64,000 nt of DNA from Acidaminococcus fermentans DSM 20731 (GTDB taxonomy: Bacteria; Bacillota; Negativicutes; Acidaminococcales; Acidaminococcaceae): NCBI RefSeq assembly GCF_000025305.1, contig NC_013740.1, forward strand, positions 1,426,001-1,490,000, read 5' to 3'. Below, piece by piece: positions 1-64,000 of the stretch. Each line of letters starts with the position of its first letter. Positions within the stretch are counted from its first letter, which is position 1. The notes under the pieces are model-generated. The model was not told where the DNA came from. It did no database searches and was given only the letters and a program-made list of their open reading frames with translations. Both the position numbers and the translations under genes were made by a program.

Positions 1-837
1 CTGCAAAACTTCGGGGTCCGGTTCAAACTCCGCTCCCTCCTGGATCACTACCGGGCCCCGGCAGGCCAGGATCCCTTTGACCTTGGCCCCTTTTTCCAGG
101 GTCAGGGCGCCGGTGGCGCAGAGGTAGACTTTGTCCAACCGGGCACCGGAGTGGACGGTGATGTCCCCGTTGGCCAGAAAGCGGAAATCCCCCTGGCACC
201 GGAAACCCTGGCGGAACCGGATGCTTCCCCGGTTGACCAGGATGCCGCTGCCCTGGAGCAGGGCGGTCTTTCCGTTTTTTTCCGGCCACTGGAGGGTTTC
301 CCGGCCGTAACAGAACACCCCTTCCAGGGGGACTTCCATCCGCCGGGTGTTCGGCAGGGTCTGGGTGCGGCACCGGCCGAACCGGGACCAGTCCACCCAT
401 AGTTTCCCCTGCTTCCGTCCTTCTGCCCAGATGCCGGTTTCCGGGAAGGTTTCTCCCTTTTCCGTTCCGGGCATGGTGATTTCATACCGGCTGGCGGCCA
501 TCAGCTCTTCTCCGGTATCCCGATGGAGCCGGATCCGCTCTTCCCGGATGGGCCCGTCGGCCAGACCGGTCAGGGAACCGTATACCCCGGGCCGGTCTTT
601 CCGGAACACCACCGGTTCCAGGGCCCGGTGTTCTCCCGGAACCAGCAGGAGCTCTCCTTCCCTTACCCGGCACAGACTCCGGAAGAGATAGGCGGCCTGC
701 CGGGCTTCCTCCTTCAGCTGCCAGCTGTACAGGGCCTGGCGGGTCACCCCCAGCAGTCCGGCGGTGACAGTGGTCAGCAGCCCCAGTCCCACCAGCACCG
801 CCAGGCTCACCATCCCCGGACGCCTTTTAGCGGCCAT
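1..837 (-). CDS. Membrane-anchored pilus-operon protein with C-terminal repeat region (partial, runs off left edge)
   Basis: An open frame begins with ATG at 837 and stays open for 279 codons to the window edge, so the C-terminus is missing. A short basic N-terminus is followed by one hydrophobic segment (about residues 9-30, VSLAVLVGLGLLTTV...), as in PilX/GspK-like accessory pilins. About residues 190-279 contain short repeats rich in Gly, Val and Ile (GDITVHSGARLDKVYLCATG, then further GA/G steps), which suggests a small parallel beta-helix resembling bactofilin or polymer-forming domains. It starts 8 nt before the stop of the preceding prepilin-like gene and is clearly the same operon. 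The family is not recognised; role as an accessory, surface-exposed pseudopilus component is inference. Confidence 0.7.
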   Translation of the reverse strand, partial: MAAKRRPGMVSLAVLVGLGLLTTVTAGLLGVTRQALYSWQLKEEARQAAYLFRSLCRVREGELLLVPGEHRALEPVVFRKDRPGVYGSLTGLADGPIREERIRLHRDTGEELMAASRYEITMPGTEKGETFPETGIWAEGRKQGKLWVDWSRFGRCRTQTLPNTRRMEVPLEGVFCYGRETLQWPEKNGKTALLQGSGILVNRGSIRFRQGFRCQGDFRFLANGDITVHSGARLDKVYLCATGALTLEKGAKVKGILACRGPVVIQEGAEFEPDPEVLQ

Positions 838-1330
838 ACCGGAACACCTCCTTCCACACTTTCCGGGCCCCGGTCTTCCGGTCCACCAGGGTCAGTTCCC
901 AGGCCAGCCGGCCGGGCTCCAGGATGCTGGCCCGGAACCCTTCCGCCCGCACATGCTCGGGAGTCAGGGGCAGGCTCACCGGATTCTGCTTCCTGGGGCG
1001 CCACACCTTGGTGTACAGGGTGGGCCAGGGCCGTTTCCCGGTGGTCATCACGAACCAGGACACCCAGGCGGCATCCGGCCGTCCGTACAGCCGGACTTCG
1101 GTCCCGTGGTCCCCCTGGAACACCCGGACCTGGTCTCCTTCGAACAGGAACCGGCTTTCCAGACGGGCCTGGAGGTCCTGTTCCAGCCGGTCCAGTTCTC
1201 CCTGGGTCCATATCGTCTCCAGAGCCCGGACCGCCGGGGGCAGCCCGGTGAGCAGCCGGGCCAGCACCAGGGTCACCAGTACCAGGGCCCCCAGTCCTTC
1301 CCCCAGGATGCTCCCCCTACTCTTTCTCAT
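827..1330 (-). CDS. Prepilin-like minor component (ComGF-like)
   Basis: This 167-aa protein has an N-terminal hydrophobic helix (about residues 8-28, SILGEGLGALVLVTLVLAR) and a globular remainder with no recognised motif. There is no clear GFTLIE-type cleavage motif, so assignment as a minor pseudopilin rests on size, topology and position as the fourth gene after a GspF-like protein. The ATG at 1330 overlaps the stop of the preceding gene, suggesting translational coupling; a TTG at 1339 is the alternative start. No strong ribosome binding site is visible. Confidence 0.7.
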   Translation of the reverse strand: MRKSRGSILGEGLGALVLVTLVLARLLTGLPPAVRALETIWTQGELDRLEQDLQARLESRFLFEGDQVRVFQGDHGTEVRLYGRPDAAWVSWFVMTTGKRPWPTLYTKVWRPRKQNPVSLPLTPEHVRAEGFRASILEPGRLAWELTLVDRKTGARKVWKEVFRYGR

Positions 1331-1637
1331 ACCGGGCAAAGTGCAGGGCGGGTTTCCCGGGCCTGTGGAGAGAGAGGGTCCGGAGCACCGTGCCGGGAAG
1401 CTGGGGCACCGGAGTCTGGGTAAGGGTCCGTTCCCCGGTTTCTCCCCAGGGCAGCCCCTCCTCTTCCAGCAGGGCCGTCCCTTCCCGGCTGACCGTTTCC
1501 AGGTTCCGCTGGAGCCGGATCATCCGTACCCCCGTCCGGAGACCCAGCATAAGGGTCAGGGCACCGGCCGCCAGAAGGAAACAGGCCAGCACCCCGTCCA
1601 GCAGCAGGAAGCCTCCCTGCCGCTTACCGGGCCCCAT
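1317..1637 (-). CDS. Prepilin-like minor component
   Basis: This 106-aa product has a short basic leader (MGPGKRQGG) directly followed by a hydrophobic helix (FLLLDGVLACFLLAAG), matching the layout of a type IV prepilin: a Gly-Phe junction, with Asp where Glu5 is usual. The rest is short and basic. The ATG at 1637 is preferred over an in-frame TTG at 1658. It overlaps the preceding gene by 14 nt. Its function as a minor pseudopilin is inferred from operon position. Confidence 0.7.
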   Translation of the reverse strand: MGPGKRQGGFLLLDGVLACFLLAAGALTLMLGLRTGVRMIRLQRNLETVSREGTALLEEEGLPWGETGERTLTQTPVPQLPGTVLRTLSLHRPGKPALHFARYEKE

Positions 1638-2091
1638 GGTATTCCATCCGTCCCACAAAGGGGGAAAAGGTCACCAGCTGATACCGTTTGGGGTGATCCC
1701 CCTGGTACACCGCCAGGGTAAAGGCTTCTTCCCCATTCCCTGAGGGGGCAAAGCCGCCTTCCTGGGTCCGGATCCGGCAGCCTCCCAGGCCCAGGGCGGG
1801 AAAATCCAGGACGGTTTTCTGCCGGGTGCCGTAAAATCCGGACACCCGCTTCCCGTCCGGGGCCGTGTTGAACCGCACATGGTTCTGGTGCAGGTACTGG
1901 GCCCGCTGCTGAAGGGCGGAAAAGGTGCTGCCGGCGGCCCGGGCTCCCAGCTGCACCTGGAGTCTCCCGGCCAGGGCCTGCCAGCGGATTCCCAGGGGCA
2001 CCAGGGCCAGGGTCAGCCCCAGGCAGATCCCCAGGGTCCCCAGGAGTTCGGCCATGAGGCAGCCGGGCTGCCGCCGGTACCGGGTCTTCAT
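1624..2091 (-). CDS. Prepilin-like minor component (ComGD-like position)
   Basis: The 155-aa protein starts with a basic leader, MKTRYRRQPG, followed by a hydrophobic stretch (CLMAELLGTLGICLGLTLAL) with Glu near the +5 position of a prepilin helix. The soluble part (residues 40-155) resembles the extracellular domain of GspH/ComGD-type minor pilins in size only. Its ATG shares the ATGA overlap with the stop of the major prepilin gene, so translation is probably coupled. Confidence 0.72.
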   Translation of the reverse strand: MKTRYRRQPGCLMAELLGTLGICLGLTLALVPLGIRWQALAGRLQVQLGARAAGSTFSALQQRAQYLHQNHVRFNTAPDGKRVSGFYGTRQKTVLDFPALGLGGCRIRTQEGGFAPSGNGEEAFTLAVYQGDHPKRYQLVTFSPFVGRMEYHGAR

Positions 2092-2480
2092 GCCTTCCCC
2101 TCCCCGGCTGTTTTCTTTTCTCCCAGGGTATCGCTGGCCACCTTTTCCCCGCTGCTCAGGGTGGCAGTGAACACACAGTCCCCGTCCTTCTGTTCCAGGG
2201 TGATCCGGCTGTAATCCCGGTTGGGCACGTATTTTTTCTCCACCAGGCTCTGGATGTCCCGGGGCTTCTCCGCCATTTCCAGTTCGTACAGCTGGGCACC
2301 GCTCTGGAGCAGGGCCAGGTCGGAAATCAGCTGGCTGTCTTTGGACCGGTCCATGGCACTGCGGATGGAAGGCAGCAGGAAGGCGGCCAGGCCCCCGATG
2401 ATGGCCAGGACGGCGATCAGTTCGATCAGGGTGAATCCGGGTTCTTTTCTCCGCCGGGATATTTTTGCAGTTTGGTTCAT
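2088..2480 (-). CDS. Major prepilin, ComGC/GspG type
   Basis: This is a 130-aa type IV prepilin. The class III signal is unmistakable: a basic leader (MNQTAKISRRRKEPG) and then FTLIELIAVLAIIGGLAAFL, with Gly before the cleaved bond, Phe at +1 and Glu at +5. The remaining roughly 90 residues form the pilus globular part. ATG 2480 is chosen because AAAGGAG stands 8 nt upstream; an in-frame start at 2498 has no such site. It is the second gene of the operon after the GspF-like protein. By family it would be processed by a prepilin peptidase (not in the window) and polymerised at the inner membrane. Confidence 0.9.
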   Translation of the reverse strand: MNQTAKISRRRKEPGFTLIELIAVLAIIGGLAAFLLPSIRSAMDRSKDSQLISDLALLQSGAQLYELEMAEKPRDIQSLVEKKYVPNRDYSRITLEQKDGDCVFTATLSSGEKVASDTLGEKKTAGEGKA

Positions 2481-2529
2481 GACAGTTTCTCCTTTCATTG
2501 ATAAAAATCAGGTACGGACGGACAAAAAA

Positions 2530-3582
2530 TCAGGGCAGCAGGGGCAGACCCTGGAGCAGGGCAAAGAGCGGGGACAGGAGCCCCGCCAGCATACCGGCAC
2601 AGCCCAGGGCCAGGACCAGCAGCAGAACCGGTTCCAGCAGGGTCCGGAGCTGTTTCAGCCGGGCCTGGAAATCCTGGTCCAGCAGCCGGGCCGCTTCCGA
2701 AAGCAGGGCCGGCAGATGGCCGCTGGCTTCCCCCAGGGCTGCGAACTCCACCGTAAGGGGGCTCAGCAGCAGGGTCTGGTTCCGGGCGGCCGCGGTCAGG
2801 GAAGCCCCCGCCACCACCGCCCATTCCAACTGCCGGGCGCAGCGGCGGAAGGGCCCCGGGGGCAGGATCTCTCCCGCCTGGGGCAGGGCCCGGTCCAGGG
2901 GCAGGCCGCCCTGGAGCAGCAGGGACAGGAGCCCCAGGAAGCGGATCTCCCAGAAGGTCCGGACCAGGGGCTTCACCAGGGGCAGCCGGGCCAGCCACCG
3001 GTCCCGGCTTTTCCACAGCTGCCGGAAGCCCAGGATTCCCAGGGCCAGGGCCCCTCCCAGCAGCCAGGGCCGGTCCCGGATCTGGATCACCAGGGCCAGC
3101 AGCAGCCGGAACCCGGCCGGAGGCACCAGCCCCAGGGTCCCGTACAGGTCCCCCAAAAGGGGCAGGGCCAGCCAGCAGAACACCCCGCCCAGTACCAGGG
3201 CCAGGGTCAGCACCAGGGCCGGATAAAGACAGGCCTGGAGAACGGTTTTCTGATTCTCCCGTTTTTTCTGATAAAAGTTCGCCAAATGCCGGAACACCAG
3301 GGGCAGCTGGCCGCTGGCTTCCCCGGCGGCGGCCAGAGGTGCCGCCAGATTCCCCGCCTGCCGTTCCTGCTGCCGGAGGGCCTGGGAGAGGGAAAAGCCC
3401 CGGCCCAGGCTCCGGGCAAGGCTCCGGCACAGTTTCTTCACCGCCGGACCGCTGTGGCCTTCCAGGGCTCCCAGCGCTCGGAGGATGGGCAGGCCGCCCT
3501 GGAGCAGCAGCCCCAGCCGCCGGAAGAAAGTCTCCCGTTCCAGGTCCGTCAGGGACCGTTCCTTTTGCAGAATGGATTCCAT
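2530..3582 (-). CDS. Type II secretion / type IV pilus platform protein (GspF/PilC/ComGB)
   Basis: A 350-aa polytopic inner-membrane protein with two homologous GspF domains (about residues 20-140 and 220-345), each carrying the LLxxGLPxxxAL pattern (RLGLLLQGGLPILRALGAL; SLLLQGGLPLDRALPQAGE). Hydrophobic segments lie around 120-190 and at the C-terminus. ATG 3582 is taken because AGGAGGTG sits just upstream; the frame is open 47 codons further, but that stretch covers a terminator hairpin and a dispersed repeat. It heads the pilin operon. The GspE/ComGA ATPase that normally precedes this gene is not here: the next upstream gene is nrdR. Confidence 0.9.
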   Translation of the reverse strand: MESILQKERSLTDLERETFFRRLGLLLQGGLPILRALGALEGHSGPAVKKLCRSLARSLGRGFSLSQALRQQERQAGNLAAPLAAAGEASGQLPLVFRHLANFYQKKRENQKTVLQACLYPALVLTLALVLGGVFCWLALPLLGDLYGTLGLVPPAGFRLLLALVIQIRDRPWLLGGALALGILGFRQLWKSRDRWLARLPLVKPLVRTFWEIRFLGLLSLLLQGGLPLDRALPQAGEILPPGPFRRCARQLEWAVVAGASLTAAARNQTLLLSPLTVEFAALGEASGHLPALLSEAARLLDQDFQARLKQLRTLLEPVLLLVLALGCAGMLAGLLSPLFALLQGLPLLP

Positions 3583-3640
3583 GGAATCACCTCCTTTCCC
3601 CATTTCCATTCCGGAAGGAGGGAGCCAATTCCTTCCCAAG

Positions 3641-3684
3641 TGGAAAAAGAAGGTCATTATTGGGCATTTTACCGGCATGAATGG
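3641..3684. repeat. 44-bp dispersed repeat, copy 1
   Basis: These 44 bp recur with one mismatch, in inverted orientation, at 29217-29260. Here they lie about 60 bp upstream of the GspF-like start. In both copies the strand with GCCGGTAAAATGCCC can be read as an extended -10-like element (TAAAAT). Confidence 0.85.
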
Positions 3685-3689
3685 AAAAA

Positions 3690-3717
3690 GGGGGTGTGAA
3701 AAAACTTTCACACCCCC
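3690..3717 (-). terminator. Rho-independent terminator, GGGGTGTGAAA hairpin family
   Basis: The 11-12 bp arms GGGGGTGTGAAA and TTTCACACCCCC are followed on the minus strand by TTTTTCC. It would end the nrdR/dcw transcript before the pilin operon. Similar hairpins recur at 19432, 39518 and 56409. Confidence 0.85.
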
Positions 3718-3718
3718 C

Positions 3719-3737
3719 GTCAACGGTCAGCTGACAA
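3719..3737. repeat. Heptamer array (GTCAACG type), short
   Basis: Units GTCAACG, GTCAGCT and a partial GACAAAA stand in 7-bp register between two hairpins downstream of nrdR. Confidence 0.7.
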
Positions 3738-3779
3738 AAAAATGCTGCATATGTGGATTCCACACATGCAGCATTTTTT
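3736..3779. terminator. Bidirectional terminator hairpin after nrdR
   Basis: An inverted repeat centred near 3758 (ATGCTGCAT...ATGCAGCAT with TGTGG/CCACA inner pairs) is flanked by a run of A on one side and T on the other, so it can serve as a terminator on either strand. It abuts the nrdR stop. Confidence 0.85.
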
Positions 3780-4236
3780 ATTTCCCTTTATCCAGCATAT
3801 TCTGGATTTCCTGCATGAAGCTGTTCACGTCGGCGAACTGGCGGTACACGGAGGCGAACCGCACGTAGGCGATCTGGTCGATCTTTTCCAGATGGGCCAT
3901 GACCACTTCTCCGATTTTCGTGGATTTCACTTCATTTTCCCCGGACGCCCGGATCTCGTTTTCGATCTGGGCCGTCAGGGACTGGATCTGCTCGTAGGTA
4001 AAGGGCCGTTTCTCAAAGGCCCGGAGCAGTCCGGCCAGGATTTTCTTGCTGTCGAACATTTCCCGCCGGCCATCCCGCTTGATGACCAGGAGAGGGATCT
4101 GTTCATATTTTTCGTAAGTCGTGAAACGCCGTCCGCAGCGGGGACATTCTCTTCGCCGTCGGATGGACGCCCCCTCTTCAACGGAACGGGAATCAATGAC
4201 ACGGCTGTCTTCGCAGCCACAGAATGGGCATTTCAT
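3778..4236 (-). CDS. nrdR: Transcriptional repressor NrdR
   Basis: NrdR is an ATP/dATP-sensing repressor of ribonucleotide reductase genes. The 152-aa protein has the family's full length. The N-terminal zinc ribbon is visible (MKCPFCG near residue 3 and CPRCGRRF near 31), followed by an ATP-cone domain from about residue 49 (LVIKRDGRREMFDSKKI). It is the last gene of the division cluster, 19 nt after ftsZ. No ribonucleotide reductase gene or NrdR box was seen in the window. Confidence 0.97.
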   Translation of the reverse strand: MKCPFCGCEDSRVIDSRSVEEGASIRRRRECPRCGRRFTTYEKYEQIPLLVIKRDGRREMFDSKKILAGLLRAFEKRPFTYEQIQSLTAQIENEIRASGENEVKSTKIGEVVMAHLEKIDQIAYVRFASVYRQFADVNSFMQEIQNMLDKGK

Positions 4237-4255
4237 AACCTACACCCCCTGTTCC

Positions 4256-5374
4256 TTATTTGTTGCGGATCCAGGGCGGAATCTCCGAAGTGGGAGAAGT
4301 GAAGCTGCTTACCTTGGAACCGGCAGCTTCTTCGGCAGCCTTGGTGATGCGGCTGGTGGAAGTCTGGGGTTTCACAAAGGAAGCGGGTTTCGGGGTGTTG
4401 GCAGCGGAGGGTTTCCCTTCTTCGATGCCGGTGGCGATCACGGTGACGCGGATTTCGTCTTCCATGTTTTCGTCGATGTTGGCCCCGAAGATGATGATGG
4501 CGTCAGGATCCACCACATCGGTGATGATCTTGCTGGCTTCGTTCACATCCATCAGGCTCAGGTTGGGGCCGCCGGTGATGTTCAGCAGCACGCCCTTGGC
4601 GCCTTCGATGGTGGAATCCAGCAGCGGGCTCTTCACGGCGTTTTCAGCCGCGGCAGCAGCGCCTTCGTCCCCTTTGGCGGTGCCGATGCCCATCATGGCG
4701 GAACCGGCGTTGGTCATAACGGCCTTCACGTCGTTGAAGTCCACGTTGATCAGGCCGGGAACGCTGATCAGGTCAGAGATGCCCTGTACGCCCTGGCGCA
4801 GCACATCATCGGCCAGTTTGAAGGCATCCTTCATGGAAGTCCGTTTATCCACAACCTGGAGCAGACGGTCGTTGGGGATGGTGATCAGGGCATCCACCTT
4901 GGCTTTCAGGTTGGCAATCCCCTGTTCAGCCACGTTGAAACGGCGGCGTCCTTCAAAGGAGAAGGGCTTGGTCACAACGCCAACGGTCAGGGCTCCGGCC
5001 TGTTTGGCCATTTCCGCCACCACATGGGCTGCACCGGTACCGGTACCGCCGCCCATGCCTGCGGTGATGAAGACCATGTCAGCACCTTTCACGCATTCTG
5101 CCAGTACATCTTTGGATTCTTCTGCAGATTTTTCCCCTACTTCCGGGTTGGCCCCTGCACCCAGGCCTCTGGTTTCGTCCTCACCGATCTGGATCTTGGT
5201 GGGGGCGCTGGATTTTTTCAGCTGCTGCGCATCGCAGTTTACAGCGACGAATTCAACGCCCTGCAGTCCGGCTTCGATCATGCGGTCCACGGCGTTGTTG
5301 CCGCCACCGCCCACACCGATGACCTTGATTTTTTCCAGGGGCTGATCCATCGTATCTTTGTCTGCCTCAAACAT
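4256..5374 (-). CDS. ftsZ: Cell division protein FtsZ
   Basis: FtsZ is the tubulin-like GTPase that forms the division ring. The 372-aa protein has the nucleotide-binding start ([13 protein letters not shown]), the tubulin signature GGGTGTG (about residues 107-113) and the C-terminal partner-binding peptide [10 protein letters not shown] after a variable linker. ATG 5374 has GGAGG 10 nt upstream; a further ATG (MDQPLEK) is possible. It follows sbp at 215 nt with its own apparent promoter. No ftsA lies next to it, so the membrane tether must come from elsewhere, for example SepF (inference). Confidence 0.98.
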
Positions 5375-5436
5375 GTTTCATGGTCCTCCTCATCTATTTG
5401 TGTGATAAGATACTTGTTTCTTCGTACACTATATCT

Positions 5437-5442
5437 AGTATA
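5437..5442 (-). promoter_or_regulatory. Probable ftsZ promoter (-10 TATACT)
   Basis: On the minus strand TATACT is preceded by TGG, giving an extended -10, about 65 nt before the ftsZ start. No good -35 box is present at 17 nt (ATGAAA). The flanking sequence is unusually A+T-rich for this window. Confidence 0.5.
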
Positions 5443-5540
5443 CCATTTAACAGATAATATTTCATCCCCATTTTGGGGAAAATTTTAACGGTCTGAAAGA
5501 AGAACGTTCAGAGGAATCTGCCCGGCAGATTCCCTCCTTC

Positions 5541-5575
5541 GGCCAGTGACCAGTAACCATTGACCATTGACGGCC
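5541..5575. repeat. Heptamer array (GACCAGT/GACCATT type)
   Basis: Five 7-bp units in strict register: variants of GACCAGT, AACCATT and GACCATT, ending in GACGGCC. The array lies between sbp and ftsZ. A GC-rich palindrome (5571-5585) and a hairpin GAATCTGCC/GGCAGATTC (5513-5531) flank it and may end the upstream dcw transcript. The rest of 5375-5588 holds nothing else I can name. Confidence 0.8.
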
Positions 5576-5588
5576 GCGAAGCGGCCTT

Positions 5589-5915
5589 TCAGCTTCCCAT
5601 CAGCAGCCGCCGGATGATGGCGATGTTGTTGAAGATCCGCAGGCCGAAGGCGATCATGGCCACATAGTACAGGTCCATCCCCAGCCGGTACCCGAAATAG
5701 CACAGGAACACGGCGAAGATCCCGTTGGCGAAGAAGCCGCTGAGGAAGATCTTCAGGTCGAAATGCCGTTCCAGGGAGGACCGGAACCCTCCGAAGGCCG
5801 CATCCAGGCAGCCCATGAAGGCCACGGCCACCAGTTTGCTGTACATGGGCGGCACCACCGGGAACCAGGCTCCCAGGGCGATGCCGGCCCCCAGTCCCAA
5901 CAGGGCGTAGATCAT
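5589..5915 (-). CDS. sbp: Small basic membrane protein Sbp (DUF1290)
   Basis: The 108-aa protein has three to four hydrophobic segments (MIYALLGLGAGIALGAW, LVAVAFMGCLDAAFGG, IFLSGFFANGIFAVFLCYFG, YYVAMIAFGLRIFNNIAIIRR). Both the sequence pattern and the place between DUF881 and ftsZ match the Sbp/YlxX-neighbourhood DUF1290 family of Firmicutes dcw clusters. Function is unknown; a membrane role linked to division is inferred from conserved neighbourhood. It overlaps the DUF881 gene by 4 nt. Confidence 0.9.
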   Translation of the reverse strand: MIYALLGLGAGIALGAWFPVVPPMYSKLVAVAFMGCLDAAFGGFRSSLERHFDLKIFLSGFFANGIFAVFLCYFGYRLGMDLYYVAMIAFGLRIFNNIAIIRRLLMGS

Positions 5916-6604
5916 TGGACTCCCCCCTCTTCCGGCTTGGCATATTCAAAATGGCGGGTCCCCTTGTAGGCGGGAATCTCCACCTTGTCCATCCGCTTCA
6001 CATCCACAGTGATCCCCCAGAACTTCAGGGTCTCCACCACTCCCCCCCGGAGCCGCAGGGCGCTTTCCAGGGTCTTGGGGTCCCCGATGGCCCGGATCTC
6101 ATAAGGCGGGGTGAACCGGGTGTTGTTCACCGAAACGGTGGGCCCGGCACAGCGCACTTCCGACACATCCAGCAGCCGTTCCTTGTTGATGGCCAGGGCT
6201 TCCGCCCCGGCAGCCCTCAGTTCGTTCAGCAGCCGCAGCAGATCGTCATCGTGGATCACGTACAGGTTGGGATTCTCCCCGGCTTTGGGAGTCACCTGGC
6301 TGTCGTTCACCGTCACCACCACACCGGGTCCCCGGAGGGCCACCTCTCCGGCCTTGATCTTCAGGTCGTTGAGCACCTTCCGGTCCCCGCCGGTTCCCTG
6401 GGTCTCCAGTTCTTCCAGCTGTTGGGCCAGCTCCTTGTTCTCTTTTTCCGCATTTTTCAGTTTTTCCGCCAGGTCTTCCGCCCGCTGCTGGTTCACGGAC
6501 TGCTTGGCGTGTTCCGCACTGCGGAACTGGGTGGAAACCATGGTGCCTATGATCAGGCAGACCAGGAACAGGAAAAACTTCTCTCTATGGGTCCGAAAGA
6601 CCAT
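5912..6604 (-). CDS. DUF881 family protein (YlxW/YlxX-like)
   Basis: A 230-aa bitopic protein: one N-terminal membrane segment (FFLFLVCLIIGTMVSTQF), a coiled coil at about residues 30-70 rich in Glu, Lys and Gln, and the DUF881 domain to the C-terminus (GPGVVVTVNDSQ, NLYVIHDDDLLRLLNELRAAGAEA, RFTPPYEIRAIGDP). Function is unknown; DUF881 genes sit beside ftsQ/divIB in many Firmicutes. GGGGAGG precedes ATG 6604. Confidence 0.93.
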   Translation of the reverse strand: MVFRTHREKFFLFLVCLIIGTMVSTQFRSAEHAKQSVNQQRAEDLAEKLKNAEKENKELAQQLEELETQGTGGDRKVLNDLKIKAGEVALRGPGVVVTVNDSQVTPKAGENPNLYVIHDDDLLRLLNELRAAGAEALAINKERLLDVSEVRCAGPTVSVNNTRFTPPYEIRAIGDPKTLESALRLRGGVVETLKFWGITVDVKRMDKVEIPAYKGTRHFEYAKPEEGGVQ

Positions 6605-6616
6605 GCCATCCTCCCC

Positions 6617-7831
6617 TTACAGTTTGATATACGGTTTTTCGTAGGTCAGGTCGATATACTGGGCTTTGATTTTCTTGGCTTCCAGCTCCTGGCAGATGGC
6701 CTTGAAGGTCTTCAGCTTGCTGTCCGCATTCTCATAGGTGCCCAGGATCACCGGGATCCCGTTGTGGAGATAGATCTTCAGGCTTTTCTGGTCATCCACA
6801 TGGATCTCCATGATTCGTTCCTTCAGGTCCGGGTCCAGTTTCCCGAGAAAGCCCAGGATGCCCTGGATTTCCTCATCCTCCGTCACACCCCCCAGCTCTC
6901 CCTGGGCAATGTGCCAGCCGGACACAAAAGGCGCGTCCCCGCCGGTGATCCCGTCAGCCAGGCCGATGATGTGGCCGGTGGGGTCCAGTTTGGCGTACCG
7001 GGTCCCTTCCATGGCCACATACAGGGCCGGCTGCCGGTCGGTGATCACCACTTTCAGGATGTTGGGCCAGCCCAGGGCCAGTTCCGCCTTTTCCACCCGG
7101 TAATCGCTGCGCAGGCTGTCCAGCAGCTTTTTCCGGTTGAGGTTGAAAATGTTCAGGGGTTCTGCCGCATCCCCCATTTCCTTCACTTCGTCCAGGGTCA
7201 CCGCCGTGTTCCCCGCCACTTCCAGACGGCCAAAGGCCAGCCAGGGCTGATGGAGGGTCACATAGGAAGCGATCAGCAGGGCTGCGGAGCCCAGGAGCAG
7301 CAGCACCCGGGCCCAGTTCAGCCGGCGCCGGGGACGGCGTTTCCCTTTTTTGCCGGGCTTCCCGGCTTCCGTCCCGGCCGGAGCTTTCTTCCGTTTTCGG
7401 AACAGGCTCCGCCGTTCCTTCTTTTCCAGGGCTTCCGCCTTCTGCTCCTGCCGGGCCCGGAAGGTTTCCCGTCCGGCGGCCCGGTCTTCCAGGGCTTTCC
7501 GTTCCGCTTCTTCCGTCCGGCCGTAAATGTAGGCCTGGGCTTCCTGGCGGACTTTTTCCCGTTCCGCCCGGCGCTTTTCTTCCTCCTGCCGCCGTTCTTC
7601 CTGGCGCAGCCGGGCCGCCCGCATCTCCTGCCGGAAGGTGCTCCGGGTCCCCTGGGGATTCCGGCCGGCAGCAGGCGTCCCGGCGGACCTGTCCTTCCGG
7701 TTGTCGTCCTCCCGGCTCAGCCGCCGGGGCCGGGGACTTTCCTTCCGTTCCTCACGGTCCGGCCGCAGCCGGTCCCGTCCTCCCGGATGCCCCTGGCCGA
7801 TCTGGGGCCGGAGCCAATTGGGCCTCTTCAT
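6617..7831 (-). CDS. ftsQ: Cell division protein FtsQ/DivIB with a long charged cytoplasmic tail
   Basis: FtsQ/DivIB is a bitopic divisome protein that binds FtsL and FtsB partners. A membrane helix lies at about residues 171-191 (ARVLLLLGSAALLIASYVTL), followed by a POTRA domain (LEVAGNTAVTLDEV...) and the beta domain (ITDRQPALYVAMEGTRYAKLDPTG). Unusually, about 170 residues precede the membrane helix. This tail is dominated by Arg, Lys, Glu and Gln and reads as a coiled coil (EERRQEEEKRRAEREKVRQE). The homologous tail in most relatives is much shorter. It follows ddl by 1 nt in the same operon. Confidence 0.93.
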   Translation of the reverse strand: MKRPNWLRPQIGQGHPGGRDRLRPDREERKESPRPRRLSREDDNRKDRSAGTPAAGRNPQGTRSTFRQEMRAARLRQEERRQEEEKRRAEREKVRQEAQAYIYGRTEEAERKALEDRAAGRETFRARQEQKAEALEKKERRSLFRKRKKAPAGTEAGKPGKKGKRRPRRRLNWARVLLLLGSAALLIASYVTLHQPWLAFGRLEVAGNTAVTLDEVKEMGDAAEPLNIFNLNRKKLLDSLRSDYRVEKAELALGWPNILKVVITDRQPALYVAMEGTRYAKLDPTGHIIGLADGITGGDAPFVSGWHIAQGELGGVTEDEEIQGILGFLGKLDPDLKERIMEIHVDDQKSLKIYLHNGIPVILGTYENADSKLKTFKAICQELEAKKIKAQYIDLTYEKPYIKL

Positions 7832-7832
7832 G

Positions 7833-8765
7833 TCAGTGGGCCGTCTTCAGGATCTTTTCGCACAGATCCGGGAAGGAGATGCCCATGGCGGCGGCCGCTT
7901 TGGGGATCAGGCTGGTGGCCGTCATCCCGGGGATGGTGTTCACTTCCAGGGCGATGCAGTCCCCGTTGTCCGCCAGCATCAGGTCCGTCCGGGCCACACC
8001 GCTGCAGCCCAGGGCTTCGTAGGCGGCCACGGCGATCTTCTGGAGCCGCCGGGTGGTCTCTGCATCGAAGGGAGCCGGACAGGTGTAGGTAGTGGCTCCT
8101 TTGGTGTATTTGTTGTGGAAATCATAGAAGTTCACATGGGGTTCGATGAGCACCAGGGGCATGGGCACAGCCCGGCCGTCTTCTCCCATCATCACCCCGG
8201 CGGCCACTTCCTTGCCGGTGAAGAAGGCTTCACACAGCACATGGTCCCCGTACTGGAAGGCTTCCTGCAGGGCATCATCCAGCTGTTTTTCATCCTTCAC
8301 GATCACTACGCCGATGCTGGAACCCTGGGTGGCCGGTTTCACCACGCAGGGGATGCCGATTTCCTCCAGGATCCGGGCCTTGGGGTCCTGGTCCCGCTTC
8401 TTGTCCAGGAAGATGCACCGGGCCGTGGGCACATGGTTGTTCTGGAACAGGTGCTTGGTATACACCTTGTCCATGGCCAGGGCGCTTGCCAGCACTCCGC
8501 TGCCGGTGTAGGGGATGCCCAGCATTTCCAGGATGCCCTGGAGCCGGCCGTCTTCCCCGTAGAGCCCGTGGACGGCGTTGAACACCACCCTGGCACCGGA
8601 GGCCTTCAGCTGGTCCACGATATGTTCCGGATCCAGGTCGATGGCCACTGCATCATAGCCTTTTTCCTTCAGGGCGTTCAGGATGGCGTTCCCGGTATTC
8701 AGGGACACTTCCCGTTCTTTGGACGGTCCGCCCATGACCACTGCCACACGATCTTTTTTATCCAT
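7833..8765 (-). CDS. ddl: D-alanine--D-alanine ligase
   Basis: Ddl joins two D-Ala using ATP for the MurF reaction. The 310-aa protein has the N-terminal GGPSKEREVSLNTG loop, the ATP-grasp centre (VVKPATQGSSIGVVIV) and the C-terminal magnesium/ligand region (EVNTIPGMTATSL). Tyr rather than Phe appears in the region that commonly decides D-Ala over D-lactate, but I cannot align it safely. ATG 8765 is chosen with GGAGG 8 nt upstream; a TTG at 8771 is too close to that site. It overlaps nothing but abuts murC. Confidence 0.96.
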   Translation of the reverse strand: MDKKDRVAVVMGGPSKEREVSLNTGNAILNALKEKGYDAVAIDLDPEHIVDQLKASGARVVFNAVHGLYGEDGRLQGILEMLGIPYTGSGVLASALAMDKVYTKHLFQNNHVPTARCIFLDKKRDQDPKARILEEIGIPCVVKPATQGSSIGVVIVKDEKQLDDALQEAFQYGDHVLCEAFFTGKEVAAGVMMGEDGRAVPMPLVLIEPHVNFYDFHNKYTKGATTYTCPAPFDAETTRRLQKIAVAAYEALGCSGVARTDLMLADNGDCIALEVNTIPGMTATSLIPKAAAAMGISFPDLCEKILKTAH

Positions 8766-8767
8766 TG

Positions 8768-10153
8768 TCAATTCCTCCGTTCCAGTGCCTGTACCAGATG
8801 TTCTCCCAGTTTGTAGATGTCCCCGGCCCCGATGGTCATGATCAGGTCCCCGCTCTGGGCCTCATGTTCCAGATGGTCCAGGATGGTGGGCTGGTCCGGC
8901 AGGTATTCCACCTGCTGGCCGGTGGTTTCCCGTACTTTGTCCGCCAGCATTTCCCCGCTGACTCCCGGGATGGGATCTTCGCTGGCCGCATAGATGTCGG
9001 TGACGATCAGCTTATCCGCGTCTTTGAAGGCCACGGCGAATTCGTCCAGCAGCAGCTGGGTCCGGGTGTACCGGTGGGGCTGGAACACCACGATCAGCCG
9101 TTCCGGATGAGTCTGCCGGGCAGCCTTCAGGGTCGCCTGGATTTCCGTGGGATGATGGGCGTAGTCGTCCACCACCCAGATGCCGTCCGCCTTGCCCTTG
9201 GTTTCAAACCGGCGCTTGGCCCCGCTGAATTTCTCCAGGGAAGTCAGGATGTCCGGCAGTTCGAGGCCCAGTTCCCGGGCGGCGGCAATGGCCCCCAGGG
9301 AATTGAGTACATTGTGCCGGCCGGGGATGATCAGATGGCCCTGGCCGATGGTCTCTCCCTGGTACACCACATCGAAATGGGTGCCGTCGGTGCCGTAGAT
9401 GATGTTCTTCGCCTGGTAATCCGCATCCTGGCTGTCGATGCCGTAGCTGATCACCCGCTTGTCCGTGGCTTCCCCGATGGTCCGCACCCGGTCGTTGTCA
9501 TAGCACAATACGGCGCAGCCGTCTTCCTTGATCTGGGACACGAACTGGGCAAAGGCCTTCTGGATATTCTCCTGGCTGCCGTAATGGTCCAGATGGTCGT
9601 CCTCGATGTTGGTGACCACGGCGATGTAGGGGTTGAACTTCAGGAAGGAGCCATCGCTTTCATCGGCTTCCGCCACCACCCAGTCGCTTTTGCCGCTGGC
9701 GGCGTTGGACCCTAGGTTGTTCACGATGCCCCCCACCACGATGGTGGGATCCAGGCCGCAGTCGCTGGTGATGCAGCTGAGCATGGAGCTGGTGGTGGTC
9801 TTCCCGTGGGCTCCGGCCACCGCAATGCCCTTGTGCCGGTTCATGAGCCAGGCCAGCACGTCGCTCCGGTGGATCACCGGAACCTGACGCCGATGGGCTT
9901 CCACCAGTTCCGGATTGTCCGGATGGATGGCGGTGGATACCACCACCACTTCCGCCCGCTCGATCTGGCAGGCCGCATGGCCGATGAACACCAGGGCCCC
10001 TTCCTTGGCCAGCTTGGTGGCCATGTAGCCCGGTTTGGCATCGGACCCGGATACATGGTATCCCCGTTTGATCATCACATAGGCCAGGGCACTCATGCCC
10101 GCTCCGCCGATGCCGATGAAATGTATGTTTTTGATTTTATCCAGATCAACCAA
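8768..10153 (-). CDS. murC: UDP-N-acetylmuramate--L-alanine ligase MurC
   Basis: MurC adds L-Ala to UDP-MurNAc. The 461-aa product has the Rossmann start HFIGIGGAGMSALA, the Mur ligase ATP loop GAHGKTTTSS (about residues 112-121), EADESDGSF and the DDYAHHPTE motif typical of MurC. The start is TTG at 10153: AGGAGG stands 9 nt before it, while the longer frame would run into murG. murB, often next to murC in Firmicutes, is absent. Confidence 0.97.
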   Translation of the reverse strand: MVDLDKIKNIHFIGIGGAGMSALAYVMIKRGYHVSGSDAKPGYMATKLAKEGALVFIGHAACQIERAEVVVVSTAIHPDNPELVEAHRRQVPVIHRSDVLAWLMNRHKGIAVAGAHGKTTTSSMLSCITSDCGLDPTIVVGGIVNNLGSNAASGKSDWVVAEADESDGSFLKFNPYIAVVTNIEDDHLDHYGSQENIQKAFAQFVSQIKEDGCAVLCYDNDRVRTIGEATDKRVISYGIDSQDADYQAKNIIYGTDGTHFDVVYQGETIGQGHLIIPGRHNVLNSLGAIAAARELGLELPDILTSLEKFSGAKRRFETKGKADGIWVVDDYAHHPTEIQATLKAARQTHPERLIVVFQPHRYTRTQLLLDEFAVAFKDADKLIVTDIYAASEDPIPGVSGEMLADKVRETTGQQVEYLPDQPTILDHLEHEAQSGDLIMTIGAGDIYKLGEHLVQALERRN

Positions 10154-10166
10154 TGGTCTCGTCCTC

Positions 10167-11276
10167 CTATTTGTTCCGTTCTGCCAGTGCCAGGGCCTCT
10201 TCGGCGATGGCATCGGCTGCCTGGGGCATGGCGCACCGGAGAGCGCTCCGGTGCATGGTTTCCAGCCGTTCCGGTTCCTGGAGCAGTTTTTCCACTTCGC
10301 CCAGCAGCCAGTCCCCGGTCAGGTCTTTGTCCAGGGCCACGATGGCAGCCCCTTTGGCAGCCAGGGCCCGGGCATTGTATTCCTGGTGGTTGGCGGTGGC
10401 ATAGGGATAGGGAACCAGGATGGAAGGAATCCCCTTCACCATCAGTTCCGCCAGCCCGATGGCTCCCGCCCGGGAAACCGCCAGGTCCGCCGCCGCCAGG
10501 GCCAGGGGCATATCGTGGAGATAGGGCACCACATGAATGTTCCCGGCATGGAGCACCTGATCCCCCAGGGCTTCCGCATGCTTTTCATAGCCCACGGTAC
10601 CGGTGGCGTGGAGGATCTGGATCCGGGAATTCCCGGCCAGCTGCTGTTCCACCGCCACCATGGCCTGGTTGATGGTCCGTGCCCCCCGGCTGCCCCCGAA
10701 GGCCAGCAGGGTGGTCTTGTCCGGATCCAGGCCGAACTTTTTCAGCCCCTCTTCCCGGGTGGCTTCCAGGATTTCCCGGCGCACCGGATTGCCGGTGAAG
10801 AGCTTTTTGGCGTGGGAGGCGAAATAACGGCCCCCCTCCTGGTAGCCCAGGAACACCTCGTCCACGAACCGGGACAGGATCTTGTTGGTGACTCCGGGCA
10901 TGGCGTTCTGTTCCTGGATGCAGGTGGGCACCCGTTTCATGGCCGCCCAGAACAGTATGGGTCCGCACACATAGCCCCCGGTGCCGATCACCAGGTCCGG
11001 ATCGATCCGGTTCAGCAGGCTGTAGGCCTCCTTCATGCCCAGGAGCAGTTCCCCGGCGCTTTTCAGGGTGCCCAGGCCCAGGTGCCGCTCAAAGCCCGCC
11101 ACATTGATGAATTCCAGGGGATATCCGTACCGGGGGATGATGTCCTTCTCCAGTCCCTTCCGGGTCCCCACAAAAGTGATTTCACAGGCCGGGTCCAGCC
11201 GCCGCAGCGCCCCGGCAATGGTCAGTGCCGGATAGATGTGGCCGCCGGTTCCCCCGCCGGACAGTACGACTTTCAC
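10167..11276 (-). CDS. murG: UDP-GlcNAc:lipid I transferase MurG
   Basis: MurG converts lipid I to lipid II at the inner membrane face. The 369-aa protein starts with the GGGTGGH loop (residues 7-13). It carries the second glycine-rich loop GGSRGARTIN and the C-terminal UDP-GlcNAc binding region (AVSRAGAIGLAELMVKGIPSILVPYPYATANHQEYNA). The start is GTG at 11276 in a GTGA overlap with the murD stop. Confidence 0.97.
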   Translation of the reverse strand: MKVVLSGGGTGGHIYPALTIAGALRRLDPACEITFVGTRKGLEKDIIPRYGYPLEFINVAGFERHLGLGTLKSAGELLLGMKEAYSLLNRIDPDLVIGTGGYVCGPILFWAAMKRVPTCIQEQNAMPGVTNKILSRFVDEVFLGYQEGGRYFASHAKKLFTGNPVRREILEATREEGLKKFGLDPDKTTLLAFGGSRGARTINQAMVAVEQQLAGNSRIQILHATGTVGYEKHAEALGDQVLHAGNIHVVPYLHDMPLALAAADLAVSRAGAIGLAELMVKGIPSILVPYPYATANHQEYNARALAAKGAAIVALDKDLTGDWLLGEVEKLLQEPERLETMHRSALRCAMPQAADAIAEEALALAERNK

Positions 11277-12646
11277 GCTTTTGCCTCCTTGGCCAGATCC
11301 ATGACGATCTGCTTGAACACCCGGCCCCGTTCCGGGAAATTGGCGAACATGTCATAGGAAGAGCAGGCCGGGGACAGGAGCACCACCTGGGGTGCTTTGG
11401 CCAGGCTGTAGGCCTTGCGCACCGCATCCTCGAAAGTGCCGTCGATCATGATGATGTTCTGCACCCCGTGTTTTTTGGCGGCTTCGCAGAACCGCTGCCG
11501 GGCTTCTCCCAGAAGAATCAGGGCGTCGGTTTTGGCCTTCACCGCTTCCATCAGGTCATCCAGGCCGGTCATCTTGTCGTGGCCCCCGGCCAGCAGGATC
11601 ACATGGCCGTCCTTGAAGGCCTCAAGGGCCTTGATGGCGGAATCGGTGTTGGTGGCCTTGGAATCATTGTAGTATTTCACCCCGTTGATGGCGGTCACGT
11701 ATTCCAGACGGTGTTCCACTCCCCGGAAGGCTTTCAGCACCCGGGCCATGTTTTCGGCGGTGACACCGGCGAAATGGGCGGACAGGCAGGCTGCCAGCAC
11801 GTCCTGTTCGTTGTGGGCCCCGAAGATCTGCAGGTCGGACACCTGGCAGATTCTTTCCTTCTTTCCGTCCAGGGCCAGGGTGAACCAGCCGTCTTCGATG
11901 AAGCCCCCTTCGGGCAGCACTTTTTCCGTGCTGAACCAGATCACCCGGCTTCTGGCCTTGTCCCCCAGTTTGCTGGAAACCGGGTCATCCGCATTGAGGA
12001 TCAGGATCTGATCCGGCGTCTGGAAGGCGAAAATCTTGGATTTGGCTGCCACATAGCCGGCCATGTCCCCATGCCGTTCAAAATGGTCCGGAGTGATGTT
12101 GACGATGCAGGCCACGTCCGGCGCCAGGCTGGTGGTCCCTTCCAGCTGGAAGCTGGACAGTTCCGCCGCCACCCAGGAATCCTGGTCCAGGTCCTGGAGT
12201 TCCTTGCTCAGGGCAAAGCCGATGTTCCCGGCTACGGCGGTCTTCACCGGCAGGGTGGCCAGCATTTCGCCCAGCAGGGTGGTGGTGGTGGTCTTCCCGT
12301 TGCTGCCGGTTACGGCACACCAGTGGCCCTTGTACAGCCGGCTGGCTTCTTCCGCTTCGGCGATGATTTCCATGCCCAGGTTCCGGGCCTTCTTCACCGT
12401 TTCCGTGGTGAAGGGGATGCCGGGAGAGATGATGAACAGATGGCACTGTTCCAGATACGGTTCCGGATCCGTTCCCTGGATATATTCCCCGCCCAGGGCT
12501 TCAAAGGCTTTCAGCCAGGCCGGATCCAGTTCCTTTTTGTCATCGTTGTATAGGATTACGGCAGAGCCTTTCCGGGCCAGGACTTCCGATACCCCCTGGC
12601 CGCTGATCCCAGCTCCGTACACAAAGATTTTTTTCTTGTCATCCAT
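11273..12646 (-). CDS. murD: UDP-MurNAc-L-alanine--D-glutamate ligase MurD
   Basis: MurD adds D-Glu. The 457-aa protein shows the N-terminal GAGISGQGVSEVLA, the ATP loop GSNGKTTTT (about residues 114-122), NITPDHFERHG and YYNDSKATNTDS. ATG 12646 follows GGGGGG at 7 nt; the longer frame extends into the repeat-bearing gap. ftsW, usually found near murD, is not present. Confidence 0.97.
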   Translation of the reverse strand: MDDKKKIFVYGAGISGQGVSEVLARKGSAVILYNDDKKELDPAWLKAFEALGGEYIQGTDPEPYLEQCHLFIISPGIPFTTETVKKARNLGMEIIAEAEEASRLYKGHWCAVTGSNGKTTTTTLLGEMLATLPVKTAVAGNIGFALSKELQDLDQDSWVAAELSSFQLEGTTSLAPDVACIVNITPDHFERHGDMAGYVAAKSKIFAFQTPDQILILNADDPVSSKLGDKARSRVIWFSTEKVLPEGGFIEDGWFTLALDGKKERICQVSDLQIFGAHNEQDVLAACLSAHFAGVTAENMARVLKAFRGVEHRLEYVTAINGVKYYNDSKATNTDSAIKALEAFKDGHVILLAGGHDKMTGLDDLMEAVKAKTDALILLGEARQRFCEAAKKHGVQNIIMIDGTFEDAVRKAYSLAKAPQVVLLSPACSSYDMFANFPERGRVFKQIVMDLAKEAKA

Positions 12647-12680
12647 GATGATGCCCCCCAGTATATGATTATCGTTCAGG

Positions 12681-12908
12681 AGTCGGCTGTACAAGCAGCC
12701 GACTTGGTCTCGAGTCTCGGGTCTCGAGTCTCGGGCCACTGGAAAGAACCCGTCCTTCGGCCTGGTTCTTTTGAACCTCCTGAATCAGTACCGTCCTTGA
12801 AACAGTACCGATCATTTTATCTTGAAAAAGTCAAATTTCCTACATGCAAAAATTTGCCTGCAAATTTCTCCTTCGGCTCGAGACTCGTGACTCGAGACCC
12901 GTGACCTT
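12681..12908. repeat. Repeat-filled gap between mraY and murD (two heptamer arrays, two hairpins)
   Basis: The gap 12647-12908 has no gene. 12707-12734 is an array of GTCTCGA and GTCTCGG units (four, exact 7-bp period). 12877-12906 is a second array of CTCGAGA, CTCGTGA and CCCGTGA units, close to the reverse complement of the first. Hairpins lie at 12681-12704 (AGTCGGCTG/CAGCCGACT) and about 12743-12770 (AAAGAACC/GGTTCTTT). The gap interrupts the otherwise tightly packed dcw cluster. Confidence 0.8.
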
Positions 12909-13871
12909 TTACCTGGCCAGATACATCCCCACCCCCAGCAGGGAGAACAGGCAGCTGGCCAGGAAGAACCGCTTCACCACGGTGACTTCTTTCCAGCCTC
13001 CCAGTTCAAAATGGTGGTGCAAAGGCGCCATCCGGAAGATCCGCTTCCCGTGGGTCATCTTGAAATACCCCACCTGGAGCATGACGGACAGGGCCTCCAG
13101 CACGTAGATGCCCCCGATCACCACCAGCAGCAGTTCCGTATGGGTCCCGATGGCCACGGCAGCCACCGCGCCCCCCAGGGCCAGGGAACCGGTGTCCCCC
13201 ATGAAGCACTTGGCCGGGTGATGGTTGTAAATGAGAAAGCCCAGGCAGCAGCCCACGATGGCAAGGGCGAACAGCGCCTCCGGCAGCAGGCCGCTGGCAA
13301 AGCCGATATAGGCAAAGGCCAGCATCACAGGGATGGTCACACTGGAAGCCAGTCCGTCCAGCCCGTCAGTCAGATTCACTGCATTGGTGGTGCCCACCAG
13401 CAGCAACAGCAGGAACAGATAGTACCCAGCCCCCAGGTCCAGGGTGGCATTCACCACCGGCACCCAGATCCGGGTGCTGTACACGGTCACATCCCCGGGA
13501 TAGAGCAGGTATACGGCGGCCACCAGGATCTGCAGGGCCATCTTCTGTTTGGAGGTGAGCCCCAGGTTCCGCTTGAAGAAAATCTTCAGGCCGTCATCGA
13601 TGAACCCGATGATCCCGTAGCCTACAAACAGCCACAGGGCCACGATGGTCCGGGAATCCAGGGGGATCCACAGCAGGGACGCCACAATGGCTGCGGCAAT
13701 CATCATCAGCCCCCCCATGGTGGGGGTGCCGTTTTTCTTCAGATGTTCCTTGGGGCCGCATTCCCGGATGCTCTGGCCGAAATGCCATTTGTGGAGCAGG
13801 GGCAGCAGGAACCGGCCGAAAAGGGCCGTCAGGACGAAAGAGGTCACCAGGATCCCCAGGCCGCTCAGCAT
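12909..13871 (-). CDS. mraY: Phospho-MurNAc-pentapeptide transferase MraY
   Basis: MraY makes lipid I from undecaprenyl phosphate. The 320-aa polytopic protein shows PTMGGLMMIAAA, GFIDDGLKI (catalytic Asp pair), NAVNLTDGLDGLA and the C-terminal APLHHHFELGGWKE loop, all diagnostic. It overlaps murF by 7 nt. Confidence 0.98.
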   Translation of the reverse strand: MLSGLGILVTSFVLTALFGRFLLPLLHKWHFGQSIRECGPKEHLKKNGTPTMGGLMMIAAAIVASLLWIPLDSRTIVALWLFVGYGIIGFIDDGLKIFFKRNLGLTSKQKMALQILVAAVYLLYPGDVTVYSTRIWVPVVNATLDLGAGYYLFLLLLLVGTTNAVNLTDGLDGLASSVTIPVMLAFAYIGFASGLLPEALFALAIVGCCLGFLIYNHHPAKCFMGDTGSLALGGAVAAVAIGTHTELLLVVIGGIYVLEALSVMLQVGYFKMTHGKRIFRMAPLHHHFELGGWKEVTVVKRFFLASCLFSLLGVGMYLAR

Positions 13872-15247
13872 GCTGCATCCCCCTTCCGGAACACTTCGTC
13901 GATCAGTTTGAACACTTCCATGCCGTGGGAGCCTTTCAGCAGCACCACGTCATCCGGACGCACCAGCCGGGCCAGCACCCGGGCCGCTTCCCCACGGTCC
14001 TGGGCATAGTGGACGGGCACCCCGGCCTTTTGGGCCGCTTCCGCCATAAACCGGCTTTCCGGTCCGTAGCACACCAGTTCCGTCACCCCGTACTGGCTGC
14101 ACCAGGTCCCCACCTGGGCATGGCCGCTTTGGGAATGGGCCCCCAGTTCCAGCATATCCGCCAGCACCGCAATGGCCCGGCCCTTCCCCTGGCTTTTCAC
14201 CACATCTCCCAGGGTCCGGAGAGCCGCTTCCATGGATGCCGGGCTGGCGTTGTAAGCATCGTTGATCACCGTCACCGGGCCAAAATGGAGGATCTCCTGG
14301 CGCATGCCGGTCATCTTCAGGTTTTCCAGGCCCCGGGCAATGGCTGCATCGGGGACCCCGTACACTTCCCCTACGGCCACCGCCGCCAGGGCGTTCATCA
14401 CATTGTGCCGGCCGATCAGGGGCAGCTGCACCTTCTGGGTGGCTCCGGTGATCCTGCTCCGGTAGGTGAACACGGTCCGGAGCCCGTCGGCAGAAATTTC
14501 CACCGCCTTCACATCAGCGTCGCTGTCGATGCCGTAGGTATGCACTGCGGCACCGGTTTCCATCACACTGACCCGGGGATCATCCCCGTTGAGGAAGGCA
14601 TGGTTCTTCGGCGTAAAGTCTTCCAGGATCTCGCTTTTGGCTTTGGCGATGTTTTCCAGGGACCCCAGCAGTTCCAGATGGGTATCCCCCACATTGGTGA
14701 TCACCGCCGCATCAGGATAGGCGATATGCTTCATGGCCCGGATCTGTCCCAGGCCCCGCATGCCCATTTCCACCACAGCCATTTCCGTGTCTTCCCGGAT
14801 GGTCAGCAGGGTCTTGGGCAGACCGATTTCGTTGTTGAAGTTGGCCTGGGTCTTGATCACCCGGTATCTTTCCCCCAGCACTGCGGCAATGCAGTCCTTG
14901 GTGGAAGTCTTGCCGTTGCTGCCGGTAATGGCGATCACCGTCAGGCCTTTTTTGTCCAGCCGGTACCGGCTGGCGATCTGCTGGTAGGCCGTCAGGGTAT
15001 CGGGCACCACCACGCAACGGTCAGCGGCCACGCCCTCCGGCACTTCCGACACCACCGCCGCCCGGGCTCCGTCCTCCAGAGCCTGGGCCACGAACCGGTG
15101 GCCGTCGAACTTTTCCCCTTTCAGGGCCACAAACAGGCACCCGGGCACAATGGCCCGGGAATCCGTTACCACATCCGTAAATTCTTCTCCGTCTTCCAGG
15201 GCCATGGGCACCTGGAGGGCGCGTTTCAGCAAAGCAGCATCAAGCAT
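13865..15247 (-). CDS. murF: UDP-MurNAc-tripeptide:D-Ala-D-Ala ligase MurF
   Basis: MurF adds D-Ala-D-Ala to the UDP-MurNAc tripeptide. The 460-aa protein has the ATP loop GSNGKTSTKD (about residues 107-116), NVGDTHLELLGS and INDAYNASPASMEAAL, typical of MurF. ATG 15247 lies in the end of murE with AAGGGGAA upstream; the longer frame to 15289 is inside murE. Confidence 0.97.
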   Translation of the reverse strand: MLDAALLKRALQVPMALEDGEEFTDVVTDSRAIVPGCLFVALKGEKFDGHRFVAQALEDGARAAVVSEVPEGVAADRCVVVPDTLTAYQQIASRYRLDKKGLTVIAITGSNGKTSTKDCIAAVLGERYRVIKTQANFNNEIGLPKTLLTIREDTEMAVVEMGMRGLGQIRAMKHIAYPDAAVITNVGDTHLELLGSLENIAKAKSEILEDFTPKNHAFLNGDDPRVSVMETGAAVHTYGIDSDADVKAVEISADGLRTVFTYRSRITGATQKVQLPLIGRHNVMNALAAVAVGEVYGVPDAAIARGLENLKMTGMRQEILHFGPVTVINDAYNASPASMEAALRTLGDVVKSQGKGRAIAVLADMLELGAHSQSGHAQVGTWCSQYGVTELVCYGPESRFMAEAAQKAGVPVHYAQDRGEAARVLARLVRPDDVVLLKGSHGMEVFKLIDEVFRKGDAAC

Positions 15248-16733
15248 TGGTCTTCCCCTTCTGGAAAAAGTCCCGCACCACTTCTCCATCGTCGAAATGG
15301 ATGGTCCGATCCTTCAGGATCTGGTAATTCTCGTGGCCTTTTCCCGCTATCATCACCACATCATCCGGCTTGGCATGGGCCATCACATACTCGATGGCTT
15401 CCCGCCGGTCGGTGATCTTGTGGATTTCCTTTCCTTCCGGATTGTCTTTCAGTCCCTCTTCGATATCCCGGATAATGGCTTCCGGGTCTTCAGAACGGGG
15501 ATTGTCGCTGGTGACCACGGCAATGTCCGCCAGGTCCAGGGCGATTTTCCCCATAATGGGCCGTTTCTTCCGGTCCCGGTCTCCCCCGGCCCCGAAGACC
15601 ACCCACAGTTTCCCTTTGGTGATCTGCCGGGCAGTCTTCAGCACGTTTTCCAGGCCGTCCGGGGTGTGGGCATAGTCCACCACCACCGTAAAGGGCTGGC
15701 CCGCATGGATCAGCTGGAACCGTCCGGGCACCCCGGCGAAATCGTCCAGGCCCCGGATGATGTCCTCCCGGGTCAGGCCTTCCGCAATGGCGGCGCAGAT
15801 GGAGCCCATCACATTGTACACGTTGAATTCCCCGGTAATGTGCAGCTTCAGGTCCATTTCTCCCACCGGAGTCTGGAGGTTCAGTTCCATATGGCTGGCG
15901 GCCACATGGAAGGTCAGGGGATACACATCGTTGTCCTTCCCCTTCCCGTAGGTCATGATTTTCGTCTTCACCCGGGGCATGATGATGGCCGAGCTGGGGT
16001 CATCGCTGTTGAACACCGCCGTCTTGTTGGGCTTTGTCCCTTCATGGAGACGGGTGAACAGCAGGGCCTTGGCTTCCCGGTAGTTTTCCATGGTCTTGTG
16101 GAAATCCAGGTGGTCCTGGGTGATGTTGGTGAGCACCGCCGTATCGTATTCGATCCCCGCCACCCGGTCCAGGGCCAGGGCATGGGAGGATACTTCCATG
16201 ACGCAGGTGTCACAGTGGTTTTCCACCATTTCATAGAGCATCTTCTGGAGATCCACCACATCCGGGGTGGTGTTGTGGCTGGTGCGCACTTCGTCCCCGA
16301 TCATCACGTTGATGGTGCCGATGAGCCCCACCTTGTGGCCGGTCCGGGTCAGAAGGGTCCGGAGAATATTGGTGGTGGTGGTCTTGCCGTTGGTGCCGGT
16401 GACCCCGATCATCCGCATTTTCCGGGCGGGCCAGTCATAGAACCAGGGTGCCAGGGTCTTCACCGCTTCCTGGGTGCTGGGCACCCGGATCACCGTCATC
16501 CCGTCCGGCACTTCCGTTTCCTGTTCCGTCAGGGCTGCCACCGCCCCCTGGGCTGCCGCTTTGGCCACATACTTGTGGCCGTCGGTGTTGACCCCTTTGA
16601 TGCATATAAAAAGGCTGCCGGGACCGGCGGTCCGGGAATCGATGGTCAAATCGCTGACAGTCCGATCTGCCCCATTCCCAGTAACCACGGCGCCAGGCAG
16701 CTGTCTGATTACATCCTGCAGGTTTCTTTCCAT
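15240..16733 (-). CDS. murE: UDP-MurNAc-dipeptide--2,6-diaminopimelate ligase MurE
   Basis: MurE adds the third residue of the stem peptide. The 497-aa protein has the ATP loop GTNGKTTTT (about residues 112-120), NITQDHLDFH and DYAHTPDGLENVL. The motif DNPR (about residue 408, TSDNPRSEDP) is the signature of meso-diaminopimelate-adding enzymes, so the peptidoglycan is predicted to contain meso-DAP, as expected for a diderm Firmicute. It is separated from ftsL by 122 nt with a heptamer array where ftsI/pbp would be expected. Confidence 0.97.
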   Translation of the reverse strand: MERNLQDVIRQLPGAVVTGNGADRTVSDLTIDSRTAGPGSLFICIKGVNTDGHKYVAKAAAQGAVAALTEQETEVPDGMTVIRVPSTQEAVKTLAPWFYDWPARKMRMIGVTGTNGKTTTTNILRTLLTRTGHKVGLIGTINVMIGDEVRTSHNTTPDVVDLQKMLYEMVENHCDTCVMEVSSHALALDRVAGIEYDTAVLTNITQDHLDFHKTMENYREAKALLFTRLHEGTKPNKTAVFNSDDPSSAIIMPRVKTKIMTYGKGKDNDVYPLTFHVAASHMELNLQTPVGEMDLKLHITGEFNVYNVMGSICAAIAEGLTREDIIRGLDDFAGVPGRFQLIHAGQPFTVVVDYAHTPDGLENVLKTARQITKGKLWVVFGAGGDRDRKKRPIMGKIALDLADIAVVTSDNPRSEDPEAIIRDIEEGLKDNPEGKEIHKITDRREAIEYVMAHAKPDDVVMIAGKGHENYQILKDRTIHFDDGEVVRDFFQKGKTNA

Positions 16734-16777
16734 GTTTATCCCCCTTGTTGGCAGCGACCGGATCCGGCCGCTTTTTT

Positions 16778-16826
16778 GTCACTGATCTCTTGTCACTGGT
16801 CTCTGGCCATTGGACCAGTGACAGGG
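16778..16826. repeat. Heptamer array (GTCACTG type) between ftsL and murE
   Basis: Seven units in exact 7-bp register: GTCACTG twice, with variants ATCTCTT, GTCTCTG, GCCATTG, GACCAGT and GACAGGG. It occupies the position where Firmicutes normally carry a class B penicillin-binding protein gene. Confidence 0.8.
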
Positions 16827-16855
16827 CCCTTGGCCCCCAGAGCAGCACTGCTGCT

Positions 16856-17266
16856 CTACTCCCTTACATAAATATTGCTCCGGGCGGTCTGCATGCCCAG
16901 TTTCTTCTCAGCGATGCTGGTGATCCGTTCCGGACTCCGCAGCCGCTCCACATCGATCTTCAGGGTTTCGTTTTCATCCAGGGCCTGGGCTTCCAGGTTT
17001 TTCAGCTTCACCAGGGCCTGGGCCCGGACAAAATAGAGCTCGCTGAGGGCAACATTCACGAATACTAATGATAATACCAAACAGGCAAAAAATGCAACCC
17101 GACGCAGCACAATATTTTTCCCTTCTGCAGATTTTTTTGGTTTCGCCACCGGTTTCCGGGGACGGGAAGGGACGGGTGCCTCTTCCTCCTGGATGGCGGC
17201 AGAACCATAGGTATAATATTTTTGGGACGTCCACATGGGAGGCCGTCCGTTCTTCCTGGTAACCAT
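16856..17266 (-). CDS. ftsL: Cell division protein FtsL-like
   Basis: A 136-aa bitopic protein: a basic, Pro-rich cytoplasmic part to about residue 57, a membrane helix (VAFFACLVLSLVFVNVALSELYF) and an extracytoplasmic leucine-zipper-like coiled coil (LVKLKNLEAQALDENETLKIDVERL). The closing SPERITSIAEKKLGM matches the FtsL/DivIC end. Position right after rsmH fits ftsL. Sequence identity in this family is low, so the assignment leans on topology and context. Confidence 0.88.
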   Translation of the reverse strand: MVTRKNGRPPMWTSQKYYTYGSAAIQEEEAPVPSRPRKPVAKPKKSAEGKNIVLRRVAFFACLVLSLVFVNVALSELYFVRAQALVKLKNLEAQALDENETLKIDVERLRSPERITSIAEKKLGMQTARSNIYVRE

Positions 17267-17308
17267 CCTGCCCTCTCCTTTATTGGTTGATGTTCGTTCT
17301 ATGGCGGG

Positions 17309-18238
17309 TCAGATCTTCACCGCTCCCCGCAGCCGGGCGCTTCTGGCTCTGGGGTTTTCGGCCAGTTCCGCCTCGCCGGGGGTGAATTCCTTCAGTTTCT
17401 TCAGTTCCGGCTTCCGTCCGCAGACGCATACCGGCAGCTCCGGCGGGCAGATGCATCCCCGCTGGAGCCGTTTGAAAGCCTGCTTGATGATCCGGTCTTC
17501 CAGAGAATGGAAGGTGATCACCCCGATATGGCCCCCGCTTTTCAGATGATGGACCGCCGCCTCCATGGTGGCGTCCAGGATCTTCAGCTCGTCATTCACT
17601 TCGATCCGGATGGCCTGGAAAGTCCGTTTGGCCGGATGGGGACCGTCCTGCCGGGCTCCCTTGGGAATGGCTGCCTTGATGATGTGTACCAGTTCCCCGG
17701 TGGTGCGGATGGGATGCTCCTTCCGGGCCGCCACGATGAACTGGGCGATCCGTTTGGCCCACCGTTCCTCCCCGTATTTGTAGATCAGGCCGGCCAGGTC
17801 GTCCTCTTTGTACCGGTTCACCACCTGCTCCGCCGTCAGGCTGGCTTCCTGGTCCATCCGCATGTCCAGAGGGCCGTCATGCATATAGGAAAAGCCCCGT
17901 TCCGGGGTATCCAGCTGGTAGGAGGACACCCCCAGATCGAACAGGATCCCGTCCACCTGGGGGATCCCCAGCTGGTCCAGGATCTGGTCCAGGTTCCGGA
18001 AGTTGTTGTGGACGATCTTCACCTGGCACCGGGCGTCCTTCAGCCGCTCCGTAGCCGCGGCAATGGCGTCCTCATCCTGGTCAATGCCGATCAGCAGCCC
18101 TTCCGGGTCCAGCAGTTCCGTGATCCGGTGAGAATGGCCCCCACCCCCCAGGGTGCAGTCCACATAGATCCCCTTGGGATCCGTAACAACCCACTGTACA
18201 CTTTCTTCCAATAATACACTTTTATGGACAAATTCCAT
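17309..18238 (-). CDS. rsmH: 16S rRNA (cytosine(1402)-N(4))-methyltransferase RsmH
   Basis: RsmH (MraW) methylates N4 of C1402 in 16S rRNA using S-adenosylmethionine. The 309-aa protein has the SAM loop [10 protein letters not shown] (about residue 27), [11 protein letters not shown] and the C-terminal [11 protein letters not shown] and [10 protein letters not shown] motifs of the family. It lies between mraZ and ftsL. The 104-nt gap to mraZ shows nothing recognisable. Confidence 0.98.
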
Positions 18239-18342
18239 GACTATTCCTCATTCTATCTGACAGACTGCAGCACAGCCCAACTTTCTCCATTACGGTATAT
18301 CCGCCCTTTTCAAGGGCGTAAGCAGGCGCCCGGCTTCCATTT

Positions 18343-18768
18343 TTACTCAAAATCCAGCTCTTCGATCAGTTCCGCCACATCGCCTTCCACGGCTTTGGTG
18401 TAATCCGCATAGCGCTGGGCATCCCAGATTTCCGCCTTGCCCCCCACACCCACGATCAGGGCCGTTTCCCCGATTCGGGCATAGGTCCGCAGGTTGGCCG
18501 GCAGCAGGATCCGTCCCTGTTTGTCCGGCTCCACCTCACAGGCGCCGCCGAAAATGAACCGGGACACATCCCGCATCTTCTGTTTGGGCATCATTTTCTG
18601 GGCAAAGCTGTTCTTCAGCTTCTCCCAGGCTTCCAGGGGATACACGTCCAGGCAGCCGTCCACCCCTTTGGTCACAACAAAGGAAGGGCCCAGGTTCTCC
18701 CGCATTTTCGCCGGGACGAACAAACGGCCCTTGCTGTCCAGTGCATGTTCAAATTCACCCATCAGCAT
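18343..18768 (-). CDS. mraZ: Transcriptional regulator MraZ
   Basis: MraZ is a ring-shaped DNA-binding protein with two AbrB-like SpoVT domains that controls the dcw operon. The 141-aa protein has MGEFEHALDSKGRLFVPAKMRE (first repeat start) and GACEVEPDKQGRILLPANLRTYA (second). ATG 18768 has AAGGGGG at 8 nt. It is the first gene of the cluster and its promoter region carries matching operator boxes, so it probably controls itself. Confidence 0.96.
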   Translation of the reverse strand: MLMGEFEHALDSKGRLFVPAKMRENLGPSFVVTKGVDGCLDVYPLEAWEKLKNSFAQKMMPKQKMRDVSRFIFGGACEVEPDKQGRILLPANLRTYARIGETALIVGVGGKAEIWDAQRYADYTKAVEGDVAELIEELDFE

Positions 18769-18797
18769 GGGCCGCGCCCCCTTTCCGTGAAAAAATC

Positions 18798-18822
18798 CGC
18801 CACTTTTACCCACTTTTCACCA
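18798..18822 (-). promoter_or_regulatory. Three MraZ boxes at 10-bp spacing
   Basis: On the minus strand TGGTG (18818-18822), TGGGT (18808-18812) and TGGCG (18798-18802) repeat every 10 bp, between the promoter and the mraZ start. Direct TGGGN repeats with 5-nt spacers are the known MraZ binding pattern. Confidence 0.75.
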
Positions 18823-18850
18823 TTATAGAATGTTTTCCCCGAAAAAGCAA
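18822..18850 (-). promoter_or_regulatory. dcw cluster promoter upstream of mraZ
   Basis: TTGCTT (18845-18850), a 17-nt spacer and TATAAT (18822-18827) on the minus strand make a good sigma-A promoter about 54 nt upstream of the mraZ start. Confidence 0.8.
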
Positions 18851-18889
18851 TGCAAAGTCAGACAAGACAGGGGTGCAGGCGTCCTGGTT

Positions 18890-18994
18890 GTCAATGGTCT
18901 ATTGTCAATGGTCAATGGCTGATGGTAAGAACCCTCCTGGATGGTCGGGTTCTTTTCCAACCGTAGGGGGCGCAGGCCCGGCACCCCGCAGAAT
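18890..18994. repeat. Heptamer array, hairpin and CCCCTACGG-type element between mraZ and the CxxC protein gene
   Basis: 18890-18924 is a heptamer array of GTCAATG units with variants GTCTATT and GCTGATG. It is followed by a hairpin of AAGAACCC and GGGTTCTT (about 18928-18957). 18962-18994 is a copy of the CGTAGGGGGCGCAGG dispersed element. The gap 18851-19097 has no gene. Confidence 0.8.
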
Positions 18995-19040
18995 AATCGG
19001 ATTTCTTCCCGGCGCGGAAGATACGTTGGCTCCCCCTTTC

Positions 19041-19060
19041 TTGACAACCTGTGGTATAAT
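19041..19060 (+). promoter_or_regulatory. Possible extended -10 promoter
   Basis: TATAAT (19055-19060) preceded by TGG lies 38 nt before the start of the next gene. A TTGACA at 19041 is only 8 nt away, too close to serve as its -35 box, so an extended -10 promoter is the better reading. Confidence 0.5.
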
Positions 19061-19097
19061 AAATCATACCCATTAAATGTACTTAAGGAGGATTCAG

Positions 19098-19328
19098 ATG
19101 GAAAAGGTTACTGCTGATTCCAGCATTATTGAAACGGTGCAGATGCACCCTGAAATCGTCAACATCTTCATGCAGTATGGTCTGGGCTGCATCGGTTGCA
19201 TGGCCGCCAACTTCGAGACCATCGGCCAGGGTGCTGCCGCCCACGGCATCGACGTGGAAGCCCTGATCGCCGACATCAACGACTGCATCGCTGAAGTGGA
19301 AGGCAACGACAAAAAAGAAGCAAAATAA
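19098..19328 (+). CDS. DUF1858 / hybrid-cluster-protein-associated redox disulfide domain protein
   Basis: The 76-aa protein carries the pattern of this small family: a short helix (SSIIETVQMHPEIVNIFMQYG), then the CxxC of GCIGCM, then AANFETIGQGAAAHGID. The two cysteines are thought to act as a redox or metal-binding pair. The substrate is unknown. ATG 19098 has AAGGAGG 7 nt upstream. It stands alone on the plus strand between the dcw and pyr clusters and ends at a clear terminator. No hybrid cluster protein gene is nearby. Confidence 0.88.
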   Translation: MEKVTADSSIIETVQMHPEIVNIFMQYGLGCIGCMAANFETIGQGAAAHGIDVEALIADINDCIAEVEGNDKKEAK

Positions 19329-19341
19329 GGCACAAAAAAAG

Positions 19342-19372
19342 ACGCTGTGAAAAAATCATTCACAGCGCCTTA
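19342..19372 (+). terminator. Terminator of the CxxC protein gene
   Basis: A hairpin of GACGCTGTGAA and TTCACAGCGCC, 13 nt after the stop, is followed by TTAAATTT. Confidence 0.8.
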
Positions 19373-19400
19373 AATTTGCCAGCGTAAGCTGGCTTCCATC

Positions 19401-19431
19401 GGCTAGAGACTAGTGACTAGAGACTAGTGAC
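19401..19431. repeat. Heptamer array (GACTAGT type)
   Basis: Units alternate GACTAGA and GACTAGT in exact 7-bp register for about 30 bp, directly before the GGGGTGTGAAA hairpin downstream of pyrE. Confidence 0.85.
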
Positions 19432-19465
19432 GGGGTGTGAAAAGTATTTTTCACACCCCATTTTT
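19432..19465 (+). terminator. GGGGTGTGAAA-family hairpin between convergent genes
   Basis: Arms GGGGTGTGAAAA and TTTTCACACCCC are followed on the plus strand by ATTTTTTA. The T-run is only on that side, so it ends plus-strand transcription well. The pyrE transcript would use it without a U-tract. Confidence 0.7.
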
Positions 19466-20037
19466 TATTTCCCCGTCCGTCCCCGCTGGGTCAGGGGCAC
19501 GCCCTTTTGGCACAGAGGGCATTCTTCGGGTTTGTAGGCTTCCACATCCAGGCGCAGCAGGGGTTCGGTGCGGACGCCGAAATCCACTTTGCCGCCGCTC
19601 CGGTCAACCAAAAGGCCCACGCCTACGGGCACGCCGCCTTCGCTCTTCACCACGTCCAGCACTTCCCGCACGCTGCCGCCGGTGGTGACGATGTCTTCCA
19701 CGATCAGCACCCGGGTGCCCGGTTCGATGTGGAACCCTCTCTTGAAGGTCATTTTCCCGTTCACCCGTTCGGTGAAGAAGAACCGGGTGCCCAGGTTCTT
19801 GGCCACCTCATAGGCCAGCAGGATGCCGCCGGTCATGGGGCCCACCACCAGTTCCACGTTGTCGTTGACGAACCGGGCGGCGATTTCCTTGCACAGGGCT
19901 TCCGTGTACCGGGGCTGCTGCAGCACATTGAATTTTTCCACGTAAGTGGGGCTGTGCAGACCGCTGGTCAGCAGAAAATGACCGTGCATCACCGCGTTGG
20001 TTTCTTCCAGCATATGCAGTACCGTCGTATCGTTCAT
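19465..20037 (-). CDS. pyrE: Orotate phosphoribosyltransferase
   Basis: PyrE converts orotate and PRPP to OMP. The 190-aa protein has the PRPP-binding motif VLIVEDIVTTGGSV and the family's FNVLQQPRYTEAL start region. The C-terminal tail contains CPLC, which is common in this longer subgroup. It is the last gene of the pyr operon, 2 nt after pyrF, with AAGGAGC upstream. Confidence 0.97.
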   Translation of the reverse strand: MNDTTVLHMLEETNAVMHGHFLLTSGLHSPTYVEKFNVLQQPRYTEALCKEIAARFVNDNVELVVGPMTGGILLAYEVAKNLGTRFFFTERVNGKMTFKRGFHIEPGTRVLIVEDIVTTGGSVREVLDVVKSEGGVPVGVGLLVDRSGGKVDFGVRTEPLLRLDVEAYKPEECPLCQKGVPLTQRGRTGK

Positions 20038-20039
20038 GG

Positions 20040-20759
20040 TTAAAAAGCTCCTTCCATTTCTTCCAGGATCTTCCGTACAGCTTCCTGTTTGTTGTCCGCC
20101 CTGGTAATGGGCCGTCCCACCACCAGATGGGTGGATCCGTTGCCAATGGCGGCTGCCGGCGTGGCGATCCGGCTCTGGTCATTGGAGGCCGCCCAGGCCG
20201 GGCGCACCCCCGGAGTGACGATGAGGAAATCCTTCCCGCACCGTTCCCGGATCCCCGCCGCTTCCCGGGGAGAGGCCACTACCCCATCCAGGCCACTCTC
20301 TTTGGTGAGGGCCGCCAGGTCCAGCACTTCTTCCCCGATGGGTCTGGCATAGTTCAGGGGTTTCCACTGGGCTTCATCCATGCTGGTGAGCACGGTGACG
20401 GCAATCAGCTTGGGAGCGGGCCGGCCCAGTTCCGCCGCCGCTTCCTTCACCGCCTTCATCCCTTCGGCCATCATTTTGGGACCGCCCACCGCATGGACGT
20501 TCATGATGTCCGCCCCCAGCCGGGTCAGGACCGCCAGGCTGTGGGCCACCGTATTGGGGATATCCTGGAGCTTCAGGTCCAGGAACACTTTCTTGTCTTT
20601 TTCCTTCAGATAGCGGATGATATCCGGACCTGCTCCGTAGAACAGTTCCATCCCCACCTTGTAAAAGGTCACCGCGTCTCCCAGTTCCTCCACCAGGGCT
20701 TTGGCCTCATCAAAGGTGGGGAAATCCAGGGCGCAGATCAGTCTGTCTCTTGCATCCAT
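20040..20759 (-). CDS. pyrF: Orotidine-5'-phosphate decarboxylase
   Basis: PyrF decarboxylates OMP to UMP. The 239-aa protein shows the catalytic DLKLQDIPNTV motif (Asp-Lys-Asp arrangement), TVLTSMD, VTPGVRP and the phosphate-gripping VGRPITRA. ATG 20759 has GAGGAGG upstream; a longer frame to 20945 lies inside pyrD. Confidence 0.97.
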   Translation of the reverse strand: MDARDRLICALDFPTFDEAKALVEELGDAVTFYKVGMELFYGAGPDIIRYLKEKDKKVFLDLKLQDIPNTVAHSLAVLTRLGADIMNVHAVGGPKMMAEGMKAVKEAAAELGRPAPKLIAVTVLTSMDEAQWKPLNYARPIGEEVLDLAALTKESGLDGVVASPREAAGIRERCGKDFLIVTPGVRPAWAASNDQSRIATPAAAIGNGSTHLVVGRPITRADNKQEAVRKILEEMEGAF

Positions 20760-20772
20760 GGGTCGTTCCTCC

Positions 20773-21711
20773 TCAGTTCCGTCCCGGCAGGGCCTGTCCC
20801 CGGATCTCGTCCAGAGATGCCGCTCCCGTGCGGTCCAGATACTGCTGGATCCCCAGGCTGATGGTTTCCGCCAGGCTGGGATCCGTAAAGCTGCAGGTGC
20901 CCACAGCCACAGCCGTGGCCCCTGCCAGGATGAATTCCACCGCATCCTGCCAGCTGCTGATGCCGCCCATGCCGATGAGGGGCACCTTCACCGCCTGGGC
21001 CACCTGGTACACCATGCGCACCGCCACCGGGTGCACCGCCGGGCCCGAAAGGCCTCCCACGGTATTCCCCAGCACCGGCCGCTGCTTCCAGATGTCGATC
21101 TTCATCCCCACCAGGGTATTGATGAGGGAAATGGCATCGGTGCCCGCCGCTTCCACGGCCCGGGCGATTTCCGTAATGTCCGTCACATTGGGGGACAGTT
21201 TGGTAATCACCGGCTTGTGGGTATGGGCTTTGGCTGCCTTCACCACTTCTCCCGCCGCATGGCAGTCGGTGCCGAAGGCCAGGCCCCCCTGGGCCACGTT
21301 GGGACAGGAGATGTTCAGCTCAATGGCATCCACTCCGTCCACATCCAGCATTTCCGCCAGGGTTCCGTAGTCTTCCGCACTGTCTCCGTCGATGTTCACG
21401 ATCACCGGGGTCTTTGTCACCTTGCGGAGCTGGGGCAGGGTTTCCTTCAGGAAAAATTCCACCCCGGGGTTTTCCAGCCCCACGCAGTTCAGCACCCCTG
21501 CCGGGGTCTCCACCACCCGCTGGCCCTTATTGCCGGGCCGGGGCTTCAGGGTGGTCCCCTTCACTGTAATGGCGCCGATGTGGTCCAGGTTGAGGAAATC
21601 GGTGAATTCCAGGCCGAACCCGAAGGTGCCGGAGGCCGTGGTCACCGGCGTCTTCATGGTCACCCCCGCCAGGTCCACCTGCATCCGGGGATCTTCATAA
21701 GGCTTCACCAT
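20773..21711 (-). CDS. pyrD: Dihydroorotate dehydrogenase B, catalytic subunit
   Basis: Class 1B PyrD, an FMN enzyme that oxidises dihydroorotate and works with PyrK to pass electrons to NAD+. The 312-aa protein has [11 protein letters not shown] with the catalytic Cys of class 1, [21 protein letters not shown] and the C-terminal [22 protein letters not shown] 21711 overlaps the pyrK stop by 7 nt. The partner gene pyrK next door supports type B. Confidence 0.97.
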
Positions 21712-22472
21712 TCCACCACCTCCTGGCTCCAGAACACCGGTCCGTCCTTGCAGATCTTCATCCGTTTGCCGCCCTTGCCCTCGCAGGAGCAGGAGAGGCA
21801 GGCACCCAGGCCGCAGCCCATGTATTTTTCCAGGGATACCTGGCAGGGCACCCCGTACTGATTCACCACTTCCACCACGGCCTTCATCATGGGGCTGGGA
21901 CCGCACACGTACACGCAGTCATACTGTCCCGTGGCCAGAAGCCCCGGCAGCACTGCGTTCACCGTGCCCTTCACCCCGTAGGAGCCGTCATCGGTGGTTT
22001 CATACTGTCTGGCGGTCTTGTCCTTGAACAGGTCCGCCCAGAACACTTCCGCCCTGGTCCGGCCGCCCACGATCACTTCCATTTTGTGATCCGGGTCAGC
22101 CTGGGCCAGGAAATGCAGGGGCGCCAGGCCCATGCCGCCGCCCACCAGGAGACCCCGTTTGGCCCCCAGGTGGAAACCGTGGCCCAGAGGCCCCACCACA
22201 CTGATGGTTGCTCCCGCCTCCATGGTGTCCATCAGCTCCGTGGTTTCCCCCACGATCCGGTACATCAGGGAAAAAGTCCCCGCCGCCCGGTCCGCCCCGG
22301 CCACCCCGAAGGGCCGCCGGAGCAGGGGTTCGTGGAGCTGATTCACCCGCACCGTCACAAACTGACCCGGCTGAGCCGCTGCCGCCACTTCCGGGCAACG
22401 GATCTCCATCAGCCGGATGTCTTCCGACAGTTTTTCCTGCCGGACAATGGTTCCATCCAAATACACTGCCAT
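21705..22472 (-). CDS. pyrK: Dihydroorotate dehydrogenase B, electron-transfer subunit
   Basis: PyrK carries FAD and a [2Fe-2S] cluster and links PyrD to NAD+. The 255-aa protein has the FAD-binding RRPFGVAG, the nucleotide-binding [13 protein letters not shown], and a Cys-rich C-terminus ([14 protein letters not shown] and a later KICKDGPVF) that supplies four cluster ligands. Confidence 0.96.
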
Positions 22473-22475
22473 GAT

Positions 22476-25400
22476 TTACTCCGTTTTCAGATCCTGGAGG
22501 GCCACCACACTCACCACATTCCGGCGGCGCATGGCTCCCATGGCCTTGTACAGGGCCCGGGCCGTATCCAGGCTGGTCAGGCAGGGAATGGCGTGTTCCA
22601 CCGTGGACCGGCGGATCTTGAAGCCGTCCCGGGTGGCGTCGGAGCCGTGGGTCAGGGTGTTGATCACCATGCAGATCCGGCCTTCCTTGATGTCATCCAG
22701 CAGGTTGGGGGTGCCGGCGCTGGCCTTTTCCACCCGGCCCACATGGATGCCTTTTTCTTCCAGGAACTTGGCGGTACCGGCGGTAGCCACCAGTTCGTAG
22801 CCCAGGTTTTCAAATCCTTCCGCAATGGGCACCACTTCTTCCTTGTCCTGGTCCGCAACGGTGATCAGGATGGCCCCGCTCTTGGGGATGTGGGTGCCGG
22901 CGGCAATGCAGGCCTTGTACAGGGCTCTGGGGAACTGGGCGTCGATGCACATCACTTCCCCGGTGGATTTCATTTCCGGCCCCAGGGTGATGTCCACATC
23001 GGTCATCTTGTTGAAGGAGAATACCGGCGCCTTCACTGCATAGTAATCCGGGAACAGCTTCAGGCCCGGTTCCAGGCCCTGATCCCGGATGGATACGCCC
23101 ATGGCGCATTTGGTGGCCACATCCACCATGGAGATGCCCGTCACCTTGCTCAGGAACGGCACCGTACGGCTGGACCGGGGGTTCACTTCGATCACATACA
23201 GCTTGTCATCCCGGACAATGTACTGGATGTTGATCATCCCGTGGACTTCCAGGCCCAGGGCCAGTTTGGTGGTGTAGTCGATGATCTGTTCGATCACATG
23301 CTCGCTGAGGGTCCGGGGCGGATACACGGCGATGGAATCCCCGGAATGGACCCCGGCCCGTTCGATGTGTTCCATGATCCCGGGCATGAGCACGTCCTTG
23401 CCGTCGCAGATGGCATCCACTTCCACTTCGGTGCCCATCAGGTAGTGGTCCACCAGCACCGGGTGTTCCTGGGACGCCTTCACGGCGTTGTTCATGTAGT
23501 ATTTCAGTTCTTCGTCATTGTAGACGATTTCCATGGCCCGGCCGCCCAGCACATAGGAAGGACGCACCATCACCGGGTAGCCCACATCGTTGGCGGCTTT
23601 CAGGGCCCCGTCGATGTCGAACACCGTATGGCCTTTCGGGCGGGGGATCCCCACGCTGGTCAGGAGTTCGTCGAACCGTTCCCGGTCTTCTGCCCGGTCG
23701 ATGCTGTCCACGGAGGAGCCCAGGATCTTCACCCCGCATTCATGGAGCGGCCCGGCCAGGTTGATGGCGGTCTGGCCTCCGAACTGGACGATGACCCCTT
23801 CCGGTTTTTCCCGGTCGATCACGTTCAGCACATCTTCCAGGGTCAGCGGTTCGAAGTACAGCCGGTCAGCGGTATCGAAGTCGGTGGATACGGTTTCCGG
23901 GTTGTTGTTCACGATGATGGTTTCGTAGCCCAGGTCTTTCAGGGCCCATACAGAGTGGACGGAGCAGTAGTCGAATTCCACCCCCTGGCCGATCCGGATG
24001 GGACCGGAGCCCAGGACCAGCACCTTTTTGTTGGGGGTGTCTTCCACTTCGTCTTCCACCCCGTAGGTGGAGTAGTAGTACGGAGTTTCCGCGTCGAATT
24101 CCGCCGCGCAGGTATCCACCATCTTGTACACCGGGGTGATGCCCCATTCTTTCCGGATGGCCCGGATTTCCAGACCGGTCTTGCCCACCAGTTTCCCGAT
24201 GGTCACATCCGCAAAGCCCCGTTTTTTCACTTCCCGGAGCAGTTCCGGAGTCAGTTCTTCGCTCTTCAGACGGGTTTCCAGTTCCACGATGTGGCGGATC
24301 TTCCGCAGGAAGAATTCATCGATCTTGGTGATGGCGTGGGCCTGGTCCACAGTCATCCCTCTCCGGAAGGCTTCGGCGATGGTAAAGAGCCGTTCGTCGT
24401 CCACTTTCCGGACTTTTTCAAAGACTTCCTGGTCCGTCAGCTTGTGGAGTTCCGGCATATCCATGTGGGTCAGGCCGATTTCCAGGCAGCGGACGGCTTT
24501 CAGCAGGCCGGCTTCGATGTTCCGTTCGATGGCCATCACTTCCCCGGTGGCCTTCATCTGGGTCCCCAGGGTGTGGTCGGCATTGACGAACTTGTCAAAA
24601 GGCCAGCGGGGGATCTTGATGACACAGTAGTCCAGGGTGGGTTCGAAGCAGGCGGAAGTCTTCTTGGTCACTGCGTTTTCGATTTCGTCCAGGGTGTACC
24701 CGGCAGCAATCTTGGCGGCCACTTTGGCGATGGGATAGCCCGTTGCCTTGGAAGCCAGGGCGGAAGACCGGCTCACCCGGGGGTTCACTTCGATGACGAT
24801 GTATTCTTCACTGTCCGGGTTCAGGGCGTACTGCACGTTGCAGGCCCCTTCCACCCCCAGTTCACGGACGATGTCGATGGCGGCGGTCCGGAGCATCTGC
24901 ACTTCCCGGTCCGTCAGGGTCTGGCAGGGAGCCACCACGATGGAGTCCCCGGTATGGACCCCCACCGGGTCGATGTTTTCCATGTTGCAGACGGTGATGC
25001 AGTTGTCTTCATGGTCCCGGACCACTTCGTATTCGATTTCCTTCCAGCCGGCCACGGACCGTTCGATCAGGGCCTGGCCGATCAGGGAGTACATCAGCCC
25101 TTTGGTGGTGATGTCATCCAGCTGGTCCATGTTGTGGGCAATGCCGCCCCCGGTGCCGCCCAGGGTGTACGCCGGCCGCACGATCAGCGGGAACCCGACC
25201 TTTTGGGCGAATTCCTTGGCGGCGTCCACGCTTTCCACAATGGTGCTCTGGGGAATGGGCTGGTGGAGTTTTTCCATGGTTTCCTTGAACAGTTCCCGGT
25301 CTTCCGCCTTCATGATGCTGGCGATCTGGGTGCCCAGGAGCTGCACATTGTATTTCTTCAGGATGCCTTTTTTATCCAGTTCGATGGCCAGGTTCAGGCC

Positions 25401-25682
25401 GATCTGCCCGCCCAGGGTGGCCAGGAGAGAATCCGGCCGTTCCTTGGCGATGATGGCTTCCAGGAATTCCACATCCAGGGGTTCCACATACACCCGGTCG
25501 GCGATGTGCACGTCGGTCATGATGGTGGCCGGGTTGGAGTTCACCAGCACCACTTCCAGCCCTTCTTCCTTCAGGGCCCGGCAGGCCTGGGTGCCGGAAT
25601 AGTCGAATTCAGCTGCCTGACCGATGATGATCGGGCCGGAACCGATGACCATGACTTTTTTTACATTCTCTTTTTTTGGCAT
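22476..25682 (-). CDS. carB: Carbamoyl-phosphate synthase large subunit
   Basis: CarB makes carbamoyl phosphate from bicarbonate, ATP and ammonia delivered by CarA. The 1068-aa protein has the expected duplicated design: N-terminal half with [20 protein letters not shown] and an ATP-grasp, second half repeating [20 protein letters not shown] and its own ATP-grasp (about residues 670-870), then a C-terminal MGS-like regulatory domain ([21 protein letters not shown]). It sits 1 nt after carA. Confidence 0.98.
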
Positions 25683-25683
25683 A

Positions 25684-26760
25684 TCAGTGCCCTCCCATCA
25701 TTTTGATAAACCGGTCGAACAGATAAGCGTTGCCGCTGGGACCGGGGGATGCTTCCGGATGGTACTGCACCGTAAAGGTGGGATGGTCCAGATAGCGCAG
25801 GCCTTCGATGGTGTTGTCATTCAAAGACCGGTTGATCACTTCAATGGGCAGTCCCTTCAGGGAATCCTCGTCCACCATGAACCCGTGGTTCTGGGAGGTG
25901 ATGCAGATCTTGTGGTCCACCAGGTCCCGGACCGGCTGGTTGATGCCCCGGTGGCCGAAGAGCATCTTCTTGGTCCTGGCCCCGTTGGCCAGAGCCATTA
26001 CCTGATGCCCCATGCAGATGCCGAAGATGGGTTTCTTCCCGATCATCTTCTTCACGTTTTCGATTTCCGGTTTCAGGTCCGCCGGATCCCCGGGGCCGTT
26101 GCTCAGGAAGATCCCGTCCGGATCGATGGCCAGCACGTCTTCCGCCGGAGTTTCCGCCGGGAACACCGTCAGCCGGCAGCCTTTTTCCACCAGGCATTCC
26201 AGAATGTGCCGCTTCACCCCGTAGTCCATGACGGCTACGGAATATTTGGCGTCTTCCGGACCCATGGTGTAGACCTTTTTGGTGGTCACCTGGGCCACCT
26301 GGTCATGTTCTTCCGGAGTGGCCAGGAGGGCCTGGATCTCGTCTTCCGGAGTATCCGCCGGCACCATCACGCCCTGGATGGTCCCGTAGGAGCGGATCCG
26401 GCGGGTCAGCGCCCGGGTATCCACCCCGGTGAGCACCGGGATGTCGTTCTTTTCCAGGAAGTCCAGTACCGTGCCTTCATCCCGCCAGCTGGAGGGTTCA
26501 TCGCACAGTTCGCTGACGATCAGCCCTTTGTAGCAGCAGCTGTCGCTCTGACAGAACAGGTCGTTGCAGCCGTAGTTCCCGATCAGGGGATAGGTGAAGA
26601 TGACGATCTGCCCGCAGAAGGAGGGGTCCGTCAGGGTTTCCTGATAGCCGGACATGCCGGTGGTGAACACCACTTCCCCTACGGATTTATGGGTGCTGTA
26701 GAGCGTCCCTTCATAGACGCTGCCGTCTTTCAATACCAATTTGCCTTTTACTTTTTGCAT
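25684..26760 (-). CDS. carA: Carbamoyl-phosphate synthase small subunit
   Basis: CarA hydrolyses glutamine to feed ammonia to CarB. The 358-aa protein has the small-subunit N-terminal domain ([16 protein letters not shown]...[12 protein letters not shown]) and a class I glutaminase domain with nucleophile Cys in GICMGHQ (about residue 248) and the later HPEASPGP. It overlaps the end of pyrC by 13 nt. Confidence 0.98.
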
Positions 26761-28040
26761 ACTACACCGTCTTTCATCACAAACCGGCCATCGACCATGG
26801 TCGCCACTGCCATGCCTTTGCAGTGTTTTCCGTTAAAAGGAGTCACCTTGCCCCGGGTATAGAACTTGCTGGAATCTACCGTCCATTCCCGGTCCAGATC
26901 CAGGATGGTGATATCCGCGTTCTTCCCTGGTGCCAGGCTGCCGGCGTCCAGATTCATGATCCGGGCCGGGCTGGTGCTCATTTTGTTGACGATTTCATTG
27001 ATGGAGAACTCTCCCGTGTGGTACAGTTCCGTAAGGATGACCCCCACAGAGGTTTCCAGACCGCAGAACCCGTTGGGGGCATACCGGAATTCCACATCCT
27101 TTTCTTCCGGCGCATGGGGCGCATGGTCCGTGACGATGGCATCGATGGTGCCGTCCTTCAGGCCCGCCCGCATGGCTTCCACATGGTCCCGGCTCCGCAG
27201 AGGCGGAGAGACCCGGGTGGCCGTGCTGTATCCGGCACAGGCCTCGTCAGTGAGGGTCAGGTGGTGCACCGTCACTTCACAGGTGATGTTCACCCCTTTG
27301 GCCTTGGCCTTCCGGACAATGTCCACTGCCCCTTTGCTGGCGATGTGGGCAATGTGGATGTGGGCCCCGGTGTATTCCGCAATGGCCGCATCCCGGGCCA
27401 CGCAGATGTCTTCGGCGATGGAGGGGATGCCGGGCACCCCCAGGCGGGCGGAAACCGCCCCTTCGTGCATGTACCCTTCGTGGTTCATTTCCTCGTCGAT
27501 GTCGTGGACGATCAGGGGCTTGTCGAAGGCGCTCACATACTGGGCCGCCAGGTTCATCACCAGGGCGCTGGAAACATAGTGGCCGTCATCGGAAAAGCCC
27601 ATGACGCCCCGCTGGGCCATGTCGCCCATTTCCGTCAGTTCCTTGCCTTTTTCCCCTTTGGTGATGGCCCCGATCACTTCCACGTGGACATACCCTTCAT
27701 TTTTGGCCCGTTCCTGGATGCCGCTGACCACAATGGAGCTGTCGATCACCGGCTTGGTGTTGGGCATGCAGGCCACCCGGGTAATGCCCCCGTGGGCTGC
27801 CGCCATGGTGCCGGTGACCAGGTCTTCCTTGGCTTCCAGCCCCGGTTCCCGGAGATGGGTGTGCAGGTCGATGAAGCCGGGAGCCACCACCAGGCCCGTG
27901 GCATCGAACACTTCGTCCGCTGCTGCATCGATGTGAGGCGCCGCTTCCGCGATTTTCCCGTCTTCCACCAGAAGGTCCATCACCTGGTCCAGCTGCTGGC
28001 TGGGATCAACGATCCGTCCGTTCTTAATTAGCGTTTTCAA
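26748..28040 (-). CDS. pyrC: Dihydroorotase (class I)
   Basis: PyrC closes carbamoyl-aspartate to dihydroorotate. The 430-aa protein matches the Bacillus-type enzyme: metal ligands in DLHTHLREPG (about residues 57-66), HDIDEEMNHEGYMHEG, HIHIAHIASK and VTDHAPHAPEEK. The start is TTG at 28040, with GGAGG 8 nt upstream and a 17-nt overlap with pyrB. Confidence 0.97.
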   Translation of the reverse strand: MKTLIKNGRIVDPSQQLDQVMDLLVEDGKIAEAAPHIDAAADEVFDATGLVVAPGFIDLHTHLREPGLEAKEDLVTGTMAAAHGGITRVACMPNTKPVIDSSIVVSGIQERAKNEGYVHVEVIGAITKGEKGKELTEMGDMAQRGVMGFSDDGHYVSSALVMNLAAQYVSAFDKPLIVHDIDEEMNHEGYMHEGAVSARLGVPGIPSIAEDICVARDAAIAEYTGAHIHIAHIASKGAVDIVRKAKAKGVNITCEVTVHHLTLTDEACAGYSTATRVSPPLRSRDHVEAMRAGLKDGTIDAIVTDHAPHAPEEKDVEFRYAPNGFCGLETSVGVILTELYHTGEFSINEIVNKMSTSPARIMNLDAGSLAPGKNADITILDLDREWTVDSSKFYTRGKVTPFNGKHCKGMAVATMVDGRFVMKDGVVCKK

Positions 28041-28980
28041 CTGGCTTTCCTCCCATAATCGTCAAGAATAACACCGCCATCCGCACGGCGACCCCGTTGG
28101 TCACCTGTTCCCGGATCACCGCCTGGTCGCTGTAGCCCGTATCCCAGGAAATTTCCAGGCCCCGGTTCATGGGACCCGGATGCATCACCAGGCAGTCCGG
28201 CTTGGCCAGCTTCATCCGTTCTTCGTTGACCCCGTAGATCCGGGCGTATTCCCGGGGGGTGGGGAACATGGCCTTGTCCTGGCGTTCCAGCTGAATCCGC
28301 AGCACATCCACCACATCCGCCCCTTCAATGGCGTCTTCCACCCGTTTGTGCACCGTCACACCCAGTTCCTGGATATCGTGGGGGATCAGGGTCATGGGGC
28401 CGGCCACATGGACATCCGCCCCCAGTTTCGTCCAGGCGGCGATGTTGCTCCGGGCCACTCGGCTGTAGAGGATATCCCCGATGATGGCCATCTTCAGGCC
28501 CTTGAACTGTTTCCCGTGTTCCAGGATGGTGAACATGTCCAGAAGTCCCTGGGTGGGATGGGCATGGGCCCCGTCCCCGGCGTTGATCACCACCGGCGCG
28601 GCAATGTCCGCCGCGTATTTGGCCGCCCCTTCCACCGGGTGCCGCATGACGATGGCATCACAGGCCATGGACTGCATGGTCAGGATGGTGTCCTTCAGGC
28701 ATTCCCCCTTCTTCACGCTGGAGGTACCGGTGCTCAGGTTGATCACGTCGGCGCCCAGGTACTTCCCGGCCAGTTCGAAGGAACTCCGGGTCCGGGTGCT
28801 GTTTTCATAGAACAGGTTCACGATGGATTTGCCCCGGAGAGACGGGAGCTTCTTGATGTCCCGTTTCATGACCTTTTTCATCTCCGCCGCCGTTCGCATG
28901 ATCAGATCGTACTCTTCCACGGACAGGGAGGAAAGATCCAGGATATCCCGTCCGGACAGGCTGACTGCCGCCTTTGTCAT
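28024..28980 (-). CDS. pyrB: Aspartate carbamoyltransferase catalytic subunit
   Basis: PyrB is the first committed step of UMP synthesis. The 318-aa protein has the carbamoyl-phosphate motif STRTRSSFELA, the HPTQGLLD loop and VMHPGPMNRG. ATG 28980 has AGGAGG upstream; the frame is open further, into the attenuator. It heads the pyr operon. No pyrI regulatory chain is present, as in other Firmicutes. Confidence 0.98.
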   Translation of the reverse strand: MTKAAVSLSGRDILDLSSLSVEEYDLIMRTAAEMKKVMKRDIKKLPSLRGKSIVNLFYENSTRTRSSFELAGKYLGADVINLSTGTSSVKKGECLKDTILTMQSMACDAIVMRHPVEGAAKYAADIAAPVVINAGDGAHAHPTQGLLDMFTILEHGKQFKGLKMAIIGDILYSRVARSNIAAWTKLGADVHVAGPMTLIPHDIQELGVTVHKRVEDAIEGADVVDVLRIQLERQDKAMFPTPREYARIYGVNEERMKLAKPDCLVMHPGPMNRGLEISWDTGYSDQAVIREQVTNGVAVRMAVLFLTIMGGKPVENAN

Positions 28981-29042
28981 GTTGTAGCCTCCTATAGTTA
29001 CAGATGGAATCAGGGAAACGGCCCCTGCCGCACCCAGGTTCA

Positions 29043-29145
29043 ACAAAAATAAGCCTTCTCGTCCTAAGACAAGAAGGCTTCTAATAATTGCTTCTGGATA
29101 AAAGTCCCTTTCTTAGTCTCACAGGACTAGGTTAAAAGGTGGTTC
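29043..29145 (-). promoter_or_regulatory. PyrR-type attenuator in the pyr leader
   Basis: The pyr leader RNA contains a PyrR-like binding loop (about 29104-29145; CUAGUCCUGUGAGACUAAG with an AAGG tail). About 30 nt later comes a strong terminator (29043-29080; AGCCUUCUUGUC and GACGAGAAGGCU arms, then AUUUUUGUU). The GUCCU and CUAAG parts of the first loop can pair with UUAGGAC of the terminator, giving the usual antiterminator alternative. UMP-bound PyrR would favour termination. pyrR itself is not in the window. Confidence 0.85.
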
Positions 29146-29160
29146 TTTGAAGTTTTTTCT

Positions 29161-29189
29161 AGTGTAGCACGGGGGGAAAGAAAAGTCAA
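29161..29189 (-). promoter_or_regulatory. pyr operon promoter
   Basis: TTGACT (29184-29189), a 17-nt spacer and TACACT (29161-29166) on the minus strand give a strong sigma-A promoter with its start near 29154, upstream of the attenuator. Confidence 0.85.
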
Positions 29190-29216
29190 GAAGGGAGCTA
29201 TCAGGCTCCCCAAATC

Positions 29217-29260
29217 CCATTCATGCCGGTAAAATGCCCGATAATGACCTTCTTTTTCCA
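29217..29260. repeat. 44-bp dispersed repeat, copy 2
   Basis: This is the inverted copy of 3641-3684 with one mismatch. It lies between the pyr promoter and the Rpn-type remnant. Confidence 0.85.
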
Positions 29261-29637
29261 GTAAAGTTCCTGAACATCCAGATCCGTTCCCTCCAGTACC
29301 AGAGTTTCGAAAAAACCATTGATCTCCGTCTGGAGGGCAAAAGCATCCGCCTGAAGGAAGGTTCGTGGAAAGCCTGGATCAGGAAGTCCATCTTGTCAAA
29401 AGTATGGATAAAGTGAGGCGAGAATATATGATTTTAAGCGATGAAATCAGAAGACGCCAAAAAGAAGCAGCAGAAGAAGGCATGCAGAAAGGCATGGAAA
29501 AAGGCCGTCAAAAAGAACGGGAAGCCAACATCCTGGGCATGCTGAGGGAAAAGATCCCCATGGAAACCATTTCCCGGATCACCCACTATTCCCTGGACCA
29601 GATCCAGAAACTGGGAAAATTGCATGGATTATTGTAG
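29234..29637 (+). pseudogene. Remnant of an Rpn-type (PD-(D/E)XK) transposase-like nuclease
   Basis: Two overlapping frames make up this stretch. One (29234-29416) encodes KFLNIQIRSLQYQSFEKTIDL and ends early. The other (from about 29323, open to 29637) encodes PPEGRFVESLDQEV, MDKVRREYMILSDEIRRRQKEA, a GMQKGMEKGRQKE tail and a final small helical domain (MLREKIPMETISRITHYSLDQIQKL). That charged EG/KG tail followed by a short helical end is typical of the Rpn / PDDEXK transposase-like family. The catalytic N-terminal core is missing, so it is a decayed 3' part. Confidence 0.6.
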
Positions 29638-29640
29638 GTT

Positions 29641-29703
29641 GGAAAACGCCCTGGGCGTTTTCCTTCCGAATGGAAAGGCCGCCGGAGATTCCGGCGGCCT
29701 TTG
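29641..29703 (+). terminator. Two hairpins after the Rpn remnant; the second begins the left direct repeat
   Basis: 29641-29663 forms GGAAAACGCC/GGGCGTTTTCC. 29674-29703 forms GGCCGCCGGA/TCCGGCGGCC followed by TTTGTC. The second is repeated almost exactly at 33157 after the helicase gene. Confidence 0.75.
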
Positions 29704-29837
29704 TCAGCTGTCAACGGTCAACTGTCAACGGCCGATTGACGCCAGATGCTCCGCACTGCCTTTGAACATATCTGCCCCCTGGGCGACTGGGGCGGGACCT
29801 GCAACTATGCGGGGCAACCGGCCTGCGCCCCCTACGG
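29703..29837. repeat. Left repeat block before the helicase (heptamers and CCCCTACGG element)
   Basis: 29703-29740 is a heptamer array of GTCAGCT, GTCAACG and GTCAACT units, then GCCGATT. 29808-29837 is a CCCCTACGG-type element. The array plus the preceding hairpin is a direct repeat of 33157-33213, which has exactly one heptamer fewer. 29838-29969 carries no gene; a TATAAT preceded by TGC (29936-29941) may be the helicase promoter. Confidence 0.8.
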
Positions 29838-29969
29838 TTCCGGTATCGACAGGCCGTGCATCCCGCAGGGCCGTGTCTGACTTCTTACCTAGCCCTTCTG
29901 CCTTTTTCCCCTGCCACCCCCTCCACCATCCATGCTATAATACCCCTATCACCACAGGGAGGCTGGACC

Positions 29970-32900
29970 ATGGACGAATACAAAGACGGACTGTATGAAA
30001 AAGTCATTTCTCAACGACTGGGACGAAAGTTGCAGCAGGCATTGGACAACCAGGAAATCTGGGCCACCATTTCGGACAGGGTAGATCCCCAAGAAGCGGT
30101 GGGGTATTTGTCGGACTATATCCGGAAGCTGGTCCATCTTTGCCTGAAGGACCTGGCGGACCAGAACGGGGACAGCCTGTTGGAACAGGAACTGGCCCTG
30201 ACCAATGGATTGGTCGGCTATCTCACGGAAAAAGCCCCGGCCCTGGCTGCGGATAGCCAGGTGGACCGGGAAGATTTCCTGCTGCTGGAACTTCAGCACC
30301 GGCTGAACCATCTGAAAGAAACCCATCGTCCCCGCCCGGCCACTTCCCTGTCCCATTCATTTCTTTTTACCAACAGCCAGAAAGATGTATCCATGGTGTC
30401 GGAACTCCGGCGAGAAATTGCCTCCAGTGACCGGATCGATTTCCTGGTTTCCTTCATTAAATTTTCCGGTCTTACGCTAATTCTTCCCTATCTCCGGACG
30501 TTTACAGTTGCCGGCGGCCATCTGCGGGTGCTGACCACCACCTATATGGGAGCCACGGACCCTAAGGCCATTGAACTGCTCTCCCAATTGCCCAATACGG
30601 AAGTCCGGATTTCTTACAACGTGAAAGAAACCCGGCTCCATGCCAAGGCGTACCTGTTCCAGCGGAACAGCGGGTATTCCACGGCCTATGTGGGTTCTTC
30701 CAACCTGTCCCATGCGGCCATTGCCGATGGTCTGGAATGGAACATGAAGGTGACCCAGCAGGACATGCCGGAAATCATGGCCAAAATGAATGCCACTTTT
30801 GAAACCTATTGGCATTCTACAGATTTCCAGCCCTATACCTCCCAGGACCTGCCCCAGCTCCAGGAAGCCATCCGTCAGCAGCGGTACCAGGGAACAGCCA
30901 AGGGCAGCGAAGTTTCCTATTCTTTTACCATTCGTCCCTACCCCTACCAGCAGGTGATCCTGGACGCTCTGGACGTGGAACGAAAAGAACGGGGCCGCTG
31001 GCATAACCTGATTGTAGCCGCTACAGGAACGGGGAAAACGGCCATTTCCGCCTTTGATTACCGGCGTTTTGCTGCCAGCCGTCCAGAAGGGGCCCGGTTG
31101 CTGTTCATCGCCCATCGGAAAGAAATCCTGGAGCAGAGCCTTTCCTGTTTCCGGCAGGTGTTGAAGGACCCCAATTTTGGCGAACTGGCGGTGGCGGGCA
31201 GCCGTCCGGAGCACCTGGACCAGGTATTCATGTCCATCCAGACCTGCAACAGCCTTTCCTTGTGGGACCATCTGGAGCCGGATTTTTACGATATGATCAT
31301 TGTAGATGAATTCCACCATTCGGCAGCCCAATCCTACCAAAATCTGCTTCACTGGTTCCAACCAAAAATCCTGCTGGGGCTGACGGCGACTCCGGAACGG
31401 ATGGACGGGAAAGATATCCTCCACTGGTTCGATGACCATATTGCCGCAGAGATCCGCCTCCCGGCGGCCATCGAACGACGGCTGCTGTGTCCTTTCCATT
31501 ATTTCGGGGTGGCGGACACGGTGGATCTGTCCCATGTGAAATGGACCAACGGCCATTACGATACAGGTGCCCTGACCAATCTGTACGTAATGGAATCCCA
31601 TACCGCCAATAACCGGGCCCAGGCCATTCTCCAGGCTGTGGAACGCTACACCGCAGACTGGCAGGACATCCACGGCGTGGGATTTTGCGTCTCCCAGGAC
31701 CATGCCCATTTTATGGCGGACTATTTCAATGACAACGGAATCCCCTCCCTGGCCCTGAATGCCCATTCTTCCGAAGAGGACCGGCAAAGTGCCCGGCAAA
31801 AGCTAGAAAGCGGAGCTCTGACCTTCTTGTTTGTGGTGGACCTGTTCAACGAAGGAGTGGACATTCCCTGCATCAACACCATCCTGTTTTTACGGCCCAC
31901 CAACAGTATGACAGTGTTCCTCCAGCAGCTGGGCCGGGGACTTCGCCTGGACCAGGGAAAAGATTGCCTGACCGTCCTGGACTTTGTGGCCCAGGCCAAC
32001 CGGAAATACGATTTCGCCAGCCGGTTCCAGGCTTTGGTGGGGCGGGAAACAGTTTCCGTTCCCCGGGAATTGAAGGAAGGGTTCCCCCATGTGCCTAAAG
32101 GCTGTTCCATCCAGCTGGAAGAAATTGCCCAGAAACGGGTCCTGGATAACATCCGCTCCCGGCTGCGGGGGGATGCATTCTACCAGGAGTGTATCCGGGA
32201 CCTGTACGAAGCCACTGACCACCAGGTACCCACCCTGACCCAGTTCCTGAAAGCCGCCAATGTAAAGCCCCAAGTCTTTTTCAACGGCAAACGGACCTAT
32301 GCCCGGCTGTGTGCCCAGGCCCAGGTAATCCCGGATTTTCCGGATACCCCGGAAGAAAAAGTATTGGAACGGGCCCTGCCCCGGTTGTTGGGCCTGGATT
32401 CTCCCCACTGGCTGAGCTTTTTGCAACAGGCCTTCCAGGAAAACACCCACCCCGCTGCCCTGGAGCCTGTGGCCCAGCAGTATCTGCGGATGTGGCAGTT
32501 TACCCTGTGGGGTAAAGACTGGCTGGAGACCGGTCTTGCTGACCCCTGGGAAGCAGTAACCCTGTGGAAAAAGACCCCGGAACTGGCCCGGGAGATTCAG
32601 TCCGTACTGGCTTTCCAGTTCGACCAGTTCACCGTGCTGCCCCAAAAGGCCCGTCTGCCCTATCCCTGCGCTCTGGAAGTATACTGCAATTATTCCCGGG
32701 ACCAGATTTTTGCGGCCCTGGGCCTGGCCAAACCCAACAGCGTCCGGGAAGGAGTGAAATACCTGCATCAAAAAAACAGCCAGGTAGTTACCCGGGATAC
32801 GGATGTATTCCTGGTCACGTTGAACAAATCCGAAAAAGAATTCTCCGAATCCACCCGGTACGAAGATTATTCCATCAACGACCGGCTGTTCCATTGGCAA

Positions 32901-33155
32901 AGCCAGAACGCCACCACCCCCGATTCCCCCACCGGGCAGCGGTACATCCACCAGCGGGAAAAAGGAAATATTGTGCTGCTGTTCGTTAGGGAACAGAAAA
33001 AAGACGCCCAGGGCACATCCCAGAATTACACCTTCCTGGGAACCGCCCAACTCTCCAGCTGGAGCGGCAGCCAGCCCATTACCATCCTCTATCACCTGGA
33101 CAACCCCATCCCGGCCAAGTATATTACTACTACGGATAGCAGTGGGGTGTTGTGA
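29970..33155 (+). CDS. PLD-nuclease / DEAD-like helicase / DUF3427 protein
   Basis: A 1061-aa multidomain protein. About residues 130-290 form a phospholipase-D-like domain with RLHAKAYLF (HxK near residue 224) and GSSNLSHAAI. The helicase core follows: Walker A AATGTGKTA (about 349-357), IVDEFHHS (about 445), LTATPERMDG (about 470) and QQLGRGLRL (about 653). The C-terminal third is DUF3427-like, with REKGNIVLLFVRE and an adjacent FLGTAQ. ATG 29970 follows AGGGAGG. The family occurs as single genes in bacteria and may act on foreign or damaged DNA; a defence role is inference. It is bracketed by direct repeats and has no methylase partner. Confidence 0.88.
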   Translation: MDEYKDGLYEKVISQRLGRKLQQALDNQEIWATISDRVDPQEAVGYLSDYIRKLVHLCLKDLADQNGDSLLEQELALTNGLVGYLTEKAPALAADSQVDREDFLLLELQHRLNHLKETHRPRPATSLSHSFLFTNSQKDVSMVSELRREIASSDRIDFLVSFIKFSGLTLILPYLRTFTVAGGHLRVLTTTYMGATDPKAIELLSQLPNTEVRISYNVKETRLHAKAYLFQRNSGYSTAYVGSSNLSHAAIADGLEWNMKVTQQDMPEIMAKMNATFETYWHSTDFQPYTSQDLPQLQEAIRQQRYQGTAKGSEVSYSFTIRPYPYQQVILDALDVERKERGRWHNLIVAATGTGKTAISAFDYRRFAASRPEGARLLFIAHRKEILEQSLSCFRQVLKDPNFGELAVAGSRPEHLDQVFMSIQTCNSLSLWDHLEPDFYDMIIVDEFHHSAAQSYQNLLHWFQPKILLGLTATPERMDGKDILHWFDDHIAAEIRLPAAIERRLLCPFHYFGVADTVDLSHVKWTNGHYDTGALTNLYVMESHTANNRAQAILQAVERYTADWQDIHGVGFCVSQDHAHFMADYFNDNGIPSLALNAHSSEEDRQSARQKLESGALTFLFVVDLFNEGVDIPCINTILFLRPTNSMTVFLQQLGRGLRLDQGKDCLTVLDFVAQANRKYDFASRFQALVGRETVSVPRELKEGFPHVPKGCSIQLEEIAQKRVLDNIRSRLRGDAFYQECIRDLYEATDHQVPTLTQFLKAANVKPQVFFNGKRTYARLCAQAQVIPDFPDTPEEKVLERALPRLLGLDSPHWLSFLQQAFQENTHPAALEPVAQQYLRMWQFTLWGKDWLETGLADPWEAVTLWKKTPELAREIQSVLAFQFDQFTVLPQKARLPYPCALEVYCNYSRDQIFAALGLAKPNSVREGVKYLHQKNSQVVTRDTDVFLVTLNKSEKEFSESTRYEDYSINDRLFHWQSQNATTPDSPTGQRYIHQREKGNIVLLFVREQKKDAQGTSQNYTFLGTAQLSSWSGSQPITILYHLDNPIPAKYITTTDSSGVL

Positions 33156-33156
33156 G

Positions 33157-33343
33157 AAAAGGCCGCCGGAACTCCGGCGGCCTTTGTCAGCTGTCAACGG
33201 TCAACGGCCGATGAAAGGAACCTGGAACCAGGTTCCCATGGAAAGGCCGTGCATCAAGCGGGCCGCCCGGCGTGCGGCCCCTACGGGCAGGAGAATACGT
33301 CTGAACCGGCCTTGGCGGGGCAACCGGCCTGCGCCCCCTACAG
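33157..33343. repeat. Right repeat block after the helicase (terminator, heptamers, two CCCCTACGG elements)
   Basis: 33157-33187 is a terminator hairpin GGCCGCCGGA/TCCGGCGGCC with TTTGTC just after the helicase stop. 33186-33213 is a heptamer array with GTCAGCT, then two GTCAACG, then GCCGATG. 33260-33287 and 33314-33343 are two CCCCTACGG-type elements in the same orientation. No gene is seen in 33156-33387. Confidence 0.82.
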
Positions 33344-33377
33344 CATTGCAATGGACGATCCGCCCCCGCCGTCCTGC

Positions 33378-33398
33378 TCTTCCCTCTTCACTCTTCCT
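33378..33398. repeat. Heptamer array overlapping the M20 hydrolase stop codon
   Basis: Units TCTTCCC, TCTTCAC and TCTTCCT (GAAGAG type on the coding strand) in 7-bp register; the stop codon 33388-33390 is inside. Confidence 0.7.
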
Positions 33399-34692
33399 TA
33401 TTCCCGAAATGCTCCACCAGCATGGCGATGGTGGCGGCGGTCCGGGGCAGCACGTCTTCATTGAAGTCGAAGTCGCTCTGGTGATGGCCGGCGGCTTCTT
33501 TGGTGCCGTAGAGCATGTACACGGCCTGGCCTCCGTGTTCCTGGACCCGGCTCATGAAGTAGCAGCAGTCTTCACTGCCGCTGACTTTCTGTTCTTTCAC
33601 CACATGCTGGTACACGTTGAGTGGTTCCACCAGGCTGTAAATCTCTTCCCCCATCTCTCTGGAGGAATTGGAGGAGGTGGCGCTGCCCCGGGGGGTGATC
33701 TTCACATCCACGTCGTAGAGCATGGCGGCGGCCCGACACATCCGTTTGGCTTCTTTGGCCATGAAATCATTGATTTCGGCGGTTTCCCCCCGGGTCTCGA
33801 ATTTGATCAGCCCGTTGGCGGGCACCACGTTCCGGCCGGTGCCGGCTTCCAGCACCCCCACGTTGATCCGGGAGGAGCCCCCGCTGTGGCGGCTGATGGT
33901 ATGAAGGGAAATGGCGGCCTGGGCGGCGGCCAGGAGGGCATTCTTCCCTTTTTCCGGTTCAGCCCCTGCATGGCTGGGCACCCCGCTGAATTCCGCATCC
34001 AGTTTGTCCGTGGCCAGGAATCCCTTGGTCATGCACACCAGGGACCCGTCATTGTAGTCCCCCAGGCCGATGTGCCCGCTGATGAAGTAGTCCACATCGT
34101 CCACAATGCCGCTCTGGACCATGCTCTTGGCCCCTACCACCCCTTCTTCCCCGGGCTGGAAGCAGATTTTCAGGGTGCCGGCCATCCGGTCCTTGTGGGC
34201 GGCCACCAGTCTGGCCACGGCCAGACCGATGGTGGCATGGCCGTCATGGCCGCAGGCGTGCATCAGCCCCGGATGGCAGGACTGGAATCCCAGGGCGCTG
34301 GGCCGGTGGCTGGGGGCCGGATCTTCGGCCACGAACAGGGAATCGATGTCGAACCGCAGGGCCACGGTTTTTCCGGGTTTGGCAAAATGCATGATGCCCA
34401 CGCAGCCGGTCATGCCCCCTTTCATCCGGTCCACCAGCACCGGGTTGGCCCCTTCTTTGATGGCCCGCTGGGCACACTGTTTCAGGGTCTTTTCGTCAGG
34501 GACCAGCATCCGGGCGCTGTCATCCAGTACCTCGCTGCCCATTTTCACTTCGTATCCCAGTTTTTCCAGCTCGGTGGCGATAATGGAGGTGGTCCGGAAT
34601 TCCGTCCAGGCGGTTTCCGGATGGGCATGGAAGTCCCGTCTTTGATGGATCAACTCCTCTTTCATTCCCATGGCTTCTTCATAGTAATTCAT
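33388..34692 (-). CDS. M20 family metallo-amidohydrolase (AbgA-like)
   Basis: The 434-aa protein is an M20 zinc peptidase-like hydrolase that cleaves amide bonds of N-acyl or N-aroyl amino acids. Visible motifs are RRDFHAHPETAWTE, the metal-binding HACGHDGHATIGL, and QPGEEGVVGAKSMV with the general-base Glu pair. SGVPSHAGAEPEKGKNALLAAAQA marks the dimerisation lid domain. The closest family I recognise is the p-aminobenzoyl-glutamate hydrolase A type, but substrate is not decidable. GGAGG stands before ATG 34692. The last codons and stop are in a heptamer array. Confidence 0.88.
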   Translation of the reverse strand: MNYYEEAMGMKEELIHQRRDFHAHPETAWTEFRTTSIIATELEKLGYEVKMGSEVLDDSARMLVPDEKTLKQCAQRAIKEGANPVLVDRMKGGMTGCVGIMHFAKPGKTVALRFDIDSLFVAEDPAPSHRPSALGFQSCHPGLMHACGHDGHATIGLAVARLVAAHKDRMAGTLKICFQPGEEGVVGAKSMVQSGIVDDVDYFISGHIGLGDYNDGSLVCMTKGFLATDKLDAEFSGVPSHAGAEPEKGKNALLAAAQAAISLHTISRHSGGSSRINVGVLEAGTGRNVVPANGLIKFETRGETAEINDFMAKEAKRMCRAAAMLYDVDVKITPRGSATSSNSSREMGEEIYSLVEPLNVYQHVVKEQKVSGSEDCCYFMSRVQEHGGQAVYMLYGTKEAAGHHQSDFDFNEDVLPRTAATIAMLVEHFGNKEE

Positions 34693-34732
34693 GGCATTTC
34701 CTCCCTGATTGTATTTGATTCACAGCGGCCCT

Positions 34733-34830
34733 ATCGTTGGTCGTTCATCGTTCATCGGGTTCCCGCCGTCCCGCTCTTCCCTCTTCCCTCTTCACTCTTT
34801 TCTCTTCACTCTTTACTCTGCATTCTTCAC
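34733..34830. repeat. Two heptamer arrays between the M20 and DUF4127 genes
   Basis: 34733-34757 carries ATCGTTC-type units. 34775-34830 carries eight TCTTCCC/TCTTCAC/TCTTTAC-type units in perfect 7-bp register, the longest array in the window. The stop codon and last codons of the DUF4127 gene (34813-34830) fall in it. Confidence 0.85.
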
Positions 34831-36384
34831 TGCCACTTCGAACGTCCTGTGCCAGGGGAGCCGGTACCGGTACTGTTCCGGCCGTTTTCCCAGGAGGGGC
34901 GTTCCTTCTTTTTCCATTTTTTCAGTGATCATGGTTTCTGCCCGGGCGGTCTGGTCATCGGTGAGTTTCCCGTCGGGCCACTGGTTGGGCCAGATCAGCT
35001 GCTGCCGGACTTCCTGGCGGACCCGGCTCTGGTACAGCCAGTCGTCCAGGTACCGGACGGTCAGGAGATCCTGCCGGTCCCGGTCACTGAGGTACGGCCG
35101 GAGCATCCCCTGGCCCAGGGCGTACCCCAGGCTGTTGCCGGCAGTATTCCATCCGGCATAGGACCCCAGACGGTACCCCAGGGGCTCCCGTTCCCCTTCC
35201 TTCCGGAGGAGGGTTTCCACCAGGGCCCGGCTGCCTCCGTTGCCAAAAGCCACGTCGGCGATCCCCACGTTCCGGCCTTTTTCCACGTACTGCCGGGCCG
35301 TGGCCAGGAACTGCCGTCCCATTTCATCCAGTTCCGTCCCGTTGGCCGGGACATCGGCCCCCAGGGTCACCCCGTCCGCCGGGGTATAGAGCCCCAGCAC
35401 CAGATCCGCCCGTTTGTCCGTCCGGGCGGGAAAGCCCCCGGCCGCCAGCACATGTTCCCGGAAGCTCCGGCGGATGGGACCGTCTTCATAGCTGGGCACC
35501 GTGGCCGGCCCGGCGCCTCCGTTGTACCAGGCATACACCAGGGGCGTCTCTCCCCGGGCTTTGTTCATGGCCCGGTTCAGCAGCACCATCCCCAGTTCAT
35601 CGGCGCCGGAAAAGCTCCGGAATTTGTGCCGGAAGGCCGGATCGGCAAAGGCGGCCAGGTCTTCCGCATCCCGGTGGGCTTCGGAATAGGGAGCGGAATC
35701 GTCCCGGCCGATGAGCAGGTAATCCAGTTTTCCCCGTTCCAGCCCCCGGGTCAGCCCCTTCAGCACGAACAGATTCTTTTTCCGGCGTTCCAGCACATCC
35801 CGGCGGATATCCAGGGGCAGCTCCTTTTCCACCTGGGCCAGTTCCTTTTTCTCTTTCCGGGTCAGCTTCCCCAGCCGCTGCCGGTCCCGAAGCTGCCCCC
35901 ACCGGAAGATCTGGGGCCCGTACTGGGCATAATAGGCAGGTTCTGCCGGTGCGCTGCTCCATCTGGGGGAGCGCATCACGGTGGCAAAAGCGTACAGGGG
36001 CACCCCGGGATGGCGGCTCTGGAAGGCCAGCAAATCTCCCGCCCGCCGGGCCAGCACCGCCGGATCCAGTTCATGGGTCCGGGAAGGCACCAGTCCCCCG
36101 TAAATATAGGAATCCACCGAGACCACCGCACCCTGGGCGCCCCGGGCTTCCTGGTCCAGCCAGCAGGCCAGTTTTTCCGGGTCCCCGGACTGCCGATCGC
36201 TGGCCAGGAGGGTTTCCGGCGGGGTCACCACCTGGACCCCGGCTTTCCGGAAGCTGTCCGCCGTATAGGCCAGGGACACGGGACGGTTGTCCAGGGGAAT
36301 GAAAAGGATCTTTTCCGCTGCCGCCGGTGCACAAATACCCATCATCAGCACCACAAAAGCCCCAAAACGTTTACACCAATTCAC
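34813..36384 (-). CDS. DUF4127 family protein, exported
   Basis: The 523-aa protein has an N-terminal signal peptide (KRFGAFVVLMMGICAPAAA, cleavage near AAA/EK). The DUF4127 start follows immediately (ILFIPLDNRPVSLAYTADSF), with VVSVDSYIYGGLVPSRTH, LLIGRDDSAPYSEAHRD and GADELGMVLLNRAMNK further in. Family function is unknown. The conserved Asp, Asn and Arg clusters suggest a periplasmic enzyme (inference). Start is GTG 36384 with GAGG 7 nt upstream. It follows the anchored protein gene by 27 nt, so they may be co-transcribed. Confidence 0.85.
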   Translation of the reverse strand: MNWCKRFGAFVVLMMGICAPAAAEKILFIPLDNRPVSLAYTADSFRKAGVQVVTPPETLLASDRQSGDPEKLACWLDQEARGAQGAVVSVDSYIYGGLVPSRTHELDPAVLARRAGDLLAFQSRHPGVPLYAFATVMRSPRWSSAPAEPAYYAQYGPQIFRWGQLRDRQRLGKLTRKEKKELAQVEKELPLDIRRDVLERRKKNLFVLKGLTRGLERGKLDYLLIGRDDSAPYSEAHRDAEDLAAFADPAFRHKFRSFSGADELGMVLLNRAMNKARGETPLVYAWYNGGAGPATVPSYEDGPIRRSFREHVLAAGGFPARTDKRADLVLGLYTPADGVTLGADVPANGTELDEMGRQFLATARQYVEKGRNVGIADVAFGNGGSRALVETLLRKEGEREPLGYRLGSYAGWNTAGNSLGYALGQGMLRPYLSDRDRQDLLTVRYLDDWLYQSRVRQEVRQQLIWPNQWPDGKLTDDQTARAETMITEKMEKEGTPLLGKRPEQYRYRLPWHRTFEVAVKNAE

Positions 36385-36411
36385 TCCAGCACCTCTTTTC
36401 CTTTCCTGTTC

Positions 36412-37533
36412 CTAATTCAACCACCGGGCCGCCAGATCCAGGATCTTTCCGATGGTCCGGAGCTGGTCCTGGTATTTACCCATTTCCTGCTGGATGGCGG
36501 CATCTCCCTGGCCGTTCTGGGCGGCCCGGGCCAATTGGTCCAGTTTCTCCAGGATCTCATCCTGGTGGTCCACCAGGGTCCTCACCACTTTCCCCACCAG
36601 AGGATTGTTCAGTGCCTTCTGGAGGGCCCTGCGCTGCTGCTCCAGGGTCTCGGGGCTGGTGGTGCTGCCGGGTACCGCTGCCGCCGGCGGCAGGGCACGG
36701 CCTTCCCCGGATGATTTCTTCCGGGTGCCGGGAGCCGGGGTATCCGTCTCTCCATCCCCGCTGTCCGCGGCTTCCTGGACCTTGTCCCGGATCACTTCAT
36801 ACACCGGAGCCAGAGGCGTCTGTTCCAGTCCCTGGGCAGCCTGGAGCACCGCTCCGGCCACCCCCGCCGCCTGTCCGGTCTTTTTTTTCTTCGTCCCCTT
36901 CTGGAGGATCTTCCCGTAATACCCTTTCAGGTTGGTGATCTCCACCAGCTGCCAGTCCCCTTTTTCATTTTTGTGCATGTGGAGCACCAGGGTGTCGCTC
37001 CCCACGGCAGGGTTGTCCATCTGGACGTTCACCAGGGCATCCTGGGGGTACCTGGCCCCGGGCTGGATGTCCTTCACCTTCAGAGCGGTCCAGTCCACCG
37101 GCAGCACCTTGTCCGGGTTGATCTTCCGGTAGGAATCGGTCCAGTCCCCGGTAAGCACCCCGTTGTGGATCAGTTCCTCCAGATGCCGGGTGACTTCGTC
37201 CTTTTCCCCTTCCGTGTAGCCATCTTCCACATCGTTCTCCCCCTGGGCGGTGAGGATGGCGTCATAGCCCTTTTCCACCACCCGGGTCAGATCCGTGTGT
37301 TCCTGGAAGGTGACGATGTCGTGCTTGTTCACCGATTCCCGGATCAGCTTCACCGCATACTGGGGGGTGCGGGTATAGTACAGGAAATACCATCCGGAAA
37401 CAGCCCCCACAAGGACTGCCAGGGCCGCTCCCAGGGCGATCTTTTTCCGTTTTTTCTTTTTCAGCCGTTCCTGCTCCTGTTCTGTTTTCCGGGAATCCGG
37501 AGAAAAGTTCCCGTCCGTCTGCTGTTCTGTCAT
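36412..37533 (-). CDS. Membrane-anchored protein of unknown function (DUF2939-like N-terminal half)
   Basis: The 373-aa protein has a Lys-rich cytoplasmic start, one membrane helix (about residues 31-52, IALGAALAVLVGAVSGWYFLYY) and a soluble exported part. Residues 55-240 (TPQYAVKLIRESVNKHDIVTFQEHTDL...) resemble DUF2939-type domains of Firmicutes. The rest is low-complexity linker (TDTPAPGTRKKSSGEG) and a helical tail rich in Gln and Leu. ATG 37533 has AAAGGAG upstream. No function can be assigned. Confidence 0.75.
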   Translation of the reverse strand: MTEQQTDGNFSPDSRKTEQEQERLKKKKRKKIALGAALAVLVGAVSGWYFLYYTRTPQYAVKLIRESVNKHDIVTFQEHTDLTRVVEKGYDAILTAQGENDVEDGYTEGEKDEVTRHLEELIHNGVLTGDWTDSYRKINPDKVLPVDWTALKVKDIQPGARYPQDALVNVQMDNPAVGSDTLVLHMHKNEKGDWQLVEITNLKGYYGKILQKGTKKKKTGQAAGVAGAVLQAAQGLEQTPLAPVYEVIRDKVQEAADSGDGETDTPAPGTRKKSSGEGRALPPAAAVPGSTTSPETLEQQRRALQKALNNPLVGKVVRTLVDHQDEILEKLDQLARAAQNGQGDAAIQQEMGKYQDQLRTIGKILDLAARWLN

Positions 37534-37552
37534 GGTATTGCTGCTCCTTTTT

Positions 37553-37650
37553 GGTCCGTCCCCTGAAAGGGGCAGGGGACCGTTGCGCTGGCGCAATGGT
37601 GGGGTTACCCCTCCGGGAAACCCTCTGCCCGCTAAAGCGAGTCCTTTCTC
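37553..37650. repeat. GGGGACC dispersed element, copy 1
   Basis: The core is CCCCTGAAAGGGGCAGGGGA, a small GCGC-looped stem and GGTGGGGTT, the same order as in 43152-43220 and 57756-57824. It lies between the anchored protein and HD hydrolase genes. Confidence 0.8.
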
Positions 37651-37654
37651 CCTT

Positions 37655-38176
37655 TCAGAGAGACACCTGCTTCCCCGGAGCCCAGTCCGTGAGATACAGT
37701 TCCCGGAACAGCTTCTTCCCGGTTTCCGTCTTGTACAGCCGCTGATACAGAGCTTCGTCCTGCTGCCGGTCGGTGCCGTCCTCGTAGGGGTTCACCAGCA
37801 TGTCCGCTTCCGCCAGGATCTGGGCGTCGGGCCCGTCGATACTGGCATAGGTGTGGTGATGGCCGATGAGCCATTTGATCCGTTCCGCGTCTTCCCCGGT
37901 GATGCCGGCCTTGTCCAGGATGGGCTGAGCCACCCCGGGCCCCAGTTCTTCCTGGATTTTCCCGGTGCAGTGGCCGTACCGGCGTTCTCCTTCGTGGATG
38001 CCGATGTCATGGAGGTAAGCGGCGGCTTCCAGGCGGAACTGGGTCCGAGGATCCAGCCCTTCCTCCAGCCCGATGAGCCGGGCAAAAGCATGGACTTTCA
38101 ACAGATGGTGGATCCGCCGGGGATCCCCCGCATCACAGGCAATGGCTGCCCAGGCAAGCTGTTCCAATGGTTCCAT
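37655..38176 (-). CDS. HD domain phosphohydrolase
   Basis: The 173-aa protein has the ordered HD-domain metal ligands: HHLLKVHAFARLI, EAAAYLHDIGIH (the HD pair), WLIGHHHTYASIDG and LAEADMLVN. Such small HD proteins hydrolyse nucleotides or phosphoesters; substrate unknown. The start ATG 38176 has only AAAGG 13 nt upstream. A TATAAT stands 29 nt before the start (38205-38210). Confidence 0.85.
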   Translation of the reverse strand: MEPLEQLAWAAIACDAGDPRRIHHLLKVHAFARLIGLEEGLDPRTQFRLEAAAYLHDIGIHEGERRYGHCTGKIQEELGPGVAQPILDKAGITGEDAERIKWLIGHHHTYASIDGPDAQILAEADMLVNPYEDGTDRQQDEALYQRLYKTETGKKLFRELYLTDWAPGKQVSL

Positions 38177-38232
38177 AAAGTATCACAACCTTTCTCATAG
38201 GGTTATTATAGGGGATAGAGGGGGAAAAGGAA

Positions 38233-38315
38233 AGGGGTGTGACAGGAAACCTGCCACACCCCAGCCACGGGCCGCGACCAAAGGGGACCGTTGCTCCTGC
38301 AACAGTCCCCTTTTT
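38233..38315 (-). terminator. ompA terminator and a second GGGGTGTG hairpin
   Basis: 38282-38315 forms GGGGACTGTTGC/GCAACGGTCCCC and lies 6 nt past the ompA stop, ending in CCTTT on the minus strand. 38233-38262 forms a GGGGTGTG-type hairpin variant with CAGG/CCTG inner pairs. Both are between ompA and the HD gene. Confidence 0.7.
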
Positions 38316-38320
38316 CTTAA

Positions 38321-39376
38321 TTATTTATGTTCCCAGATATCCACGCGACGGTTGTCGGCTTTGCCGGCTTCGGTGGCGTTGGAGGATACAGGGTTGTTTT
38401 CACCCTTGTAGTTCAGCTGCATCCGGGAAGCAGCCACGCCGTTGTCGTTGGCGTATCTGGCCACGTTCAGTACACGGCGTTTGGACAGGTCTTCATTGTA
38501 GGCGTTGGAAGCATCGGAGTCGGTGTTCCCTACCAGTTTGAAGGTGGAATCCGGATGGGCCTTGGCCACAGCTACGAAGTTGGCCAGTTTGGCCGCTTCG
38601 GAAGCTTTCGGGGTATCCACATCGGAATCGAAGTGGATGCTGTCCAGATAGTAGTCATTGTACACATGAGCGGAAGCTGCCGGTTCAGCCACCGTCGGTG
38701 CCACCGGTTCTTCCACCACGGGGGCTGCCTTCTTGTGGCCTCCGAACCGGTAGGACAGGCCTACCAGGAAGCCACGGTATTTGATGTTGCTGTCATCGTT
38801 CAGCTTGGTATCCACATACCGGTAGCCGGCGTTCAAATCCCAGTTGTCCGCAATGGTGTAGGCCAGGCCCGCATCCCACTGGCTGGTCTTCTTGGTGCCC
38901 AGGGCGCCTTCTGCATAGAAGGCCAGGTTTTTGGCCAGGTCGTATTTGGTCCGTACCCCGAACTGGGCCACGTTGTTGATCACGCTGTCAGCGCTGCCGG
39001 TGTGGGGCCCATGGTAGCTGCCGTCGAAATCATTGTTGATCCGGTTCCAGCCGCCAAACAGAGCCCAGTTCTTGTTCAGGCTGTAAACCAGGTTCACTTC
39101 GTTCTGGTCCCCGTCGGTCTTGAAATCCCCGGCTTTGGTCTTCAGGCCCCGATAGTTGTATTCCAGAGCCCATTTGTCGGACAGTCCGTAGCCCACACCG
39201 CCGTCAAAGTTCCATTTGGTGCTGGATTCATTGCCGTCGAATTTGGCTTTGGGAGCCCAGGCTCCTGCGTTCAGCTGCCATTCCCCCTGTTCCCAGCTGG
39301 TCTGGGGAGCTGCAAAGCCCATGGAGGCCACGGATGCCAGCACAGCCAGCGTCACTGCAAACATTTTCTTCTGCAT
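38321..39376 (-). CDS. OmpA family outer-membrane protein
   Basis: The 351-aa protein has a signal peptide (MQKKMFAVTLAVLASVASMGFA). An eight-strand-type OmpA barrel follows (about 25-205; alternating aromatic strands such as WALEYNYRGLK and WDLNAGYRYVDTK), then a Pro-Val-Glu linker and a C-terminal OmpA peptidoglycan-binding domain (about 240-351). That domain shows GNTDSDASNAYNEDLSKRR and the closing ADNRRVDIW. It ties the outer membrane to the wall and is the best evidence that the organism is diderm. ATG 39376 has AAGGAA upstream. Confidence 0.95.
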   Translation of the reverse strand: MQKKMFAVTLAVLASVASMGFAAPQTSWEQGEWQLNAGAWAPKAKFDGNESSTKWNFDGGVGYGLSDKWALEYNYRGLKTKAGDFKTDGDQNEVNLVYSLNKNWALFGGWNRINNDFDGSYHGPHTGSADSVINNVAQFGVRTKYDLAKNLAFYAEGALGTKKTSQWDAGLAYTIADNWDLNAGYRYVDTKLNDDSNIKYRGFLVGLSYRFGGHKKAAPVVEEPVAPTVAEPAASAHVYNDYYLDSIHFDSDVDTPKASEAAKLANFVAVAKAHPDSTFKLVGNTDSDASNAYNEDLSKRRVLNVARYANDNGVAASRMQLNYKGENNPVSSNATEAGKADNRRVDIWEHK

Positions 39377-39452
39377 TGAAGATTCCTTCTTCCCGTTTCG
39401 ATTTTTACCAAAAGAAAAGAGACCGGACTGGCCAGTCACTTCTTATGGTTTT

Positions 39453-39458
39453 ATTGTA
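39453..39458 (-). promoter_or_regulatory. Probable ompA promoter (-10 TACAAT, extended)
   Basis: TACAAT preceded by TG on the minus strand lies 77 nt before the ompA start, leaving a long 5' leader typical of outer-membrane protein genes. The -35 match (TGAACC) is weak. Confidence 0.5.
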
Positions 39459-39517
39459 CACCTTTTAAAATGAACGGTTCATGAAGGATTTGTGACGGAA
39501 ATGTAAAAAAAAGGGGA

Positions 39518-39577
39518 GGGGGTGTGAAAAAATAACTTTCACACCCCCTGTCAATGGTCAGCTGTCAACTGTCAACC
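39518..39577 (-). terminator. GGGGTGTGAAA-family terminator with heptamer array
   Basis: 39518-39548 forms GGGGGTGTGAAA/TTTCACACCCCC followed on the minus strand by TCCCCTTTTTTTT; it ends the secreted protein transcript. 39550-39577 is a heptamer array (GTCAATG, GTCAGCT, GTCAACT, GTCAACC) directly between the gene and the hairpin. Confidence 0.85.
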
Positions 39578-39583
39578 AAAATC

Positions 39584-40750
39584 CTACATATCCCTCTCCG
39601 GCTTCAAGCCGCTGCCGTCGTTGTTCTGGAGCAGGCTGAAGCTTTCCACGGACTGTTTGAAGGCTTTCAGTTTCAGGTCGTAGTTGATGGTGTCATCGGT
39701 CTGGTACCGGATCATGTACCCGTTGCCCCGGGCGTTCATCAGATAGGTGTTCACCACGAACACTTTCTTCAGGTCCCCGCTGTCGGTGCATTCGGACATG
39801 CTGCCGTTCAGGCTGCCCACGGAAATGGGCTGGTGCCGGAGCACGGTGATGTTGGGGGTGTACCGGGTCACTTTCTGGATGAAGGCGTCTTCCGCTTCCT
39901 TCAGCCCTTCCGGGGTGGAATTCCCCAGTTCCGCAAAGGTGTCATCGGAAAATTCCCGGATCAGCAGCCCGTCGGTATGGACGCTGCTGAGAGACCGGCC
40001 CAGGAGCACATTGTCCGCCCGGAGGGTGTACATCCGCCAGCCACTGGGGATCTCCATTTCATAGCCCATCCCCGGCACCGTCAGAAGGTTCACTTCGGTG
40101 TACTTCACCCGGGAAAGGGTCAGATCGGCGCACAGGGACTGGAGGGCAGCCCGGGCCGCGGCTTCCAGGTTTTCCGGAGCGCTCACGTTCACCACCAGCA
40201 GCACGTTCTTTTCCGGCTGGTAGGCCCGGCCGATCAGGAAGGGCCGGTGGGTCCGCAGCTTGTCCTGGGGTACCGCCACATAGGTGTAGCTGTCCTGTTC
40301 CTTTTTGTCCTTCTTTCTGGGTTCCTGTTCCCCGGAGGTGGCCCGGTATTTCCGGAGCTTTTCCCCCAGGATCCCGTCCAGGGCGGGCTGGCTGCCGAAA
40401 TTCCGGGAGCTGCCCTCATCCTGGATGGTGTCGTTTTCCTGGTCCTGGATCTTCCCCAGGAACTTCTTGAAATCTTTCTTCTGCTCCGAGGAATACTGCT
40501 TCATGGGGACGGATACGAAACTGGGCAGGGTGTACAGATCCGCACTGACCAGAAAATCCTTCCCCACGGTGAACCGGATCCCTGTGGAGGTATGGTAAAT
40601 CTCCCGGCTGCCGGGGGGTACCGTCAGGGTATAGCCCCCGCTGGCCGGTTTATAGGTGTTTTTGGGCGCTGCCGCTCCGGCAGTCCCGGCCTGGATCAGT
40701 CCCAGGCACAGGACGGCCGCCGCCAGCCCCCATCGTTTCAGTTTGTTCAT
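39584..40750 (-). CDS. Exported protein of unknown function
   Basis: The 388-aa protein has a clear signal peptide (MNKLKRWGLAAAVLCLGLIQAGTAGAA). After it come two similar halves, each with an extended beta region that begins like a substrate- or lipid-binding fold (GGYTLTVPPGSREIY; YEMEIPSGWRMYTL). The middle is charged and Lys-rich (EQEPRKKDKKEQ). I do not recognise the family. The repeated pattern of a hydrophobic strand, PxG and an aromatic residue suggests an internal duplication. It stands 8 nt after nfnB. Confidence 0.8.
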   Translation of the reverse strand: MNKLKRWGLAAAVLCLGLIQAGTAGAAAPKNTYKPASGGYTLTVPPGSREIYHTSTGIRFTVGKDFLVSADLYTLPSFVSVPMKQYSSEQKKDFKKFLGKIQDQENDTIQDEGSSRNFGSQPALDGILGEKLRKYRATSGEQEPRKKDKKEQDSYTYVAVPQDKLRTHRPFLIGRAYQPEKNVLLVVNVSAPENLEAAARAALQSLCADLTLSRVKYTEVNLLTVPGMGYEMEIPSGWRMYTLRADNVLLGRSLSSVHTDGLLIREFSDDTFAELGNSTPEGLKEAEDAFIQKVTRYTPNITVLRHQPISVGSLNGSMSECTDSGDLKKVFVVNTYLMNARGNGYMIRYQTDDTINYDLKLKAFKQSVESFSLLQNNDGSGLKPERDM

Positions 40751-40758
40751 TCCTTCTG

Positions 40759-42147
40759 TTACTTCCCTAATTTTTCTTTCAGATAGGCGTCGATTTCCCG
40801 GGCAGCCTTCTTGCCGGCCCCCATGGCGGAAATCACCGTCGCAGCCCCGGTGACGATATCGCCCCCGGCAAAGACCCCCGGAATGAAGGTTTCTTCTTTT
40901 TCGTCCACGGTAATGAGCCCTTTCCGGTTGGTCACCAGGTCCGGGGTGGTGTGCTTCAGCAGGGGGTTGGGCCCCTGGCCGATGGCCATCACCACCATGT
41001 CCACGTCAAACACATGGTTGGAGCCGGGGATTTCCACCGGGCTCCGGCGGCCGGAGGCATCCGGTTCGCCCAGTTCCGTCCGGACACATTCGATGCCGGT
41101 GACCCAGCCCTCTTCGTTGCCCAGGATCTTCACCGGGTTGTTCAGCATGTGGAGTTCGATGCCTTCCGCCTTGGCGTGGGCGATTTCTTCCTTCCGGGCG
41201 GGCATTTCCGCTTCGCTCCGGCGGTACACCACATAGACGTTTTCCGCCCCCAGCCGCTTGGCGGTCCGGGCGGCATCCATGGCCACGTTGCCGGCCCCCA
41301 CTACGGCCACGTTCTTCCCCACATACACGGGGGTGGCCATTTTCGGGAACTTCCAGGCTCCCATCAGGTTCACCCGGGTGAGGAATTCGTTGGCGGCATA
41401 CACCCCGTTCAGGGCTTCTCCGGGGATCCGCATGAAATGGGGCAGCCCGGCGCCGGTGCCCACGTACACGGCCTGGAATCCTTCTTCGCCCAGAAGTTCG
41501 TGGAGGGTGAAGGTGCGGCCGATCACCACATCGGTCATGATCTTCACGCCCAGTTCCTTCAGCTGCTGGATTTCGTGCTGGACGATGGCCTTGGGCAGAC
41601 GGAATTCGGGAATGCCGTACATGAGCACCCCGCCCACCTTGTGGAGGGCTTCGAACAGCGTCACGTCATAGCCCAGTTTGGCCAGGTCCCCGGCGGCGGT
41701 GAGGCAGGAAGGTCCGCCCCCCACCACGGCCACTTTGATGCCGTTCTTGGGTGCCAGGCCTTCTTTCACGATATCCGTGCCCGCTTCCCGGGCCCGGTCC
41801 GCCACGAACCGTTCCAGACGGCCGATGGCCACCGGTTCTCCCTTGATGCCCAGGATGCAGTGTTTTTCGCACTGGTTTTCCTGGGGGCACACCCGGCCGC
41901 ACACAGCGGGCAGGGAGTTCTTGTTCTTCAGGATGTGGATGGCTCCGTCAAAATCCCGTTCCGTCACCGCATGGATGAACTGGGGGATATCCACGTTCAC
42001 CGGGCAGCCCTTGACGCACTGGGGATTCTTGCAGTTGAGGCAGCGCTGGGCTTCGTCCACCGCCACGTCTTCCGGGTAGCCCAGGGCCACTTCTTCAAAG
42101 TTATGGTTCCGTACATCCGCCGGCTGTTCCGGCATGGGATTTCTCAT
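40759..42147 (-). CDS. nfnB: NfnB / glutamate synthase small-subunit-like oxidoreductase
   Basis: Large subunit of the NADH-dependent reduced ferredoxin:NADP+ oxidoreductase, an electron-bifurcating flavoenzyme. The 462-aa protein has two [4Fe-4S] Cys sets at the N-terminus (RCLNCKNPQCVKGCPVN and CGRVCPQENQCEKHC), two dinucleotide-binding loops (VAVVGGGPSCLTAA and VAVVGAGNVAMDAA) and the closing GDIVTGAATVISAMGAGKKAA. The start is uncertain between 42159, 42147 (ATGA overlap with nfnA) and 42135. The adjacent nfnA supports Nfn over glutamate synthase. Confidence 0.92.
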   Translation of the reverse strand: MRNPMPEQPADVRNHNFEEVALGYPEDVAVDEAQRCLNCKNPQCVKGCPVNVDIPQFIHAVTERDFDGAIHILKNKNSLPAVCGRVCPQENQCEKHCILGIKGEPVAIGRLERFVADRAREAGTDIVKEGLAPKNGIKVAVVGGGPSCLTAAGDLAKLGYDVTLFEALHKVGGVLMYGIPEFRLPKAIVQHEIQQLKELGVKIMTDVVIGRTFTLHELLGEEGFQAVYVGTGAGLPHFMRIPGEALNGVYAANEFLTRVNLMGAWKFPKMATPVYVGKNVAVVGAGNVAMDAARTAKRLGAENVYVVYRRSEAEMPARKEEIAHAKAEGIELHMLNNPVKILGNEEGWVTGIECVRTELGEPDASGRRSPVEIPGSNHVFDVDMVVMAIGQGPNPLLKHTTPDLVTNRKGLITVDEKEETFIPGVFAGGDIVTGAATVISAMGAGKKAAREIDAYLKEKLGK

Positions 42148-42986
42148 TCCTCCACGCATCTGCAATGCCCCCCGCAACTGTATTCTACTGCTTCCTGGTC
42201 CTTGTACATCTTGGAACGCTGCATCAGATTTTTGAAATCCACCTGATGGGCATCGAATTCCGGCCCGTCACAGCAGGTGAATTTGCTTTCGCCCCCCACC
42301 TGCACCCGGCAGCCGCCGCACATGCCGGTGCCGTCCACCATGAGGCAGCTGAGGCTGGCGGTGGTCTTCACGTTGTAAGGCTGGGTGACCTTGGCCACGT
42401 TCATCATCATGATGATGGGGCCGATGGCCACCACCAGGTCCGGATGGTTCCCTTCTTCCAGCATTTTCCGGAGAGGATCGGTGACAAAGCCCCTGATGCC
42501 TTCGGACCCGTCATCGGTGGTGATGATCACTTCATCGCTGATCTTTTCCATCCGGTCCCGCCACAGGATCAGATCCTTGTGCCGGCCCCCGATGATGGTG
42601 ATCACCTTGTTGCCCAGTTCGTGGTAGGCCCGGGCAATGGGATGGACCGGCGCCACGCCGATGCCCCCGCAGACCATGACCACAGTGCCGAATCTGCCCA
42701 TTTCAGAAGGCTGGCCCAGAGGCCCCAGGATGTGCTGGATCTCGTCTCCCTGGGCGAAATCCTCGCACAGATGCCGGGTGGTGTTCCCCACCGCCTGGAC
42801 CATCAGGGTGATGGTGCCTTTTTCCCGGTCGAAATCACCAATGGTCAGAGGGATCCGTTCGCTGGTTTCGTCCACCAGTACCATGACGAACTGTCCCGGT
42901 TTGCATTTGTGCGCAATCAGAGGCGCATCCACTTCAAATTCCCAGACTGCAGGTGCCAGCTGCAGTTTTTTCAAGATCTTTGCCAC
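42144..42986 (-). CDS. nfnA: NfnA / sulfide dehydrogenase-type FAD/NAD-binding subunit
   Basis: Small subunit of NfnAB, holding FAD and a [2Fe-2S] cluster. The 280-aa protein has the FAD-binding SERIPLTIGDFD, the NAD loop VCGGIGVAPVHPIARAY, and Cys ligands in TGMCGGCRVQVGG and KFTCCDGPEFD. The start is GTG 42986 with AAAGGAG 8 nt upstream. An ATG at 43013 sits in a heptamer array and lacks such a site. Confidence 0.93.
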   Translation of the reverse strand: MAKILKKLQLAPAVWEFEVDAPLIAHKCKPGQFVMVLVDETSERIPLTIGDFDREKGTITLMVQAVGNTTRHLCEDFAQGDEIQHILGPLGQPSEMGRFGTVVMVCGGIGVAPVHPIARAYHELGNKVITIIGGRHKDLILWRDRMEKISDEVIITTDDGSEGIRGFVTDPLRKMLEEGNHPDLVVAIGPIIMMMNVAKVTQPYNVKTTASLSCLMVDGTGMCGGCRVQVGGESKFTCCDGPEFDAHQVDFKNLMQRSKMYKDQEAVEYSCGGHCRCVEE

Positions 42987-43004
42987 ACCAAACACTCCTT
43001 TATT

Positions 43005-43220
43005 GTCGTTCATCGTGAATCGTTCATCGTGAGTCGTTCATCGTGAGTCGTTCATCGAGGGGGGCCGCCCGGCGTGCGGCCCCTACGGTCCCGATGATCC
43101 ATCGTCAATGCCGCAGGGGCTCCACAGCCGGGAGCCCGTCCTGGTTATTTCGCCCGAAGGGCTGTCCGTCCCCTGCAAGGGGCGGGGGACCGTCCGTCAG
43201 GACGGTGGTGGGGTTCGGCC
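43005..43220. repeat. Repeat-filled gap upstream of nfnA (heptamers, CCCCTACGG and GGGGACC elements)
   Basis: 43005-43058 is a heptamer array alternating GTCGTTC/ATCGTTC and ATCGTGA units (also readable as a 14-bp period). 43061-43088 is a CCCCTACGG-type element (GGCCGCCCGGCGTGCGGCC core). 43152-43220 is a GGGGACC element (CCCCTGCAAGGGGCGGGGGA, GTCCGTCAGGAC stem, GGTGGGGTTC). No gene is seen in 42987-43237. Confidence 0.85.
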
Positions 43221-43232
43221 AACGGCCCCCCC

Positions 43233-43246
43233 ACTCTTCACTCTGC
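43233..43246. repeat. Short heptamer run over the mtaD stop codon
   Basis: Two units, ACTCTTC and ACTCTGC (GAAGAGT and GCAGAGT on the coding strand), include the mtaD stop codon 43238-43240. They match the array at 34810-34830. Confidence 0.6.
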
Positions 43247-44521
43247 ACTGGCTGTCATTTCCTTCAAGCACTGTCCCACTTCCGCAGTGACTTTTTCCAG
43301 GTCGATGGTGGTCAGTTCTCCTTTGCGCAGCAGGATGTTGCCGTCCACCAGCACCGTGTCCACATCCGCGGAGGATGCGGCGTACACCAGGAGGGACGTC
43401 CGGTCGTGCCGGGGGTACCAGGCGGGCGAATCCATATTGTACAATACGATGTCCGCCTTCTGTCCCACTTCCAGCTTCCCGGTGTCCTTCAGCCCCACGG
43501 CTTTGGCGCCCATCCAGGTGCCCATGGCCAGGGCCTGGGAGGCCGGTACCGCCTTGGGATCCCCGGACTGGGTCTTGGCCAGCATGGCCGCCAGCCGCAC
43601 TTCCTCCAGCATGTCCAGGTTGTTGTTGCTGCTGGCCCCGTCGGTGCCCAGGCCCACGGTGATGCCTTTTTTCAGCATGCTGGCCACCGGAGCGATGCCG
43701 CTGGCCAGTTTCAGGTTGCTCTGGGGGTTGTGGGCCACCCGGACCCCGTGCCGGGCCAGGATGTCCTGGTCCGCCTCATCCACATGGACGCAGTGGGCCG
43801 CCAGGGTTCCCCCTTCGAACATCCCCAGTTCCTCCATCAGGGCGATGGGGCTCTTGCCGTACTGTTTCAGGCAGTCCGCCACTTCCCCGGCGGTCTCCGC
43901 CAGATGCATGTGGATCTCCGCACCCAGTTCCCGGGCCCGGGCAATGACGGTCTTCAGGTAGTCCGGGCTGCAGGTGTAGGGAGCGTGGGGCCCGAACATC
44001 ACGGTGATCCGGCCGTTCTGGGCTCCGTTCCAGGTTTTGTACAGCTGGGTGTTCTCTTCCAGCCGGGCGGCTCCGTCTTCCGGGCTGCTGCCGGTGAGCC
44101 CCCGGGACAATACGGCCCGGATGCCGCTGTCCGCCGCCGCCTTGGCGGTCTCTTCCATAAAGAAATACATGTCGGCGAAACAGGTGGTGCCGGTGCGGAT
44201 CATCTCTCCGATGCCCAGCAGGCTCCCCCAGTACACCGCCCGGCCGTCCAGTCTGGCTTCCAGGGGCCAGATACGGTTCTGGAGCCAGTCCATCAGGGCC
44301 ATGTCGTCGGCATAGCTGCGGAACAGGGTCATGGCCACATGGGTATGGGCGTTCACCCACCCGGGCACCGCCAGGTGATCCCGGCCGTCCAGCACGGTTT
44401 TTCCTTCCACCGGGTCCGTGCCCACATACCCGATGGTGCTGCCGTTGATCCCGATGTTGAACAGGGTCCCGTCCCCGGGTTCCGTCAGTTCCACATCCTT
44501 GATTGCAATATCATAGACCAT
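43238..44521 (-). CDS. mtaD: 5-methylthioadenosine/S-adenosylhomocysteine deaminase
   Basis: An amidohydrolase-superfamily deaminase acting on MTA, SAH or adenosine analogues. The 427-aa protein has the metal motifs WVNAHTHVAMTLFR, EIHMHLAET, LAAHCVHVDE and GLGTDGASSNNNLDM, and the SNLKLASGIAPV substrate loop, all typical of MtaD. It is the last gene of a HAD-mtnP-mtaD operon, 9 nt after mtnP. Its final codons carry a heptamer unit. Confidence 0.94.
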   Translation of the reverse strand: MVYDIAIKDVELTEPGDGTLFNIGINGSTIGYVGTDPVEGKTVLDGRDHLAVPGWVNAHTHVAMTLFRSYADDMALMDWLQNRIWPLEARLDGRAVYWGSLLGIGEMIRTGTTCFADMYFFMEETAKAAADSGIRAVLSRGLTGSSPEDGAARLEENTQLYKTWNGAQNGRITVMFGPHAPYTCSPDYLKTVIARARELGAEIHMHLAETAGEVADCLKQYGKSPIALMEELGMFEGGTLAAHCVHVDEADQDILARHGVRVAHNPQSNLKLASGIAPVASMLKKGITVGLGTDGASSNNNLDMLEEVRLAAMLAKTQSGDPKAVPASQALAMGTWMGAKAVGLKDTGKLEVGQKADIVLYNMDSPAWYPRHDRTSLLVYAASSADVDTVLVDGNILLRKGELTTIDLEKVTAEVGQCLKEMTASAE

Positions 44522-44530
44522 AATGCCCCG

Positions 44531-45358
44531 TCATTCCTCCTTTGCATCCCCGCCGAAGGCTTCCAGCCGGAATCCCCCGTATTCCTTCAGGGCTTCCCGG
44601 CACTGGCAGCTGTGGGTCAGGGGACCGTCATCGTTCACATAGGCTTCGATCACCGCCAGGATCTGCTTTTCCAGCCGTTCCATGGCTTCCGTCACTTCTT
44701 CGTGGGACAGGGACCGGACCGCCAGCCCCGACCCCATGTTGGTGACCACGGAGCAGTTGGCATAGCAGATTTCCGCTTCCCGGGCCAGCACCGCTTCCGG
44801 CATGTTGGTCATGCCGGCCACATCGCCTCCCATGGCGGCATACATCCGCACTTCCGCCGCAGTTTCGTACCGGGGCCCTTCGGTGACCACGTAGGTCCCC
44901 TGTTTGCTGTGCCGGAGCCCCAGTTTCACCAGGCAGCGGTTCAGCCGTTCCCGGAGAGCCGGGCAGTAGGGCTGGGCGAAATCCACATGGGCCACCTGGC
45001 CGTTTTCCCCGTTGAAGAAGGTGTTCACCCGGCTTTTGGTAAAGTCCAGCAGCTGGCTGGTCACCACAAAGGTGCCGGGAGGCAGTCCCCGGTTCAGGGA
45101 TCCCACTGCCGTAAAGGACAGGATCTCCGTGACCCCCAGTTTTTTCAGGGCAAAGATGTTGGCCCGGTAATTGATCTTGTGGGGCGGGACGCTGTGGTCC
45201 AGGCCGTGCCGGGCCAGGAAATAGATCTCATGGCCGGCGGCGGTCCCCTTCAGGCAGCGGGCCTGGCCGAAGGGCGTTTCCACCGTAAGAGGAGCCAGCT
45301 TCCCGAAGGCGGAGGCGTCCTCCACCCCGGTGCCGCCGATGATCCCGATTTTGCGCAA
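44531..45358 (-). CDS. mtnP: S-methyl-5'-thioadenosine phosphorylase
   Basis: MTAP-type purine nucleoside phosphorylase releasing adenine and methylthioribose-1-phosphate. The 275-aa protein has the phosphate loop IGIIGGTGVED, HGLDHSVPPHKINYRANI, FTAVGSLN and the family substrate pattern MTNMPEAVLAREAEICYA. Activity on inosine is possible for some relatives. TTG 45358 is chosen because AGAGG stands 8 nt upstream; a GTG at 45367 in a GTGA overlap with the preceding gene is the alternative. Confidence 0.93.
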   Translation of the reverse strand: MRKIGIIGGTGVEDASAFGKLAPLTVETPFGQARCLKGTAAGHEIYFLARHGLDHSVPPHKINYRANIFALKKLGVTEILSFTAVGSLNRGLPPGTFVVTSQLLDFTKSRVNTFFNGENGQVAHVDFAQPYCPALRERLNRCLVKLGLRHSKQGTYVVTEGPRYETAAEVRMYAAMGGDVAGMTNMPEAVLAREAEICYANCSVVTNMGSGLAVRSLSHEEVTEAMERLEKQILAVIEAYVNDDGPLTHSCQCREALKEYGGFRLEAFGGDAKEE

Positions 45359-45363
45359 TGCAA

Positions 45364-46035
45364 TCACCTCTCTGGTTTTGATGGTTCCACGAAGGAAAGC
45401 AGGTCTTTCAGGGTGCCGATGGTATGGTCGGGCCGGATGAACCGGTCGAAGAAATCCTGGGAGAAGGAGGTCCAGCCCACTTTCACCGTCCGGCAGCCGG
45501 CTTTTTTGCCGCTGACCAGGTCATAGGGGCTGTCTCCCACACAGAGGCATTCCTCCCCCCGGAGCCCCAGCAGCTCCAGGCCCTTTTCCATGGGTTCCGG
45601 ATCCGGTTTGTGGGCGGTGCACTCCTGGCATCCGATGATGCCGTCGATGCAGTCCTCCAGCCCCAGGCACCGGAGTCCCCGCTGGCAGCTGGCCTTGAAC
45701 TTGCTGGTGACGATGGCCATGGGAACCCCGGCCCGGCGCAGGGCGGTGAGCCCTTCCTTCACCCCGGGAAAGGGGCGGATCATTTCATCATGCCAGGCGG
45801 TGTTGTACTGGCGGTAATAGGCCGTCATCCGGTCCAGTTCCGCCGGGTCGGTGCAGCCGGCCAGCCCTGCCAGGCCCTCCCGCAGGGGAAGGCCGAAGGT
45901 GTTGATGATGGCCTGGTCCTCCACCTTCCGTTCCGGGACGAAATGGTCCAGGGTCTGATGGAAAGTGGCCAGGATCAGGGGCGTGGTGTTGGCCAGCGTC
46001 CCGTCAAAGTCAAATAAAATTCCCCGTACAGCCAC
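45364..46035 (-). CDS. HAD hydrolase (PpaX/phosphoglycolate phosphatase-like)
   Basis: The 223-aa protein is a HAD-superfamily phosphatase: motif I FDFDGTLANT (Asp9 and Asp11), motif II IVTSKF, motif III Lys in AHKPDPEP, and motif IV VGDSPYDLVSGKKAG. The cap domain is the helical C1 type of the PpaX/Gph group. Substrate unknown; the operon suggests a nucleoside or sugar phosphate. The start is GTG 46035 with AAGGAGG upstream. TAAAAT preceded by TGG about 34 nt before it may be the operon promoter. Confidence 0.9.
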   Translation of the reverse strand: MAVRGILFDFDGTLANTTPLILATFHQTLDHFVPERKVEDQAIINTFGLPLREGLAGLAGCTDPAELDRMTAYYRQYNTAWHDEMIRPFPGVKEGLTALRRAGVPMAIVTSKFKASCQRGLRCLGLEDCIDGIIGCQECTAHKPDPEPMEKGLELLGLRGEECLCVGDSPYDLVSGKKAGCRTVKVGWTSFSQDFFDRFIRPDHTIGTLKDLLSFVEPSKPER

Positions 46036-46107
46036 AGAAAGCCTCCTTCGAACATACTACAACGGTCATTTTACCATGAATCGACAGAAAATTAAAGGAT
46101 TTTAAAA

Positions 46108-46155
46108 GAGGGGTGTTGCATGGGCAACACCCCTGTCAACGGTCAGCGGTCAACT
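46108..46155 (-). terminator. addBA terminator with heptamer array over the addA stop
   Basis: 46108-46134 forms AGGGGTGTTGC/GCAACACCCCT followed by CTTTTAAAA on the minus strand. 46135-46155 is a heptamer array (GTCAACG, GTCAGCG, GTCAACT) that includes the addA stop codon and its last three sense codons. Confidence 0.82.
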
Positions 46156-49100
46156 GCCGGCTGCTCTCCTGTCCCCTCCGGACAGAAATACCGGTACGGA
46201 CACCACTGGCATCCTTCCTTCCTGGCGGGGAACTGTTCTTCTTTGTCCCAGATGAGGAGGTTTTCCACCAGGGCCTTCAGCTTTTCCTCTTCCTGCTCCC
46301 GGTCCTTCAGTTCCCAGGAGGAGCAGTCCTGGAGGAAATGGAGCCGGGCCCAGGCCACTTTCTGCCCCGGATACAGGATTTCCGCCGCCAGGGCATAGAT
46401 GGTCAGCTGCCGGGTATATCCCTGCTTTTCCTCCCCATCCGTCGGCGGATGGCCGGTTTTGTAATCCACGATCCCCAGCCGGCCGTCCGGCAGGGTCACC
46501 AGTCTGTCCACACTTCCCTGGAACACCGCCCGTCCCTGCTCCAGTTGGAACAGGGGCAGGGCGAAATCCCGTTCCGCCTGGGCGGGCAGGTCCTTCAGTT
46601 CCTGGTACAGGGGGCTGGCACAGTACTGTTCCACCAGTTTCCGTCCTTCCCGGGCGAATACCTTCTTCTCCGCCCCGGTCCGGTCCAGCACTTCCAGGGC
46701 TTCGGCCAGGGCCTCTTCTTCCGGCTCTTCCTGGAGCAGTTCCAGCACCCGGTGCACATAGGTCCCCAGATCGATGGCAGAGATCCGGTGGGACCCTTCT
46801 CCCACCGTTTCCGGATCGATTCCGGGCATGTGGCGGAAATAATGGTAGTAGAAGCTCCGGGGACAGGTATCGTATTCCAGCAGGGCGCTGGCAGACAGTT
46901 CCAGGTCCCGGGGCACGGTCACCGGCCGGCCCCGGTCATACACCGCAGGATCCAGCACAAAAGCCTCCCCGGCTCCCGGCTGTCCGGTCTCCTGGTTCTC
47001 CAAGATCTCCGCCACATCCAGTTTTTCCCAGTCCATCTGGTCCCCGTGGGGCCCTTCCGGCGCAAAGACCCGCTGGAGGGACTGGCCCCATTTTTCCTTG
47101 TCCGGATCCGGGGGCCTGCTTCCTTCTTTGCTTTCATCCACATTGATCAGGTACAGGTATTTTTCCGCCCGGGTCATGGCCACATACAGCTGCCGCTGTT
47201 TCTCCGCCCGTTCCAGCCGTGCTTTTTCCCCTTTCAGCCGGGTGTACACGGAGGTTTCCAGCAGATTCCCCTGGGCATCGGGCACCCTGACCCCGAATCC
47301 CTGGCCGGGCAGGAACTGGATTCCCAGGGTATCGTTGTGATTCTTTTTGGACAGATCCGGCAGGAAAACCGCCGGAAATTCCAGCCCCTTGGATTTGTGG
47401 ATGGTCATGATTTGCACCGCTTCCGGATCCGCTTCCTGGTTGGCGGCGCTTTCCCGGGCGGAGAGCCGGCGCATCAGGTTCAGCCGGTCCAGGAAATCCC
47501 GGGCCGTATCCCCGTCTTCCATGGCTCCCTTCACCCCCAGGGCCCGGAGCTTCCGGAAGTTGGCCAGTTTTTCCCGTCCTCCCCGCTGGGCCAGCAGGGT
47601 GGGTTCCACCGCAAAGGCTTCCTGGAAGGCATCCATCAGTTCCGGCAGGGACTGGAACAGGGCCGTCCGGTGCAGGGCTTCCAGCTTCCGGGAGAGGGTC
47701 ACGAAGGGTTCTTCCAGGCTCTGCCGGAGGCTTTCCCACAGGCTCAGTTCCGGCCAGGGCTTCAGCAGGTCCGTCAGCTGCCGGTCGCTGATCCCGGCGT
47801 AGGGGGACCGGAGGAACCCGGCCAGGGCCCAGTCCTTCCGGGGGTTCAGCAGGAAGGTCAGCAGGCTGATCCAGTCCACCACCTCCTGCCGTTCGTAGAA
47901 TCCCTTGCCGTCGCTGACCTGGCTTTTGATGCCCAGGGCGGTCAGGGCTTCCTCATACTGCCGGGACAGATGGATAGCCGGCAGCAGGATGGCCATCTGG
48001 CCGTAGGGGAGCCCGGTGTCTTCCCGGAGCTGCCGGATGGCCTGGGCCACGTACCGTCCTTCCGCCTGCTGGCATTCCTCCAGGGTGCACTCTCCCTTCT
48101 TCAGCACCGCGAACACAGGCTTCCGGGAAGAGGGCTGGTGGGGATGGAGGGGCTGGGCGGTCACGTCGGACCGGCTGTCGGTGCCCAGCAGATCGTCGAA
48201 CAGGGTGTTGCAGGCTTCGATGATTTCCGGAGCGGACCGGAAGTTGTCGTCCATGACGATGTTGTCCCCGCCGGTCTCACCGATGGCGTCCCGTACCTGC
48301 CGGAACACGCTGACATCCGCTCCCCGGAACCGGTAGATGGACTGCTTGGCATCCCCCACCACGAACAGGTTCCGTCCCTGGAGGCTCCGGCTGCTGCCCC
48401 CGCTGAGCAGGTACACCAGTCTTTTCTGTTCTTCGTTGGTGTCCTGGAATTCGTCCACCATCAGGTACCGGAACCGGCTTTTGTACCGGAAGAGCACATT
48501 GGGCCGCTTTTCCAGCAGCTCCACCGCCCGTCCGGAGAGATAGCCGAAGCTGTAGATTTCCCGGCTTTCGGCGGCATCCAGCAGGGCCTGGCGGAACCGG
48601 CCCAGCAGATTCTCCCAGTGCCGGGCCTGCTCCGCCCCCGCCCCGTCCAAAGAGAGGGTTTCCAGCCGGGCCAGGGCCTCTTTGGCTTCCTTCACCAGGT
48701 CTTTGATCTTCCCGGTGGCGGAAACAGGCTTCAGGGCAGCGGAGGCCTTACTATACTCCCCGGCGGCGATCCACTGGTGGATGGCTTCCCGCTGGTCTGC
48801 CAGGGCATCCAGTTTCGCCCGGCTTTTGGGGCCTGCCAGGTCCCGGCTCTCCAGCAGGGCATCCAGGGCCCCTTCTGCTTCGATTTTCCCCGCTTCTTCT
48901 CCTCCCAGGCTGACTTCATAGGGGGCGGCCAGGCCTCCGGGCAGGGCCAGGATCTCCGGCAAGTCATCGATGAGGGCCACCAGGATCCTGGCCAGCCGGT
49001 CCGCCGGATATAGGTCCAGCAAGGCGGCCAGGTCCCCGTCCTGCTGCTGGATTTCCTTCTGGACAAAGGCCTGGGCGGTCTCTTCCCGGAAGGCCCGGAT

Positions 49101-49493
49101 CTGGTATTCTTCCTTCACGGCGAAATTGGGGTCCAGCCCGGCCTCCACCGGGTTTTCCCGGAGCACCTGGGAACAGAAGCTGTCGATGGTGGTGATGGGC
49201 GCCCGGTCCGCCAGCTGGAGCTGCTCCTGCCAGTAGGCTTTTTCTTCCGGCTCGGCGGCCGCTCCCAGCCGGTCCAGGATCCCTTTCTGGACCCGTTCCC
49301 GCATTTCCCGGGCGGCTTTCCGGGTAAAGGTGATGGCCAGGATTTCCTGGGCGGTGGCCTTCCGCTCCTGGAGGATCTTCAGGAACCGTTCCACCAGCAC
49401 CCGGGTCTTGCCGGAACCGGCGCCGGCGGATACCGACACGTTCCGGTCCAGGGTGGAGATGGCTTCCTGCTGCTGTGGGGTAAAACTGGCCAT
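46143..49493 (-). CDS. addA: ATP-dependent helicase/nuclease subunit A
   Basis: AddA is the UvrD-type helicase and nuclease of AddAB, which resects double-strand breaks for RecA. The 1116-aa protein has Walker A GAGSGKT (residues 24-30), VDEFQDTNEEQ (about 346), MTIHKSKGLEFPAVF and the C-terminal RecB-type nuclease with LGIVDYKTG (about 1009). Four cysteines in the arrangement of an iron-sulfur nuclease are also present: Cys near 874 (YDTCPRSFYY) and CQWCPYRYFC near 1095-1104. It is shorter than the Bacillus protein (about 1230). It starts 5 nt after addB. Confidence 0.96.
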   Translation of the reverse strand: MASFTPQQQEAISTLDRNVSVSAGAGSGKTRVLVERFLKILQERKATAQEILAITFTRKAAREMRERVQKGILDRLGAAAEPEEKAYWQEQLQLADRAPITTIDSFCSQVLRENPVEAGLDPNFAVKEEYQIRAFREETAQAFVQKEIQQQDGDLAALLDLYPADRLARILVALIDDLPEILALPGGLAAPYEVSLGGEEAGKIEAEGALDALLESRDLAGPKSRAKLDALADQREAIHQWIAAGEYSKASAALKPVSATGKIKDLVKEAKEALARLETLSLDGAGAEQARHWENLLGRFRQALLDAAESREIYSFGYLSGRAVELLEKRPNVLFRYKSRFRYLMVDEFQDTNEEQKRLVYLLSGGSSRSLQGRNLFVVGDAKQSIYRFRGADVSVFRQVRDAIGETGGDNIVMDDNFRSAPEIIEACNTLFDDLLGTDSRSDVTAQPLHPHQPSSRKPVFAVLKKGECTLEECQQAEGRYVAQAIRQLREDTGLPYGQMAILLPAIHLSRQYEEALTALGIKSQVSDGKGFYERQEVVDWISLLTFLLNPRKDWALAGFLRSPYAGISDRQLTDLLKPWPELSLWESLRQSLEEPFVTLSRKLEALHRTALFQSLPELMDAFQEAFAVEPTLLAQRGGREKLANFRKLRALGVKGAMEDGDTARDFLDRLNLMRRLSARESAANQEADPEAVQIMTIHKSKGLEFPAVFLPDLSKKNHNDTLGIQFLPGQGFGVRVPDAQGNLLETSVYTRLKGEKARLERAEKQRQLYVAMTRAEKYLYLINVDESKEGSRPPDPDKEKWGQSLQRVFAPEGPHGDQMDWEKLDVAEILENQETGQPGAGEAFVLDPAVYDRGRPVTVPRDLELSASALLEYDTCPRSFYYHYFRHMPGIDPETVGEGSHRISAIDLGTYVHRVLELLQEEPEEEALAEALEVLDRTGAEKKVFAREGRKLVEQYCASPLYQELKDLPAQAERDFALPLFQLEQGRAVFQGSVDRLVTLPDGRLGIVDYKTGHPPTDGEEKQGYTRQLTIYALAAEILYPGQKVAWARLHFLQDCSSWELKDREQEEEKLKALVENLLIWDKEEQFPARKEGCQWCPYRYFCPEGTGEQPAVDR

Positions 49494-49497
49494 GGTA

Positions 49498-52400
49498 TCA
49501 CTCCTCTTCCTTCACTGTTTCTGTCCTGTGGGGATTCTCCCCGATCCGGCACAGGTCCCGGGCCGGACACCAGCCGGGACAGGTTCCGGAGGGACGGGCC
49601 GGGAACTTCCCTTCCCGGATCTCCCGGACTGCCTGATCCATCGCCTGTTGGGCGGCTTCCAGGGCCTGCTTTTTCTCCGGGGGACGGGCCTTCTGCATCC
49701 AGGGGAAGGCATCCTTCACCGCCTTGTCCCAGATGCCCCCTTTCCGTTCCCCGGAACAGAGCTGCACATAGCCGCCCCCCAGGATGGCTTCCGGATCCAC
49801 TTCTCCCAGGACCGCCAGAGCCTCCAGATACAGGGGCAGCTGCACCGCCCGGCCCTGGAGGATGTCCTGGCCGGTGGGGGGCTGTCCGGTTTTGTAATCC
49901 AGCAGGGACCAGGTTTTTCCGTTGCTGTCGATCCGGTCGATCTGGCCGGAAAACCACACTTTTTTTCCGTCCACGGTCCGGGTAAGGGCCGGCCAGGGAC
50001 TGTGCTCCCGACCGAAGCTCCATTCCACCTTCCAGGGCTTCAGGCCCAGCTGATCCCGGGCTTCATAATCCAGTTCCCCCCGGAGCCAGGTCCGGAGCTC
50101 TTTCCCGTACCGTTCCCGGATATGGTCCAGAAGGGGGCTGTCCGGGATCTTTCCTTCCTGATGGAACCGGTCGAAGATGCCCTGATAGACCTGTTCCAGT
50201 TCCTGCTCCAGGATTTCCCGATCCTTTGCTTCCAGTCCGGTCTGGAGATGGTTCCCCAGGAAAGCGGCCAGGGTCTGGTGGAGCAGGTTCCCCACCACAT
50301 CCGGTGCCGGCCAGGGCTCCTGTTCCTCCCAGGGGACCAGCTTCCACACCCGGCTTACCAGAGCGGCAAAGGGACACTGCAAAAAGGCGTCCAGGCTGGA
50401 AGCGGACAGATGGAGGGGCTTCTTCACCACCCCGGGCACCGTGCCGTTCCAGGGACTGTCCGGTTCTTCCCAGCGCCGGCGGGCGGATTGGGTCCGATCT
50501 GAAAAGTCCGTTCCCACGGCGGCCAGCAGGGTTTCTTTTTCCCGGGGCCCCAGCCATTCCTGTTCCGCCAGGCAATTGGTCAAAAGGGCCGGGCTGGCAC
50601 ACCGGTCCGGATCGGCTTCATACACGGTCACCGGCAGGCTGTCCGGGGCATAGAAATGGTCCAGCCCGGTGATGTAGGGGCTGGCCCCCCCTTCCTCATC
50701 ACTGTACCAGCTGAGATGGAGCTCCCGAGAGGCCAGAGCTGCGGCGGACCCGAAAAAGTACCGGTCCGTGTCCAGGGCCCGGGCAGTCAGGCTCAGCTCC
50801 AGCCCCAGGGCGTTCAGTTCCGCCCGTTCCTGGTCGCTGTACAGCCAGCTTTCCCGCTTCACCGCCGGGAACATCCCTTCCCGCACCCCCAGGATGTACA
50901 CATAGGGAAAGGCCGCCCCCTGGATCTCCCCGGCTTCCCGCACCGGGATCCCCCGGGGTTCTCCCGGAGTCAGGGGCAGGGAGGCCTGGGCCAGGCTGTC
51001 CTTCCAGAAGGTCCGGATCTTGTCCAGGCCCAGGGCGGATTTTTCTTCTCCGCACTGCTCCCAGGTCTTCACCAGGCTGTCCAGGGTCTTCCGGACGAAG
51101 TCTTCGGTGCCGGCCAGGAGCTTCACCTGGTCCAGATCCACTTTCCCTTCTTTGTGGAGCTGTCCCCAGGTCCGGGCCAGCTGCCACCGGTCCAGCCATT
51201 CCGTCAGTCCGTCCCGCCAGGCTTCGGGGGTATGGTCCTGCTGGAGGAAATCCACCAGGTCCCAGAACCCGGCAGAAACCAGTTCCTTCCGGCGGACATG
51301 GGCCAGAAAAGCCCCGGCACTGGAGAAATACGCCTGGGTATAGAGGAAGTCCAGATTTTCCCGGTCCGTCTGGAACAGCAGCTCCATCAGGGGACAGCGG
51401 AACAGGGCCTGCCACAGGGACAGGTCCCATTTTTCCCCGGCCGCCGCCAGCAGTTTGGTGAGAAAATCCGGCAGGGGCTGGCTTTTCAGGTCCGCCGGCA
51501 GGGGCAGCCGGCAGGGGATGCCGTACTGGGCAAAGGACCGGACCAGGCCCTGGTAATCCTGGAGTTTCCGGACCAGCACCAGGATCTCTTCCGGCTGCAC
51601 TCCGTCCTGGAGCCGTTCCTTGATGGAGGTGAGCGCCAGGCGGATCTCCTGTTCCTGGCTGGCCCCTTCTCCCAGATGGATGTGGTCCGCAGCCAGGCCG
51701 CACTTGGCCCCGGGCTTCCATTCCCGGGCCAGGGCGGCCAGATCCTCCGGTTTGTCCTTCACCGGTTCTTCCGGCACCGGCTGGAACCCGTCCCCCAGCA
51801 GGTCCCCGTAGATTTTTTCCGTCACCTGGCTCAGTTCCGGCCGTTTGGGATCATAGAACAGGCCCATTTCCACCGGGCAGCACCGGCCCAGGGCTTTCAG
51901 CAGCCGGAGCTGGACCGGGTCCAGCTGGTAGAATTCACTGAAGAAGCACTGCTGCCAGGGCACGGAGCCCCCCTCCTCCAGCACCTTTGCCGCCCGGGCG
52001 TAGGATTGGGACAGATCTTCCAGTTTCTGACCGCTGACCAGGGTGCTGTACACCAGGTACAGTTTGGCCAGGTCCATGTCTTTGTTCCGGAGTGCCCCTT
52101 CCCGGTTCCAGTTCATCAGGATCCGCTGATAGGTATCCGGGTCCAGGCCGTTCCGGGAAAATTCGTCGAACAGCCCCAGCAGGCTGTCCCGGAATCCGTC
52201 CTTCCCCACCAGGGCGGAAAAATAAGACAGCTGGTCTTTCAGTTTCTCCAGGGTGTCTTCCAGAATTTTTTTCTGGGCGGGACGGGTGATCCGGCGGAAC
52301 TCCCCTTCCGCCCGGTTCCACCGGAGGATCTCCCCGGGCAGGGAGTCCATGATCACCGCCCGGACGGCGCCGGTTTCCCGGACTTTCTGCAAAAAATACC

Positions 52401-52509
52401 GGTTGGGCACCACAAACAGTGCCGAACCGTACGGCAGGGCCCGGGCCTGTTCCAGGAACCGGTCCCTCATGGTTTCCCCCAGCTGGAGGCAGTGCAGGAT
52501 GTTGAACAT
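49498..52509 (-). CDS. addB: ATP-dependent helicase/nuclease subunit B, without Walker A
   Basis: AddB pairs with AddA, recognises Chi and supplies the second nuclease. The 1003-aa protein is recognised by its C-terminal nuclease: QIDRIDSNGKTWSLLDYKTG (about 855-875) and four cysteines (LQCPFAAL near 709, CPGWCPARDLC near 974-984) that would hold an iron-sulfur cluster. The N-terminus (MFNILHCLQLGETMRDRFLEQ) lacks the G-x-x-G-x-G-K-S/T loop of Bacillus AddB; the same loss is known in RexB proteins. ATG 52509 has AAAGGAG upstream. Confidence 0.93.
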   Translation of the reverse strand: MFNILHCLQLGETMRDRFLEQARALPYGSALFVVPNRYFLQKVRETGAVRAVIMDSLPGEILRWNRAEGEFRRITRPAQKKILEDTLEKLKDQLSYFSALVGKDGFRDSLLGLFDEFSRNGLDPDTYQRILMNWNREGALRNKDMDLAKLYLVYSTLVSGQKLEDLSQSYARAAKVLEEGGSVPWQQCFFSEFYQLDPVQLRLLKALGRCCPVEMGLFYDPKRPELSQVTEKIYGDLLGDGFQPVPEEPVKDKPEDLAALAREWKPGAKCGLAADHIHLGEGASQEQEIRLALTSIKERLQDGVQPEEILVLVRKLQDYQGLVRSFAQYGIPCRLPLPADLKSQPLPDFLTKLLAAAGEKWDLSLWQALFRCPLMELLFQTDRENLDFLYTQAYFSSAGAFLAHVRRKELVSAGFWDLVDFLQQDHTPEAWRDGLTEWLDRWQLARTWGQLHKEGKVDLDQVKLLAGTEDFVRKTLDSLVKTWEQCGEEKSALGLDKIRTFWKDSLAQASLPLTPGEPRGIPVREAGEIQGAAFPYVYILGVREGMFPAVKRESWLYSDQERAELNALGLELSLTARALDTDRYFFGSAAALASRELHLSWYSDEEGGASPYITGLDHFYAPDSLPVTVYEADPDRCASPALLTNCLAEQEWLGPREKETLLAAVGTDFSDRTQSARRRWEEPDSPWNGTVPGVVKKPLHLSASSLDAFLQCPFAALVSRVWKLVPWEEQEPWPAPDVVGNLLHQTLAAFLGNHLQTGLEAKDREILEQELEQVYQGIFDRFHQEGKIPDSPLLDHIRERYGKELRTWLRGELDYEARDQLGLKPWKVEWSFGREHSPWPALTRTVDGKKVWFSGQIDRIDSNGKTWSLLDYKTGQPPTGQDILQGRAVQLPLYLEALAVLGEVDPEAILGGGYVQLCSGERKGGIWDKAVKDAFPWMQKARPPEKKQALEAAQQAMDQAVREIREGKFPARPSGTCPGWCPARDLCRIGENPHRTETVKEEE

Positions 52510-52530
52510 GGCTGCTCCTTTCGGTAAAAG

Positions 52531-52640
52531 GAGGCTGCTGCACATGCAGCAGCCCCCGTCAATGGTCAATGGTCAATGGCTGATGGATCCCCTCTGCCAT
52601 GGGCCGAGGCTTTTGAAGAAAAACGCAGCCCGATGGGCTG
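52531..52640 (-). terminator. Two terminators with a GTCAATG heptamer array between
   Basis: 52619-52640 forms GCAGCCC/GGGCTGC with TTTTTC on the minus strand, right after the propeller-like gene. 52558-52585 is a heptamer array of three GTCAATG and one GCTGATG. 52531-52557 forms GGCTGCTGC/GCAGCAGCC followed by TCCTTTT. They separate that gene from addB. Confidence 0.85.
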
Positions 52641-52645
52641 CCGGC

Positions 52646-53686
52646 TCACCGGGGGAACGTCAGGGCGAAGATCCGGATCTCCACCAGCTTGGTCTGGGCG
52701 TTCCGGACGAAGGCCAGGATCCCCAGGGTGTTCCCGTCGATGGGGGCCAGTTTGGCGCAGTTCAGGTTGTCCCCCAGCACCCTGGAGCTGTTCAGGTTCC
52801 CCAGGTACTGGCCCTCCCGGGTCCAGAACTTCAGGGTGAACCCGTCGATGACCACCAGGTAATGGTCCAGCACCGCCATGTCGATCAGATTGTAGATGGA
52901 ATCCTTGTCGGTCTGGATGGGACTGCCGAAGCTCCGGAGAGCCTTCCCTTTGCTGTTGAAAGCCTCCACCATGTTGAGGCCGTTGGGCTTGATCCGCCCG
53001 CCCCCGTAAATGGTGCCGTCCCCGGTGATCCGCACCTGGGTCAGGCCTCCGGCAAAGGGTTTGGCCCGGTTGTGGAGGAAGGCGGGATGGTTCTTCTCAA
53101 AGGCCCCGTCCCGGTAATCCGCCAGGGTAAAGTTGTCGTTGCCGTACAGGTAGGCCTGTTCATACCCCGGCAGGAAGGCCACCCGGGTGGCGGTGGTGTT
53201 CCCCTTCAGGCTGATGATGTCGTTCCCGTCCCGGAGGGTGTGGATGCCCTTCTTCACATAGACGATATCCCCGTTGCCGGCCAGGTCCACACTGAGGACC
53301 ATTTTTTCCGGGATGGTGCAGGTCCCTTTCTTCCCGAAGCTCCGCAGGGGGAACAGGCTCCCTTCTTTCCGCTGGTAGGCCTGGACCGCGGTGCTGTCCC
53401 CGTCCTGGCTCCGGAGGGCGATGTAGAATCTGTCATCCCGGATCACGAAGCTGAGGATCTTGTCCACGTCGTAGCTGGTGATCTCCGGGGTGTTGAAGCG
53501 CTGGAGCTGGAGTCCCATTTTCCCCAGTTCCACCTGGCGCACCGGCTGGGGCTTCAGGTGGACGATGTGCATTTCGATATCCGTCCGGTAGGTGTAGCCC
53601 ACCACCCCCAGGATCACCGCCAGGGTGAGCAGCAGGAAGGTGAGTCTGGACCGGAACCGGGATTTTTTCTTCTTCTCCTCCGTCAT
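52646..53686 (-). CDS. Membrane-anchored, probable beta-propeller protein of unknown function
   Basis: The 346-aa protein has a Lys-rich start, one membrane helix (about 16-34, LTFLLLTLAVILGVVGYTY) and an exported part made of repeating beta segments with Asp-Gly turns (FVIRDDRFYIALRSQDGD, VDLAGNGDIVYVKKG, VRITGDGTIYGGGRIKPNG, LKFWTREGQYLGNLNS). These suggest a propeller. The family is not recognised. Start: ATG 53686; an in-frame TTG at 53692 is better spaced from AGGAGG and an ATG at 53716 precedes the site. Confidence 0.75.
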   Translation of the reverse strand: MTEEKKKKSRFRSRLTFLLLTLAVILGVVGYTYRTDIEMHIVHLKPQPVRQVELGKMGLQLQRFNTPEITSYDVDKILSFVIRDDRFYIALRSQDGDSTAVQAYQRKEGSLFPLRSFGKKGTCTIPEKMVLSVDLAGNGDIVYVKKGIHTLRDGNDIISLKGNTTATRVAFLPGYEQAYLYGNDNFTLADYRDGAFEKNHPAFLHNRAKPFAGGLTQVRITGDGTIYGGGRIKPNGLNMVEAFNSKGKALRSFGSPIQTDKDSIYNLIDMAVLDHYLVVIDGFTLKFWTREGQYLGNLNSSRVLGDNLNCAKLAPIDGNTLGILAFVRNAQTKLVEIRIFALTFPR

Positions 53687-53770
53687 GGACAAAACAGCCA
53701 ACCTCCTTTGGTTCATTCTTATCAGTATACCATGGGGCCGGGGCAGGGGCAACAGGGAGGGCTTACCGAC

Positions 53771-55144
53771 TCAGCCCGCAAGCCACCCCATCACCACCGC
53801 ACACAGGACCCGCACCAGGCACAGGGGCAGGCCTCGGCGGAACAGGGTGGCCGGAGCCAGGCCGGCGCCGCAGGGGATGGCCCGGATGCCGGTGGGCAGC
53901 AGGAAGGCCCCGTTGAACCCCATCACCGCCGTCATCCACCAGGGCAGGAGCGGCAGGCCGGCGCTGTGGGTATAGGTGATCACCAGGGGGATGGTGAGAG
54001 CCGAGGAAATGGTGATGCTGGATACTTCCGAGAGAAAGGCCGCCAGCCCCACGATTCCCGCCGCCAGAGGCAGTCCCGGTGCCAGGGCCTGTTTTCCGGC
54101 CCACCGGGCCAGCTGCCCGTTGGCTCCGGAGGCTTCCAGCAGGATCCCCATGGCCAGGCCCCCGGCGAACAGGATCAGCACCCCCCAGATCATGTGCTCC
54201 TGGACCTGTTTCCAGGTCAGGAGGGGCTTCCCGTCCTTCCCGTCGAGGAAAAACAGCAGGAACCCCAGGCTGCCGTAAAGATAGGCCGGCAGCAGCCCGG
54301 GCAGCAGACCGGCGTACAGCGGCCGCAGGAAGGATCCAGTCAGGGCCAGTCCGAACAGCCCCAGACAGATTTTTTCTTCCCGGGTCATGGGCCCCATCTG
54401 CCGGCACTCTTCCAGAAAATAGTCCCGGGTCCCCTGGAGCTGTTCCACCGGTTCTTTCCTGACCAGCTGGACCCCCAGGGTGGCCAGGGTGGTCAGGGCC
54501 AGGTAGGGCAGAAAGGCCAGGAACCAGCGGGTGAACAGGAATTCCTCCCCGGTGGCCTGCTGGTAAAGAGCCGCGGCGATCACGTCCATGGCCCCTCCCA
54601 CCGGGGTCCCCACGCCCCCCACCACGGAACCGAAAGCAATGGCGCACAGGATGGGAGCTGCCGCCGGATCGCTGCCCCGGTATCCGGCCGCCTTCACCAT
54701 GGCCAGGGCCGTGGGGGTAAAGATGGCCACCACCACCGCATTAGGCAGCACGATGGAAAACAGCACCGACGCCAGGAACCACACGGTAATCTGGCTTTTC
54801 ATGCTGGGTCCGATGAAGGCCAGGCACCGGAGGGCGATCCGGTGGTCCAGGCCGATAGGTTCCCAGGGCAGGGTCAGCAGGGTGGCGGCAAAAAGCAGCA
54901 CGATGCTGCTGGAGGCATACTGGGCCAGCACCCGGTCCATGGGAGCCAGGGAGAGAAATGCATTGGCCACCACCGGCAGCAGGGCCGTCACCGTAAGCCC
55001 CACCGGCCGGGTGATCCACCAGAAGATCATCCACAGTGACACCCCGATGGCCCAGGCCCCGGATGCCCCGAACCCGTCAGCCAGCAGCCACCGGCACAGC
55101 AGCATCAGCCCGGGCCCCAGCCAGAGATAAATCCGTTTCTTCAT
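53771..55144 (-). CDS. SLC13/DASS-type anion permease
   Basis: The 457-aa protein has about eleven hydrophobic segments. VLPNAVVVAIFTPTALAMVKAAGY and the paired C-terminal region TISSALTIPLVITYTHSAGLP with FNGAFLLPTGIRAIPCGAG are the two re-entrant, Asn/Thr/Pro-rich substrate regions expected in the divalent anion:sodium symporter family. Substrate (dicarboxylate, sulfate or similar) is unknown. ATG 55144 has AAAGGGG 8 nt upstream. It faces the ttcA-like gene across a shared promoter region. Confidence 0.82.
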   Translation of the reverse strand: MKKRIYLWLGPGLMLLCRWLLADGFGASGAWAIGVSLWMIFWWITRPVGLTVTALLPVVANAFLSLAPMDRVLAQYASSSIVLLFAATLLTLPWEPIGLDHRIALRCLAFIGPSMKSQITVWFLASVLFSIVLPNAVVVAIFTPTALAMVKAAGYRGSDPAAAPILCAIAFGSVVGGVGTPVGGAMDVIAAALYQQATGEEFLFTRWFLAFLPYLALTTLATLGVQLVRKEPVEQLQGTRDYFLEECRQMGPMTREEKICLGLFGLALTGSFLRPLYAGLLPGLLPAYLYGSLGFLLFFLDGKDGKPLLTWKQVQEHMIWGVLILFAGGLAMGILLEASGANGQLARWAGKQALAPGLPLAAGIVGLAAFLSEVSSITISSALTIPLVITYTHSAGLPLLPWWMTAVMGFNGAFLLPTGIRAIPCGAGLAPATLFRRGLPLCLVRVLCAVVMGWLAG

Positions 55145-55162
55145 ACCCGTCACCCCTTTTGG

Positions 55163-55191
55163 TTGATAGGTTCATTATACCATGGTACAAT
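55163..55191. promoter_or_regulatory. Overlapping divergent promoters in a palindrome
   Basis: Plus strand: TTGATA (55163-55168), a 17-nt spacer and TACAAT (55186-55191) serve the rhodanese-TtcA gene. On the minus strand TATAAT (55174-55179) serves the permease gene, with a weak -35. The two -10 boxes form one palindrome, ATTATACCATGGTACAAT, so the two genes probably compete for polymerase. Confidence 0.7.
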
Positions 55192-55226
55192 GGAAACCAA
55201 TCTACAATAAAGGAAGCTTTGAATCT

Positions 55227-56402
55227 ATGACCATGAATCTTTCCCAGTGGGATGACAAAACTGAAATCACCGTGGAGGAACTGGCGGGTCTCTCCCCGGA
55301 CCAGCGGTTCCTGGCGGACATCCGGGATCCGGCGGCCTTTGACCGGGGCACGGTGCCCGGCGCCATGAACCTGAACCCCCTGGCGCTCCAGGAAGGCAGC
55401 GTGGACCTGCCGGAAGACCGGCTCATCGTCCTGGTGTGCATGTGGGGGAAGATCAGCCTGGGCCTGGCCGCCAATCTCCGGGACCAGGGATACACCGCTG
55501 TTTCCCTGGCAGGGGGCTACTCCCTGTGGCTCCAAAAACGGCTGGAACGGGAAAACGCCCTGGCGGCGGAAGATTCCCAGCGGCTGAAACGGATCGAATC
55601 CTCCCTGCGCCGGAAATACAAACGGCGGATTTCCAGCAAATTCGTCCAGGCCATCTGTGATTACGCCATGATCCAGCCCGGGGACAAGATTGCCGTGTGC
55701 ATTTCCGGAGGCAAGGATTCCATGCTTATGGCCAAGCTGTTCCAGGACCTGAAGCGCCACAACAAGATTCCCTTCGACCTGGTGTTCCTGTGCATGGATC
55801 CGGGGTACAATGCCATGAACCGGAAGATCATCGAGGAAAACGCCAAACTGCTCCAGGTGCCCCTCACCTTCTTTTCCACGGAAATCTTCGAAGCGGTGTT
55901 CCATGTGGAGGATTCCCCCTGCTACCTGTGCGCCAAGATGCGCCGGGGGTATCTGTACCGGAAAGCCCGGGAACTGGGCTGCAACAAGATCGCCCTGGGC
56001 CACCATTTCGACGACGTAATCGAGACCAATCTCATGAGCATGCTCTATTCCGGCGCCATCCGCACCATGCTCCCCCGGCTGAAAAGCACCAGCTGCCCGG
56101 GGATGGAGCTGATCCGGCCCCTGTACTACGTCCGGGAGGAGGACATCAAGAGCTGGCGGGACGAAAACGGCCTGTATTTCATCCAGTGCGCCTGCAAGTT
56201 CACGGAAACCTGCTCCACCTGCCACACCGACGGGACCACCGATTCCAAGAGGCTGGAAGTGAAGAAGCTGATCGCCGCCCTGGCGGAAAAGAATCCCCAG
56301 GTCCCGGCCAACATCTTCCACAGCCTGGAAAACATCAACCTGGACACGGTATTGAAATACAAGCAGAACGGAAAGGAACATTCTTTTCTGGAGGAAATGT
56401 GA
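55227..56402 (+). CDS. Rhodanese domain fused to TtcA-like PP-loop ATPase
   Basis: The 391-aa protein has an N-terminal rhodanese domain (about 10-110; LADIRDPAAFDRGTVPGAMN, active loop Cys near residue 71 in VLVCMWGKIS). The C-terminal domain is a TtcA-like PP-loop (about 130-385) with CISGGKDSMLMAKL (about 158-170), PCYLCAKMRRG (Cys 232 and 235), LGHHFDDVIETNLMSML and a later Cys group (CACKFTETCSTC). TtcA thiolates C32 of tRNA; here a sulfur donor is built in (inference). ATG 55227 has AAAGGA 12 nt upstream. Confidence 0.9.
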   Translation: MTMNLSQWDDKTEITVEELAGLSPDQRFLADIRDPAAFDRGTVPGAMNLNPLALQEGSVDLPEDRLIVLVCMWGKISLGLAANLRDQGYTAVSLAGGYSLWLQKRLERENALAAEDSQRLKRIESSLRRKYKRRISSKFVQAICDYAMIQPGDKIAVCISGGKDSMLMAKLFQDLKRHNKIPFDLVFLCMDPGYNAMNRKIIEENAKLLQVPLTFFSTEIFEAVFHVEDSPCYLCAKMRRGYLYRKARELGCNKIALGHHFDDVIETNLMSMLYSGAIRTMLPRLKSTSCPGMELIRPLYYVREEDIKSWRDENGLYFIQCACKFTETCSTCHTDGTTDSKRLEVKKLIAALAEKNPQVPANIFHSLENINLDTVLKYKQNGKEHSFLEEM

Positions 56403-56408
56403 AAAAGA

Positions 56409-56446
56409 GGGGTGTGAAAAAATGATTTCTCATTTTTTCACACCCC
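56409..56446 (+). terminator. GGGGTGTGAAA-family terminator after the rhodanese-TtcA gene
   Basis: Arms GGGGTGTGAAAAAATGA and TCATTTTTTCACACCCC form a long 17-bp perfect stem beginning 7 nt after the stop. On the plus strand the tail is CTTCTGTTTC. Confidence 0.85.
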
Positions 56447-56454
56447 CTTCTGTT

Positions 56455-56651
56455 TCATTTCTCCTCCCACACCTTCACCTTCACCCGGATCTCCTGATCC
56501 GCGCTTCCGTAGAAGATGCCGCTGTTCATGGGACAGTCCCGTACGTCCCGGCCCACGGCGATGCGGATGTGCTTTTCCCCGGAGCAGGATGGCGTTGTCG
56601 TAGGCCCGGTTCAGGGTGCTTCAGCAGTTCCAGTTCTGCCGGAATGCCCAT
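56455..56651 (-). pseudogene. Broken small gene, unknown family
   Basis: After AGGAGGGG and ATG 56651 the minus strand reads MGIPAELELLK, then shifts frame to TLNRAYDNAILLR, then shifts again to EKHIRIAVGRDVRDCPMNSG and ends IRVKVKVWEEK with a stop at 56455. Together these three pieces give a coherent protein of about 65 residues, split by two frameshifts. No family recognised. A recent decay or two sequencing errors would both fit. Confidence 0.6.
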
Positions 56652-56659
56652 GATCAGTC

Positions 56660-56944
56660 CCCTCCTGAATATTGTGCTGGATATCAGAGCGTAAAGTCTG
56701 CGCGCCGTCTTTTCTCTGATGGAATCAGAGTACAGCGGAATTTTCTTGTTCGCAGAAACAATTTACTTTATCTTATTATTACTTTCATTTTCTGTATCAT
56801 ATATACCTTGATTGAAAGTTTATTGTCTTTTTATCATATTTGTCCGTATAGACAGCGGACGGACAGGGTTTTGGTTTCTGCCCCTTCCCACCCGGTTTCA
56901 GATACGGTATACTAAAGAGAAGAACAAGGAAGGATACCAATCGT
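56660..56944. other. A+T-rich gap with no gene
   Basis: This 285-bp stretch is far richer in A+T than the rest of the window, especially 56715-56860. I find no repeat, hairpin or convincing ORF. TATACT at 56907-56912 could be a -10 element for the next gene but lacks a -35 match. Confidence 0.5.
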
Positions 56945-57745
56945 ATGGAAATTTTGTTTTTGGGTACAGGCCATGCCATCTCCACCCGGTGCTACAACAC
57001 CTGCTATGTGCTGCGCCAGAATGAACGCTACCTGCTGGTGGACGGGGGCGGGGGCAACGGGATCCTGCGCCAGCTGAAGCGGGCCCGGCTGCCCTGGCAG
57101 AAAATCAAGGATATTTTCGTCACCCACCGGCATATGGACCATGTGCTGGGGATCTTCTGGGTGATCCGGATGATTGTGAAGGCCATGAAACGGGGCACCT
57201 ATGTGGGAGAAGCCCGGATCTACGGCCACGATGAGGTGATCACCCTGCTCCGTTCCACCGCCCGGCTGCTGCTGGACCCGGGGGACCTGAAGTTCCTGGA
57301 TACCCGGCTCCATTTCATCACCGTGGAAGACGGGGAAACCCGGAAGATCCGGGGCTGGGACGTGACCTTTTTCGACATCCATTCCACCAAGGCCAAACAG
57401 TACGGCTACATATTGGAAAGCAACGGCCACAAACTGGGCTGCTGCGGCGACGAACCCATGAACGACCACAATTTTACCCGGCTTTCCGGCAGCCAGTGGC
57501 TCCTCCACGAAGCCTTCTGCCTGTACCGGGAACGGGACCGGTTCCGGCCCTATGAAAAGCACCATTCCACCGTGCGGGAAGCCTGCGAAAACGGCGACCG
57601 GCTCCAGGTGCCCAACCTGATCCTCTACCACACCGAGGACACCCACCTGGCCCAGCGGAAGGAACTGTACACCGCCGAAGGCAAGGAATACTACCAGGGG
57701 AATCTGCTGATTCCCGACGACCTGGAACGGGTGCAGCTGTGGTGA
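56945..57745 (+). CDS. Metallo-beta-lactamase-fold hydrolase (RNase Z-like)
   Basis: The 266-aa protein starts with MEILFLGTGHAISTRCYN and has the metal-binding THRHMDHVLG (HxHxDH, about residues 60-65), VTFFDIHSTKAKQYGYIL and a C-terminal LILYHTEDTH His. This is the RNase Z/Elac-like or phosphonate-hydrolase-like branch. tRNA 3' processing is not assured, because the RNase Z exosite arm is not evident. AAGGAAGG precedes ATG 56945. Confidence 0.87.
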   Translation: MEILFLGTGHAISTRCYNTCYVLRQNERYLLVDGGGGNGILRQLKRARLPWQKIKDIFVTHRHMDHVLGIFWVIRMIVKAMKRGTYVGEARIYGHDEVITLLRSTARLLLDPGDLKFLDTRLHFITVEDGETRKIRGWDVTFFDIHSTKAKQYGYILESNGHKLGCCGDEPMNDHNFTRLSGSQWLLHEAFCLYRERDRFRPYEKHHSTVREACENGDRLQVPNLILYHTEDTHLAQRKELYTAEGKEYYQGNLLIPDDLERVQLW

Positions 57746-57755
57746 GGAACTGAAT

Positions 57756-57824
57756 GCCCGAAGGGCTGTCCGTCTCCTGAAAGGGACGGGGGACCAGCCA
57801 AGGGCTGGTGGTGGGGGTTCGCCA
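57756..57824. repeat. GGGGACC dispersed element, copy 3
   Basis: GCCCGAAGGGCTGTCCGTC, CTCCTGAAAGGGACGGGGGA, an AGCC/GGCT stem and GGTGGGGGTTCGCC, in the same order as 43152-43220. It fills the gap before the Flp-type pilin gene. Confidence 0.82.
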
Positions 57825-57866
57825 GAGGCCTGGTACATTCTTTGGAAGATATAAGGAGGCATTCTC

Positions 57867-58484
57867 ATGGAACACAACAGAAAACACTCCCTGCGGTCCA
57901 AGGGCCAGGATATCATCGAATACGCCCTGATGCTGGCCATTGTGGTGGGCATCGGCTTCCTGATCTACAACCAGAGCAACATGGCCGATAAGATCAACGC
58001 TGTGTTCGGGAATGCCAACAACCTGTTGGCCACCGTGGAAAAAGAAAGCGATCCGGCTGTCCTCCACGACCGGAATTATGCGGACGCCATGGCGAAAATG
58101 CTGAAGGATGCCATTGCCAAGGGGACGGTACAGCTTTCTGACGGAGCCACCGTAGGCATCTATGCCCAGAATGCCCCCAACGGCAAAGCGGACAAGTACA
58201 ATATCAACGGTCTGAAAACGGGAAATGTGACCGTCAACGGAAAAGATTACATGGCCAACGGGGCCTTTTACGGCTTGTGGAAAGCGGTGGACGACAGCCA
58301 ATCCTACACCGGTGCCTCCGTGGCCCAGAAAGACAAAGACTGGTATGGCGTGGAAATCACGAACAATGGCAGCGGCAATTATACGGTTAAATACAGAGAT
58401 GGCAGCGGCTACAGCAATGCCAGCAAAGATGGGTTCCGGCCTTCCGACAGCAACAACTACAAGACGGAAACCTGGAATCCCTGA
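57867..58484 (+). CDS. Flp/Tad-type prepilin-like protein with long C-terminal domain
   Basis: The 205-aa protein has a type IVb (Flp) prepilin N-terminus: basic leader, Gly13 before the cut, then QDIIEYALMLAIVVGIGFLIY with the hallmark Glu-Tyr at +5/+6. Normal Flp pilins are only 50-80 residues. Here about 160 residues follow, Asn-, Gly- and Tyr-rich with a degenerate repeat feel (KTGNVTVNGKDYMANGAFYG, TNNGSGNYTVKYRDGSGY). No tad/cpa genes are near. AAGGAGG stands 8 nt before ATG 57867. Confidence 0.82.
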   Translation: MEHNRKHSLRSKGQDIIEYALMLAIVVGIGFLIYNQSNMADKINAVFGNANNLLATVEKESDPAVLHDRNYADAMAKMLKDAIAKGTVQLSDGATVGIYAQNAPNGKADKYNINGLKTGNVTVNGKDYMANGAFYGLWKAVDDSQSYTGASVAQKDKDWYGVEITNNGSGNYTVKYRDGSGYSNASKDGFRPSDSNNYKTETWNP

Positions 58485-58503
58485 GGAAAGGACCTGACTT
58501 TTC

Positions 58504-59181
58504 ATGCACTACCCCAACATCACTTCCGGTACCTTCCGTTCCCGGCCCAACCGGTTCATCGCCCAGGTGGAAATCAATGGTAAGGAAGAAACCTGCCATG
58601 TGAAGAACACCGGACGCTGCCGGGAACTGCTGGTCCCAGGGGCCAGGGTGTACCTCACCGCCAGTGACAATCCCAAACGGAAGACCCGATACGACCTGGT
58701 GGCGGTGGAAAAAGGCCCCCGGCTCATCAATATGGATTCCCAGGCCCCCAACAAGGTGGTCCAGGAATGGCTGGAACAGGGAGGCCTCCCCGGCCTTACC
58801 AGAATCCAGCCGGAATTCCGGTACGACCAGTCCCGGTTCGACTTCTACCTGGAACAGGGGGACAGGAAATCCTTCCTGGAAGTGAAGGGCGTCACCCTGG
58901 AAGAAGACGGGGTGGTCCGTTTTCCCGATGCCCCCACCGCCCGGGGAGCCAAACACCTCCATGAACTGATCCGGGCCGCCAAAGAAGGGTACGGAGCCTG
59001 GGTGTTCCTGGTAATCCAGATGGAAAACGTGGACCATTTCGAACCCAACTGGCGCACCGACCCGGATTTCGGCCAGGCCCTCCTGGACGCCAGAAGCCAG
59101 GGGGTCACCCTCCTGGCCTGTGACTGCAAAGTGACCCCGGAAACCCTGGAAATCGGGAAGCGGGTGGAGATTGTGTTATAA
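58504..59181 (+). CDS. sfsA: SfsA family protein (DNA/RNA nuclease SfsA homologue)
   Basis: The 225-aa protein has the SfsA layout: an OB-like start (RFIAQVEINGKEETCHVKNTGRCRELLVPGA) and a PD-(D/E)XK-like core (PEFRYDQSRFDFYLE, SFLEVKGVTLEEDGVVRFPDAPTARGAKHLHEL). Known as sugar fermentation stimulation protein A; a nuclease fold is predicted, and true function is unsettled. It lies 19 nt after the Flp-type gene on the same strand. Confidence 0.95.
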   Translation: MHYPNITSGTFRSRPNRFIAQVEINGKEETCHVKNTGRCRELLVPGARVYLTASDNPKRKTRYDLVAVEKGPRLINMDSQAPNKVVQEWLEQGGLPGLTRIQPEFRYDQSRFDFYLEQGDRKSFLEVKGVTLEEDGVVRFPDAPTARGAKHLHELIRAAKEGYGAWVFLVIQMENVDHFEPNWRTDPDFGQALLDARSQGVTLLACDCKVTPETLEIGKRVEIVL

Positions 59182-59189
59182 AAATCGTT

Positions 59190-59274
59190 CCCGTAGGGGT
59201 GGCAGGCCCGGCCGCCCGCCAAAGCAGCAGTTGACTATGTGTTTTGCGGGGCGCCGGGCCTGCGCCCCCTACGG
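59190..59274. repeat. Inverted pair of CCCCTACGG-type elements
   Basis: 59190-59220 (CCGTAGGGGTGGCAGGCCCG start) and 59245-59274 (CGGGCCTGCGCCCCCTACGG end) form an imperfect inverted repeat with a 24-bp centre. Confidence 0.75.
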
Positions 59275-59318
59275 TTTATGCTGTTCAAAATCAATTTGCA
59301 AAATTGATTTCCAGCGGC

Positions 59319-59380
59319 CGTTGACAGATGACCGCTGACAAAAATACGGGGTACTGCACAAAACGTGCAGTACCCCGTAT
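59319..59380 (-). terminator. leuA/sfsA convergent terminator with heptamer array
   Basis: 59344-59380 is a 16-bp perfect stem (ATACGGGGTACTGCAC with its complement), with T on one end and A on the other, usable from both sides. 59319-59340 is a heptamer array of GTTGACA, GATGACC and GCTGACA units. Confidence 0.88.
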
Positions 59381-59383
59381 TTT

Positions 59384-61075
59384 TTATTTCTGTCCGATCG
59401 CCCGGTTGATGGCATTGATAATGCCCAAGAGGGAGGCGGTGTTGATGTTGGGATGGATGCCCACACCGAAGATGTGGCCTCCGTCCGGTTTCTTCAGTTC
59501 GATGTAGGAAATGGCCTTGGAATTGGAGCCCTGGCTGATGGCGTGTTCGTGGTAGTTGATGAACTCGAACCCGTCCACCCCGATCTTGTTCAGGGCATTG
59601 AAGAAGGCATCGATGGGCCCATTCCCGTTGCCGGAAATGTGCATTTCCGTGCCGTCGGCCTTGATGTCCCCTTCAAAGATGGTGCTGGTGTCCTCATCCC
59701 CTTCGTGGTTGTCGTACACCTTGTGGGCCCCCAGTTCATACTTGCCCCGGTAGTCCACATATTTTTTGTTGAACAGTTCCACGATCTGGCTGGCGGACAG
59801 TTCGTCCCCGTATTCGTCGGCGGCTTCCTTCACCATATGGCCGAATTCCGGATGCATTTCCTTGGGCAGGTAATACCCCACCGCCTGCTGCATCACAAAG
59901 GCAGCGCCGCCCTTGCCGGACTGGCTGTTGATCCGGATCACCGGTTCATATTCCCGGTGGATATCCGCCGGGTTGATGGGCAGATAGGGCACTTCCCAAT
60001 AGCGGCTGTTGGTATCGGCCATGTACTTGAAGCCCTTCCGGATGGCATCCTGGTGGGACCCGGAAAAAGCGGTGAAGACCAGTTCCCCGGCGTAAGGATG
60101 GCGGGGTTCCACCTTCATCTTGGTGACGCTTTCGCAGATCCGTTTGATCCGGTTGATGTGGGAGAAATCCAGCTGGGGATCGATGTTGTGGGTGTACATA
60201 TTGAGGGCCAGGGTGACGATGTCCACATTCCCGGTCCGTTCCCCGTTGCCGAACAGGGTCCCTTCCACCCGGTCGGCTCCGGCCATCAGGGCCAGTTCCG
60301 TGGCGGCCACCCCTTCACCCCGGTCATTGTGGGGGTGCAGGCTGATGATGGCCCGGTCCCGGTCCTTCAGATTCCGGATGAAGTATTCGATCTGGTCCGC
60401 ATAGGTGTTGGGGGTGGACATTTCCACCGTGGAAGGCAGGTTGATGATCACCGGTTTTTCCTTGGTGGCACCCAGGGTGTCCAGCACCGCTTCACAGATT
60501 TCCACTGCATAGTCGGTTTCCGTGCCGGTGAAGCTTTCGGGAGAATATTCGTACCGGATGTTCATGCCGCTTTTGGCGATTTCTTTTTCCGTCAGTTCCC
60601 GGATCAGTTTGGCCCCGTCCACGGCAATCTTGGTGATCCCTTCCATGTCCTTCCGGAACACGATTTTCCGCTGGAGGGTGGAAGTGGAATTGTAGAAGTG
60701 GATGATCACGTTCTTTGCACCCTTCACCGCTTCAAAGGTCTTCTTGATCAGTTCCGGACGGGCCTGAACCAGCACCTGGATGGTCACGTCATCGGGGATG
60801 TAGTTGTCCTCAATCAGGGTCCGGAGGATTTCATATTCCGTTTCAGAAGCGGAGGGGAATCCCACTTCGATTTCCTTGAAGCCGATCTTCACCAGGGTAG
60901 TGAACAGCAGCAGCTTTTCTTCCAGCTGCATGGGGGTCACCAGGGCCTGGTTCCCGTCCCGCAGGTCTACGCTGCACCAGACGGGGGGCTTGGTAATGGT
61001 CTTGTCCGGCCAGGTACGGTCCGGCAGGCTGACTCCCTGGAAGGGAATGTACTTTTTAATGGGCTTATGCATCAT
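59384..61075 (-). CDS. leuA: 2-isopropylmalate synthase (long type)
   Basis: LeuA condenses 2-oxoisovalerate and acetyl-CoA, the first step of leucine synthesis. The 563-aa protein has the HMGL-like barrel (SVDLRDGNQALVTPM, VGFPSASETEYE, SLHPHNDRGEGVAA, GTLFGNGERTGN) and a C-terminal LeuA dimerisation/leucine-binding domain. The leading MHKPIKKYIPFQGVSLPDRTWP is typical of the longer LeuA type found in some bacteria and fungi. GGAGG precedes the two ATGs at 61075 and 61072. It is controlled by a T-box leader. Confidence 0.97.
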   Translation of the reverse strand: MMHKPIKKYIPFQGVSLPDRTWPDKTITKPPVWCSVDLRDGNQALVTPMQLEEKLLLFTTLVKIGFKEIEVGFPSASETEYEILRTLIEDNYIPDDVTIQVLVQARPELIKKTFEAVKGAKNVIIHFYNSTSTLQRKIVFRKDMEGITKIAVDGAKLIRELTEKEIAKSGMNIRYEYSPESFTGTETDYAVEICEAVLDTLGATKEKPVIINLPSTVEMSTPNTYADQIEYFIRNLKDRDRAIISLHPHNDRGEGVAATELALMAGADRVEGTLFGNGERTGNVDIVTLALNMYTHNIDPQLDFSHINRIKRICESVTKMKVEPRHPYAGELVFTAFSGSHQDAIRKGFKYMADTNSRYWEVPYLPINPADIHREYEPVIRINSQSGKGGAAFVMQQAVGYYLPKEMHPEFGHMVKEAADEYGDELSASQIVELFNKKYVDYRGKYELGAHKVYDNHEGDEDTSTIFEGDIKADGTEMHISGNGNGPIDAFFNALNKIGVDGFEFINYHEHAISQGSNSKAISYIELKKPDGGHIFGVGIHPNINTASLLGIINAINRAIGQK

Positions 61076-61105
61076 GAATTCCTCCTTGTTTTTGCGAGGC
61101 GGGTA

Positions 61106-61400
61106 TAAAAAATCCCCGCCCCCTGTTGTGCTCTAGGGGCGAGGCAAACAATTCCACGCTGTACCACCCTGATTCAGCCAGTCAAAAGACCGGCCCTTTC
61201 ACCTCTTACCGCAACGGTATAAGGCTAAGGTCTGTAACGGGACCTCCCGTTCCGGACTACCTGTCACCCGGACGACTCTGGAACCAGTTATCATTCAGAA
61301 ACGGATTATCGACTCCCAGCAGCTGTCGACTCTCTGTGAACCCATTTTCTGATCTTCTTTCCTTCACAGTCATTGTTGGTTACATTTTTGAACTTGATGG
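61106..61400 (-). promoter_or_regulatory. T-box leader of leuA
   Basis: The leader RNA has the T-box sequence GGGUGGUACAGCGUGG (61154-61169), and ahead of it stem I with AGAGAG and GUCGAC pairs and several stem-loops. After the T-box lies a terminator (61106-61145; CCUCGCCCC and GGGGGCGGGG arms, then AUUUUUU). Uncharged tRNA would pair with the T-box and block the terminator. By context it senses tRNA-Leu; I suspect a CUG specifier in UUUCUGAAU but could not settle this by hand. Confidence 0.92.
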
Positions 61401-61405
61401 TGCTT

Positions 61406-61434
61406 ATTATAGAGTGTTTTATAACGGCTGTCAA
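61406..61434 (-). promoter_or_regulatory. leuA promoter
   Basis: TTGACA (61429-61434), a 17-nt spacer and TATAAT (61406-61411) on the minus strand: both boxes match the consensus in full. Confidence 0.9.
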
Positions 61435-61465
61435 CAAGTTTTGGGAAAAATGTTTAAAAAAATAT

Positions 61466-61506
61466 GGAGGGGTGAAAAGATTCACCCCTCCGGTCGCGAG
61501 TCGCGA
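61466..61506 (-). terminator. purH terminator with GTCGCGA heptamers
   Basis: 61466-61491 forms GGAGGGGTGAA/TTCACCCCTCC followed on the minus strand by ATATTTTTTT. 61493-61506 holds two GTCGCGA heptamers, between the hairpin and the gene. Confidence 0.85.
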
Positions 61507-61522
61507 CCAGGCTCCCTTTCCA

Positions 61523-62698
61523 TCAATGATGGAACAGCCGTACGCCGGTCATGGCCATGGCGATGTTGTATTTGTCGCAGGTTTCGATCACATTGTCGTC
61601 CCGGATGCTGCCGCCGGTCTGGGCAATGTATTCCACCCCGCTCCGGTGGGCCCGTTCAATGTTGTCCCCGAAGGGGAAGAAGGCATCGGATCCCAGGGCT
61701 ACGCCGGTGTTTTTGGCGATCCAGGCTTTCCGTTCTTCCCGGGTCATGGGTTCCGGTTTTTCCGTGAAGAAGTTTTCCCATACGCCGTCCGCCAGCACAT
61801 CTTCCCAGTCGTCGGAGGTGTACACATCGATGGTGTTGTCCCGGTCCGGTTTCCGGATATCCGCCTTGAAGGGCAGGTTCAGCACCTTGGGGCACTGGCG
61901 CAGCCACCATTTGTCCGCCTTGTCCCCGGCCAGACGGGTGCAGTGGATCCGGGACTGCTGGCCGGCGCCCACACCGATGGTCTGGCCGTCCTTCACATAG
62001 CACACGGAGTTGGACTGGGTGTATTTCAGGGTGATCATGGCGATCAGCAGATCCCGCCGGGCATTTTCCGGGATTTCCTTGTTCTTCGTGGGACGGTTCT
62101 GGAGCAGTTCTTCCGTAATGTGGTCGTTGTTCCGTTTCTGTTCGAAGGTGATGCCGAATACCTGCTTGGTTTCCAGTTCTTCCGGTTCGTAGGCCGGGTC
62201 GATCTGGATCACATTGTATTTGCCCTTTTTCTTGGCGGACAGGATTTCCAGGGCTTCCGGTTCATACCCGGGAGCAATGACCCCGTCGGAAACTTCATGC
62301 TGGAGCACCAGGGCCGTGGCTTTGTCGCACACGTCGGACAGGGCCACGAAATCCCCGAAGGAGCTCATCCGGTCCGCACCCCGGGCCCGGGCATAGGCGC
62401 AGGCCAGCGGAGACAGTTCCATGCCTTCCACACTATAGATCTTCTTCAGGGTATCCGTCAGAGGCAGGCCCACGGCAGCCCCGGCCGGGCTTACATGCTT
62501 GAAGGAAGCGGCAGCCGGCAGTCCGGTGGCTCTCCGGAGTTCCCGCACCAGCTGCCAGCTGTTGAAGGCATCCAGGAAGTTGATGTATCCGGGTCTGCCG
62601 TTGAGCACCGTAATGGGCAGGTCCGCCCCGCTCTCCATAAAGATCCGGGCCGGGATCTGGTTGGGATTGCAGCCATACTTCAGTTTCAGTTCTTTCAT
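61523..62698 (-). CDS. purH: AICAR transformylase, stand-alone (PurH C-terminal domain type)
   Basis: This 391-aa enzyme formylates AICAR (ZMP) to FAICAR in purine synthesis. Only the AICAR transformylase domain is present, with the catalytic Lys-His in AASFKHVSPAGAA. The IMP cyclohydrolase domain that precedes it in ordinary bifunctional PurH is absent, so that step needs another gene. The C-terminal GSDAFFPFGDNIERAHRSGVEYIAQTGGSIRDD is typical. ATG 62698 has GGAGG upstream. It is under a ZTP riboswitch, which fits its substrate. Confidence 0.95.
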   Translation of the reverse strand: MKELKLKYGCNPNQIPARIFMESGADLPITVLNGRPGYINFLDAFNSWQLVRELRRATGLPAAASFKHVSPAGAAVGLPLTDTLKKIYSVEGMELSPLACAYARARGADRMSSFGDFVALSDVCDKATALVLQHEVSDGVIAPGYEPEALEILSAKKKGKYNVIQIDPAYEPEELETKQVFGITFEQKRNNDHITEELLQNRPTKNKEIPENARRDLLIAMITLKYTQSNSVCYVKDGQTIGVGAGQQSRIHCTRLAGDKADKWWLRQCPKVLNLPFKADIRKPDRDNTIDVYTSDDWEDVLADGVWENFFTEKPEPMTREERKAWIAKNTGVALGSDAFFPFGDNIERAHRSGVEYIAQTGGSIRDDNVIETCDKYNIAMAMTGVRLFHH

Positions 62699-62719
62699 GA
62701 AAGATTCCTCCTTAGGGTC

Positions 62720-62820
62720 AAAAGAAAAACCGACCCCGGGCCACAGCAGGTGCCCAGACGGTCGGCGTTCTACGACCATGCTCCCTGTGGGTAAACCCAC
62801 TTCCGTCAGTCACATGATCT
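62720..62820 (-). promoter_or_regulatory. ZTP riboswitch (pfl motif)
   Basis: The leader contains the two conserved halves of the pfl aptamer: GUGACUGACGGAAGUGGG with ACCCACAGGGAGCAU, and GCCGACCGUCUGGGCA. The second half is also the 5' arm of a terminator (CCGACC...GCCCGGGGUCGG, then UUUUUCUUUU; 62720-62765). ZTP or ZMP binding would hold that arm in the aptamer and turn purH on. Confidence 0.94.
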
Positions 62821-62829
62821 GTCGGTCTC

Positions 62830-62859
62830 ATTATAGCATTGTCAGCCGTCCACGGTCAA
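62830..62859 (-). promoter_or_regulatory. purH promoter, with the -35 box inside a heptamer array
   Basis: TTGACC (62854-62859), an 18-nt spacer and TATAAT (62830-62835) on the minus strand. The -35 box is one unit of the GTCAGCC/GTCAACT array at 62841-62868. Confidence 0.75.
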
Positions 62860-62868
62860 CTGTCAGAC
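62841..62868. repeat. Heptamer array (GTCAGCC type)
   Basis: Four units (GTCAGCC, GTCCACG, GTCAACT, GTCAGAC) between purH and the radical SAM gene. It holds the stop and last sense codon of the latter and the purH -35 box. Confidence 0.8.
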
Positions 62869-63777
62869 CTTTTTTATTCCCGTCCCATCGAAGGGCGGGA
62901 TGAACTGGCTGTCGGCGGAACCGGCCTCCTGGACGAAGCCATCCTCGATGGGGCTCTGGAACAGGTAGTCTTCCACTTCCTGGTACTCCTCTTCTGCCAG
63001 GGGACGGCCGATTTCCGGATACTTTCCCTCTTTGGCCTGCCCGCAGGGCACATACTGGCGCATCAGGCTGAACAGCACCTGGCCGGGGGCGAAATTCTCC
63101 GCCACCCAGTCGATGATCCGCTTGCTGTCCTCCGTCATGCCCGGCAGGATCATGTGCCGGATGATCACCCCTTTTTTCAGCAGGCCGGTTGTTTCATCCA
63201 TTTCGTAGGGACCGGTCTGCCGGAACATTTCCCGGATGGCGGCGGTGGCCACGGCAAAATAATTCCGGGCGTGGCTGTACCGCCAGGCAGCTTCTTCGCT
63301 GACGTATTTCAGGTCCGGCAGGTAGATCTGGACCTTCCCTTCCAGCTGCCAGAGGGTCTCCACCTTTTCGTAGCCCCCGCAGTTGTACACCACCGGCACC
63401 GGCAGTTTGGGCTCCAGGGATTCCAGGATGGTGGGCAGGAAATGGGTGGGCGTCACCAGGTTGATGTTGTGGGCCCCCCGGGCGATCAGGTCCCGGTAGA
63501 TCCGGCGCAGATCATCAGCGGTCACTTCCCAGCCCTTTCCTCCGCTGCTGATCTCGCTGTTCTGGCAGAACACGCACTGGAGAGTGCAGCCGGAAAAGAA
63601 CACGGTGCCGCTGCCCCCGGAAGTGCCGCTGATGCAGGGTTCCTCCCACAGATGGAGAGCCGCCCGGGCCGCCCGGGGCCGCCAGGGCATCCGGCACCAC
63701 CCCAGGGTGCCCGGGGCCCCGGCGGTTTCCTGCCGGTCCACCCTACATTCATGGGGACAAAGAGTACATTGGGTCAT
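62863..63777 (-). CDS. Radical SAM protein, PflA-like (CxxCPHxC N-terminus)
   Basis: The 304-aa protein has the radical SAM cluster motif CTLQCVFC (Cys about 64, 68 and 71). A Cys-rich start (CTLCPHECRVDR, with a later GWCRMP) marks the PflX/YgiQ-neighbour branch of pyruvate formate-lyase activase-like proteins. GGYEKVETLWQLEG and LPDLKYVSEEAAWRYS match that branch. No partner glycyl-radical enzyme is beside it, so the target is unknown. Confidence 0.9.
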   Translation of the reverse strand: MTQCTLCPHECRVDRQETAGAPGTLGWCRMPWRPRAARAALHLWEEPCISGTSGGSGTVFFSGCTLQCVFCQNSEISSGGKGWEVTADDLRRIYRDLIARGAHNINLVTPTHFLPTILESLEPKLPVPVVYNCGGYEKVETLWQLEGKVQIYLPDLKYVSEEAAWRYSHARNYFAVATAAIREMFRQTGPYEMDETTGLLKKGVIIRHMILPGMTEDSKRIIDWVAENFAPGQVLFSLMRQYVPCGQAKEGKYPEIGRPLAEEEYQEVEDYLFQSPIEDGFVQEAGSADSQFIPPFDGTGIKKV

Positions 63778-63798
63778 AATGGGTTCCTTTCATAAAAG

Positions 63799-63829
63799 AG
63801 GAGCTGCTTATGCAGCAGCTCCTTTATTT
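63799..63829 (-). terminator. Terminator of the right-edge gene
   Basis: AGGAGCTGCT and AGCAGCTCCT arms with TTTTATG on the minus strand just after the stop at 63831; it separates that gene from the radical SAM gene. Confidence 0.8.
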
Positions 63830-63830
63830 C

Positions 63831-64000
63831 TCAGTATTTATACCCCCAGGAATACCGTCCCCGGTAATTGTAGGGATAAATGGTAATGTCATAATGGGCA
63901 TTGTCCAGCTCGTGGGTGATCTGGTGCTTGAAGGGCGCCAGGGCCAGATGGAGCACCTTGAAGGGCTTGGACCCCCACATGGCTCCCTCATCGGAAATGT
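63831..64000 (-). CDS. C-terminal end of an unrecognised gene (partial, right edge)
   Basis: The last 55 codons of a frame entering from the right edge, with stop at 63831-63833. The protein end reads ISDEGAMWGSKPFKVLHLA, then APFKHQITHELDNAHYDITI and a Tyr-rich close, YPYNYRGRYSWGYKY. Codon use matches neighbouring genes. The terminator directly after it supports a real gene. I cannot assign a family from this fragment. Confidence 0.65.
   Translation of the reverse strand, partial: ISDEGAMWGSKPFKVLHLALAPFKHQITHELDNAHYDITIYPYNYRGRYSWGYKY

Follow-up and report, generated by a model that had tools for sequence, protein, structure and literature searches.

Many bacterial genomes contain more heptamer repeats than expected, an excess left without an explained reason in PMC4692102. 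Intergenic heptanucleotide repeats have been described in cyanobacteria (Calothrix, Nostoc), in Xanthomonas (GGGAATC) and in Beggiatoaceae (TAACTGA), and the roles discussed for them are slippage, G-quadruplexes and translation, not the ends of elements (PMC4692102, PMC4679880). Among the proteins that act on bacterial recombination, the recombination-promoting nuclease (Rpn) RpnA promotes RecA-independent recombination (PMC5350276). For Acidaminococcus, no earlier description of the repeats reported here was found in a literature searched mostly outside subscription papers, and the type-strain genome paper (PMC3035267), as far as a keyword search of it reaches, does not mention them. Acidaminococcus harbours a small palindromic repeat that hugs terminators and is scattered in well over a hundred copies. 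It came to light at one locus, where two copies of its end bracket a helicase gene.

The window analysed is a stretch of 64,000 nucleotides of the Acidaminococcus fermentans DSM 20731 genome (G000; 2,329,769 bp), which was compared with the draft genomes of eight congeners, among them G001, G003 (A. massiliensis) and G005-G008. A gene encoding a PLD nuclease, an SF2 helicase and a DUF3427 domain (29970-33155, + strand) stands between two composite blocks. The left block (29674-29736) consists of the hairpin AAAGGCCGCCGGA-gat-TCCGGCGGCCTTT (29674-29702), four heptads on the + strand, GTCAGCT GTCAACG GTCAACT GTCAACG (29703-29730), and GCCGAT. The right block (33158-33212) has the hairpin AAAGGCCGCCGGA-ac-TCCGGCGGCCTTT (33158-33185), so that the loops of the two hairpins are unlike, followed by three heptads, GTCAGCT GTCAACG GTCAACG (33186-33206, + strand), and GCCGAT. 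The sequence-only reading had seen the same block on either side of the helicase, the left copy with exactly one heptamer more, and sequence and repeat search bear out both points; the additional unit is GTCAACT. It had also seen similar elements behind both blocks, which holds as well: on the left lies CCCCTACGG (29809-29837, + strand), a piece that resembles the core of the dispersed element and carries CCCCTAC (29809-29835), and on the right the repeat search found two core-like pieces with the same motif (33258-33284 and 33315-33341, together 33258-33341, + strand).

Further repeat sequence surrounds these features. The right array runs into a cap, GCCGATGAAA, and a subterminal hairpin, GGAACCTGgaacCAGGTTCC (33207-33237, + strand), a module typical of the ends of the dispersed element, and GGGCCGTGTCTGACTTCTTACC (29868-29889, + strand) resembles, by eye, the end of the repeat by which the A. 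massiliensis helicase is flanked. Heptads of another kind, CTCTTCC CTCTTCA CTCTTCC, form an array (33377-33397) that overlaps the 3' end of the gene for an M20 peptidase. No inverted heptad array can be recognised as the partner of either block, and both are therefore read as partial copies of the element. Taken as a whole, the analysis indicates that the blocks are very probably two independent copies of an element end and not the ends of a cassette.

About 32 bp are identical in the two blocks, which have the same orientation and lie about 3.5 kb apart. From the matching flanks a cassette of roughly 3.5 kb had been proposed that is gained or lost by homologous recombination between them. Comparison with the congeners places the variable unit elsewhere. 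To its left lies the pyrimidine operon pyrB-pyrC-carA-carB (- strand, pyrB first; NCBIfam) with its PyrR-binding leader (29045-29143, - strand; Rfam RF00515, at the gathering score), and to its right the M20 peptidase gene (- strand; profile match). In G005, G006 and G008 pyrB and the M20 gene are adjacent; the conserved sequence ends at 29189-29190 and restarts at 33386-33398 (blastn), with about 8 bp (G008), about 65 bp (G006) or 200 bp (G005) between the conserved flanks. The missing segment is thus about 29190-33387 (blastn boundaries 29189/29190 and 33386/33388 against G005 and G008, with gene adjacency), and the roughly 4.2 kb peculiar to A. fermentans comprise a truncated Rpn gene, the helicase between its two blocks and the core-like pieces. 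Sites that lack the helicase do exist, as the proposal had envisaged, and none of the eight congeners carries the gene between pyrB and the M20 gene, so that its variable presence is real; the breaks, however, do not fall at the blocks, and the variable unit is wider than the proposed cassette and takes in the Rpn remnant.

Two further comparisons bear on the flanks. The likeness of the left and right blocks is far above chance but not private to that pair, as the genome-wide counts of the heptad pattern and of the hairpin given below show. When 132 array blocks of the A. fermentans sample were ranked in 8,646 pairs, the pair scored 46.6 and came 93rd. The flanks are not each other's nearest match, an outcome that the sequence-only reading had itself named as counting against a cassette. 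The left block is most similar to a block at genome position 1389758 (score 67), which stands behind an intact Rpn gene, and the right block is closest to that at 1843196 (score 49). Bracketing as such equals the chance frequency, with 10 same-strand array pairs at most 5 kb apart in the listed part of the genome against 8.6 expected from a random layout. G007, moreover, has the 3' end of an Rpn gene and the same hairpin, followed by CGTTCAT-like sequence, with neither GTCARCN heptads nor the helicase. The boundaries, the ranking and the bracketing statistics led us to reject flank recombination as the origin of the locus; as an account of helicase gain and loss it is highly improbable in spite of the shared direct repeat and the relatives that lack the gene at this site. 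A rare deletion between the blocks is possible in principle, given the 32 bp that they share. The helicase is variable at this locus by another route.

The protein combines PLD, SF2 helicase and DUF3427 domains in one chain (Pfam) and matches the PADLOC model mREase_IV (PDLC03659) with 733 bits; it is predicted to be a SauUSI-like type IV restriction enzyme, a type characterised by cutting only 5mC/5hmC DNA. Like SauUSI, it has an N-terminal PLD nuclease, an SF2 helicase and a C-terminal domain in a single chain, a likeness of domain order. Scattered presence is expected of defence genes. Homologues occur in most of the congeners at other places, adjoining bcp/yaaA in A. massiliensis and at yet another site in G005, and in these two species they are bracketed by different, species-specific repeats, which makes bracketing look like a general property of such intergenic DNA. 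The helicase gene may have been gained at a variable locus beside a decayed Rpn gene, or may have been kept here while it was lost or moved in the relatives, and its position between two element ends is of the kind expected by chance in repeat-dense intergenic DNA. It is important to point out that repeat-bracketed genes in genomes of this kind should not be called cassettes on the strength of bracketing.

Upstream of the left hairpin lies a 3' remnant of an Rpn gene of about 90 codons (29365-29637, + strand; TIGR01784, C-terminal match), with full-length relatives in A. fermentans itself, G003 and G007. Akin to RpnS (PMC10327210), the remnant retains the C-terminal region with four-residue repeats; unlike Rpn genes with an intragenic antitoxin, it has this part alone left. 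A hairpin of the type GGCCGCCGG (GGCCGCCGGA..TCCGGCGGCC) occurs in six copies in A. fermentans and seven in G007, and a genome pattern search found none in the seven other congeners; 8 of these 13 copies immediately follow Rpn genes. The truncated Rpn gene has the left hairpin as its terminator, one of the terminators of this gene family.

Beyond the window, heptads were surveyed in 40 stretches of 20 kb distributed over the A. fermentans genome which, together with the window, amount to 864 kb or 37% of the genome; genes were called there with a simple home-made caller, and patterns were counted genome-wide alongside. An unbiased scan of the 864 kb found 70 period-7 arrays in intergenic DNA against 1.0 in shuffles, and none of the other periods from 4 to 15 was comparable. 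The pattern GTCARCNGTCARC has 250 matches in the genome, where its reversed control has 2, and 117 in G007, 76 in G003, 13 in G001 and 1-3 in each of the remaining congeners. GTC or GAC is in phase in 53 of 62 arrays, the remainder being of the CTCTTCN/GTGMAGA or CGTTCAT type. Most arrays have the form (GTCNNNN)2-4 and are often capped by GCCRAWGGAA, more loosely in some copies, with a small hairpin behind the cap in many. Read upstream from the cap, without GTC being required, in-phase GTC occurs in 34, 31, 27, 19 and 2 of 52 cases at units -1 to -5; GTC in any other phase is almost absent. The capped module GTCN4GTCN4GCCRAWGGAA occurs 73 times in A. fermentans, 74 times in G005, 36 times in G007 and 25 times in G003, with 0-1 copies in other congeners and three in a further 241 genomes from the same class. 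The four filler bases vary between arrays (ARCN, ACTA/TCTA, CGGA-like, AATG); among the matches listed, those of G005 are mostly ACTA/TCTA, so that the genomes have the module in common but differ in its filler.

The sequence-only reading had taken the two window blocks as direct evidence that heptamer number changes one unit at a time. Whole-unit change is real, and it is better seen at orthologous arrays elsewhere, which differ between A. fermentans and G007 by 3 versus 2 units at 1563388 and 4 versus 2 at 556398; closely similar copies have 3, 4, 5 or 18 units. The number would change by slippage or by unequal recombination between units. It might be argued that the heptads are nothing but ordinary simple-sequence repeats that slip during replication beside hairpins and belong to no element. 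For the heptameric repeats over-represented in bacterial intergenic DNA an origin by slippage has been suggested (PMC4692102), and the differing orthologues, the array of 18 units and the homogenised fillers (2.97 of 4 bases agree within an array, against 1.96 in shuffles) all fit it. Slippage by itself, however, would not be expected to give a GTC phase and a cap that stay constant across differing fillers, orthologous sites that have or lack an entire element, or fillers matched at two separated inverted ends: in 31 convergent array pairs the ends agree at 2.79 of 4 filler bases against 1.80, and 0 of 2000 shuffles reached the observed agreement. The sharp fall in unit number beyond four also speaks against it. 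This explanation is accordingly judged quite unlikely. A constant 7-bp register, varying filler and matching ends point to constraints of recognition or pairing rather than to slippage alone, and Acidaminococcus is a culturable organism in which such constraints can be tested.

In complete copies the opposite end has an array in inverted orientation, and the whole forms a palindrome of about 130-300 bp at a terminator. In the dispersed element as we describe it, each end comprises (GTCNNNN)2-4, the cap GCCRAWGGAA and a small hairpin, and the heptad arrays of the two inverted ends can form the base stem of the palindrome. For a typical copy, taken together with the hairpins that flank it, the predicted fold has -176 kcal/mol (z -12.5), and its base stem consists of the two arrays. 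The main core is present in about 20 near-complete copies, 87-97% identical, among the matches listed in A. fermentans. The elements are neighbours of gene terminators and in many cases abut the hairpin or its A/T tract: 37 of 56 arrays have a hairpin no more than 12 bp to their 5' side, against 3 of 100 control positions.

Position and folding could also be accounted for at the level of RNA, if arrays and hairpins act together as terminator or attenuator modules that bind a protein in a 7-nt register, or as stabilisers of transcript 3' ends, and were dispersed by selection. The strong folding agrees with this, as does the location of arrays at gene 3' ends (52% of the intergenic regions between convergent genes contain arrays, against 23% of the tandem and 14% of the divergent ones). 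Against it stand the freedom of the sequence to vary between elements and the many orthologous sites without a counterpart, 23 of 33 being absent in G007. Rfam covariance models gave no match to the elements, the hits being to PyrR leaders alone, in five loci; a known RNA family was rejected on this ground, and the lack of a match also speaks against an RNA role of this kind, which we regard as unlikely. A reading of the arrays as Rho-utilisation sites, with UC every 7 nt, was set aside because they usually have 2-4 units.

The comparison of A. fermentans with G007 shows that the two species differ in which orthologous sites hold an element. It comprises 23 arrays without a counterpart, 10 with one, 5 found in G007 only and 85 sites with neither, and arrays co-occur in the two genomes more often than expected (p = 7e-4). 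At 1485175 A. fermentans has half an element between a stop codon and the A tract of the terminator, where G007 has the terminator alone. At 179069, 255 bp made up of an element and a new hairpin separate an older hairpin, one arm of which has decayed, from its T tract, and the G007 site is empty; the arrangement at 1999508 is similar but has no core. No target-site duplication was seen by eye at 179069, and the insertion at 1485175 lies in an A tract. At sites that no outgroup polarises, the direction of change is presumed. The elements may spread as small non-autonomous elements by means of an enzyme supplied in trans, and transposition-like spread with a replacement terminator would produce the configurations seen. 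Tentatively, and as a possibility more than a probability, we envisage genus-specific mobile palindromes whose ends are read by register and not by sequence (GTC every 7 bp and four matched free bases) and which insert at terminators. In places they would enter between hairpin and T tract and bring a replacement hairpin, which would leave the host gene with a terminator.

As to the enzyme, no transposase, autonomous copy or parent transposon with heptad ends appeared in the module list, in 37% of the A. fermentans genome or in five G007 contigs, in a search for paired ends that reached up to 600 bp between arrays. Rpn nucleases might themselves drive dispersal by RecA-independent joining at terminators. 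The heptad count follows the Rpn count over nine congeners (Spearman 0.84), the GGCCGCCGG terminator is an Rpn terminator, and RpnA has the recombination activity cited above. The correlation, however, rests on nine genomes, of which the array-rich ones are probably one clade, and G005 combines 74 cap-bearing modules with two Rpn hits. Escherichia coli carries Rpn genes, too, and we know of no such arrays there. A driving role of Rpn nucleases is thus very doubtful.

The dispersed element represents a repeat family for which no previous report was found, and a variant of the kind formed by bacterial heptamer repeats and MITEs. Like REP elements mobilised by RAYT (Y1) transposases, it is a hairpin-bearing, dispersed intergenic unit that often occurs in inverted pairs; unlike them, it is abundant in G007, with its 117 heptad matches, where the Y1 transposase model PF01797 has no match (one in A. 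fermentans), and mobilisation of the RAYT/REP type was rejected for G007 for this reason. It shares with MITEs and BIMEs a short, non-coding, palindromic structure, many copies, empty orthologous sites and modular cores, and departs from them in that no transposase with matching ends was found in the DNA searched and no clear target-site duplication was seen by eye. Its termini are variable heptad arrays, in contrast with the fixed inverted repeat of such elements. The likeness to the heptameric repeats of other bacteria lies in tandem 7-bp units, few per array, which are intergenic, lineage-specific, present in several sequences per group and variable in length by whole units. Unlike those repeats, the arrays of Acidaminococcus have a constant GTC and four further bases that change from element to element, and they stand with a fixed cap at both inverted ends of a palindrome beside terminators.

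Bracketing has a second instance at locus L067, where a near-identical pair of terminator-plus-array blocks shares one orientation and is separated by about 1.7 kb (genome coordinates 486414 and 488141). In both A. massiliensis and the congener G005, other dispersed repeats are found on either side of the helicase homologue (loci L100 and L099): GAAGTCAGAC..GTCTGACTTC in the former and the unit CCACCRT..GGTCCCCCTTCCC in the latter.

The heptad array of one element, at genome coordinates 1568665-1568800 (locus L084), contains 18 units, alternating between GTCACTA and GTCTCTA, whereas closely similar copies of this element carry 4. At many sites of the genome (900345, 968510, 1384103, 1386510, 1557064 and 2281521) stand copies of a compact element of GTCACTA type that hardly differ from one another across some 100 bp, upstream hairpin included. 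Further heptad classes lack GTC, namely CTCTTCN and CGTTCAT/CGTGAGT (window 33377-33397, 34734-34800 and about 43040-43070), and are likewise located close to gene ends.

To the left of the Rpn remnant, the fragment TTTTTCCAGTAAAGTTCCTGAAC... (window 29191-29350) is another dispersed gene remnant; part of its neighbouring sequence recurs near window 3600-3720. The Rpn remnant itself (window 29365-29637) retains the 4-residue repeats EGMQ KGME KGRQ in its C-terminal part and may be an orphan antitoxin. In E. coli, the corresponding C-terminal part of Rpn is translated separately as the RpnS antitoxin (PMC10327210).
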